Both the position numbers and the translations under genes were made by a program. 34,451 bases of DNA. Origin: Microcaldota archaeon. GTDB lineage: Archaea > Micrarchaeota > Micrarchaeia > Norongarragalinales > JACRGE01. Below, one piece after another: positions 1 through 34,451 of the stretch (position 1 is the first letter of the stretch; each line of letters opens with the position of its first letter). The notes beneath the pieces are model-generated. The model was not told the origin of the DNA. It did not search any database and saw only the letters and a list, made by a program, of their open reading frames with translations. The DNA is taken from NCBI GenBank assembly GCA_016212465.1, contig JACRGE010000076.1:1-34451 (forward strand). Direction: 5' to 3'.

Positions 1-231
1 CAATTCTAATCATTTAACCCCAACTCAAACCTCTAAACGGCTTTTTCCCAGGAACCTTTCTTTTGAAGAAAGCTTCACCAAAGAATTGCTTTTCCCCTAG
101 GGCTGTTGCCCCAAAGGCAAAGGGCTGTTTTGTTTTTTCCCAGGTTTTTGCCGCAGCAAAAAGCTGTTTCATATTGTTCTACTCACCACTACTTTTAATA
201 TCTTGCGACTCCGAAATACTTACGTGGAAAA
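1..231. other. gene-free leader region with three CCCAGG-type hairpins
   Basis: No convincing ORF. Three stem-loops lie in a row, each preceded by a T-run and a C-rich AGG motif: 56-72 (CTTTCTT/AAGAAAG, loop TTG) after CCCAGG; 106-120 (TTGCC/GGCAA) after CCCCTAGGG; and 145-162 (TTTTTGC/GCAAAAA, loop CGCA) after CCCAGG. The last is almost identical to a hairpin at 3533-3550. They could be terminators of an upstream gene or copies of a dispersed repeat. TTTTAATATC near 195-204 is a possible TATA box for the gene starting at 232. Confidence 0.5.
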
Positions 232-768
232 ATGGCAGTTAGGCTCAAGAAATTCCAGCGCGTTTTTTACGAGGTTGATGGTTTTTCCTTGGAAGTAAGG
301 GAAGCGAAGCCCGCTGACGCAAAGAGGCTTTGGGAGATACAGAGACAGAAAAAGGTTAACAACTTCCTTTTGTTCTCCTCCTATTCGTTTGAGAAGTATA
401 AAAAGCGGTTTTTGTCCCGTTTAAGGGATTTTGATGGAAAAACAGTTGTGGCTGCCTTGGACGGGATTGTGATCGGAAGAGCTTTCCTGAAACTCGGCCG
501 CGGCAGGGCTTCGCACGTAGCAAATTTCGGTATTTTCATCGATGAAGGTTTTCAGGGGAAAGGCATCGGAAGGATTTTAATGCGTGAGCTATTCAATTAT
601 GCTAAGTCAATTGGCGTAGAAAAACTGGAGGACGAGGCATTTTCAGACAACAAGCGCGCTCTGCGTTTTTACAAAAAACTTGGTTTCAGGATAGAGGGAG
701 TTAGAAAAAGAAAGTTTGTTCGTGATGGAAGGCACTTTGATTCAGTGCTTATAGGAAAATTCTTGTAG
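232..768 (+). CDS. GNAT family N-acetyltransferase
   Basis: A 178-residue protein whose C-terminal two thirds fit the GNAT fold. The acetyl-CoA-binding motif A is visible as GFQGKGIGRILM at about residues 105-117, after the beta strand ANFGIFIDE, and the C-terminal ALRFYKKLGFRIEGVRKRKF is the usual motif B region with its tyrosine/phenylalanine. Residues 1-15 are basic. The family transfers acetyl from acetyl-CoA to an amine; the substrate cannot be read from the sequence. The ribosomal S18/S5 acetyltransferase-like subgroup is possible because of the RFYKKLGF pattern, but that is only a resemblance. It lies 31 nt upstream of proS on the same strand, with a separate TATA-like box for proS between them. 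Confidence 0.85.
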   Translation: MAVRLKKFQRVFYEVDGFSLEVREAKPADAKRLWEIQRQKKVNNFLLFSSYSFEKYKKRFLSRLRDFDGKTVVAALDGIVIGRAFLKLGRGRASHVANFGIFIDEGFQGKGIGRILMRELFNYAKSIGVEKLEDEAFSDNKRALRFYKKLGFRIEGVRKRKFVRDGRHFDSVLIGKFL

Positions 769-773
769 TGAAC

Positions 774-793
774 TTATATACTGCTTACGGTGG
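774..793 (+). promoter_or_regulatory. TATA box and GGTGG motif for proS
   Basis: TTATATA at 774-780 is centred 23 nt before the ATG at 800, fitting an archaeal TATA box of a nearly leaderless transcript. GGTGG at 789-793 is a possible ribosome site if transcription comes from the upstream gene. It supports the start at 800 over the second ATG at 806. Confidence 0.5.
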
Positions 794-799
794 TTTTTC

Positions 800-2263
800 A
801 TGGGCATGCTATCACAAAGGGAGTTCAAGGCGGACAAGAAAAAGAATTTCTCGGAATGGTATAACACTATCATCTATGCTGCTGATTTGGCTGATGTCCG
901 CTATAACGTTCAGGGTTTTATAGTGCACAAGCCTTGGAGCATGTTCATCATCAAGAAAATTTATTCACTTTTCGAGGAAGCGCTTGAAAAAGATGGCCAC
1001 AAGCCTGTTTTGTTCCCTCTCGTAATTCCTGAAGAAAACTTTGAGAAAGAAAAGGAGCATGTTGAAGGATTTTCTCCCAACGTTTTCTGGGTTACTGAAG
1101 CAGGGGGGGAGAAATTGAAGAGAAAGCTCGCATTGAGGCCGACTTCTGAAACCGCCTTTTACCAGCTTTACTCTCTTTGGATACAAAGCAGATCTGATCT
1201 CCCGCTGAAACTTTATCAAAGCACCAACATGTTCCGCTTTGAAGCCGAGACCAATCCCTTCCTTCGGGGCAGGGAATTCCTTTGGATTGAAGCACATGAC
1301 GCGTTCGCAACGGAAGAGGAGTCAAAGGAACAGGTTGGAAAGGATTTGGGGATTGCTAAAGAAATTTTGTTGCAGCATTTGGGCCTTCCTGTGCTTATTT
1401 TCAAAAGACCTGATTGGGACAAATTCCCTGGAGCAGTTGAAACCTACGCATGCGACTGCCTCCTGCCTGACGGCAAGGCTTTTCAAGTAGCGACAACTCA
1501 CTTGCTTGGCCAGAACTTTTCAAAGCCGTTTGACATCAAATTCGTGGACGAAAAGGGCGGAAAGCACTTTGTTTTTCAGACCTGCTTTGGGCCAGGGATT
1601 TGGAGGATGGTTGGCGCATTGGTTTCTATTCATGGAGACGAACGAGGTCTTGTATTGCCTTTTTCGCTTTCGCCAGTTCAAGCAGTGATTATTCCTATTC
1701 CTAGGAAGGCAAGTGGTTCCGAAAAACTCCTCACCTATTGCAGGGAGATGAAAAAGCGTTTGGAGAAAAAGTTCATCGTGGACTTGGATGATTCGGAGAA
1801 AACCCCAGGTTATAAGTACAACGAGTGGGAAATGCGCGGCGTTCCCATAAGGATTGAGGTGGGAGAAAAGGAGTTGAAGGAAAAAACGCTTACGCTCGCT
1901 AGAAGAGACACCCGAGAAAGGATTGGGGTCAAGGAAGGGGATGCAGAAGAAAGAATAAAGGACACAGGGAACAGCATTTTCCAAAACCTTGTTGAAAATG
2001 CAGAAAGGGAGTTGAAGGAAAACATTCGCTCCGCCGATTCGCGGGAAGAGCTAAAGAAAATGGTTGAAAAAGGTGGTTTTGTTAAACTTGAGTTGTGTTC
2101 TCTTGAAAGTGAAGGAAAGGAGTGTGCGGACATCATAAAATACGAGACAGGCGGAGGGAAAGTGAGGGGAACGCTTTACGGAGAAAACCAAAAACCAGCT
2201 GGCAAATGCATTATATGCGGCAAAGCTGCCAAGGCAGTTGCATACGTTGCAAAACAGTATTAG
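800..2263 (+). CDS. proS: prolyl-tRNA synthetase, archaeal/eukaryotic type
   Basis: A 487-residue class II aminoacyl-tRNA synthetase that charges tRNA-Pro with proline in the cytoplasm. The class II core is plain: motif 1 around HKPVLFPLVIPE (about 69-80), the RPTSET proline/ATP site (about 113-118), motif 2 at NMFRFE...FLRGREFLWIEAHDAF (about 143-169), and motif 3 SIHGDERGLVLP (about 277-288). The anticodon-binding domain follows (VQAVIIPI onward), then the C-terminal zinc-binding domain of the archaeal/eukaryotic type, with cysteines at LELCS, KECAD and CIICG and a final tyrosine (QY). The bacterial-type editing insertion is absent. Length is normal for the archaeal form (about 480). High confidence. 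Confidence 0.97.
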   Translation: MGMLSQREFKADKKKNFSEWYNTIIYAADLADVRYNVQGFIVHKPWSMFIIKKIYSLFEEALEKDGHKPVLFPLVIPEENFEKEKEHVEGFSPNVFWVTEAGGEKLKRKLALRPTSETAFYQLYSLWIQSRSDLPLKLYQSTNMFRFEAETNPFLRGREFLWIEAHDAFATEEESKEQVGKDLGIAKEILLQHLGLPVLIFKRPDWDKFPGAVETYACDCLLPDGKAFQVATTHLLGQNFSKPFDIKFVDEKGGKHFVFQTCFGPGIWRMVGALVSIHGDERGLVLPFSLSPVQAVIIPIPRKASGSEKLLTYCREMKKRLEKKFIVDLDDSEKTPGYKYNEWEMRGVPIRIEVGEKELKEKTLTLARRDTRERIGVKEGDAEERIKDTGNSIFQNLVENAERELKENIRSADSREELKKMVEKGGFVKLELCSLESEGKECADIIKYETGGGKVRGTLYGENQKPAGKCIICGKAAKAVAYVAKQY

Positions 2264-2283
2264 ACTGGTTTGTTTTCCCGCAT

Positions 2284-2754
2284 TCAGACCTTCATTCGCA
2301 TGATTTTCCTGAATTCCATGAAGCCGAATTTCTTGTAAGCGGTTTGCGCTCTTTTGTTTTTTACTAGAGCGTACAATCGCATCCATTTTACTCCTTTTTT
2401 CTTGAACCACTGCCTCATTGATTTCATCAGCCTATGGCCGATGCCCTTTCTTCGAAATTCTGGCAGTAGATATATTTCGTTCAAGTTTCCGTAATCGTCG
2501 TCCTTCAGGATGGGAATGCCTTCTTTCAGTGTGCCAAAAACGAATCCAACGGTCTTTCCATCACAGACTGCCTTGAAAAAAACAGAATTGGGGTTCTTGA
2601 GTTCAGTAAGGTAGTATTTTCTCTTAAGCGGTCCGTGATTTTTAATCAATTTAATTTCTTTATCAATTTCCATCATTTGCCGAAGGAGCCGGTCGGACAA
2701 TTCAAGCAGTTCATCCAAATCTTTCTTATCCGCCTTTTCAATTACTAACTTCAT
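2284..2754 (-). CDS. GNAT family N-acetyltransferase (RimI-like)
   Basis: A 156-residue single-domain GNAT. The strand NLNEIYLLPEFRRKGIG carries motif A (RRKGIGHRLM, about residues 98-108), and the C-terminal half has the KNKRAQTAYKKFGFMEF pattern typical of motif B, where acetyl-CoA and substrate meet. The substrate is not known. The ATG follows the TAA of the upstream rps17e gene with no gap (taa-atg), so the two are one transcript and probably translationally coupled. It converges with proS, whose stop is 20 nt away. A role in acetylating a ribosomal or other protein would fit the operon partner, but that is inference. Confidence 0.88.
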   Translation of the reverse strand: MKLVIEKADKKDLDELLELSDRLLRQMMEIDKEIKLIKNHGPLKRKYYLTELKNPNSVFFKAVCDGKTVGFVFGTLKEGIPILKDDDYGNLNEIYLLPEFRRKGIGHRLMKSMRQWFKKKGVKWMRLYALVKNKRAQTAYKKFGFMEFRKIMRMKV

Positions 2755-2964
2755 TTACTCTTCCTCTTCCCTCTTGTGGGCTTTCCTTATTTCAACCACG
2801 ATTTCTCCAGCCAGCTTGTGTCTCGCTTCCTTTGAGTAACTTAACATACCGAGCTCTTTTAGCTTTTCGTGGTTTGTCTTGTAGTCTTCGCTGAACGCTC
2901 CCAGATATTTTTCCTGAAGCGCCTTTGCGATTACCCTCAAGTAATGCCCTTTCGTTTTTCCCAT
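2755..2964 (-). CDS. rps17e: small ribosomal subunit protein S17e (eS17)
   Basis: A 69-residue basic protein matching the archaeal/eukaryotic S17e pattern: a short basic N-terminus, then LRVIAKALQEKY, FSEDYKTNHEKLKEL, and SKEARHKLAGEIVVEIRK, comparable to the family pattern AKELLEKYP...F...F..NK..L.E......SKK.RN.IAGYI..L. Archaeal S17e is usually 60-70 residues, so it looks complete. It belongs to the 30S subunit. A GGAGAGTGAG-type ribosome site precedes the ATG. The gene-free DNA upstream (2965-3160 on this strand) holds three hairpins that would lie in its 5' leader if transcription starts beyond them. Confidence 0.8.
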   Translation of the reverse strand: MGKTKGHYLRVIAKALQEKYLGAFSEDYKTNHEKLKELGMLSYSKEARHKLAGEIVVEIRKAHKREEEE

Positions 2965-3035
2965 TTTCTCACTCTCCGTTTGATCGTCTAGTTAGCTTAA
3001 GAATAGAATAACGATAGTAGCCCCGGGCAGATTTT

Positions 3036-3063
3036 AAAGACCAGCTCCCGGCCGCAGGTCTTT
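3036..3063 (-). repeat. hairpin, 7-bp stem
   Basis: AAAGACC at 3036-3042 pairs with GGTCTTT at 3057-3063 around a GC-rich loop. It is the nearest to rps17e of three consecutive hairpins upstream of that gene, and could be part of its leader or a small terminator. Confidence 0.5.
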
Positions 3064-3111
3064 TAACTGCATGACGCCTTGCTGTTTTTTTCATTTGGCG
3101 TCATACAGTTA
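3064..3111 (-). repeat. inverted repeat / hairpin 1 of a covarying pair
   Basis: The arms AACTGCATGACGCC (3065-3078) and GGCGTCATACAGTT (3097-3110) pair over 14 positions, extended by T3064/A3111, with one non-Watson-Crick position (C3070 against A3105). On a minus-strand RNA this position becomes a U-G wobble, so the structure is better on the minus strand. It resembles its neighbour at 3115-3159, with base changes paired across the stem. Confidence 0.8.
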
Positions 3112-3114
3112 TTT

Positions 3115-3159
3115 AACTGCGTGAAGCCCTGTTTTCCTTTCGTTTGGCTTCACACAGTT
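3115..3159 (-). repeat. inverted repeat / hairpin 2 of a covarying pair
   Basis: The arms AACTGCGTGAAGCC (3115-3128) and GGCTTCACACAGTT (3146-3159) form a 14-position stem with the same C-A mismatch as hairpin 1 (C3120/A3154). Two pairs differ from hairpin 1 on both arms at once (A-T to G-C, and C-G to A-T), so pairing is kept while sequence changes. Confidence 0.8.
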
Positions 3160-3204
3160 GTTAATACTCGTTGGCCGAGTCTTGGTTTTCTTTTCTCCCA
3201 AGGG

Positions 3205-3229
3205 TCTTTTCTTTTTCTAAAAGAAAAGA
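3205..3229. repeat. 11-bp hairpin of the CCC-AGG type
   Basis: TCTTTTCTTTT (3205-3215) pairs perfectly with AAAAGAAAAGA (3219-3229) across a TCT loop. It is preceded by TCTCCCAAGGG, in the same arrangement as the units at 1-170. Confidence 0.65.
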
Positions 3230-3381
3230 GGCTTGTTTCGAACTGCCGTCAACGGGTTTCCTCCAAACTGTTCTTTCTTTTTCCTAGGTTTTTCTTTCTT
3301 TTTCAAAGCAAGATTTTTTTCTTTTCCCAGGTTTTCTTACAAGAAAGAAAAAGTTATGTCCAAAGCCCGCTATACTTGGCC

Positions 3382-3438
3382 GCTATACTACGGGGCTACG
3401 TGATAATGTGGGTGGCTGGGGTTTATTATTTTTCTAGT
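3382..3438 (+). repeat. 57-bp direct repeat, copy 1
   Basis: Identical over all 57 positions to 3561-3617, starting GCTATACTACGGGG and ending TTTTTCTAGT. A short partial copy of its start occurs at about 3473-3497 (CTTGGCCGCTATGTGATGGGG). Perfect identity in non-coding DNA means a recent duplication or strong constraint. Confidence 0.9.
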
Positions 3439-3560
3439 GCAGGTCTTTTTCGCAGAAAAGAAGTGCCTATGCTTGGCCGCTATGTGATGGGGCTAGTGGA
3501 GTGCTTTGGGAGGAGTGTTGTTTTAGTCGAGGTTTTTGCCGTAGCAAAAAAGTCGGGCTT

Positions 3561-3617
3561 GCTATACTACGGGGCTACGTGATAATGTGGGTGGCTGGGG
3601 TTTATTATTTTTCTAGT
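3561..3617 (+). repeat. 57-bp direct repeat, copy 2
   Basis: Second perfect copy, 179 nt downstream of the first. Between the copies sit two hairpins (about 3440-3458 and 3533-3550), so the duplicated unit may be hairpin plus repeat. Confidence 0.9.
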
Positions 3618-3730
3618 AAGGGTTTGAATTTCCCTCTGGCTCTTGTTTCCCTTCACCAGCACTCGTTCTCATTCTCTCCTTTCCAATCTCACTCTCTGCC
3701 TCTTTTCAAAGCAGAGGGGCTTGTTATCAA

Positions 3731-3740
3731 GGTATTTATT
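3731..3740 (+). promoter_or_regulatory. TATA-like box for the two-TM protein gene
   Basis: GGTATTTATT lies with its centre about 26 nt before the ATG at 3762, the distance expected for an archaeal leaderless transcript. It argues that the gene starts at 3762 or 3768, not at the ATGs further upstream in the repeat. Confidence 0.45.
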
Positions 3741-3761
3741 CTGCAGCTTCTTTATGAAAGC

Positions 3762-4394
3762 ATGACAATGCGGTACCTATGGCGCACATTCACATTTCTT
3801 TTATTAATGAATAATGCCATAGTAATTACTTTCCTGCTTCTCATGGGCATTGCCTTAGGCTATATTTTTTACGTCCCTTACTTGTTTTTCATAAAGAATT
3901 ACTTGTTGATGAGCGCGGTAATCCTTGGAATCTCTCTTCTATCCTTCCTTATCCTGCGGGCAACTGTCATATCCCTCCTCATTTTCTTTGATTTGAATCT
4001 GATTGCCGCGCCCCAAAAAGATTTTGTGGTCGGACTCCCGCTCGAGAAAGTGAGGGCGCGGGTCGTGCGTGGCTTCGTCGAGTATGAAGCGGAGTTCACT
4101 ACCTTGGATTCTTTCTTGTTTTATCCCGAGAAAGGCTTTCTTTACTTCATCAAGAAAGTGTTTGTCAGGGAATTTCCCCTTATTTTTATTTCGAGGTATC
4201 CCTTGGTTTTTGTCAGGCTTTTCAGAGCGGACGGACAGACGCGGGCGATGGTCATCGGAGACGAGGAAATCCATGCGGCTACGCTCATAAAACTCATTGA
4301 AACCGAGCTTAAGCAGACTCCGCTTCCACCAGAGGCTTCACGCAAGGAGAGAAACGAGACTCTCACGAGAAAGGGGCTCAGGAAGCGCTTCTGA
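3762..4394 (+). CDS. predicted membrane protein with two N-terminal TM helices, unknown function
   Basis: About 210 residues from the start MTMRYLWRTF. Two hydrophobic segments, about residues 10-40 and 45-75, are followed by a soluble C-terminal half with FDLNLIAAPQKDFV, a DEEIHAATLIKLIETEL helix and a basic C-terminus (RKGLRKRF), probably cytoplasmic. I recognise no family. The open frame extends upstream to 3501, but that part reads through the 57-bp repeat and has no signal; a TATA-like box at 3731-3740 supports the start used here. It stands alone, with its own promoter and the Hsp20 gene 91 nt downstream. Confidence 0.7.
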   Translation: MTMRYLWRTFTFLLLMNNAIVITFLLLMGIALGYIFYVPYLFFIKNYLLMSAVILGISLLSFLILRATVISLLIFFDLNLIAAPQKDFVVGLPLEKVRARVVRGFVEYEAEFTTLDSFLFYPEKGFLYFIKKVFVREFPLIFISRYPLVFVRLFRADGQTRAMVIGDEEIHAATLIKLIETELKQTPLPPEASRKERNETLTRKGLRKRF

Positions 4395-4424
4395 GTAGCG
4401 CATGTTATTCCTTTGCTGCTTCAA

Positions 4425-4481
4425 ATTATTTAAACCTTGACTGAGTAATTGTATTGCAAGACGTATACTGCATGAGGGTGG
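4425..4481 (+). promoter_or_regulatory. TATA box and Shine-Dalgarno of the Hsp20 gene
   Basis: ATTATTTAAACC at 4425-4436 is a good archaeal TATA box; the expected transcript start is about 4458, giving a leader of roughly 28 nt with GAGGGTGG at 4474-4481 just before the ATG at 4486. I see no clear heat-shock operator. Confidence 0.55.
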
Positions 4482-4485
4482 TTAA

Positions 4486-5037
4486 ATGAAAAAAAGAAGC
4501 CCTTTCGACGACGATATTTTCTCAGCTTTATTCGGGGACATGAATGACTTCTTTCCAGAAAGCACCATAAACCGGTTTAAGAGAATGCTGGAGGAAATGG
4601 ACATGCTGGATGATATTGGCGAGGCAAGGGCGCCGAAAATGGAGGAAATGGATGTTGAAATCAGTTGGACGGGTCCTGACGGTAAGCTGCACACAAGCCA
4701 TTTTAGCAACGTAGGAAGGCCCGGAAAAGGAAAACTGGCTGAGGAGAGAGAGCAGCCTCTGGTGGACGTGATGAACGAAAAGGAAGAGATTAGGATTGTC
4801 GCAGAGTTGCCGGGCGTGGAGAAGAACAATATAAAGCTGACCATCACCGACTCGACGCTTAACCTTTCCGTAGACGACCCTCAGAGGAAGTTCGCGAAAA
4901 CAATTAAGTTGCCTGCCAAGGTTTTGGGAGAATATGCTAAAGCAACCTACAAGAACGGCATCCTTGAGGTAATACTCAAGAAAAAGGAGCCTGAAAAGGA
5001 AGAGAAAAAAAGCGGTAAAGAAATCAAGGTAGGCTAA
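4486..5037 (+). CDS. hsp20: Hsp20/alpha-crystallin family small heat shock protein
   Basis: 183 residues. The alpha-crystallin domain spans about 90-170: PLVDVMNEKEEIRIVAELPG with the conserved ELPGV turn, then NNIKLTITDSTLNLSV and the closing strands KTIKLPAKV...ATYKNGILEVILKK, whose NGILEV is the family hallmark (A.y.NGvLev...K). The N-terminal region (1-85) is acidic and phenylalanine-rich (DDDIFSALFGDMNDFF), as is common for the arm that drives oligomer assembly and client binding. The C-terminus is a charged Lys/Glu tail. It is an ATP-independent holdase that keeps unfolding proteins soluble. It has its own promoter and stands alone. Confidence 0.93.
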   Translation: MKKRSPFDDDIFSALFGDMNDFFPESTINRFKRMLEEMDMLDDIGEARAPKMEEMDVEISWTGPDGKLHTSHFSNVGRPGKGKLAEEREQPLVDVMNEKEEIRIVAELPGVEKNNIKLTITDSTLNLSVDDPQRKFAKTIKLPAKVLGEYAKATYKNGILEVILKKKEPEKEEKKSGKEIKVG

Positions 5038-5074
5038 TTTCATTTCCTCCTGCTTTTCCCAACCCCGAAGGCAA

Positions 5075-5089
5075 GGTATAAAAGATACC
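5075..5089 (+). promoter_or_regulatory. TATA box inside a short inverted repeat
   Basis: GGTATAAAAGATACC combines an archaeal TATA box with a 5-bp inverted repeat (GGTAT/ATACC). It lies 29-43 nt before the ATG at 5118. Such symmetry could mark a repressor site, or be chance. Confidence 0.5.
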
Positions 5090-5117
5090 GTGAAGTAAAA
5101 AGTGTCGATGATGTTAA

Positions 5118-6017
5118 ATGGGTTCTATTGTCGTCAGCTGGGACCTTGTCATTGTAATTCTCATTTTTACTGCAATCCTTCTTACTTTGATCGGTGTGGT
5201 GGGCCTTAAGAGGAATCTTAAGGACAGAACAGCTGCTCTGCTCCTGATATGCTATGCAGTTGTATTCGTTCTCTTCTTTCTGCAAATGACGCACCCAGAG
5301 ATTTTATTCAGGCCTCCACCAGTAAGCACCATAAACATCCTAGAGCGGGGCGTACAGAATTTCAACAGGACCGTAAGCGTTCTCGAGTTGCGAGAGGGAG
5401 AAAAACTGCCTGAAGTCATCATAACAAGGGAGCTACTTGTTTACCAGGCGAACAAGACTGACCGGTTTGGGAGAACCTACTTGGCCAACTACTCCACCAT
5501 TACAATAACCATAGAAAACCCCAACAATGTTTCGCTGAAGAATTTGTTGATTAAGGAAAGCATTCCTGAGGAGGTCGCGAAGGAAATAAGCGAGCTCGTG
5601 TTCGGTGGGGAAAAACCCATGAATACTTCCATGGAGATAGAGAATCAGAGTGCTAGTGAGCTTGCTGGCGTTTCCAGAATTGGTTTAGGAGGAATTCGCA
5701 GGAGCGTAAAGGAAATCCGATTCGTTGGAAACGATACGGTCAAATCGCAGAAGAAGAGCATTGTGGTTCAGTGGATATTTGACAACCTGGACCCAGGACA
5801 GAAGAAAACCGTTAACTATACCGTTGAAAAGCAACTCACTAAAGATGTTTTAGCAAACTATACTTCGCCCGACGTAATTGCAGAGAAAGCTGTTACCCCC
5901 CCTCCTCAGCCTATTTTCACGATTGAGAAAGTGGACTTGAAGTACATTCTGGCGGTCATAGTCTTGATCATCATCATAGTCGTTATCTACACCCAGTTCA
6001 TCATGCCGCACAACTGA
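5118..6017 (+). CDS. three-TM membrane protein with large extracytoplasmic domain, unknown family
   Basis: 299 residues. Two N-terminal hydrophobic helices (about 8-30 and 40-58) and one at the C-terminus (about 275-296, ILAVIVLIIIIVVIY). The ~215-residue segment between them carries many Asn-X-Ser/Thr sequons (NRT, NYS, NVS, NTS, NQS, NYT), suggesting an extracytoplasmic location and N-glycosylation. It includes NVSLKNLLIKESIPEEV and WIFDNLDPGQKKTVNYTV, a pattern like DUF11/CARDB-type beta domains (oxidation-prone 'conflict' repeats of archaeal surface proteins). A related phrase, LRIVDEIPLEL...WELEELAPQES, occurs in the surface protein at 24852-26279. Function unknown. Confidence 0.75.
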   Translation: MGSIVVSWDLVIVILIFTAILLTLIGVVGLKRNLKDRTAALLLICYAVVFVLFFLQMTHPEILFRPPPVSTINILERGVQNFNRTVSVLELREGEKLPEVIITRELLVYQANKTDRFGRTYLANYSTITITIENPNNVSLKNLLIKESIPEEVAKEISELVFGGEKPMNTSMEIENQSASELAGVSRIGLGGIRRSVKEIRFVGNDTVKSQKKSIVVQWIFDNLDPGQKKTVNYTVEKQLTKDVLANYTSPDVIAEKAVTPPPQPIFTIEKVDLKYILAVIVLIIIIVVIYTQFIMPHN

Positions 6018-6161
6018 TTCTTGACTCCTCTTTTTTTGCTTTCTTTTTTCTTACGCTTGGAATTCTCTCCATTCTACCGCCTGCTTTGGACCTCTTTTTC
6101 TTTTTTTCCTCTGTTGTTTCTCCGTTGTGATTGCTCTGCGACTGGAAAACCGCCCCCGCTT

Positions 6162-6244
6162 CGTTTATAACCGCAGTGCCTCTTCTTTTTACACAATGGC
6201 ACATTGAAACACATTCCTTTCAGACTGTGCGTAATGAGGTGATG
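6162..6244 (+). promoter_or_regulatory. TATA-like box and near-perfect Shine-Dalgarno for a 38-codon ORF
   Basis: GTTTATAACC near 6163-6172 may be a TATA box, and GAGGTGATG at 6236-6244 matches the expected archaeal anti-Shine-Dalgarno (complement of CACCTCC) very well, ending 2 nt before the ATG at 6247. Confidence 0.5.
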
Positions 6245-6246
6245 GC

Positions 6247-6363
6247 ATGAGGATTGAAGTTTCGGGGCTGTCTTACCGAGAGATTGAAAAAATGGCATTG
6301 AGGTTTTCTGCTGAGGCATTGAATCTTCATCGAATAGGTGAAAAAACGTTTTTGACTGTTTAG
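6247..6363 (+). CDS. small protein, 38 residues, unknown
   Basis: A short ORF (starts MRIEVSGLSYREIEK, ends GEKTFLTV) supported by the strongest ribosome site in the window (GAGGTGATG, 6236-6244) and by a TATA-like box about 80 nt upstream. It is followed at once by T-rich DNA (GGCTTTTTTTGC, then TTTTTTATT) that could terminate transcription. Predicted as one amphipathic helix with a short basic tail; no family recognised. Because it is short it could be a leader peptide, a small regulator or a chance ORF. Confidence 0.45.
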   Translation: MRIEVSGLSYREIEKMALRFSAEALNLHRIGEKTFLTV

Positions 6364-6439
6364 CAAACCCCGGCTTTTTTTGCTTTTTTATTTAAATGGC
6401 TTAGTTGAAGATCTTGGAGTTTTTTAGAGGCAAAAACTG

Positions 6440-6542
6440 CGAAATCCTAAGTTTAGCTACCTGGCTTCAAAAAACGCGTCTAACGCTGGATTCTGCTTTC
6501 ACAAAAACAGTGAAACTACGAGGAGGACATTTTCAACAGAGA
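6440..6542 (+). repeat. dispersed intergenic element, copy A (right part)
   Basis: Aligns with 22311-22413 over about 103 nt with two single-base gaps. Shared blocks, in order: CGAAA.CC, AGTTT, GCTT.(A)AAAA, GGATTC.GCTTT, AAAA, AAC.AC.AGG and GACATTTTCAA. Both copies are followed within ~150 nt by TTTAAAT. Confidence 0.6.
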
Positions 6543-6613
6543 CTGTCCAAAAAAGCACGAGCGACGAAATGCCTTTCTGCTTGCAACGAAACAATTTTGT
6601 GTTTCTTTAGAGG
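6543..6613 (+). repeat. dispersed intergenic element, copy A (left part)
   Basis: The first 28 nt (6543-6570) match 15572-15599 at 22 of 28 positions without gaps (blocks TGTCC, AAAAAG, GACGAAAT). Both then continue through CGAA and AATTTT to GTGTTT(C)TTTAGAGG (6599-6613 here, 15623-15635 there). Confidence 0.6.
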
Positions 6614-6688
6614 CAACGCATTTAGGGAAGGCTTCAGTAAAACCAAAGAATAGAATTATTGGACGCTCTCTTTTCAACAGAGCTTTAT

Positions 6689-7327
6689 TTAAATTATGTC
6701 TCTTAAACGGGGGTTGTTCTTTAGCCGCTCTCTCGCTCTTTTCTCAAGCCTACTCACCGTTTTGGGATGGACTCCCATTTCCTTAGCCAGCTGCTCTTGT
6801 GTGACAGCCTCGTTTCCAAAAAGCCCCCACGTTCTTACTATCACGCTCCTTTCCTGCGGAGGCAGTTTGTTGATTCCATCATAGAGGACTCTCATCAGCT
6901 CACGCGCCTCCGCAACTTCACTTACTGACCCCTTCCGAGGAATCCTCTCCGCCGGCTCAAGCTCTTTTTCCTCCTCCCTTTCAGGCTCTGCGTGCAACGA
7001 AGTCGTGGAAAGCATTGGTTCGAGGGAAAGGGTTTTCTCTACTTTTTCCACGCTCCAGTTGAGTTCTTTGCTTAGCTCGCGAACCCTAGGCCTCCTTCCG
7101 TGCTCTTTTTCGAAATCGATTATCCTGTTCTGCATTTTATTCCAGTCATCCAGAGTTGGGATCGACACCCTTATTTGGAATCCCAAGTTGTCCCTAGCTC
7201 GGTCCATCCAACCCTTCAAATAAGGGCCAATGAATGTTTTGAAGGAACGGCCGCGAAGGGGGTCAAAATCTTTTACTTTCGTTATCACGGCCATGCGCCC
7301 TACTTGGACGAGGTCATTGAACTCCAA
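6689..7327 (-). CDS. sigma-70 family protein, C-terminal part (regions 2.2-4) split off by an in-frame stop
   Basis: 212 residues if translation starts at TTG 7327. It begins at sigma region 2.2 (FNDLVQVGRM, compare bacterial DLIQEG) and continues with KDFDPLRG, region 2.3/2.4 (RSFKTFIGPYLKGWMDRA), region 3 (IPTLDDWNKMQNRI, then HGRRPRVRELSKELNWSVEKVEK), a Glu-rich linker, and region 4 with its helix-turn-helix (VTQEQLAKEMGVHPKTVSRLEK, then RARERL). It has no region 2.1 of its own: that lies at the end of the ORF just upstream in the same frame, separated by TAA at 7337-7339. It could be the tail of a nonsense mutant, a reinitiated second polypeptide, or part of one protein if the TAA is a sequencing error. 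AGGT at about 7333-7336 is a weak ribosome site for the TTG. Confidence 0.85.
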   Translation of the reverse strand: MEFNDLVQVGRMAVITKVKDFDPLRGRSFKTFIGPYLKGWMDRARDNLGFQIRVSIPTLDDWNKMQNRIIDFEKEHGRRPRVRELSKELNWSVEKVEKTLSLEPMLSTTSLHAEPEREEEKELEPAERIPRKGSVSEVAEARELMRVLYDGINKLPPQERSVIVRTWGLFGNEAVTQEQLAKEMGVHPKTVSRLEKRARERLKNNPRLRDII

Positions 7328-7336
7328 TGCAGACCT

Positions 7337-7339
7337 TTA
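7337..7339 (-). other. in-frame TAA stop inside a sigma-70 gene
   Basis: TAA aligns without gaps to Glu117 (GAA, 9914-9916) of the 337-aa paralogue: FARKK...YRGM-stop-RSALEFNDLV against IARSK...QRGGERADMDVEDLV, both 24 positions long. One G-to-T change explains it. No other stop or frameshift is seen in the 781-codon frame 6689-9031. Confidence 0.9.
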
Positions 7340-9031
7340 CATACCCCTATACCCTTCTACTATTTTTTTACGCGCGAATCTTCTTATCAGCGGGTCCATT
7401 TTCTTTAAAACTACATCCAGCGCTTCTGTGTCACCTTTTGCAGCGGCAACAACTTCAGCAACTGCAATGTAAGTGGGGCTTTCTTCCTTGAGCTCACTGT
7501 ATCTACGCATTTCCCTCATTCCTTTCCACACCTGGGACAACCCGCCGTTTACTTCTATTCCGTAAAGCAAATCGAATCTCTTCAACTGAATCAGCAATGG
7601 AGTGCTGACATCCCTGCTGCCGAAAATCTTTTGTAGCTCCGTAACAAGGTTCTGTGGGTCAGCATAAGAAGAGCGTCTCTTCATTTTCTTACTCGGGAAG
7701 CCTGCTTTTTTCTTGAATGCTTCAAGCCCTCCGTGCCATGTTGAGATGGCGTAAACAAGTGAACCCAACCCCATGCTTCTTAATTCTTCTCTTTTCGGAA
7801 AACGTCCCAGTGTTTCAACTACGGGTGCGATTGCTGCAACCGCATTTCCTTCGTTACGGAACTGGTTCGTGTAAAAAGTTTGCTCCCATCCGAGTTTATC
7901 CACTATCGCGTCCCACGAGCCATAGTGCTTGTTTCTTATCGCGGTAGCGAAGTTCCTTCCACCAATCCGAAACACTTCCTCCTGAGTTGGTCTTCTACCG
8001 AACTCGGTTCTTATCCCCCGCAATTGGTCCATAAACTCTTCTTTGCTTGAAAACTTTAGTTTCCTTCTCTTTGGTTTGGGTTCTTTCAGCCACCTCAGGT
8101 CTTTCTTTATCTCACTGTAGGTGCCGTGAGTTTTTTTGTTCAGGAAATAGAGTATGTCAAAGCGTTTTTCTGCAATCAAGTCGTCTTGAGTAGGCTGGCG
8201 CCCCAAACGCTCGCGAACTGCCTTCAATGCATTCAAGAATGTTTCCTTGTCTTCAAAAGGATGCGGGGGCCTGCCTACTGGTTCTACGCCCAACCGGAGG
8301 CGGGTTGCCACATGACCGCCATGGTAGTATCTTATGGCATGTTCTAGTTCTGGATGGTTTTTTGTAATATGCGCCGGAGAAGGATACTTTCCACCGTGCA
8401 TTTTGATTATGGGCGCCAGTGCTTTCCGCAGGTTGTTGAATTCAGTGAAAGGGTTTTTCTCGGGCTCAATGCCCATCCGCTCGCGCACGGCAGGATATCC
8501 CTCGTGCGTATTCATTCCGAGAATCAGGTCAGACCTTTTTTCCGCTTGCAGTTGTGCGTGAGTCGGGAATCCTCCTTCATGCGCTTCCATCCACTTTTTT
8601 AATTCAATTGAGAAAAAGCTCCAGTCCCTCATTGGGCTCAGTGGCTTGGGTGTTAATACGACTGGCAACCCCATTTTCTTCCTTACTGCGTTGAGCCCGC
8701 CGTGGAAGTTGTCTATAGCTGAGATCAGGTCCCCTCTTTTTTCTCTTTTGAGAATAGGGTTGCTAAGTTCCCCGTGCTTCTCAACGAGTTTCCTCAGCTC
8801 GGTTTCAAGCTTTGCGAAATCTCGATACGGAGATTCAGTAGGCGGTGCTTCCATCACCCCCCGCACGTTCCTGAATCCACCATGGTACTTGAATCCTTTT
8901 ATCAAATCGAATCTCTTAAGTCCCCTAAGAAAATCATTGGATGGAAATTTTCCATACTCTCTCCAGAGCTTTTCTACGTCTTTCTTGAAGACGTTGAAGT
9001 CCCTGTATTTGGACGGAGGCATGGGGCTCAT
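7337..9031 (-). CDS. eight-repeat (R.DL..HGG..V..LG) protein ending in sigma region 2.1; upstream part of a split sigma factor
   Basis: 564 residues. Eight tandem ~55-residue units at about 8-61, 69-122, 134-187, 196-248, 262-316, 330-382, 396-445 and 459-506, each with a first helix, then K/R-R-x-DL and an aromatic/HGG...V+..(L/M)G ending (KRFDLIKGFKYHGGFRNVRG; KRGDLISAIDNFHGGLNAVR). The last 43 residues are sigma region 2.1 (AKGDTEALDVVLKKMDPLIR), as in the 337-aa paralogue. TAA stops it at 7337-7339, and the same frame reads on through RSALEFNDLVQVGRM into the next ORF. Start: ATG 9031, with CTTAAAAT (9053-9060) about 25 nt upstream. The repeats resemble homing-endonuclease-associated repeats and GG-type repeats of plastid proteins; a DNA- or RNA-binding role is inference. 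Confidence 0.85.
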   Translation of the reverse strand: MSPMPPSKYRDFNVFKKDVEKLWREYGKFPSNDFLRGLKRFDLIKGFKYHGGFRNVRGVMEAPPTESPYRDFAKLETELRKLVEKHGELSNPILKREKRGDLISAIDNFHGGLNAVRKKMGLPVVLTPKPLSPMRDWSFFSIELKKWMEAHEGGFPTHAQLQAEKRSDLILGMNTHEGYPAVRERMGIEPEKNPFTEFNNLRKALAPIIKMHGGKYPSPAHITKNHPELEHAIRYYHGGHVATRLRLGVEPVGRPPHPFEDKETFLNALKAVRERLGRQPTQDDLIAEKRFDILYFLNKKTHGTYSEIKKDLRWLKEPKPKRRKLKFSSKEEFMDQLRGIRTEFGRRPTQEEVFRIGGRNFATAIRNKHYGSWDAIVDKLGWEQTFYTNQFRNEGNAVAAIAPVVETLGRFPKREELRSMGLGSLVYAISTWHGGLEAFKKKAGFPSKKMKRRSSYADPQNLVTELQKIFGSRDVSTPLLIQLKRFDLLYGIEVNGGLSQVWKGMREMRRYSELKEESPTYIAVAEVVAAAKGDTEALDVVLKKMDPLIRRFARKKIVEGYRGM

Positions 9032-9052
9032 GAAATAAAAAAGAAGCAGGGG

Positions 9053-9060
9053 ATTTTAAG
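9053..9060 (-). promoter_or_regulatory. TATA-like box of the eight-repeat sigma gene
   Basis: On the minus strand this reads CTTAAAAT, centred about 25 nt before the ATG at 9031, consistent with a leaderless archaeal transcript. No ribosome site precedes the ATG. Confidence 0.45.
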
Positions 9061-9192
9061 TGTTCTCCCCATGGCACGGGTCGTTTTATGAATGGTTTCC
9101 TGGTGCTTTTTTGCTTTGTTGTTTTTTGTTTAGGTAGGTACTAAGCGGCAAACAAACGATTTTCCAACGTGTATGCCACTCAAAGAAAAGAC

Positions 9193-9225
9193 ACTGGGTT
9201 TGTAGAATTCTTAGACAAACCCCAG
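9193..9225 (-). terminator. hairpin downstream of the 337-aa sigma gene
   Basis: CTGGGTTTGT and ACAAACCCCAG pair over 10 bp with one bulged G, around a loop with AGAATTCTT. It starts 26 nt beyond the stop of the minus-strand sigma gene, and on that strand is followed by TGTCTTTTCTTTG, so it looks like a terminator or 3'-end structure. Confidence 0.5.
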
Positions 9226-9250
9226 CGAGCTTGGGCAAACTGAAATCAGA

Positions 9251-10264
9251 CTATTCCTCCAGCAGGTCCTTGAGCTCGAAGAGGCGGGGGCTTCTCGCGA
9301 GCTTTTTCCTCGCCCTTTTTTCGATAATCTGCGCCCTGCTGTGGCTCACGCCAAGGTCGCTTCCAATTTCCTCGAAAGTTCTTTGCGGTTCGGTCAAGTG
9401 CCTTTCAAGAATGACCTTTTGCTCGCGGGCATCCAGCCTCGCTTCTATTTCCTCTAGGAGCGTCTGCCTTAGTTTTTTCCTGCCAATCCTCTGCTCCATT
9501 GTTTCAACTGGAGGTGCGGCAAAAGGCTCGCCCCGCGTTCCCTCGGATTCTGGCGAAACCGGTTCGTCAGTTGAACCCGCTCCTTCCATCACAGGCGCAA
9601 GTGATTGAGTTTTCTCAAGCTTTTCCAAGCTCCACCCGAGCTCCTTCCTCAATTCCTCTTGCGTCGGCGGCTTCCCTTCTCTTGATTCGAAATTCGATTT
9701 AACTCGGTTCATTCTGTTCCATGCAAGGCGCTGGTATTCAGGCACGCGGAGCTTGAAAGCTTCTTTGCCCATGCTTCTGTCCATCGCCTGCTTAATCCAT
9801 GGAGTAATGAATGTGCTGAATTCAGTTTCCAGCTCCGGGTCGTATTCGGGCATTTTCTTATGAAGGATAAGCCTTCCCACTTGAACGAGGTCTTCGACGT
9901 CCATGTCAGCCCGTTCGCCGCCCCTTTGTAGATACGGTGCCTTGCTCCGTGCAATGCTTTTTATCAACGGGTCTATTTTTTCCAAAACCCGCTTGATTGC
10001 TTCCGCATCGCCTTTTTTCGCAGCCAGCACATCTTCAAGCGAAGGCCTGTTCGGTCTAGCAACTTGCTTCTTCAGCTCCTTTGCTGGCAGCCCCAGCTTT
10101 TCTTTGACTGTTTTAAACCCGCCGTACTGCGACACCGCCTTCAGTAAATCATTACGCTTTTTTTCAAGAAGCAGCCGCCTGCTCAAGCCCCCGTGCGCTT
10201 CAGCGAACCCTTGGAGCTCCGGTCTCAACGCTTCGAAATCCCCGTACTTCCTCGGCCTTGCCAT
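9251..10264 (-). CDS. bacterial-type sigma-70 family factor with one N-terminal HGG repeat
   Basis: 337 residues, intact. Residues 7-58 are one R.DL...YGG...V.EKLG repeat. Then sigma region 2.1 (AAKKGDAEAIKRVLEKIDPL, 81-100), 2.2 (DLVQVGRLILHKKMPEYDPE, 125-144), 2.3/2.4 (FSTFITPWIKQAMDR, 149-163), region 3 (LRVPEYQRLAWNRMNRV, then GKPPTQEELRKELGWSLEKLEK), an acidic Ser/Pro-rich linker (about 224-252), and region 4 (ARLDAREQKVILERHL, then HTH FEEIGSDLGVSHSRAQIIEK and RARKKLARSPRLFELKDLLE). The order and the C-terminal basic LARSP..F.LKD.L match group 1-2 bacterial sigma factors. In region 2.3 the bacterial TWW is TPW, so one of the two melting tryptophans is replaced. Sigma normally brings bacterial RNA polymerase to -10/-35 promoters; what it does with archaeal RNA polymerase is unknown. 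A TATA box (TTTTTATAAT, 10286-10295) lies 26 nt before the ATG. Confidence 0.92.
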   Translation of the reverse strand: MARPRKYGDFEALRPELQGFAEAHGGLSRRLLLEKKRNDLLKAVSQYGGFKTVKEKLGLPAKELKKQVARPNRPSLEDVLAAKKGDAEAIKRVLEKIDPLIKSIARSKAPYLQRGGERADMDVEDLVQVGRLILHKKMPEYDPELETEFSTFITPWIKQAMDRSMGKEAFKLRVPEYQRLAWNRMNRVKSNFESREGKPPTQEELRKELGWSLEKLEKTQSLAPVMEGAGSTDEPVSPESEGTRGEPFAAPPVETMEQRIGRKKLRQTLLEEIEARLDAREQKVILERHLTEPQRTFEEIGSDLGVSHSRAQIIEKRARKKLARSPRLFELKDLLEE

Positions 10265-10285
10265 GAGATTAATAGAACGCGAGGA

Positions 10286-10295
10286 ATTATAAAAA
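10286..10295 (-). promoter_or_regulatory. TATA box of the 337-aa sigma gene
   Basis: Minus-strand TTTTTATAAT, centred 26 nt before the ATG at 10264. It also contains TATAAT, the bacterial -10 consensus, so recognition by a sigma factor (autoregulation) cannot be excluded, but I see no clear -35 TTGACA at 16-18 nt. Confidence 0.5.
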
Positions 10296-10370
10296 CATTC
10301 CAGCGGGGGTCGGCAACATTTAAAATTCTTTTAGGTGTAATATCCCATCCAGAGTTATTTTGCATCGTGG

Positions 10371-10378
10371 TTATTATA
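10371..10378 (+). promoter_or_regulatory. TATA box of smc
   Basis: TTATTATA centred about 23 nt before the ATG at 10398, diverging from the sigma promoter 75 nt away. The 133-nt spacer between the two start codons therefore holds two back-to-back promoters. Confidence 0.45.
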
Positions 10379-10397
10379 GAGCAAGAGGGTAGTGTAA

Positions 10398-13300
10398 ATG
10401 TTCGTGCGCAAAGTCATCTTGAAGAACTTCAAGTCATTTCCTTCTGCTGCAATTCAGTTCGATAAAGGCATTTCAACGATAGTGGGTCCGAACGGCAGCG
10501 GGAAGTGTTTGAGAGGCGATTCCCTGGTTTTCCTCTCGGACGGGAATTTAAAGCCAATCAGTGCTATTGTCGAGTCTCAGTTGCAGGCTTCGCAGTCAAA
10601 GGATTTTTTGGAAGACGGTGAGATGACGCTGGAAACCGACCGAGGAATATCCGTTTTGTCGTTGAATCCTCTTACAGGAAAAATCGAAAAAAAGCGCGTC
10701 CAGGCGTTTGTGAAGAGAAAATCCCCTGAAAAACTGTTGGAAATAAAAACTGCCGGCGGCAAGTCAGTTGTAACCACCTATTATCACCCTGTTCTGACAA
10801 TCAAAGACGGGATGATAACTTCAGCACACGCAGACGAATTGAAGAAAGGCTCTTTCATCGCAACTCCCCGTGAGTTTCCTGTTGAAGAAAAGCTCTTGAA
10901 TTTCGTTCTCGAATTAGCTAAACAGCCGAACAGCCTGTATTTGGGACGGGGATGCGAGCGGCTTCGCACCCTTTTGCGAAGCAGGAAAGCATTTGATAGA
11001 AAGAAATGGAAGCAGATTGCCAGCGAAGCTGGACTGAGCAAAACGACTCTAAAAGGACTGATTGACGGACAGTCCATCAAGCTGAACGACGCATTTAGGC
11101 TAACGCAATTTCTTGTACTGAACCAAATTGAGGCGACCGAATTGCTTTGCGAAGTGAAGGCAAAGAACCAGAGGAAAGCTATTCGCCTGCCCGTTGGATT
11201 CTCGCTGGAACTTGCCAAGTTCTTGGGCTATGTTATCTCGGAGGGGAGAGTAGCCAATAACGAGGTGTTTTTCTTCAACGACTCGCCAGAGCTTAGGAAC
11301 GATTTCAGGGAATGCGCGTCTAGGGTATTCGGCTGCAACATCACGGAATGCTCCTCCGGCGAAAAAAAGTTTCTAGTACTTTCATCTAAGGTTGTGACTG
11401 TTTTTTTGGACAAGTTGTTTGGCCTGCACGAAAAGCAACATGCTTCAAGAAAAGAAGTTCCTTCCCTCCTGTTTCAAGTTCCCCTCCCTTTCGTTAAAGC
11501 CTTTCTTTCGGCGTTGTTTGACGGCGATGGCTTCGTTTCCGGGAAAAAAGACACTAGGGCGTGCGTGGAATATTCTTCTGCAAGCAAGTCTCTTGTAACG
11601 CAATTGTCTTTTCTATTGCTTCGCTTCGGGGTTGTAGCGCGAACAAGCGCGGGGTTGAAATTCGCTTCCAACACCGAGCTGAAAATAAAGCGCCCTTATT
11701 ACCGGGCGACTGTTTACGGAATAGAAAACGCAAGGAAAATGCTTTCCACACTTGAATTCAGCATTGAAAAAAAACGCAAGCTTCAGGAATTGGTTGAATC
11801 GCGGGCAAACAAATCAGGTAACACAAACGTTGACGTAATTCCCTGTTCTAATAGTGTTATAAAAAACCTGCTGGAGGAGGCAGGTTATTCTGCAAGGCGG
11901 CTGAAGTTTGTAAAGCCAAGCAAGATACGCGCCTACTACGAGAACCGTTGCTTCCCCACCCGCGGCGGTTTGCTTGAAGTAATCTCCTTACTGAAAAAAA
12001 CAGATGCGGACGTTAATTCAGAATTGCTTCTGACGCTTGCTTCGTCCCAGGTTTTTTGGGACAGGATTGTGGAATTAAATGAAACTGCTGGTGTGGAATG
12101 GGTTTACGATTTATGCGTTGAAGGCAACCACAATTTCTTGGCCGAAGGCATCTTCGTGCATAACAGCAACGTGATCGACGCGCTGTTGTTCACGTTCGGC
12201 GAATCCTCTTTAAAGAGTATGCGCGTGAGGAAGACGAGCGACCTCATCTTCGCGGACCACAACGTAGCAGAGGCGACAGTGGCTCTGGAAGGAGACAACG
12301 GCGAAAAGCACGAGGTCAAGCGCTTCCTGAGGAAAGACGGAAAAACCAAGTATACCTTGGATGGAAAGCGCGCGAAGAAGTATGTCGTTGAGGATTTCCT
12401 TGCCTCAGAAAGCATCTTCAAATCCAACATCATCAAGCAAGGCGAAGTCCAGAGGATAGTGGAGATGAGCCCAAAGAACAGGAGGACGCTCATAGACTAT
12501 ATCGCCAACATTTCGGAGTATGAACAGAAGAAAGCAGAAGCAATGAATGAATTGAATGCAGTGGACGTCCGCATGAAGGAGGCAGTTGCAATACTCAACG
12601 AGAAAGAAGGGTATTTGAAGGAGTTGAGGAAGGAAAAAGAGGATGCTGAAAAGTTCGTGAACCTCAAGAAAGAGCACGAGTCCTTGAAGGCAACCCTTCT
12701 TTACTTGGACGTGAAGGCGTATGAAAAGGATTTCGAGAAGGAGGTAAACTCTATTCTTGACCTGAACAGCAAGCTGGCTTCTGTGAAGGAATTGATTGAA
12801 GCCCATGCGAAGAGCATCAGCGCCAAGTTTGCTGAAAAAGATTCAATCAACCAACAGATCATGCAAAAAGGCGAAGCCAAGCAAATTCTTCTCCAGAAGG
12901 AAATTGACGGTCTTTCCCAGGAAATTGAGAAAGCGAGGAAGCTGATAGATGAGAAAAGGGAGTTCATAAGCAGGAGCGAAGGAAAATCAATGGAGCTAGG
13001 ACTTGTGATGAAGCGGGCTGGAGACGAGATAATCGGCTGCGAAAAACAGGTTGCTTCAAACCAGTCCGAGATGGACGTGTTGAAGAGGCTGCTTGACGCC
13101 GAACAGAGCGAATACTCCAAGCTGATGGACCAGTCCAAAAACTTTTCCTCAAAGTTCTACGAGGCCAAGCAAATACTGGAGCAGTGCAACCAGGAGATGC
13201 TGGCCTGCAGGGAATCCCTTGTAGAGGTCCAGTCCCAGGTTTCACTCTTGAAGGAAAAGCAGGAGTTGAAGAAGCGGGAACTGGAGAGACTCAGAATCGG

Positions 13301-15515
13301 CGTTTTCGACGATCTGGGGGATAAGCGGAAAGAGCTTTTGTTGAAGAGGGAAAAGATTCAGGAGCAGATGCTTCAATTGGATGAAAAGCTTGGTGGGCTG
13401 CTGGAGAAAGAAAAGGAGTTGAGCGAGCGGCTGACTGTGTTGAATGATTTGATTCTGCTTGCACGAGAGAAGATTACCGTCATTGAATCCAGGCTAGAGG
13501 CAGTGAAGGAATCCGAAGTCTCTAAAGCAGTGGACGAGCTATCGGATTTGAGCGGCGTATACGGAACAGTTGAAGCGTTGTGCAACTATGACTCGCGTTA
13601 CTCCCTTCCAATCCAGGTTGCGCTTGGGCCGCGGCTCACCTATGTGGTTGTAGACTCTTCAAAGACCGCGAGGAAAGCGATTGAGTTCTTGAAGCAAAGG
13701 AAGCTCGGCAGGATCTCTTTTATTCCGTTGGACAGGATTAAACCAGTGCCTCTTGGAAGCGAGGACAGGAAACTCAAGTCCAGCAAGGGCGCAGTGGATT
13801 TCTTGATTGACTTACTCGAATTCAACGAGAAATACCGTAAGGCATTCGAGTTCGTGTGTGGCAACACGCTGTTGATGAAGACGCTTGAAGACGCTGAAGA
13901 GCTCATCGGAAGGACTAGGATGGTCACCCTGGAGGGCGAGCTCATCGAGCCTTCTGGCCTTATGACTGGCGGAATCGTTTCAGAAAAGATAAACCCTTTC
14001 AAGGAACGAAAGGATTTAGAGGAATGGAACAAGAAGCTGGAGGAAAGCAGGTCCGAGAAAGGCAGGATAGATGAGGAGCTTGGGGACTTGAGTAAGGAAT
14101 TGAATGAGTTGAGGAAGAAGAAGGCTGAAGCTGATTTGAGTGACAAGACTTTTCAAATAGAGCTAGAACATCTGGCGGGGCAGGAGATGAGCATTCTTGA
14201 AAAGAAGAAGAACATTGCTGCGGCCATAAAAAGCCTTGAGGAAGAAATCAACGTGTTGGAGCAGGAGGTGCTTGCTGGCGATGAGAAGAGAGCGGAGTTG
14301 ATCAGAAAGCTCTCGGATTTGAACATCCGTGCCTTGGATGCAAAGCAAAAGATCGACTTTGAGAAAGAGCAGAAATTTGGGTTGATGATAAAGGAAAAAG
14401 AGCACAAGATCTCCGAGTTGAAGATCAGAATCTCTCAATACGAGAGCACACTTTCCACGCTGAAGACGCAGAAGAGGTACTACGAGAAAGAGCACTTCGG
14501 TTACGAGAGTTCAGTGGCTGAGTTGCAGAACGAAATTGAGAAAGCAAAGGAGGATATGGTTGAGAGTGACAAGCTCATTAAAGAAAATACTCTTTTTTTA
14601 AGAGAAAAAATAAAGGAACAGAAAGAAGTTTCTTCTACTTTAAGAGATTTAATGGATTTAAGAGACAAACTTGACAAAGAGCTTCAGAAGCTCGGGAACG
14701 AAAAAGGTAAAATGGAGTTCGAGCGCGAAAGGATTGAGCGGGAGATTCAGGAACACCAGTTGCGCAGGGTGGCGGCAGAAACGAAGTTGGCTGACCTGAA
14801 GGCTGAATTCAGCGCCTTCCAAGGCGTTACCGTGCTGGAGAGAACTGACGAAGACCGGCCTGAGCTCGCTTCAAGGCTGAAGGAAGCTCAAGTAGAGTTA
14901 GACGCAATTGGCAGCGTGAACCTCAAGGCTTTGGAGCTCTTTGACCAAAAAGTGCAGGAATTTGATGAACAGAATTCAAGGGTCAAACAGTTGTTGAACG
15001 AAAAGGAGGCTGTCCTCAATTTAATAAGGGAGATTGAAGGCAAGAAAGTAAATACCTTCATGAACACCTTCAACCTCATCAACTCCAACTTCCAGCGGCT
15101 CTTCTCCCAAATCTTCAGAGGCAGCGGGTGCCTCTTCCTAGAGAAATACGGCGAGGACGGAAAGGAAAAACCCCTTCAGGAATGGGGGCTGACCATCCAG
15201 GTCCAGCTAGAGAACAAGGAGTTCAAGTACCTTGAGCTCATGAGCGGAGGCGAAAAGGCCCTTATTGCTTTATTGTTCATCTTCTCCATCCAGATGTACA
15301 ACCCGTCGTCTATATACATATTGGATGAAGCGGATGCCGCTCTCGACCAAGAAAACAGTTTGAAGCTTGTCGCGTTGTTGAAAGAGCTTTCCAAGGACTC
15401 GCAGTTCATCGTCGTCACACACAATGAAACAGTTTACCGCAAGGCGGATTGCCTCGTCGGAGTAGCGATGAGCAAGGAAGGCTCGAAACTGGTGGAAGTC
15501 AAGCTCACCCAATGA
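10398..15515 (+). CDS. smc: chromosome segregation ATPase SMC, with in-frame intein in Walker A
   Basis: 1705 codons; after splicing 1152 residues, normal for SMC. N-terminal ATPase: VRKVILKNFKSF, then IVGPNGSGK, where the P-loop is cut after Lys36; the intein occupies 37-589 and the extein resumes with SNVIDALLFTFGE at 590. Two long coiled-coil arms flank a hinge at about 1047-1200 (LSGVYGTVEALCNYDSRYSLPIQVALG, with conserved glycines, and GLMTGG). C-terminal ATPase: signature MSGGEKALIALLF (Ser1616) and Walker B YILDEADAALD (Asp1643, Glu1644), then FIVVTHNE. SMC dimers organise and segregate chromosomes with ScpA/ScpB kleisin partners; neither partner is in the window. Confidence 0.97.
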   Translation: MFVRKVILKNFKSFPSAAIQFDKGISTIVGPNGSGKCLRGDSLVFLSDGNLKPISAIVESQLQASQSKDFLEDGEMTLETDRGISVLSLNPLTGKIEKKRVQAFVKRKSPEKLLEIKTAGGKSVVTTYYHPVLTIKDGMITSAHADELKKGSFIATPREFPVEEKLLNFVLELAKQPNSLYLGRGCERLRTLLRSRKAFDRKKWKQIASEAGLSKTTLKGLIDGQSIKLNDAFRLTQFLVLNQIEATELLCEVKAKNQRKAIRLPVGFSLELAKFLGYVISEGRVANNEVFFFNDSPELRNDFRECASRVFGCNITECSSGEKKFLVLSSKVVTVFLDKLFGLHEKQHASRKEVPSLLFQVPLPFVKAFLSALFDGDGFVSGKKDTRACVEYSSASKSLVTQLSFLLLRFGVVARTSAGLKFASNTELKIKRPYYRATVYGIENARKMLSTLEFSIEKKRKLQELVESRANKSGNTNVDVIPCSNSVIKNLLEEAGYSARRLKFVKPSKIRAYYENRCFPTRGGLLEVISLLKKTDADVNSELLLTLASSQVFWDRIVELNETAGVEWVYDLCVEGNHNFLAEGIFVHNSNVIDALLFTFGESSLKSMRVRKTSDLIFADHNVAEATVALEGDNGEKHEVKRFLRKDGKTKYTLDGKRAKKYVVEDFLASESIFKSNIIKQGEVQRIVEMSPKNRRTLIDYIANISEYEQKKAEAMNELNAVDVRMKEAVAILNEKEGYLKELRKEKEDAEKFVNLKKEHESLKATLLYLDVKAYEKDFEKEVNSILDLNSKLASVKELIEAHAKSISAKFAEKDSINQQIMQKGEAKQILLQKEIDGLSQEIEKARKLIDEKREFISRSEGKSMELGLVMKRAGDEIIGCEKQVASNQSEMDVLKRLLDAEQSEYSKLMDQSKNFSSKFYEAKQILEQCNQEMLACRESLVEVQSQVSLLKEKQELKKRELERLRIGVFDDLGDKRKELLLKREKIQEQMLQLDEKLGGLLEKEKELSERLTVLNDLILLAREKITVIESRLEAVKESEVSKAVDELSDLSGVYGTVEALCNYDSRYSLPIQVALGPRLTYVVVDSSKTARKAIEFLKQRKLGRISFIPLDRIKPVPLGSEDRKLKSSKGAVDFLIDLLEFNEKYRKAFEFVCGNTLLMKTLEDAEELIGRTRMVTLEGELIEPSGLMTGGIVSEKINPFKERKDLEEWNKKLEESRSEKGRIDEELGDLSKELNELRKKKAEADLSDKTFQIELEHLAGQEMSILEKKKNIAAAIKSLEEEINVLEQEVLAGDEKRAELIRKLSDLNIRALDAKQKIDFEKEQKFGLMIKEKEHKISELKIRISQYESTLSTLKTQKRYYEKEHFGYESSVAELQNEIEKAKEDMVESDKLIKENTLFLREKIKEQKEVSSTLRDLMDLRDKLDKELQKLGNEKGKMEFERERIEREIQEHQLRRVAAETKLADLKAEFSAFQGVTVLERTDEDRPELASRLKEAQVELDAIGSVNLKALELFDQKVQEFDEQNSRVKQLLNEKEAVLNLIREIEGKKVNTFMNTFNLINSNFQRLFSQIFRGSGCLFLEKYGEDGKEKPLQEWGLTIQVQLENKEFKYLELMSGGEKALIALLFIFSIQMYNPSSIYILDEADAALDQENSLKLVALLKELSKDSQFIVVTHNETVYRKADCLVGVAMSKEGSKLVEVKLTQ
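10506..12164 (+). mobile_element. LAGLIDADG homing-endonuclease intein in the SMC P-loop
   Basis: 553 residues from Cys37 to Asn589. Block A: CLRGDSLVFLSDG; block B: TTYYHPVLTI with the TxxH histidine at about residue 130; C-terminal blocks: WVYDLCVEGNHNFLAEGIFVHN with penultimate His588 and Asn589, followed by extein Ser590. Cys at the start, His-Asn at the end and Ser +1 make it a standard, apparently splicing-competent intein. Two LAGLIDADG motifs are visible, LAKFLGYVISEGRV (about 271-284) and VKAFLSALFDGDGFV (about 366-380), both with the acidic catalytic residue, so the endonuclease may be active. A helix-turn-helix-like segment (WKQIASEAGLSKTTLKGLI) precedes the first motif. Without splicing the ATPase would lack the serine of GPNGSGKS. 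Confidence 0.95.
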
Positions 15516-15772
15516 CTGTGCCCGTCCTTTTAGGAATCTCGGTCTTTTCCCACCGCAACTATTAGACGGAAATGTCCCAAAAAGTATGATTGACGAAATT
15601 GCTTCAGGCGAAGAATTTTAAGGTGTTTTTAGAGGGAGTTTCTCAATTTGAATCCCTGCCGGCACAAAAACTGGAGTTATGGGACCCTCTCTTCTTAGAC
15701 AAAAGGTTTTTAAATGTCTCGCGTTTAATAAACACGACCAGTTTGATTCGAATTAAGGCGGAGGCGTAGTGT
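15516..15772. other. 257-nt intergenic region with a dispersed-element copy and a promoter
   Basis: 15572-15635 aligns to 6543-6613 (TGTCC, AAAAAG, GACGAAAT, CGAA, AATTTT, GTGTTTTTAGAGG). It then runs into AATCCCTGCC and CACAAAAAC (about 15648-15669), which resemble the right part of the element at 6488-6508. A TATA box GGTTTTTAAATG (15705-15716) and a GGAGG ribosome site (15760-15764) precede the gene at 15773. Confidence 0.55.
15705..15764 (+). promoter_or_regulatory. TATA box and Shine-Dalgarno of the 1510-aa surface protein
   Basis: GGTTTTTAAATG (15705-15716) would start transcription near 15735. The resulting ~38-nt leader carries GGAGG at 15760-15764, 8 nt before the ATG at 15773, fixing the start. 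Confidence 0.5.
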
Positions 15773-18700
15773 ATGAACCTTCATGGGAGGCGTTTTAGTC
15801 TCTTATTCTTGGGTTTCTTGTCTTTGTTTGGTTTTTTCGTTGCTGCGAATTTCATGAAAGTCTACGCAGACAGCGTAGTAACCCCTGGCTCCAACTTCAC
15901 GGTGGTGGCCGGCATATACAACTCCAGCAACCCCGACCAGGTAATGGGGTTCGTCAACATCACTGCAGGAGTGCCTTCTGGTGGATGCAATTGGACCAAC
16001 AGCTCGAATACCACTGGAACCGAATTGAATGTGACTGCGCCGACTACGCCCGGCGAATACAACATGACTATAAACGCTTCCTCGGAAGGGATTTCCAAGA
16101 CGATAACAATCTTTGTGACAAACGTTTCAAGTGGAACGATTACTTATGTGAACAAGAAGCCGCCTTTTGCAGTCAATTCAAGCGCCAACAACACCATTGT
16201 CGTGAATGTCACTATCCTAAATGCAAGTGGCTCGCCTGTCGTCAACTACTATCCTTCAGTCGAAGTCTATTCCGACGATGGGTCCAGGCAGTCGTGGACC
16301 ATCTCAAGCTTGAGCAATGTAACTGATTCTACTGGAAGCATTGCATACAACATCACTATTCCAAACACTGCAGACGGAGCTTACTTTCTCTCCGTTGAGA
16401 GAGGCGCAGTTGGAAGCGTTTTCTTCGTGAAATCCGATTACGTGATTTCCGTTGCCACCATGACTACAGGCGGTGAATCAACTGCTAATTTCTACCCTGG
16501 TGAGACGGTTCTCATTCAAGCAAAGGTGAGAGACGTTTCCCAAAACCCCCAGACGAGTTTAACGGTTAATGCATTCGTTACACTCCCCAACAACACTGTC
16601 GTGAATTTCACTTTGAATGAACAGAACGCCACTTCCTTGCCAGGTTATTACAACAACTCCTTCGCTACTCCCCAATCGTTCAGGGGAACCTATGATGTGA
16701 AAGTCGTTTCTACGATTGCTGGAAAGGAAATAACCGCTTTCTCGTCCTTCACAGTTAGCGCCTTTGAGGTGGAGCTTGAAACCCGGAAGGACTTCTTCAA
16801 CGATGAATGGAGTGCGTTTGCTGCAGGCGGCAGGATAGGCTTGAACGTGATTGTCGTAAACGTGACGAGCGACAGCCCAGTCGGCAGCAGCGTCAACGGT
16901 GGAGAAGGACAAGTGAATTGCAGTTCGATTAACGTAACCGATGTGAAAAACACAAACGGCACCTCAGTCTATTCCCAGATTGGTGCAATTACAAAAAGCA
17001 CTTCCCCGTTCATGATGATGACTGTTTGCAGGATAGAATTCACTGCCCCATCTGCTTCCGGGTATTACGAAGTTGATGTGAATGTAACTGTCGGCACCGG
17101 TTCAACAGCCGCTTCCGTAACTGGTCAGGGCTTCTTCTCGGTGCAGAGGTACAGGCTCAAAGTCAACCCAATTGTTTCAGTCGGTGGCGGAATGGAATTC
17201 AAGACCGTTCTCTATCCTGGCGACAACGCTACCTTCTCCCTCAGTGCCTACAACATCACGAACGGAACAACTGTGAATGGAACAGCCCTCTCTGGCATTC
17301 GCGTACTTAAGCTCATTCCTGCTTTCTTTGCGCCAGGCGTGACCGAGGTTGCAAACGTAACCTATTGGGTTGAAAGCGGCGAATCACCGCGGATAACCAT
17401 CGCCATGCCTAATGTTACTGGACCGTATCAACTGATGGTTCAGGCAACTCTTGACAATGAAAACGTCACCGGAGCTGCATTCTTTGTCTCCAAGTACGTG
17501 ATGGGATTTGTCCAGCCCGCAGCAATGGGGGGTCAAGAGGGGCCGCCTATGGGCCTCAGTTGCAACGGGACCTTTACATTCTCTGGAAACGTCATGGACA
17601 CAAAGAACTACCAAGGAGTCCAAGGAGTCGTTTTCAATCCATCTGTTTTGGAGGCAAGAGAGGAAGCGACTGGAAAGAGTATCAAGGACTGCATCTCGGT
17701 AAGCTCTGGCATTACGAACAACCAGGGACAGATTTCAGTCAACGTCACCTTCAACACGAATGTGGCAGGATGCGCCAGCCTCTCTGGCTTTAACTTCATA
17801 ATGTTTAACGTAACTTATAAAGGGAACTACGACTTCATTCCCTCTGGATTCCAGTGCAAGCGGCTCAACTTCATGCCCGAAGTGAGGACGCTGGGTTCAT
17901 CACAAGGAAACAACTGGCAGATTGCGCCAAACGCACCTGTCTTAATCTCTGTTTCCAACGTAAGCCGTTTGAGCAATAACGCCAAAATTCTTGGCGGAAA
18001 CCTTTCAATAACGAGGATCATGAACTTCAATCCCCAGAGTGGAGGCAAGATGTATACTCCCAACGTTCCGCTCATCGTTAATCTGACTTCAACAGTTTTT
18101 GGAAGCCAAGTATTAGCGAATGGAGCAAACCTTACGCTTTATCCCCAGAACTTTACTGACGGGACAAGCAATCTTACTGCATGGCCTTCTGGATTCGTTG
18201 ACATAATGCCTCGGGTGTGCGATAATGGAACAGGAAACTTGCCTACTAACGCAAGCACTTGTGACACAGAATTCGGTGGATTCAAGGTGGTTGCATTCAA
18301 CCTCTGGATTGACTGGTCGCAATCTTACGGCTCCGGCCAAGTAACTGCAGGAGAGCAGAAGTCAGTTATACTGCATGTCCAAACTAATGCGTCTAAGGCG
18401 AACCTCAACCAGAGTTTCAGGGTTTCCACTGGCAAGCCGTGGGAAGGAGGAGTGACGCCAGCAACGCTGGTTGAAGCCAAGCTTCAGAGTGATATGTGGA
18501 ACAATACTGGAGACACGCTCAACTGGCAGAGCACAGAGAAGTGGAATGTTACCTTTATTATCCCAATCAATACAAGGTCAGGAGAGTCCATGGTCACCAT
18601 CGCGGTAAACAACACCGATGGAGAAGAGGCGGACACGGAGATGATGATAAGCGTCCAGAAATTCGTTGTAGTAAGCCTTGCTGAAGAAGGTTTTGAGGTC

Positions 18701-20305
18701 TGGAAAGGCAGATTCTATGATGGAGTAAACTCAGACGGCACACCGTATTTCTGGAACTCAAGTGGCGGACCATACACTGACGAGAGTTGGAACATGACCA
18801 TAATTAACTCTACGCTAGGTGTTAACTCTAGATCCAACAAAATATGTGGCGTAACAGGGATAAACGTAACACGCTGGAGCGAGTCACTTGGAAATCCTGA
18901 CCGGACAGCAACTTACAGTATTACCGCAAAAGTGCTTGTGTTAGACAACCAGGCTCAAGGAGCATATGACACGCTGGTTATACAGCTCGCAAACGGAACG
19001 AATGCATCCTATTCTGCAACCCAGGGTCTAGCTTTACTTGGCGGAGGGCTTTACCTGACTAGAGTAGAGGACTGTGGATACGTTGTTCTTGCAAATGCAA
19101 CCTATCGCTCATCAGGTCAAAACAACTGGGGGGGAACTCACCCAGTTAACGCCAACTTCTATATTCCATATGGCGTAAGGCGCTCGAGCTTGGGTGCAGC
19201 TTATACTGAAGTAAACGTAAGCATTGGAGCAGTTGCCAAGCAGCAGGAGGGAGGCGGGGGAGGATTCGGGATGGAACGTCTATTAACTCCTGGTACCCAA
19301 TACCAATATCTCTCGGCTTTATCAGATTCCTATGGCATTGCCTGGGTCAGATTAAACATTTCAGTGAACGGAAGGTATAACGTCTTCTGGAGAGCAAAAT
19401 CAGCTGAAGACCCGCAGGGAGACGCGGCTTCATTCTCGAGCGGCATCAACGTTGAAATAAAAGCAAGGCAGACAGACGGCAGGCCTGTTAACGGAACGAT
19501 TACCAATGCAGTCCTTACCTACAATCCAACCCCATTTTCTTATGGTCCACCAAATAATCCAGTGAGTACTGCATATCTTGGAACCATTAATGAAACCTCA
19601 ATCACCTCGCTGGTTTGGGATGGCGTGCGAAGCAACTTCACTCTTGCTTTAGTGAACAGGTCATGGACCCAAGGGGCTTACCCGGCTTCAACAGAGTATG
19701 ACACGATTATAATGGATGACGATGCAAACTTGAGCTACATGGATCAAAATGAGGGCGGTCTTGGAACCCATCAACTTACTATGGCCTTGTTGAATGAAAC
19801 AGACGGCAACAGGCCGAGGTTCGACCAAGTTGAGCTCAGGGTAGGGCAGTTCAGAACCCTAAGTAACACAACAAAAGCAATTTCATTATTCGCGGAAAAT
19901 CCGTCTCTCTCAGGAGACCAGCAATTTGCAACCACCTCCAATGTAATCCAGAACGTGACCTTCAAGGTCTGTGCTTCCACGTTCTCCAAGCCAGCTGCTG
20001 GCGTGGAAAATGCGTCAGTATACCTTTATGTGATGAAGTGGGAGTTCTGGCCCCCACGGCAAATCAACTTGACGATGTACGACCCCATTAACGGCACTGC
20101 ATTAGACCCCTCTGCGGGAGGACGGGTGAAAACAGGCCCGAATGGCTGCGTAGCAGTCAAGGCATTCAACCCTGAGGGATGGAGCACGACGACGGGTGAT
20201 GAAGTGCAGGCGTCAGTTACTTACACGCAACCAGCTGAAGTGAACGGCCTTACAGACAGTGCCTGGATCGGAAGAGTAATGAAGACGCAGTTTGGAGGGC
20301 CGTGA
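15773..20305 (+). CDS. giant secreted Ig-like surface protein, 1510 residues
   Basis: N-terminal signal peptide (RRFSLLFLGFLSLFGFFVAANF, cleavage likely near ADS at about 33-37) and no C-terminal membrane helix (ends GRVMKTQFGGP). The rest is a series of beta-sandwich repeats with MG2/Ig-like phrasing: YPGETVLIQAKVRDVS, NITIPNTADGAYFLSVERG, ISVNGRYNVFWRAKS. Asn-X-Ser/Thr sequons are very frequent throughout, and a Gly-rich patch (EGGGGGFGM) sits near residue 1160. It is probably an S-layer-like or adhesive envelope protein, but I recognise no defined S-layer family; an alpha-2-macroglobulin-type MG protein is an alternative, though no thioester motif is apparent. How it stays on the cell is not visible: it may bind the membrane-anchored proteins downstream. 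Confidence 0.75.
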   Translation: MNLHGRRFSLLFLGFLSLFGFFVAANFMKVYADSVVTPGSNFTVVAGIYNSSNPDQVMGFVNITAGVPSGGCNWTNSSNTTGTELNVTAPTTPGEYNMTINASSEGISKTITIFVTNVSSGTITYVNKKPPFAVNSSANNTIVVNVTILNASGSPVVNYYPSVEVYSDDGSRQSWTISSLSNVTDSTGSIAYNITIPNTADGAYFLSVERGAVGSVFFVKSDYVISVATMTTGGESTANFYPGETVLIQAKVRDVSQNPQTSLTVNAFVTLPNNTVVNFTLNEQNATSLPGYYNNSFATPQSFRGTYDVKVVSTIAGKEITAFSSFTVSAFEVELETRKDFFNDEWSAFAAGGRIGLNVIVVNVTSDSPVGSSVNGGEGQVNCSSINVTDVKNTNGTSVYSQIGAITKSTSPFMMMTVCRIEFTAPSASGYYEVDVNVTVGTGSTAASVTGQGFFSVQRYRLKVNPIVSVGGGMEFKTVLYPGDNATFSLSAYNITNGTTVNGTALSGIRVLKLIPAFFAPGVTEVANVTYWVESGESPRITIAMPNVTGPYQLMVQATLDNENVTGAAFFVSKYVMGFVQPAAMGGQEGPPMGLSCNGTFTFSGNVMDTKNYQGVQGVVFNPSVLEAREEATGKSIKDCISVSSGITNNQGQISVNVTFNTNVAGCASLSGFNFIMFNVTYKGNYDFIPSGFQCKRLNFMPEVRTLGSSQGNNWQIAPNAPVLISVSNVSRLSNNAKILGGNLSITRIMNFNPQSGGKMYTPNVPLIVNLTSTVFGSQVLANGANLTLYPQNFTDGTSNLTAWPSGFVDIMPRVCDNGTGNLPTNASTCDTEFGGFKVVAFNLWIDWSQSYGSGQVTAGEQKSVILHVQTNASKANLNQSFRVSTGKPWEGGVTPATLVEAKLQSDMWNNTGDTLNWQSTEKWNVTFIIPINTRSGESMVTIAVNNTDGEEADTEMMISVQKFVVVSLAEEGFEVWKGRFYDGVNSDGTPYFWNSSGGPYTDESWNMTIINSTLGVNSRSNKICGVTGINVTRWSESLGNPDRTATYSITAKVLVLDNQAQGAYDTLVIQLANGTNASYSATQGLALLGGGLYLTRVEDCGYVVLANATYRSSGQNNWGGTHPVNANFYIPYGVRRSSLGAAYTEVNVSIGAVAKQQEGGGGGFGMERLLTPGTQYQYLSALSDSYGIAWVRLNISVNGRYNVFWRAKSAEDPQGDAASFSSGINVEIKARQTDGRPVNGTITNAVLTYNPTPFSYGPPNNPVSTAYLGTINETSITSLVWDGVRSNFTLALVNRSWTQGAYPASTEYDTIIMDDDANLSYMDQNEGGLGTHQLTMALLNETDGNRPRFDQVELRVGQFRTLSNTTKAISLFAENPSLSGDQQFATTSNVIQNVTFKVCASTFSKPAAGVENASVYLYVMKWEFWPPRQINLTMYDPINGTALDPSAGGRVKTGPNGCVAVKAFNPEGWSTTTGDEVQASVTYTQPAEVNGLTDSAWIGRVMKTQFGGP

Positions 20306-20331
20306 GGAAGCAGAGTAAGAAATGCAGGCTT

Positions 20332-20483
20332 TCATTTATTTTTTATTTAAATTTTTCTTTTATGAAAAAAATAAAATTCAATTAAAAGGCAATAAGTCCC
20401 TAAAAAGAGAAAAAAGTTATAACGCAAGGAAATGAAGAAAGATGTGCTAGTAATATGTTTAAAATAAAAATGGTGAAGAAAAA
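20332..20483 (+). terminator. T-rich 3' end and AT-rich spacer
   Basis: TTATTTTTTATTTAAATTTTTCTTTT at about 20337-20361 (read in two pieces, T6 then T5) is a typical archaeal T-rich termination signal for the 1510-aa gene. The next ~120 nt is AT-rich, with GTTTAAAATAAA (20457-20468) as a TATA-like box for the gene at 20484 and ATGGTGAAG as a weak ribosome site. Confidence 0.45.
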
Positions 20484-21917
20484 ATGAAAAGGATTTTGGT
20501 GCTGTTTTTGGTTTTAGTAACTCTCTTTTCTTCTTTAGTGATTGCGCAAGAGTCTTGTTCGATAAGCCTCACTCCCAGCTCGACTACTTCGCGGGCTACT
20601 GCGGGAACTATTTTCACAATTAACTCGAACATCGTTGCAAGCGGTTCCTGTAGTGGGGAGATAAACCTCGTTTCAAGCAGTGGTGAAGGAAATCAGTTTA
20701 CAGTAGTTGACCCTGCTGCAGGCAAATACAGTGGCTCCATTTCCTCCCAGTCTTATCCCTTCCAGGTTTATGCCGGACAGAGCGGGACCTACACTTATTA
20801 CATTACTGCAGCCAGCACGACCTCTTCTTCCGCAGTGATTCAAATAGTTGATCCCTCTGTTTTGACCGTTACAGGCTCTCCTTCAACTACAAGCGTTTCA
20901 TCAGCAGGCTCTTTCACGTTGAGCATAAGCATAAAGAACCCTGCCTCAAGTGCTGTCACCACTTCATATTCATTGGTTGCCAGCTCGGGTCTGAATTTAA
21001 GCGGGGACCCGACTTCAACCAATTCAACGACTATCGGAGCTGGTTCTACTCTTGCCCTGCAATGGACCGTTTCCTACACGACTTTCTCTGGTTCCAAGAC
21101 TATCAGGCTGACTGTAGGCAGTAACACAGACATGTTCACTTCTACGGTGACGTTCCAGACAGGAAGCGTTACTACCACAACACCTTCCTCGGGCACGGGA
21201 ACTGGAAGCGGGACTCAGAATGTCACGACCACCACCAGCGAAAGGGTTCCTCCAGGGAAAAACAAAACCATCGTTATTACCCCCGGCGGGGCAATCATTA
21301 GTATCCCAGAGGTTGCAGCAAACCACCGCTCGTCAGTCAGCATCATCGGCGAAATAACGAATGTGACGGACTTGACTGGAGTCACGGAAATCCAGTTCGT
21401 TGCAAAAAAGGACTTAAAGAACCTGAAATTAACTGTGAGTAAACTGGATGCAAAGCCAACTGGAATCCCGAATCCCAGAGGCAAGGTCCACAACTACCTG
21501 GAGATCAAAGGCGAGAATGCATCTGAAGCTGACTTGAGGGAAGTAGTAATCCTCTTCAGGGTAGAAAAATCTTGGATCACCCAGAATGCGTTAGACCCTG
21601 CACTCATTAAGCTTGCGAGAAACACAGGCGGCGGCTGGACTGAACTGCAGACGACGAAAGAACGCGATGATGCAAACTACTATTACTACAAAGCGATTAC
21701 ACCTGGTTTTTCCACCTTCGCAATCATTGGGCTTGAAAGCGTGTCGACAACCACCCACCCAACAAGAAGCACAACCACTTCAGGCGAGGAATTTCCTACC
21801 CCGCCGCCCGAAGAGGGAAAAGGCTTTGATTGGAACATTGCAATCTTGGCCATCATACTGATAGCGATCCTCGGCGGAGCCTATGCGTACTTCATGAAAC
21901 CAAAGCACAAAAGATGA
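20484..21917 (+). CDS. membrane-anchored surface protein with PGF-pre-PGF-type domain
   Basis: 477 residues. Signal peptide (MKRILVLFLVLVTLFSSLVIAQ, cleaved after Ala). Then Ser/Thr-rich Ig-like repeats up to about residue 240, a Thr/Gly-rich linker (TTTTPSSGTGTGSGTQNVTT), and from about 265 the pattern of the archaeal PGF-pre-PGF domain: VTEIQFVAKKDLKNLKLTV, GKVHNYLEIKG, ILFRVEKSWI, WTELQT...YYYYKAITPGFSTFAIIG. A second Thr-rich linker leads to a C-terminal membrane helix (FDWNIAILAIILIAILGGAYAYF) and a basic tail (KPKHKR). It is displayed outside the cell, anchored by its C-terminus. There is no PGF-CTERM sorting motif, so this is a permanent TM anchor. Confidence 0.8.
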   Translation: MKRILVLFLVLVTLFSSLVIAQESCSISLTPSSTTSRATAGTIFTINSNIVASGSCSGEINLVSSSGEGNQFTVVDPAAGKYSGSISSQSYPFQVYAGQSGTYTYYITAASTTSSSAVIQIVDPSVLTVTGSPSTTSVSSAGSFTLSISIKNPASSAVTTSYSLVASSGLNLSGDPTSTNSTTIGAGSTLALQWTVSYTTFSGSKTIRLTVGSNTDMFTSTVTFQTGSVTTTTPSSGTGTGSGTQNVTTTTSERVPPGKNKTIVITPGGAIISIPEVAANHRSSVSIIGEITNVTDLTGVTEIQFVAKKDLKNLKLTVSKLDAKPTGIPNPRGKVHNYLEIKGENASEADLREVVILFRVEKSWITQNALDPALIKLARNTGGGWTELQTTKERDDANYYYYKAITPGFSTFAIIGLESVSTTTHPTRSTTTSGEEFPTPPPEEGKGFDWNIAILAIILIAILGGAYAYFMKPKHKR

Positions 21918-22040
21918 ATGAAAACGTCCGATAATCAGCTTTTTTCTTTTTTCTCTTTTTTTATCCTCCTTTTTCGTGTTTTTTACTTTCTTTTTGTTTT
22001 TATTCTTCTTGGTCTTCTCTTAGTAGCTTTTTTTCTTCAG

Positions 22041-22153
22041 GTTTTTTTCAGTCTTTTTCTTTTTGTAGTCTTGTTTTATTTTTCTTTTCCTTGGTTTGCT
22101 TTTTCTTGTAGGTTTTTTCAGTCTTTTTTTGCTTGTTGTAATCTTGTTTTTTA
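22041..22153 (+). repeat. imperfect ~70-nt direct repeat in a pyrimidine tract
   Basis: GTTTTTTTCAGTCTTTTT...GTAGTCTTGTTTTA (22041-22078) recurs as GGTTTTTTCAGTCTTTTT...GTAATCTTGTTTTTTA (22111-22153). A third weaker relative may lie upstream. Non-coding. Confidence 0.6.
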
Positions 22154-22310
22154 CTCTTTATTTTCTTCTCATTTACTTCGCACCAAGAAAATAATTCCGC
22201 GCGCTGATTGCAGAAAATTGCTTTTTGCAGAATCCACCTCAACGGCTCTAACGGACTTGGGGAACAACAAAAAACGAAAAACGGAAAAACTTGGTTGGTC
22301 AAGTACAGTG

Positions 22311-22413
22311 GCGAAACCCAGAGTTTGGTTAAATGCGCTTGAAAAACCATGCCCCGCCGGATTCCGCTTTTTGAAAAAAATCATAACCACAAGGGAAGAC
22401 ATTTTCAATAAAG
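22311..22413 (+). repeat. dispersed intergenic element, copy B
   Basis: Aligned with 6440-6542 over 103 nt (see there); shared end block GACATTTTCAA. It sits just upstream of the promoter of the gene at 22469. Confidence 0.6.
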
Positions 22414-22426
22414 CACACTCACCCTA

Positions 22427-22467
22427 TTCTTTTAAATGTCTTTTTGCGTTAAATTATGGCTGGTGGG
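22427..22467 (+). promoter_or_regulatory. promoter and GGTGGGT ribosome site of the first MRNW gene
   Basis: TTCTTTTAAATG (22427-22438) is a TATA box about 35 nt before the start. GGTGGGT abuts the ATG at 22469. The gene at 23052 has the same CTTTTAAAT box and GGTGGGTT site. Confidence 0.55.
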
Positions 22468-22468
22468 T

Positions 22469-22894
22469 ATGAGAAATTGGCTTTTTGGACTGTTGCTGAT
22501 ATTCGTTTCGCTTATCTTCAGCGCTGACGCACAAACCTGCGCGTTATCCATCAACACATCTACTACAGGCGTGCTCTTCGGTTTGGTTGACATGGAGGGA
22601 ACCAGTGCGGTTAATTCAACGCGTGTTATGAATACTGGCGAAGCCACTGCAGATCTCTCCATAAGCGGAGTGGATTGGAGTGACGGAACTCATACTATGC
22701 CTGTTGGCCAGACCCGTTGGAGTTCTTCATGGAGTGATTACGACAGCGCAACTGCTTTGACGAATGCGCTTGCGCAAGTAACCCCCTTGCTTGGCGCTGG
22801 TAGCTTTCAAGAAGTTTTTCTGGCAGTACGCGTTCCTGCAGGCCAGTACGCCTCCACTTATTCTCAGACGATTACCTTTACGTTGGAGTGTTGA
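22469..22894 (+). CDS. small secreted beta-sandwich protein, paralogue 1
   Basis: 141 residues from MRNWLFGLLLIF, chosen over the ATG at 22436 because GGTGGGT sits directly upstream and the N-terminus is then a clean signal peptide (cleavage after ADA). The mature part begins QTCALSINTSTTGVLFG and ends TLEC: cysteines near the N-terminus and as the very last residue probably form a disulfide closing a beta-sandwich. Motifs WSDGTHTMPVGQTRWSSSWSDYDSA and PAGQYASTYSQTITFTLEC are shared with the paralogue at 23946. The S-P/T-x-N.T...V.N.G.a..n.s layout resembles WxL/spore-coat-U-like beta domains. Function: envelope or extracellular structure. Confidence 0.75.
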   Translation: MRNWLFGLLLIFVSLIFSADAQTCALSINTSTTGVLFGLVDMEGTSAVNSTRVMNTGEATADLSISGVDWSDGTHTMPVGQTRWSSSWSDYDSATALTNALAQVTPLLGAGSFQEVFLAVRVPAGQYASTYSQTITFTLEC

Positions 22895-23042
22895 ATTTTT
22901 TAAAGCCTTTCGGGTGTTCGAGTTTTGTGGGGCGTTTTTGTTTGCCAAACAAAAGCAGGTTTATCCTCCAGTTTCCAACTAAAAATTTCGAAAACCCAAC
23001 AGGCTTGCCTTTTAAATACTTTTTCTTTATTAGATTATTGCA

Positions 23043-23050
23043 GGTGGGTT
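23043..23050 (+). promoter_or_regulatory. GGTGGGTT ribosome site of the second MRNW gene
   Basis: Lies 1 nt before the ATG at 23052. CTTTTAAATACTTT at about 23010-23023 is the TATA box. The arrangement and the first codons (ATGAGGAATTGG) closely match those of the gene at 22469. Confidence 0.55.
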
Positions 23051-23051
23051 C

Positions 23052-23636
23052 ATGAGGAATTGGTTTCTTTGTTTTGCTCTTTTTCTACTAGCACTCAACG
23101 CCAACGCAATTGGGCAAGGAGCAGGCAAACTGGTTTTCAGTGTTTCAATGGGTTCAATGGAGTGGTCGGATTGGTTTTACCTCGTTACCTCCCCTGAGGA
23201 GAATACGACTCAGACAATAGAACTCTTTCTGGAGGGGCCGGCTGCTAACTACACTTTCGCTCCGGAGTCGGTTGTCATCCAACCAGGCGAAATCAAGCAC
23301 GTTAACATCTCCGTTAAAATCCCTGCGGATTACTCTGGGCCGAGCAAACTGGCTGGGAAGCTCTACTCGCGGCCTGTCGTTGAACGTGCTGGGCAAGTCA
23401 AGATTGTGGGGCAGCTGAGCAAAAACCTTGAAATAAATGTGTTGCCGCCCAAAGCCCCGCAGGCGACACCAGAAACTTCAGAGGAAACGAAGAAGGAAGG
23501 TGGCTTGACTGGGTATACGGTCGGGCAGCCCCCGAGTCCTGTTTTCATTCTCGGTGTCCTCATGTTTGCCTTGATTGCATTGGGTTTTGTTGGAGGATAC
23601 TTTTATTTCAAGAAAAAGTACAGGCCTCTTGGATGA
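23052..23636 (+). CDS. C-terminally anchored extracellular beta-domain protein
   Basis: 194 residues. Signal peptide MRNWFLCFALFLLALNANA, then a ~95-residue NEW3/Fn3-like beta domain (EENTTQTIELFLEG, VIQPGEIKHVNISVKIPADYSG, KLAGKLYSRP) of the kind that caps archaeal surface proteins, a Pro/Glu/Thr stalk (PQATPETSEETKKEGG), and a C-terminal TM helix (VFILGVLMFALIALGFVGGYFYF) with a KKKYRP tail. The signal peptide starts MRNW as in the gene at 22469, although the mature domains differ. Likely an outward-facing partner of the neighbouring secreted proteins. Confidence 0.75.
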   Translation: MRNWFLCFALFLLALNANAIGQGAGKLVFSVSMGSMEWSDWFYLVTSPEENTTQTIELFLEGPAANYTFAPESVVIQPGEIKHVNISVKIPADYSGPSKLAGKLYSRPVVERAGQVKIVGQLSKNLEINVLPPKAPQATPETSEETKKEGGLTGYTVGQPPSPVFILGVLMFALIALGFVGGYFYFKKKYRPLG

Positions 23637-23945
23637 GTTCATCTAAGGAAACAAACCTTTCAAAACAAGGCTTTAGTTAAAGGTAAAAAAGAAATCCCGG
23701 TAAAGCGGTTCTTTAAATTCATTAGAAAATAGAGGCTGTAAGAATAAGAAAAGCAAGGCATGACTGTAGGAGTGAAAATTAAAATTATTTAAATAAATAA
23801 GAAAAGCTCACAACATGATTCAAGAAATTATTTTGACCGTGTCTGGGAGCCATAAGGAAAGATTAAAAAATACGGCGTTGTATTAACTAATGAAATTTTA
23901 GTATAATGTTGGTTCTGAAATTGAATCAAGGAGGCTGAATGAAAC
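23637..23945. other. 309-nt AT-rich intergenic region
   Basis: No gene seen. AT-rich with A-runs; TAGTATAATG near 23899-23908 is a TATA-like box and AGGAGGCTGAATG (about 23929-23941) is a strong ribosome site for the gene at 23946. No repeat found in it. Confidence 0.4.
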
Positions 23946-24419
23946 ATGAAGAAACAAATCTTGTTTTTTGCAGTAACTCTATTGGTTTTCGGGTTGATGG
24001 CTTATCTGGTGAATGCGGCCTCAGGCACGACCACTGGCCAGGTTACTGTTTCAACTACCTGCGTGCTATCCATTAATACATCTAGCATAGGCATACTCTT
24101 CGGCAGCCTTGGTCAAAGCCAAACAAGTCCCGTGAATACGACGCGAATAACCAACAGCGGAAACATCGCTGCAAATCTCTCGGTAAGTGGTGCGGCTTGG
24201 TCTGATGGCGTAACCCACACCATTCCAGTCAGCCAAACCCATTGGAGCTCTTCCTGGACGAACTATGACTCAGCAAACGTTTTAGGCACTGATTTGGCAG
24301 AAGTCAATTCAGCTCTTGGGGCAAGTGGCACGCAAAACGTTTGGATTGCAGTCAGAATTCCAGCAGACCAGTACGCGGGAACTTACACGCAAACCATTAC
24401 CCTCGACTTGAATTGCTGA
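23946..24419 (+). CDS. small secreted beta-sandwich protein, paralogue 2
   Basis: 157 residues. Signal peptide (MKKQILFFAVTLLVFGLMAYLVNA), then a short SGTTTGQVTVS lead and TTCVLSINTSSIGILFGSLGQSQTSPVNTTRITNSGN. It shares WSDG...HTIPVSQTHWSSSWTNYDSA and PADQYAGTYTQTITLDLNC with the protein at 22469 and again ends in cysteine, so the fold and disulfide are conserved while the signal peptide is unrelated. Strong AGGAGG ribosome site. Probably a structural envelope protein, perhaps assembling into a filament, but there is no direct evidence. Confidence 0.75.
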   Translation: MKKQILFFAVTLLVFGLMAYLVNAASGTTTGQVTVSTTCVLSINTSSIGILFGSLGQSQTSPVNTTRITNSGNIAANLSVSGAAWSDGVTHTIPVSQTHWSSSWTNYDSANVLGTDLAEVNSALGASGTQNVWIAVRIPADQYAGTYTQTITLDLNC

Positions 24420-24532
24420 GAAAATAAACTTCATTTCCTTTAATTTATTTTCAAATGCAGTCATGCCAGGCGATTTTGCCTAGCATTGTTTGTGAATTTC
24501 GCTTAAATTGTTAATTGAAAGAGGATAAAATT

Positions 24533-24994
24533 ATGATAAAGAGGGATGCTGGCATCAGCTCCTTGCCTTTTCCAACGGTTTTTCTATTTTCTTTCTTCCT
24601 CTTCGTTGTTCTGGCCTTTGTTTCCGCTTCCAATGAGCAGATTAACTTGTCGGTTGTGGTCGCCAACGCCAACGTGAGCATTCAATTGTTTTCAATGACT
24701 CCAACTTCGTTGAACCCAAGTGGAAGCGCCGACTTCTTTCTTTCGCTTTCAAACAATGGTTCGATGGCCACGAATGCAACTCCCTTCATCTACGTCTATG
24801 CCCCCTCGGGGGCGCGCATTGCCTTGCTGAGCTTTTCTCAACAAGTCATATATGTTACGAACTCTACCTCGTTCATCTATTCTGGATGGAGTGCAGGTTC
24901 ACTCGCAGAAGGAAGTTATTCTGCAGTTGCAAATGCCACTTACTACTTGTGCGGGGGGGTGTCCAACCGCAGGGACGAACTCGTTGAGAGTTGA
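24533..24994 (+). CDS. surface protein, N-terminal part (frame broken at a G7 tract)
   Basis: The ATG at 24533 follows AGAGGAT. Residues 10-35 are a signal peptide (FPTVFLFSFFLFVVLAFVSA), then an Ig-like domain (LFSMTPTSLNPSGSADFFLSLSNNGS, SFIYSGWSAGSLAEGSYSAV). The sense ends in a run of seven G at 24953-24959; after it this frame reads SNRRDELVES and stops at 24994. Removing one G would join it to the downstream frame as YYLCGGCPTAGTNSLRVDF, a smooth continuation. So this is the 5' part of a ~581-residue protein; either the G count is a sequencing or assembly error, or it is a natural frameshift. Confidence 0.8.
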   Translation: MIKRDAGISSLPFPTVFLFSFFLFVVLAFVSASNEQINLSVVVANANVSIQLFSMTPTSLNPSGSADFFLSLSNNGSMATNATPFIYVYAPSGARIALLSFSQQVIYVTNSTSFIYSGWSAGSLAEGSYSAVANATYYLCGGVSNRRDELVES

Positions 24995-26279
24995 TTTTTC
25001 AATCAAGGCCCCGTCAAGGCCGATCCCGGGTGGGGGTGGCGGCGGTGGGGGTGGCGGCGGTGGTTTAGTCCCTAGTGAAAACCAGACCGTTCCCTCTTCT
25101 CTTCCCTCAGAGATATCGCCTGCTGGAGGTGAAATCCAGTTTGTGAAAACCATTGTGTTGAGGGAAATGCTTCCAGGAGAAGGTGGCATTGAAAGCGTGG
25201 TTGTAAAGAATACGCTCGCGAGCGACGCAGTGATTGAGGTTTCCACGGATTTACTGAACTGGGTTAAGCCAGAGGGGTCTGGCAGGGTTGAAGTACCTTC
25301 TGGTGAAGAACGAGCGGTAAATATAGCTGTAGCTGTTCCAAGCGATGCACTGGCAGGCGATTATTTAGTTAAACTGAAAGCAGAAAGCACCCTCGGAAAA
25401 GGAGAGGACTACTTTGTTCTCAGGGTGAAAAAGTACCCCCCTGAATACGAAAAACCAATTGTACTCAGGAGTGTGCGGCTTGAAAAAACTGGGACCGCCA
25501 TAATGTTGGCTGTCAAAAACCCTTCCTCTGAGCGAGTGTCCAACCTAAGGATCGTGGATGAAATACCTTTAGAGCTTGCTTCCTCGCCAGAGCAAATATC
25601 GTTTTCAGGAAGGAAGGGAGCTGTAAGCAGTTCAGGGCAACAGCTGAGGGTTTCATGGGAGTTGGAAGAGCTTGCCCCTCAAGAAAGCGTTTTCATTTCC
25701 TATTCGATAAACACTAAACTCAGCGAGTACTCCCGTTATGTGTCATGGCCTGTTCAACAGGTTTTGTTGCCGAAGAAAATCACTTTAGAAGATTTGATTC
25801 AGGTAAAGGAATTCACGGTCTCGCCGGCACGAAACGGAGTTGCTACAGCCAAGGTGATCCTCTTTCATGCTGGAGCAGAAACAACAAGGATCACAGCGTT
25901 GCTGGAATTGCCCACTGGTTTCAAGTCGGAACCGGCTTCAAGCGTCGAAGTGCTTGCTCCAGCTGGAACTGCTCAAATTGTTTTCTCGATCTCTGCACCG
26001 CCTAACGCTGATGGCTCCTATCCAGTAAACCTCGTGCTTTCAGCAGGCTTGGAGAGATTTTCACGAACCAACGCCCTGTTTGTTGAAAAAAAAGAGTCTC
26101 CTGGAGTGATTGGCAACATCATTTCCGTAATGGTTTCAAGCAATCTTTACCTAGTAGTTACATTTATATTCGGTGGTTTTTTAATAGTTCTCGCTTATCG
26201 TGCAATAGGCGGAAAACTGGGTTCCATGCGCGAAAAACATGCTTACCTGAAGAAGCTGCGGGACGAACTCAGAAAGTGA
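24852..26279 (+). CDS. surface protein, C-terminal part with NEW3-like domains and TM anchor
   Basis: The open frame starts at 24852, but only the part after about 24950 is real: the first ~33 codons are out of frame with the upstream ORF. From CPTAGTNSLRVDF it runs to a 12-glycine linker, a beta domain (VLREMLPGEGGIESVVVKNTL, PSGEERAVNIAVAVPSDALAGDYLVKLKAES), a second with LRIVDEIPLELASS and WELEELAPQES (similar to the protein at 5118), a third (VEVLAPAGTAQIVFSISAPPN), then a C-terminal TM helix (NLYLVVTFIFGGFLIVLAY) and a basic, coiled C-tail (REKHAYLKKLRDELRK). Together with 24533-24994 it is one anchored surface protein. Confidence 0.8.
   Translation: MLRTLPRSSILDGVQVHSQKEVILQLQMPLTTCAGGCPTAGTNSLRVDFSIKAPSRPIPGGGGGGGGGGGGLVPSENQTVPSSLPSEISPAGGEIQFVKTIVLREMLPGEGGIESVVVKNTLASDAVIEVSTDLLNWVKPEGSGRVEVPSGEERAVNIAVAVPSDALAGDYLVKLKAESTLGKGEDYFVLRVKKYPPEYEKPIVLRSVRLEKTGTAIMLAVKNPSSERVSNLRIVDEIPLELASSPEQISFSGRKGAVSSSGQQLRVSWELEELAPQESVFISYSINTKLSEYSRYVSWPVQQVLLPKKITLEDLIQVKEFTVSPARNGVATAKVILFHAGAETTRITALLELPTGFKSEPASSVEVLAPAGTAQIVFSISAPPNADGSYPVNLVLSAGLERFSRTNALFVEKKESPGVIGNIISVMVSSNLYLVVTFIFGGFLIVLAYRAIGGKLGSMREKHAYLKKLRDELRK
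24953..24959 (+). repeat. G7 homopolymer at the frame break
   Basis: Seven consecutive G. One fewer G (6) restores one open frame of 582 codons (24533-26279). Confidence 0.85.
25029..25064 (+). repeat. 15-bp tandem repeat encoding poly-glycine
   Basis: GGTGGGGGTGGCGGC occurs twice in a row (25029-25043, 25044-25058) and is followed by GGTGGT. It encodes a flexible 12-glycine linker. Confidence 0.85.
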
Positions 26280-26315
26280 ACAAAAAATGAAGGAATCAAA
26301 AATAAAATAAAGAAA

Positions 26316-26323
26316 AGATTTAT
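26316..26323 (+). promoter_or_regulatory. TATA-like box of the MinD-like gene
   Basis: GATTTATT region centred about 25 nt before the ATG at 26345; AAGGGG at about 26333-26338 is a possible ribosome site. Confidence 0.4.
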
Positions 26324-26344
26324 TGAATCTACAAGGGGTTTTTT

Positions 26345-27124
26345 ATGGAGACGCGAGTCGTCAGCGTGATTTCAGGAAAAGGCGGAGTTGGAAAAACGAC
26401 TACTGTCGCGAACCTGGGTGCTGCACTGACTGCAATGGGCGTGGAAACCTTAATAATAGACGGCAACATTGATACCCCTAACCTTGCGCTGCATTTCGGC
26501 ATAACAGAAATTCACTGGAGTTTCCAGGATGTTCTCAACGGCAGAGTGGATGCAGCCAGAGCAACTCTTGTCCACTCAAAGTCAGGCGTGCGCATCCTTC
26601 CCTCATCACTTAAATACCAGCCCGCTGACATGAAGAATCTCCGGGGAGCGCTCGACCAGTTGACTGGCTACGAGATCATAATCATAGATTCGCCGCCTGG
26701 AGTGATAGGCCATGTTGAAGACATCATTGAAGCATCTGATGAAGTGATAGTCATCTCCACTCCAGACATTCCTGGCGTCGTCAACGCAGCCAAAGCAGTC
26801 AAGCTCTCGAGAGACATAGGCAAGACGAACATCCTCCTTGTATTGAATAAAGTGCTTGAAAAGAAGTTCGAGCTCAAGAAAAAAGAGGTCGAGTTCATAA
26901 GCGATTGTGAGATAGTCTGCGCCATTCCAGAGGACGAGGCAGTTCCACTGAGCCTCGGTGACAAAATCCCAGTTGTGTTGAACAACCCGACTTCACCGGC
27001 TGCCCAGAAGTTCAAGGAGCTTGCTGGAATAATCAGCAGAAAAGGGTTCGCGTTTGTACCCGCGCCTAGGAGGGGCTTTTTTTCTAGAATAATCGGTTTC
27101 TTTAAAAGACTTTTCGGCAGATAA
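26345..27124 (+). CDS. minD: MinD/ParA family P-loop ATPase
   Basis: 259 residues. Deviant Walker A SGKGGVGKTTTVANLG (about 10-25) with the signature lysine, switch I-like DGNIDTPNLALHFG (about 39-52), Walker B IIIIDSPPG (about 112-120), then the EVIVISTPD strand. The C-terminal end (RRGFFSRIIGFFKRLFGR) is an amphipathic basic/aromatic helix like the MinD membrane-targeting sequence. Residues 40-43 are DGNI rather than the more usual DaDi. MinD-type ATPases cycle on and off membranes to place division sites or polar machines; archaeal ones help position archaellum and chemotaxis arrays. No MinC or MinE is in the window. Neighbours are three TM-coiled-coil proteins. Confidence 0.92.
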   Translation: METRVVSVISGKGGVGKTTTVANLGAALTAMGVETLIIDGNIDTPNLALHFGITEIHWSFQDVLNGRVDAARATLVHSKSGVRILPSSLKYQPADMKNLRGALDQLTGYEIIIIDSPPGVIGHVEDIIEASDEVIVISTPDIPGVVNAAKAVKLSRDIGKTNILLVLNKVLEKKFELKKKEVEFISDCEIVCAIPEDEAVPLSLGDKIPVVLNNPTSPAAQKFKELAGIISRKGFAFVPAPRRGFFSRIIGFFKRLFGR

Positions 27125-27272
27125 AAAGAGACGGTCATAATAACGTTTGTTTGCTGAAAGCACGAGAGCGATCGCCTTGTCCTATTTTTAAATAATTTTA
27201 TGACCTCCTCTTGCTATTTTTTCTTCGCTTCAGCATCTTACTCTTACAGTCCCAGATGAAAATGACAGATCT

Positions 27273-27551
27273 CTATTTCTTTTTTCCGCCTGCCAAGCTT
27301 ATCAGTTCGTCTATTCTCTTGTCCATGTACTCCTTGTCCACCTTCTCATCAATTGCTTTGTTCAATTCTCCCATGCTTGCCTCTATTGAACGGGCCGTGG
27401 CTTCAGTCCTAGCCATCTTCGCGAGCGTCAGCTCCTCTTTTTCCTTCATGAATTTCTTGAGGTCGAATATGAGCTTTGTTATCCACACGAATGCGATGAA
27501 AACAACTGCAGTCAAGACCATTGAAGCGATGTTCAAACCCTCTTCAGCCAT
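27273..27551 (-). CDS. small TM-plus-coiled-coil protein A
   Basis: 92 residues from MAEEGLNIASM, chosen because GGTGAGG lies 2 nt upstream (27554-27560 on the minus strand); an alternative ATG is at 27566. One TM helix (IASMVLTAVVFIAFVWITKLIF, about 8-29) is followed by a Lys/Glu-rich helix predicted as coiled coil (LKKFMKEKEELTLAKMARTE to EYMDKRIDELIS) and a KKK tail. Unknown family. It is 17 nt after the stop of protein B on the same strand, so they form an operon that converges with minD. Confidence 0.7.
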   Translation of the reverse strand: MAEEGLNIASMVLTAVVFIAFVWITKLIFDLKKFMKEKEELTLAKMARTEATARSIEASMGELNKAIDEKVDKEYMDKRIDELISLAGGKKK

Positions 27552-27567
27552 TTCCTCACCCTGCAAT

Positions 27568-27864
27568 TCATCTTCTTCTGACCACGGGAATTCTTTCCCC
27601 TTCCAGCTCGCTTATTCTATAAATTGCTTCCTCCACTTTTTTTTCCAAGTCAGCTGCGCTTCCTTTGGCACCAAGCGCTTCACGTGCGTTCCTCTGTTTT
27701 GCGTCTAGCTCGCTCAACAGCTTGTTCAAGCCGTCTATTCTATTAGCCGCTTCCTGGAAGTGCCTGTCATGATGCGCTCTTGTCTTTTGCATTAAAAGGA
27801 AAGCAACGCAGACGACAACCAGTAGAAGGCCGAAACCAAAGCCTGCTAGAGTATTTATTTCCAA
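27568..27864 (-). CDS. small TM-plus-coiled-coil protein B (TTG start)
   Basis: 98 residues from a TTG start at 27864 (LEINTLAGFGFGLLLVVVCV, read as Met). This start is supported by GGTGGG about 10-15 nt upstream and a TATA box (minus-strand GTTTTTAAAC, about 27899-27908). The longer open frame up to 28101 adds ~80 residues with no family look and crosses the promoter. One TM helix (about 8-28), then a coiled-coil stretch HFQEAANRIDGLNKLLSELD and LEKKVEEAIYRISELEGE. Same plan as protein A, upstream in the same operon. Unknown function. Confidence 0.6.
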   Translation of the reverse strand: MEINTLAGFGFGLLLVVVCVAFLLMQKTRAHHDRHFQEAANRIDGLNKLLSELDAKQRNAREALGAKGSAADLEKKVEEAIYRISELEGERIPVVRRR

Positions 27865-28051
27865 GGCATCAACCCACCCATTAATAACTGTCCAGCTGTT
27901 TAAAAACTTTTGCGAATTGGGAGAGCGCCCCCAAAAGCATGTTTGAGGAAGTTGTTTTCTGCTGAAGACGAAAAATACATCTGGCCTTAAAAAAGGGCAA
28001 ACAATCTTTTGCAGAATCCGATAGGAGTTTGCGACCGCTCCCATCAGAGTA

Positions 28052-28061
28052 TATTTTAAAA
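28052..28061 (+). promoter_or_regulatory. TATA box, overlapped by a 9-bp inverted repeat
   Basis: ATATTTTAAA centred about 35 nt before the ATG at 28092. GAATCCGAT (28014-28022) and ATCGGATTC (28065-28073) form a perfect 9-bp inverted repeat flanking it, a possible operator for the divergent pair at 27864 (minus) and 28092 (plus). Confidence 0.45.
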
Positions 28062-28091
28062 AACATCGGATTCCAATCTTATCATGATGCA

Positions 28092-28475
28092 ATGACTCCA
28101 CTTGAATTTGTTTTTCTCTTCATAGGCACGGCCTTCTTGGATGTGATAGCTTGCTTCGAGTTTGTGAGGACTAGAGAGAAGCTGAAGGAAGCTTTGGAAA
28201 GAAAGTCCATGGAACGCAGAAAAGCTGGTGAGGTGCTTGCGTTTCCTGAAGCAAAAATAGCTTCTGTTGACTATAAACTGGAAAAGCTTGCAAATGAGAT
28301 AGTGTCCCTGAGGGCGAGGATGAACACGCGGGAATTCGACAACACGGGGATAAGAAGAGAACTTAATGTCCTTTCCCAGGAGCTGAATGCCTTGAAGGAA
28401 ACCAACTCCGCCCAAACATCAGGCATGGCTGTCGAGCTGGAGCGCATGAAGGAAAAAATGGGTTTTGAAACCTAG
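28092..28475 (+). CDS. small TM-plus-coiled-coil protein C
   Basis: 127 residues from MTPLEFVFLFIGTAFLDVIAC, chosen by the TATA box at 28052-28061; the longer ORF from 28029 starts upstream of that promoter. One TM helix at the very N-terminus, then a long charged helix with heptad-like spacing (REKLKEALERKSMERRK, then YKLEKLANEIVSLRARMN, RRELNVLSQELNALKE) ending RMKEKMGFET. Unknown family. Divergent from protein B, with 227 nt between them. Confidence 0.65.
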   Translation: MTPLEFVFLFIGTAFLDVIACFEFVRTREKLKEALERKSMERRKAGEVLAFPEAKIASVDYKLEKLANEIVSLRARMNTREFDNTGIRRELNVLSQELNALKETNSAQTSGMAVELERMKEKMGFET

Positions 28476-28491
28476 TCCACAAAGTGATTGA

Positions 28492-28794
28492 ATGGAAAGC
28501 GTTTCATGCGTACTGGATTCAAAAGGAATTTTTTACGAGGCACGAGGAAAAAACATAAAAATTCCACTTCAGCCAAACGGAATAAAGATAAAGGAACTGA
28601 AGGCCGCACTTTTGGCAGCTGGCTTTTCAATATCAAAGCCATCGAAGTCCGATGACTTTATTCTCTTCAGTGATGAAAGAAAGGTTCACATAGCAACCCT
28701 CGTCGGTCAGGAAACACTCTTGCTTCATGAACCGGCCAAGCACGCATCTGCAATGAAATTTGGTGAAACAATCTCGGCATTGAAAAGTTTTTAA
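28492..28794 (+). CDS. 100-residue soluble protein, unknown
   Basis: Starts MESVSCVLDSKGIFYEARG, 16 nt after protein C on the same strand, so probably co-transcribed. No signal peptide or TM helix. Alternating beta and helical segments (IKIKELKAALLAAGFSIS; FILFSDERKVHIATLVGQET; LHEPAKHASAMKFGETISALK). It is rich in Lys/Ala and compact; I recognise no family. Confidence 0.6.
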   Translation: MESVSCVLDSKGIFYEARGKNIKIPLQPNGIKIKELKAALLAAGFSISKPSKSDDFILFSDERKVHIATLVGQETLLLHEPAKHASAMKFGETISALKSF

Positions 28795-28824
28795 TCCAAT
28801 CAGATTAATCTACTTGGAGTTTTA

Positions 28825-31800
28825 ATGAAGCACTTTTATTTTTCAATATTTTTTATCTTATTAATTTTTCCAGCCTTTGTTAAGCCGGACGCGGTTCCTC
28901 CCAGGATTGAGTTCGTTGAACCGACTTTAGGGGATGGTGGAGTGGTTCAAGGTGACTGGGTTTTTGTTAATGTTTCTGTTTCGGATGCGGATTATTGCTC
29001 TGCGTTCATCGACTTCAACCATTCTCTGGTTGGTTATTGGGGGTTAGATGGTGATGCAACTGATTCGGGCCCAAATGGTTTGAAGGGAGTTTTGAATGGG
29101 GGATTGGACTGTTCTGTTCAAGGAAGGTTCGGGAGAGCGTGTTCTTTTGATGGAGTTGACGACTACATTAACTTGAGTGCAAACACTTTGCTGACTTTTC
29201 CCGGTCAAAAGGCTTTTTCTATTGAGTTGTGGTTCAAGCCGAATCAGCCGGCTGACTGGAGTGTTTTGTTGGGGAAATACAATCGTTATATTGTTGGAGA
29301 ATATTTGGTTAGGATTAACTCGACGGGTTTTGTTCGAGTTTCTCGAGAAGTTAATCCGTATGGGTTTTACAGTAGTTTTCCTGTTTCCTTCGGGGAGTGG
29401 CATCACCTTGCGAGTGTTTACGACGGAGGGAGTCAATTGCTTTACTTGGATGGAGAGTTGGCTGGTTCGCTTGGAATGGGTGGAGTAAGTGGAGACCGAG
29501 GTTCTCCTGTTCTCGTTGGAGCTTGGTTGAACCGCAGCGTGGTAGGGGATTTCTTCAGTGGATTGATTGACGAAGTAAGAATATGGAATCGTTCTTTGAG
29601 TGCGCAGGAAGTAAACGCTTCTTTTAACGCTGGAACCTATCGCTTGTTCAGGAACTTTACTGGATTGCCTCGGGGGAGTGTTTCTTTTCAAGCAGTTGCA
29701 GTTGATGCTTCAGGTAACTTGAATTCTACTGAAGTGCGAAATGTTTACGTAAACAAGACGTTGAAGCCTGTTGCTGACGCTGGTGCTTCTCAATTGATTT
29801 TGGTTGGAAACCCGGTTGTTCTCAATGCCTCTCGCTCTCGCGACCCAGACGGCGTTATTACTGTATACCAATGGGATTTTGATAACGATGGAAATTTTGA
29901 TTACTCTGGATCTGATGTAGTTGTAACCCATGATTTTGGTGCTGAAGGAAACTACTCGCCTACTCTAGTAGTTGTTGACAACGAGGGGTTAAACAGTTCT
30001 TCAAGTGCGCTGATTCTAGTAAGGTCGGCTAGACAACCTCAAGTAAGGAATGTGGTGAACAATCTGGGGTTGTACGGTGGTGGAGTGCCGAAGTACGAAA
30101 AGTTCGAGTTGACTTTCGACATGGATACTATTGCAGCGAATTATTTCTGGCCTTTCGACGAGAATCCAACTCCCATCAATTCGGTTCCAGTTGGCTTTGG
30201 CGTAAGCATTGATGGCTTGTTTCTTCCACCTGGAGAAACGGATTGGAGCAAGGCTCTCGTGCAGCCTAGTTTTTATTATCAAGACTATATAAGAGCGAAT
30301 AATTCGCCTCCATGGGACTGGCTTTATCCCAACGGAAATCCAGTCTGGAAGATTCGCTTTACGCCCTCTTTAATAGGAGAGTGGAAGTACAAGATTCGCG
30401 TTAAAGACGCTGGAGGAGAGTTTGAAACTGGAGAAAGTTCCTTCAACTGTGTTCAATCAAACAACCGTGGTTTTGCGCGAGTTAGTTCTGAAGACACTAG
30501 GTATTTTGAAACAGACGACGGCACTTACCTCAGCCTCATTGGCTTAAACGACTATACAACAGATTCTTATGTAATGGACCAGCGTTATCCCATGCTGAAG
30601 AAAATGGGAGTAAACTTTTTGAGGACGTGGTGGAACGCTTGCCAAGGCCCTATGCTCTGGGGCATGAGCAATTCCGGAGGCCAAGTGAGGGATTGGCATG
30701 CTGAAACTTCTTCAAGCGGTTGGGCTGAAGTCACTTATTCTTATGCAGAAGCGAGGCCCGGCGAATTGTATTCCCTTAGGATTTCAGGAAGCGACGTTGC
30801 CCGCTCTAGTAAGAAATACGGAGGCGTTTGCACAGGTGCTCAAGTGAAGCCTAATACGAGATACAAATTTACTTCGTGGGTTAAAGGAGTTGGCCTTGAA
30901 GGGGAAGGAGACTGGGGCGCTTATCTGGCAGGCAGCAGTTGCATCGAGTGTTCCTTTAATAAGAATCTTTCTCTGAAACAGACTCAGTTGGATAAATGGA
31001 CTAAAATCTCTTCAACAATAACCTCTAGTGCAAATGCATACTCAGTTGGTTTGTGTACCCGATTAGGGAATAGCACTGCAGGCAATTTGTACGTTGCCGA
31101 AATTTCTCTCAAAGAAGATTTGGGAAACGGAAACTACGGTCCAGAGCTTGCAAGCACGCCCACTTTCAATATATACAAATACGTTCCACAAGGAGAGGCT
31201 TGGGAAGCTGATTACCTTGTGGAAAGCGCTAAAAATAATTCCATTTATCTGAAAGTGCAGCTTTCCAACCACGAGGACAAGGCTTGGGGAAGCATCGGAC
31301 CGAACGGGCGAGGAGCTCAGCAAAATGGCAACTACGTATACGGGAATGACAATTGGGCTTCCCGCACTTTCATGAAGTACTACTGGCGCTATATTATCGG
31401 GCGTTATGGCTATGCCACGAGCATTCACTCTTTTGAATTCCTAAATGAGGGAGACCCGTATAATGGAAACCATTACAACGGAGCGAAAAGGATGGCAGAG
31501 TTCTTCACAGCCAACGACCCGAGCAAACACATGGTTTCAACATCTGACTGGCACAGCTTCCCCCCTGGGCTTTGGCGAGACTCGAGAATGTCTTTTGCTG
31601 ATCTTCACATGGGCATGGGTTGGTTCGGTGCCTTGAACTCAAGCGGATGCCGGCTTATTCCGGGTTGGGACGGCAATTGGGTTGACACAGGCTACTGCGT
31701 TCAATTAGGAGATTTGGGAACTGGGTATGAAATCGATCGTTCTACTGCTCACACTGGGTCGAATTCCCTTCGCATTACAGTTCCGTCTAAAGCAAGTTAT

Positions 31801-34451
31801 AGCGACGCCGACCGAAAGTGGTCTAAATTGTTCTTTATGACCGGCGCTAAACCTGGCCATAGGTATCGCTTGAGCGCCTGGGTTAAAGCAAACGAATTGC
31901 AATGCTATCCGGGCAGAGGAGGTCCTGGCGTAGACCGCTACCTGACTGACGGCGAAGGAGGCTGGGTAGGCTGGCCCAATTCCACCATATCCGCTCCCTG
32001 CGGCAACAGCACTCACCCGCAATTGGGAACATATAACTGGAAGTTTGTTTCAGCTGAATTTCCTATTCCCGGAGATTCTGGAGTTGCGATTGCTTCGGAC
32101 GGCAGCGTTTTCATACCCAACTGGTGGGGGGTTAAAAAATATTATTCCAACGGGAGTTTTATATTGAGCTTTAGTTGCTTCGGAGGCAACAGGGGCGTTG
32201 CGATTAATTCAACTGACTTCGTTTTCTCAGCGACTCCTGTTTCCCATATTATCACCCGCTGCAATTCAACAGGAGGCTGGGTTTCAAACGTGGGAGGATT
32301 AGGAACTGGAGACGGCAAATTCAATTTCCCGCAAGGCATTGCAATTGATTCCAATAATTTCGTTTACGTTGCTGACTCCGGAAACCATCGCGTTCAGAAG
32401 TTTTATCCAAATATGACGTTCTTGGGATGGTGGGGAAAGGACTCAAACGGCTCTATTGGCTGGCATAAACCAAGTTCTCTAGTGGTTTCTGTTTCAGGCA
32501 GCGAAGAAGGGGCGTTCAACTGGCCCATTGGCATTGCAGTTGATTCCGCAAACGGGTTTGTTTACGTGGCTGACTCTAACAACAACCGCATTCAAAAATT
32601 TTCTTTGAATGGCGATTTCGTTTCTTCCTGGGGAACAGGTGGAACTGGGGCATTCAAATTCCTTGAGGGATTGGCAGTTGATTCAAGCGGCAATGTTTAC
32701 GCAGCGGACGCGGGCAACAACAGGATCCAAAAGTTTTCCTCCAGTGGGAATTTCCTGGGCTGGCTTGGAAGAGATTCGGATGGAAGCAACGGTTGGCACA
32801 GCCCTGGTTCTGGAAAAGCTCCTGCACATGGAACACTATCCGGTGATTTTAATTGGCCAACTGGCATTGCAGTTGATTCCAACGGGTTCATTTACGTTGC
32901 AGATACGGGCAACAGCCGCTCGCAAAAACTTCATTCAAACGGCACTCCCCTCGTGGTGTATTCGCAAGGCGGCCCAGCTTGGTTGCTTGGAGTGAATTTC
33001 GTTCACGCAGGCCACCCTGGCTCGAGTGATGCGTTCGTTTGGTTCGATGACTTCAAGGTCGAGGACGTATTCACGGGTGAGACGCTCAATTTCAACGGCG
33101 GATTCGAGTACATTGAGCCGGAGAACTACGATATAGTTGCAGGCCACCAAGCTGTCTCCAAGCTCACTCGGAGCTATGGTTTTATGAAACCAACAACAAG
33201 GGGTGAAACCGGGTTGTGGTATCCTAGGCGCGTTTGCGAATTCCAGAACGGAACACCAAGGGCAGACTGGAGCTGGTGTTATTACAAAGGCTATTCTACG
33301 GACGGCGACCAGCTGTTAATCGACGATTCGCAAGGGATTTGGTGGAGGAAATACGTGTGGAGCCATTTTGATTCCAATGCTTTGATTGAAATGATGTGGG
33401 CGAGCAGGGATGTTTTATTCAACCCTAACCTTGGAGGCAAATATCCTTTGTATGGAGCGGCTTTCCAGAGCTTCTTTTCAAACATTCCGTTGTCGAACGG
33501 ATTATATGAGGATGCTGAAGCGTCTTCTTCAAATCTTGACATCCGTGTTTTAGGGCAAAAGGATTTGGTGAACAAAAAAGCGCATTTATGGATTGACAAC
33601 AGGAGGCATACGTGGAAGAACGTGGTTGATGGAGTAAGCGTTCCACTTGCTTCAGGGACTATTTTGTTATCGGGGTTTGGAAACGATTCGTATAGACTAG
33701 AGTGGTGGAATACGACGACGGGATTGGTGGAGCAAACAGAGAAAAGGAATGCATCAAATGGAACTATTTCTTTTTCCATAAACAATCTTTTCTCGGATGT
33801 GGCGTTAAAGATTTACCTAGATTCGCCGGAATTGCCTCCGATCAACGCTTCTTGCGGTGATGGAAATTGTTCACTTTCTGAAAACTGTAGCTCGTGTCCA
33901 CGTGACTGCGGCAGCTGTTCGGTCAACCCGCCTTGCACTTCATGTGGTGGTGGAGGTGGCGGAGGTCCACCTGGCGGTGGTGGAGTAGTTTCCCAGACTA
34001 CTTCAACTACTCTAGGAACCACTTCAACTCTTCCCGCCTCAACCACCGTCGAATGCATTGTGGGTGAATCAAAGTGCGTGGAATCCAATGCAGGAAACTT
34101 TTTGTTTGAGTGTGTTGGAGGAGTCTGGAAAACTCAAAAGGAATGCAGGGCGGGTTGCACGAAATTGGGTGTGGGAGGCGAATGCAGAAGAGAGTCTAAT
34201 GAAACGCTTGCAAACGCTTATAGCAGGGCGCTTGCTGAAGTCAATTCCCTTTTAGCTGACGCGAAGGCAGCTGGATTAAACATTTCCGCAGAAGAACTGG
34301 ACTTAAGGAAAGCAAGCGAGTTCAAGGACAGAGGGGATTACTCGAATGCAGTTGAAAAACTTTATTCAGCCAAGAAGGCTTTGCAGGAAAAGCTTGCAGG
34401 TAATGCTCCAACGCAAGGAACTCTCGATGTTGAAGCACAGAGGACAATTGG
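28825..34451 (+). CDS. giant secreted glycoside-hydrolase-like multidomain protein (3' end outside window)
   Basis: 1875 complete codons, open at the window end. Signal peptide (YFSIFFILLIFPAFVKPDA). Domains with approximate residues: LamG/concanavalin-A-like lectin (66-276: GRACSFDGVDDYINLS, AFSIELWFKP, IDEVRIWNRSLSAQEV); PKD (314-399: ADAGASQLILVGNPVVLNAS, DPDG...YQWDFDNDG); DUF5060-like beta domain (425-546: FTPSLIGEWKYKIRVKDAGG); a TIM-barrel hydrolase beginning TRYFETDDGTYLSLIGLND (about 558), with acid/base candidate Glu875 (FEFLNEGD) and nucleophile candidate Glu1461 (TTRGETGLW), as in clan GH-A. Inside the barrel lie CBM-like beta domains, at 623-766 and from ~970, the latter interrupted by six NHL blades (1087-1380). 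From 1677: a Cys motif CGDGNCSLSENCSSCPRDCG, Gly-rich and Thr-rich linkers, a second Cys module and a helical region. It likely binds and cuts a polysaccharide outside the cell; substrate unknown. Confidence 0.88.
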   Translation, partial: MKHFYFSIFFILLIFPAFVKPDAVPPRIEFVEPTLGDGGVVQGDWVFVNVSVSDADYCSAFIDFNHSLVGYWGLDGDATDSGPNGLKGVLNGGLDCSVQGRFGRACSFDGVDDYINLSANTLLTFPGQKAFSIELWFKPNQPADWSVLLGKYNRYIVGEYLVRINSTGFVRVSREVNPYGFYSSFPVSFGEWHHLASVYDGGSQLLYLDGELAGSLGMGGVSGDRGSPVLVGAWLNRSVVGDFFSGLIDEVRIWNRSLSAQEVNASFNAGTYRLFRNFTGLPRGSVSFQAVAVDASGNLNSTEVRNVYVNKTLKPVADAGASQLILVGNPVVLNASRSRDPDGVITVYQWDFDNDGNFDYSGSDVVVTHDFGAEGNYSPTLVVVDNEGLNSSSSALILVRSARQPQVRNVVNNLGLYGGGVPKYEKFELTFDMDTIAANYFWPFDENPTPINSVPVGFGVSIDGLFLPPGETDWSKALVQPSFYYQDYIRANNSPPWDWLYPNGNPVWKIRFTPSLIGEWKYKIRVKDAGGEFETGESSFNCVQSNNRGFARVSSEDTRYFETDDGTYLSLIGLNDYTTDSYVMDQRYPMLKKMGVNFLRTWWNACQGPMLWGMSNSGGQVRDWHAETSSSGWAEVTYSYAEARPGELYSLRISGSDVARSSKKYGGVCTGAQVKPNTRYKFTSWVKGVGLEGEGDWGAYLAGSSCIECSFNKNLSLKQTQLDKWTKISSTITSSANAYSVGLCTRLGNSTAGNLYVAEISLKEDLGNGNYGPELASTPTFNIYKYVPQGEAWEADYLVESAKNNSIYLKVQLSNHEDKAWGSIGPNGRGAQQNGNYVYGNDNWASRTFMKYYWRYIIGRYGYATSIHSFEFLNEGDPYNGNHYNGAKRMAEFFTANDPSKHMVSTSDWHSFPPGLWRDSRMSFADLHMGMGWFGALNSSGCRLIPGWDGNWVDTGYCVQLGDLGTGYEIDRSTAHTGSNSLRITVPSKASYSDADRKWSKLFFMTGAKPGHRYRLSAWVKANELQCYPGRGGPGVDRYLTDGEGGWVGWPNSTISAPCGNSTHPQLGTYNWKFVSAEFPIPGDSGVAIASDGSVFIPNWWGVKKYYSNGSFILSFSCFGGNRGVAINSTDFVFSATPVSHIITRCNSTGGWVSNVGGLGTGDGKFNFPQGIAIDSNNFVYVADSGNHRVQKFYPNMTFLGWWGKDSNGSIGWHKPSSLVVSVSGSEEGAFNWPIGIAVDSANGFVYVADSNNNRIQKFSLNGDFVSSWGTGGTGAFKFLEGLAVDSSGNVYAADAGNNRIQKFSSSGNFLGWLGRDSDGSNGWHSPGSGKAPAHGTLSGDFNWPTGIAVDSNGFIYVADTGNSRSQKLHSNGTPLVVYSQGGPAWLLGVNFVHAGHPGSSDAFVWFDDFKVEDVFTGETLNFNGGFEYIEPENYDIVAGHQAVSKLTRSYGFMKPTTRGETGLWYPRRVCEFQNGTPRADWSWCYYKGYSTDGDQLLIDDSQGIWWRKYVWSHFDSNALIEMMWASRDVLFNPNLGGKYPLYGAAFQSFFSNIPLSNGLYEDAEASSSNLDIRVLGQKDLVNKKAHLWIDNRRHTWKNVVDGVSVPLASGTILLSGFGNDSYRLEWWNTTTGLVEQTEKRNASNGTISFSINNLFSDVALKIYLDSPELPPINASCGDGNCSLSENCSSCPRDCGSCSVNPPCTSCGGGGGGGPPGGGGVVSQTTSTTLGTTSTLPASTTVECIVGESKCVESNAGNFLFECVGGVWKTQKECRAGCTKLGVGGECRRESNETLANAYSRALAEVNSLLADAKAAGLNISAEELDLRKASEFKDRGDYSNAVEKLYSAKKALQEKLAGNAPTQGTLDVEAQRTI

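Follow-up and report, generated by a model that had tools for sequence, protein, structure and literature searches.

We have characterized two adjacent sigma-70-type coding regions in an archaeal genome, each beginning with repeat units that match the PF18780 family where bacterial sigma factors carry region 1. The best explanation is that both arose by duplication within a sigma-70 family that is native to a DPANN class and evolves fast. Sigma-70 genes are already known from DPANN archaea; new are their PF18780/HGG fusions, their recurrent tandem arrays and, in the family f18, their position beside mevalonate genes.

The window, that is, the whole stretch of 34,451 nucleotides that was analysed, is contig C54 of an archaeal genome (G000; 1.2 Mb, 104 contigs, 91% complete, 1.9% contamination). 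The label G000 denotes the genome that carries the window, and other G and L labels denote genomes of the class and loci. An initial annotation had placed a pair of adjacent sigma-70-type genes here, and two such coding regions, sigma1 and sigma2, were found on the minus strand. Their features and those of the divergent neighbour are as follows.

10398..15515, plus strand: divergent neighbouring smc gene, which contains a LAGLIDADG_3 intein and marks the archaeal context
10287..10295, minus strand: TTTTTATAA, a TATA-like box by reading of the sequence, 22 nt before the ATG of sigma1
9251..10264, minus strand: sigma1 gene, intact, 337 aa (ORF, Pfam, AF2 and Foldseek)
10085..10246, minus strand: single N-terminal HGG (PF18780-like) repeat of sigma1 (repeat HMM, alignment and profile search)
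9776..9970, minus strand: sigma1 region 2 (PF04542, 1.9e-9)
9527..9721, minus strand: sigma1 region 3 (PF04539, 1.8e-5; 25.2 bits, just below the cut-off of 25.3)
9299..9442, minus strand: sigma1 region 4 (PF04545, 1.3e-9)
9053..9060, minus strand: CTTAAAAT, a TATA-like box by reading of the sequence, 21 nt before the ATG of sigma2
6689-9031, minus strand: whole sigma2 coding region, interrupted by TAA
7337..9031, minus strand: upstream frame of sigma2, 564 aa, with eight repeats and the start of region 2 (ORF and Pfam)
7508..9007, minus strand: array of eight HGG / PF18780 repeats in sigma2 (PF18780 4.1e-12, repeat HMM and AF2)
7337..7339, minus strand: in-frame TAA within sigma2 region 2 (frame reading and sigma1/sigma2 alignment)
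6689..7327, minus strand: downstream frame of sigma2, 212 aa from TTG, with the rest of region 2 and regions 3 and 4 (ORF and Pfam)

The host lineage is judged from its sequences to be a DPANN archaeon. Archaeal flanks had been described for the window, and this description was borne out: proS, smc and an S17e-like ORF (2755-2964; S17e by eye only) are present, and an archaeal Rpo1' and two TFBs are encoded elsewhere in G000. Rpo1' is 68% identical to that of the metagenome-assembled genome 'archaeon isolate Bin_28_2_1' and equally close to those of same-order genomes, and ProRS has mixed matches, to DPANN and to Thermofilum. Contamination or a chimeric contig was considered as the main explanation and rejected: the sigma genes are like smc and proS in codon usage and GC range (the GC of sigma1 is somewhat high, 0.53 versus 0.46), smc matches its own order (about 40-50% identity in full-length matches), a third sigma gene of the genome adjoins srp54, and other genomes of this order have HGG-sigma genes too. 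A smc-sigma neighbourhood shared over the order was also considered and was too weak, as the two genes lie on one contig in G000 and G009 only. The LAGLIDADG_3 domain lies inside smc (window 10398-15515), and such an intein may be common to several same-order genomes, because several of their smc frames are near 1700 aa. At the far end of the window (28825-34449) an open frame of 1875 aa, possibly a giant surface protein, reaches the contig end.

Regions 2, 3 and 4 occur in order in sigma1, and Pfam profiles for all three match both proteins, as the initial annotation had anticipated, region 3 of sigma1 falling marginally under its cut-off. Residues 56-336 of sigma1 align over 281 residues to bacterial SigA/RpoD (E=4.5e-20), with region 3 aligned to region 3 of SigA. 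Similarity by E value was about 1e-20 for SigA/SigB/RpoD, 1e-11 for RpoS and 1e-5 for RpoH; the likeness of sigma1 to group 1-2 factors, as opposed to ECF types, therefore holds, because RpoS and RpoH are more distant than SigA, and region 3 is present. The AF2 model of sigma1, built with 42 relatives, has a mean pLDDT of 81 and exceeds 90 over most of regions 2-4. Foldseek matched this model to SigA, RpoD and RpoS with a probability of 1.00 and E values of about 1e-9 to 1e-11 (SigA 9e-12). Overall TM-scores were low (0.35-0.40 on the query), probably due to differing domain placement. Sequence profiles and the predicted model together place sigma1 firmly within the sigma-70 fold family. Region 1.2 (Sigma70_r1_2) was not found by Pfam in sigma1 or sigma2, though it does score in one relative (L004). 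The HGG units at both N-termini occupy the place of region 1, as had been proposed. A search of genome contigs found no named relatives of sigma1.

Sigma2 is a paralogue of sigma1, with 33% identity across 330 residues. Its C-terminal part matches Sigma70_r2 (1.3e-5), r3 (2.3e-7; 31.2 bits, above the cut-off) and r4 (2.2e-11), and r2 scores 34 bits when read across the stop. Both proteins had been taken for genuine sigma factors; their membership in the sigma-70 family stands, but sigma2 is not a single open reading frame and carries a nonsense codon at 7337-7339. The interruption is one codon without a frameshift, because the alignment of sigma2 with sigma1 has no gap around the TAA. Recoding of TAA was rejected, other genes of the window giving no sign of it. 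Unless the codon is an assembly error, sigma2 is probably non-functional or decaying. Two working sigma-like proteins would nevertheless result if the TAA were an assembly or sequencing error, were read through, or were bypassed because translation restarts at the TTG. This possibility concerns sigma2 only and is compatible with any reading of the pair; we consider it open to real doubt yet appreciable. The frame remains open for 212 further codons with a gap-free alignment to sigma1, and the TTG, preceded by an AAGGT stretch, lies a few codons past the TAA. In-frame stops also occur in other sigma genes of the class, however (three among the matches listed, sigma2 included), and re-initiation would drop the first part of region 2. 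Bypass is less likely than real decay or an assembly error.

HGG repeats had been noted at the start of both proteins, and the repeat HMM recovers eight units in sigma2 and one in sigma1. By a curated Pfam match in sigma2 (4.1e-12) these are PF18780 HNH_repeat units (homing endonuclease associated repeat). In the AF2 model of the read-through frame, the sigma2 units mostly form compact repeats of three or four helices each, and pLDDT is mostly 80-95 in repeats 1-4 and lower in repeats 5-6. The sigma1 unit has low pLDDT in its model; it was matched at E 6.5e-16 in a class-wide search with a profile that includes the sigma1 copy itself. Pfam found no nuclease domain in sigma1 or sigma2. Elsewhere in the class PF18780 occurs on proteins whose C-termini are HNH- or GIY-YIG-like by motif, and because of this association with nuclease-like proteins the likely role of the repeats is to bind DNA.

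At E 0.001, HGG-type matches were found in 8 of 301 genomes of the class. Below 1e-6 there were seven genes in six genomes, five of them with a sigma core (two in G000 and one each in G020, G128 and, as a pseudogene, G009) and two without (G118 and G095). These counts are descriptive, because the repeat model was built from several of the same genes; G009 and G095 are outside the model. A further PF18780-sigma fusion was detected by Pfam in G154:C17, where the repeat model matches weakly (E 0.009), so that fusions comprise at least six genes in five genomes (two in G000, and G020, G128, G154 and the decayed G009 gene). In the G009 copy, from the window's own order (G009:C20, L252:3100-4000), stops and frameshifts have destroyed the gene. 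HGG repeats extend beyond the archaea, since they were also found at the C-terminus of an annotated terminase ATPase subunit on an Allocoleopsis (cyanobacterial) plasmid (NC_019761.1; L255:3122-4618).

Sigma70 region 2 was found in 22 of 98 relatives, several of which may be contaminants, such as L007, a short ECF-like match on a 3-kb contig. The third sigma gene of G000 (contig C92, L048:3416-5447) adjoins srp54 and a CDP-alcohol phosphotransferase-like gene, both neighbours identified by eye. It is followed by an ORF resembling a LAGLIDADG homing endonuclease. The tandem arrangement had been singled out as the striking feature of the window; it is real but not unique, since tandem sigma genes recur in G016, G087, G128, G130, G067 and G064; in G064 they form a run of seven. 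In six genomes of family f18 the sigma genes, arranged in tandem in most of the six, adjoin the large subunit of aconitase X (loci L100:6856-14137 on G064:C13, L103, L104, L108, L112 and L129, beside aconitase X-type and further genes of the archaeal mevalonate pathway). The nearest NCBIfam model for this AcnX-type protein is hydroxyproline dehydratase, below cut-off. The cluster of G130 also holds the aconitase X small subunit, UbiX, UbiD, isopentenyl phosphate kinase and mevalonate kinase. From these neighbours, we take the f18 cluster to be the AcnX/UbiD/IPK archaeal mevalonate route. The AcnX-type protein is 54-79% identical between these genomes of f18 and the sigma genes mostly 20-36%; the latter have a conserved place and a fast-changing sequence. 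A native origin is thus favored because sigma genes occur in 22 of 98 relatives, the third sigma gene lies by srp54, and six genomes carry sigma genes at the mevalonate cluster.

Selfish or decaying genes would be a different account, in which homing endonuclease repeats and the sigma2 pseudogene mark the pair as the relic of a mobile element. The PF18780 origin of the repeats, the sigma2 nonsense codon, the decayed HGG-sigma gene of G009:C20, in-frame stops in other sigma matches and a patchy distribution all speak for it. Yet the pair has no nuclease domain, no relatives were found in viral contigs or phage records, sigma1 is intact, and the sigma arrays of f18 are stable and syntenic, and we regard this origin as improbable. 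A viral origin was likewise rejected: neither protein had a match when viral contigs were scanned, and the repeat region gave no tblastn match to phages. We consider it very improbable indeed that the RNA polymerase on which the proteins act is that of a bacterial partner or host and not the archaeal enzyme. The closest similarity of sigma1 is to the primary sigma factors of bacteria, and many DPANN are presumed symbionts, but the sigma genes of relatives adjoin core archaeal genes and known DPANN hosts are mainly archaea.

For the native family, the conservation of residues bears on a possible role at the archaeal polymerase. When 43 DPANN sigma cores were aligned together with sigma2, the most conserved column, in RpoD numbering, was D403 (40 of 43 cores), known as a core-binding position; G424, F427, Y430 and Q406 are also well conserved. 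Most residues that read the -10 and -35 elements vary among these cores. The equivalents of W433, T440, R584, E585 and R588 are all changed in sigma1 and sigma2, and that of Q437 is kept in sigma1 and changed in sigma2. Region 2 of sigma factors serves polymerase binding and melting, not duplex reading. The pattern suggests that the strongest constraint lies on the polymerase-facing surface of sigma, although conservation of D403 could be an inherited constraint of the fold. The Rpo1' clamp coiled-coil of G000 is typically archaeal in sequence; compared with E. coli beta-prime at ten sigma-contact positions of the clamp, six are changed (R275I, R281E, R293E, E295L, R297E and A302H) and four kept (D264, R278, Q300 and N309). 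An archaeal sigma could have adapted to the changed clamp. Region 4 docks on the flap-tip helix, which is described as a bacterial feature that the archaeal polymerase lacks (PMC8131849).

A search for -10/-35-like pairs, a check that the initial annotation had suggested, showed no enrichment around the genes: 3 pairs were found in 6.5-10.6 kb against 2.9 expected. The TATA-like boxes near the starts of both sigma genes are consistent with their transcription by TBP/TFB.

Our preferred reading, to which we give nearly even confidence, is that sigma1 is tethered to DNA and, as an initiation or regulatory factor, engages the archaeal RNA polymerase through region 2. Its N-terminal repeat and region 4 would bring it to a specific DNA site, region 2 would contact the clamp coiled-coil, and the start region would be melted or held. 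At a few promoters, initiation would then use sigma1 as an alternative or auxiliary factor, alongside TBP/TFB. The eight repeats of sigma2 would once have bound a long, tailored DNA site. Against a polymerase factor stand the clamp changes, the lack of a flap-tip helix, the absence of -35/-10 enrichment, the loss of reading residues and the decayed copies (sigma2, G009:C20), by which the genes can be dispensable. A rather unlikely but serious competitor is that sigma-fold proteins were repurposed as repressors or activators whose repeats and region 4 read DNA, the core no longer being an initiation subunit. In its favor, clamp contact residues are unlike the bacterial ones, the -10/-35 reading residues are lost in sigma1 and sigma2, there is no sigma-type promoter signal, TBP/TFB initiation can serve the genome, as judged from the two TFBs, and relatives often have incomplete sigma domains, as in G020:C39, which stops after region 3. 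Region 2 is kept, however, and contains the family's best-conserved position. From the residue, clamp, flap-tip and promoter evidence, we therefore assign about one half of our confidence to an initiation or auxiliary factor and about a quarter to a repurposed regulator.

Sigma1 resembles the bacterial group 1-2 factors SigA, RpoD and RpoS in the order of regions 2, 3 and 4, in its 281 aligned residues and in its fold match. Unlike them, sigma1 and sigma2 lack regions 1.1 and 1.2 and have PF18780 repeats instead, their DNA-reading residues are largely lost, and their background is an archaeal polymerase with TFB. They share the repeat unit and its arrays with PF18780 HNH_repeat proteins, but a sigma core is joined to the repeats in place of an HNH or GIY-YIG nuclease. 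Phage sigma factors (PHROG 351 and others) have the same sigma core, and BFVD matches include phage sigma factors; sigma1 and sigma2 differ in that scans found no close viral relative for them and in lying among archaeal housekeeping genes. For DPANN, the sigma-70 passage of Castelle et al. (2021; PMC8204110) reports sigma-70 as a family (fam00359) prevalent in Woesearchaeota, with mis-binning excluded, no anti-sigma, and TBP/TFB/TFE alongside. Those genes are likewise in TBP/TFB archaea, and the passage describes no repeat fusions, tandem arrays or mevalonate linkage. No description of PF18780-sigma fusions, tandem sigma arrays or mevalonate linkage in archaea was found in the open-access literature.

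Archaea and bacteria are defined partly by their different initiation factors. It is conceivable, though on the unlikely side, that this archaeal lineage runs a second, sigma-based promoter selection on a TBP/TFB-type polymerase, with specificity supplied by fused modular repeats and diversified by tandem duplication. If true, an archaeal-type polymerase can adopt a bacterial-type factor with a swappable DNA-binding array. A long-kept, tandem-duplicated archaeal sigma-70 coupled to repeats would offer a directly testable system, for which the mevalonate (membrane-lipid) genes beside the sigma genes of f18 are concrete candidate targets.

Follow-up and report, generated by a model that had tools for sequence, protein, structure and literature searches.

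Archaeal sigma factors have already been described in the literature: sigma-70-like genes were reported from DPANN archaea (fam00359 in PMC8204110, which leaves their role unresolved in the part that deals with them), and archaeal sigma-70-like proteins are attributed to Rinke et al. in the relevant passage of PMC6126073. The gene analyzed here lies in a window of 34,451 nucleotides, i.e. the whole stretch of DNA that was studied, which is contig C54 of a draft assembly (1.2 Mb, 104 contigs, 91% complete). It resembles the DPANN proteins in the occurrence of sigma-70 regions on an archaeal contig, here in a genome with the TATA-binding protein (TBP), and in the scattered distribution of the family, here 55 of 301 genomes. 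On the other hand, it differs from them in the possession of a long N-terminal repeat array and of a stop codon inside region 2; the parts of the two papers that concern these genes describe their presence, not fusions with repeat arrays.

The two-subunit sigma factor SigO-RsoA of Bacillus subtilis, whose function has been shown (PMC8103513), likewise has its sigma domains spread over two adjacent reading frames. However, in SigO-RsoA the sigma 2 and sigma 4 domains reside on separate proteins, each of the co-encoded polypeptides being a whole domain, whereas here the division falls inside region 2, between 2.1 and 2.2, and separates a single helix. Moreover, our locus has no conserved restart, and the arrangement is not conserved in relatives (33 of the 34 confident homologues in the class-level set are free of stops within the match). 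A third comparison is offered by MzaA of the MZA anti-phage system (NF041931, PDLC02203), which also carries its sigma regions behind a long N-terminal part, and whose model is matched in its C-terminal third by the sigma part of our gene. However, only the sigma part matches, with 56.4 bits against the NCBIfam cut-off of 800, and no other MZA genes were recognized among the neighboring ORFs read in the window; membership in the MZA system was therefore rejected.

A broken gene by itself matters little. What this one points to is a varied and fast-changing family of bacterial-type sigma factors in archaea with TBP-based initiation, some members of which are fused to repeats of the homing-endonuclease type, and for which the role of a sigma factor is putative.

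The interrupted gene and its intact paralogues

The features on which the following discussion relies are listed below; all of them are on the minus strand.

10286-10293, minus strand: TATA-like octamer TTTATAAT at -29 to -22 of the paralogue's ATG 10264 (read by eye)
9251-10264, minus strand: intact sigma-like paralogue of 337 aa, one repeat unit plus sigma regions 2-4 (Pfam, alignment)
9914-9916, minus strand: GAA codon of the paralogue, coding for Glu117, opposite the stop (gap-free alignment)
9053-9060, minus strand: TATA-like octamer CTTAAAAT at -29 to -22 of ATG 9031 (read by eye)
7337-9031, minus strand: N-terminal ORF of 564 aa from ATG 9031, homing-endonuclease-associated repeat array (PF18780, E 4e-12, above the cut-off) plus sigma helix 2.1
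7337-7339, minus strand: in-frame TAA, codon 565, in the loop between regions 2.1 and 2.2 (sequence, alignment)
7325-7327, minus strand: possible restart codon TTG, 9 nt past the stop, with a weak AGGT upstream (sequence, ribosome-site energy)
6689-7327, minus strand: C-terminal ORF, 212 aa if started at TTG 7327, sigma regions 2.2-2.4, 3 and 4 (Pfam, alignment with RpoS and SigA)

The TTA found at 7337-7339 of the plus strand is a TAA on the minus strand (7339-7337), where it forms codon 565 of the frame that begins with ATG 9031. The entire frame (9031-6689) comprises 781 codons, i.e. 779 sense codons and two stops, the second of which is the terminal TAA at 6691-6689; the read-through frame (9031-6692, 780 codons) is open apart from codon 565. 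The earlier note, which had reported a sigma gene of 781 codons split by this one codon and otherwise open, was right in both the coordinates and the placement of the stop. The TAA does not lie within a homopolymer run.

The read-through protein has recognizable regions 2, 3 and 4 of the sigma-70 family, the TAA being the only interruption of the frame through region 2. In particular, PF04545, PF04539 and PF04542 each exceed the Pfam cut-off in the 212-aa C-terminal ORF, which contains the downstream part of region 2 together with regions 3 and 4, TIGR02937 reaches 70.9 bits compared to its cut-off of 42.9, and the C-terminal ~220 residues (with X at the stop) can be aligned with the RpoS and SigA chains of solved structures. 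This alignment, together with that of the relatives, places the stop between regions 2.1 and 2.2, where the cut had been proposed, in a variable loop that differs in length from one relative to another.

The gap-free alignment with the adjacent paralogue that had been reported previously, with the stop opposite Glu117, is reproduced here, and the codon at 9916-9914 is indeed GAA. Identity is modest and amounts to 7 of 24 residues from -16 to +7 of the stop and to 9 of 24 directly after it. The further claim, that a single G-to-T change explains the stop, is plausible but unproven, because the paralogue is a single, distant one (only ~35% identical to the interrupted gene) and because several sense codons are one step away from TAA (GAA, AAA, CAA, TCA, TTA, TAC and TAT), at a position that belongs to a variable loop.

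Both starts share the same type of signal, namely a TATA-like octamer at -29 to -22 and no Shine-Dalgarno site (ribosome-site energy of +1.3 at ATG 9031 and +0.7 at the paralogue start), which suggests leaderless transcripts of the archaeal type, with the reservation that the motif was read by eye. The genome encodes three sigma-like paralogues; the third, which is intact as well, is located on another contig (C92), so that two intact copies remain beside the interrupted one. The presence of TBP, which among the control genomes is found only in the four archaea, identifies the host genome as archaeal. Basal transcription initiation in Archaea does not rely on sigma factors.

Two further observations concern the assembly and the window. 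A search for tRNAs at E values up to 0.001 recovered only three tRNA genes in this genome rated 91% complete; four of the sampled contigs appeared as N over their whole length, and masking may explain part of the low count. Within the window, an SMC-like ATPase of 1705 codons (10398-15515, plus strand) contains an apparent intein: as read from the translation, its P-loop is broken after GPNGSGK by ~550 residues that end with HN before S.

Absence of decay and comparison with relatives

The sequence on both sides of the stop looks like coding sequence, and its similarity to sigma factors exceeds chance. Compared with a sigma model built for the class, the read-through frame (X at the stop) obtains 209 bits in an alignment that spans 229 of 231 positions, with the reservation that this sequence was itself part of the model. 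When both it and its paralogue were removed before the model was built, the read-through sigma domain still obtained 113 bits and ranked 19th of 26, i.e. it scored like the intact members. In most 60-codon segments on either side of the stop, the reading frame carries a codon signal of ~0.1-0.37 bits per codon (one segment is near 0), as against ~0 in the shifted frames. The gene thus combines one stop and zero frameshifts with coding signal before and after the stop, and the earlier statement that the remainder shows no decay holds for frame, codon bias and profile score alike. According to a rough neutral model, at least ~60 substitutions (2.6%) since the appearance of the stop would leave one stop and no frameshift with p ~0.006; the bound on drift is soft, since the model assumes indels of frameshift size at 1/10 of the substitutions, and without indels the figure is 0.33. 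Continued selection on the two halves would leave the gene just as free of decay.

The set used for comparison comprised 301 genomes of the class, none of them from the same genus or family, and the scan at the level of the phylum covered the same 301. Region 2 (PF04542) was found in 37 of these genomes and the model of regions 2-4 in 55. Among the 60 places matched by region 2, 57 are free of stops within the match, the exceptions being the gene discussed here and two sigma-like members of the order, G009:C23 (TAA) and G011:C61 (TAG), each with the stop at another position; since a region-2 search sees only stops inside region 2, these three cases say nothing about a preferred position. With the model of regions 2-4 at E < 1e-27, 34 places were found, and the sole one with a stop within the match is the gene in the window; none of the other 33 has a stop at the position of TAA 7337-7339. 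The remaining stops obtained with either model belong to weak, divergent members and lie at other positions. In the divergent G009:C23 (L034), the in-frame TAA (within the match at 12649-12768 of its contig) replaces the usual glutamine of D-L-x-Q-E in region 2.2, and an ATG follows three codons later.

The layout of repeats followed by a sigma domain also exists in a single uninterrupted frame, in G096:C25 (756 aa) and in G020:C39 (452 aa). The layout is shared but the sequences are distant, as the G020 frame lacks a recognized region 4 and the sigma part of G096 is divergent (E 1e-9). No close relatives or homologues were found in the genome_contigs or IMG/VR scans; phage and plasmid matches were limited to sigma factors of the bacterial type, with 24-30% identity. 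A match to RadA in L006 was spurious.

Interpretation of the stop

We propose, with a probability of roughly 0.6, that a recent nonsense mutation has hit one of the three sigma-like paralogues. The ancestral gene would have encoded one protein of 780 aa, in which an array of DNA-binding repeats was fused to a sigma domain, and a single recent nonsense mutation would have inactivated or truncated it. Translation from the presumably leaderless ATG 9031 would then end behind helix 2.1; the product would be a repeat protein of 564 aa that lacks a functional sigma domain, and regions 2.2 to 4 would be left as open sequence, probably little translated or not at all. Such a loss could be tolerated, because two intact paralogues remain. 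As in pseudogenes, the disabling lesion is found where the relatives are intact, and since all relatives of comparable conservation that we found are uninterrupted, a recent mutation (or one wrong base in the assembly) is most likely, rather than a purposeful two-part protein. The 564-aa product may still bind DNA, given that similar repeat arrays precede other C-terminal parts, as in G081:C7. The existence of interrupted copies beside intact ones suggests turnover within the family, whose individual copies would not be essential.

An error in the consensus or assembly, with a sense codon at 7337-7339 and one 780-aa protein in the organism, is unlikely, but deserves serious consideration. The assembly to which the contig belongs is a draft in 104 contigs, one substitution separates the gene from an intact form, and the remainder of the gene looks as if it were under selection. 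However, no clear internal stop was seen elsewhere in the same genome in ~40 genes with homologues (~11,000 aligned residues), so errors appear infrequent, although this limits their rate only weakly; the stop also lies outside any homopolymer run. Moreover, G009:C23 and G011:C61 indicate that lesions do occur in the sigma-like family, and stops in these other members of the order favor a real one here.

Alternatively, the two ORFs might form a working sigma factor of two polypeptides, in which translation would stop at the TAA and resume at TTG 7327, and the chains would come together at the junction of regions 2.1 and 2.2. The stop does lie in a loop of variable length, a TTG with AGGT upstream follows within 9 nt, the coding signal is kept in both parts, split sigma factors exist (SigO-RsoA, PMC8103513), and in G009:C23 a TAA within region 2 is likewise followed soon by an ATG. 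We nevertheless consider this arrangement highly unlikely. The earlier note had offered it next to a nonsense mutation, which fits best, and a sequencing error, and had pointed to related genomes as a source of evidence; the other confidently matched sigma genes of the class have no stop in the match, the two relatives with the repeat-plus-sigma layout are uninterrupted, and no relative shares the position of the stop or the restart, which argues against two polypeptides. The stop in G009 lies ~11 residues downstream of this position, within region 2.2, and SigO-RsoA is divided between the whole domains 2 and 4 and not within region 2. The ribosome-site energy at TTG 7327 (-6.1) is equaled or surpassed by 17% of the internal start-like codons of the genome and by 44% of the ATG starts of long ORFs, so reinitiation there would be possible but the site is nothing special. 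Unlike the two intact starts, with their octamers at -29 to -22, the TTG has no TATA-like box upstream. That two chains, one with the repeat array plus helix 2.1 and the other, reinitiated at TTG 7327, with regions 2.2-4, would act jointly in archaeal transcription, as a sigma factor cut inside region 2, is more doubtful still.

The recoding of TAA finds no support in this genome, because in a 268-kb sample TAA terminates 39 of the 133 ORFs of at least 200 aa and the genes with homologues are free of clear internal stops (a first tblastn tally of 23 stops consisted mostly of antisense frames or alignment ends, which were dropped after overlap filtering); reassignment of TAA was therefore rejected, in line with the previous remark that it is not an obvious recoding codon. 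Production of some full-length protein by stop-codon read-through or a suppressor tRNA is very improbable: the frame does stay open for 215 more codons that look selected, but TAA is a regular terminator here and TAA-A is not known as a leaky context.

Other sigma-like and repeat-containing genes of the class

The comparison set contains several loci with unusual architectures. In place of a sigma domain, G081:C7 (L203; 1948-3618, minus strand) has, behind a related repeat array, a stretch that resembles, as judged by eye, a LAGLIDADG homing endonuclease. Positions 1356-8649 of G097:C13 (L193; minus strand) hold a head-to-tail series of seven sigma-like genes on one strand, each 313-366 codons long, and all seven match the class model of regions 2-4; an array of this size looks unusual for an archaeon. 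Finally, G099:C30 (L029; 3996-7088) and G048:C21 (L194; 1230-4208) encode two sigma proteins of ~1000 aa with serial region-4 repeats, in which one sigma core is followed by seven further stretches whose similarity to the model is confined to its region-4 part.
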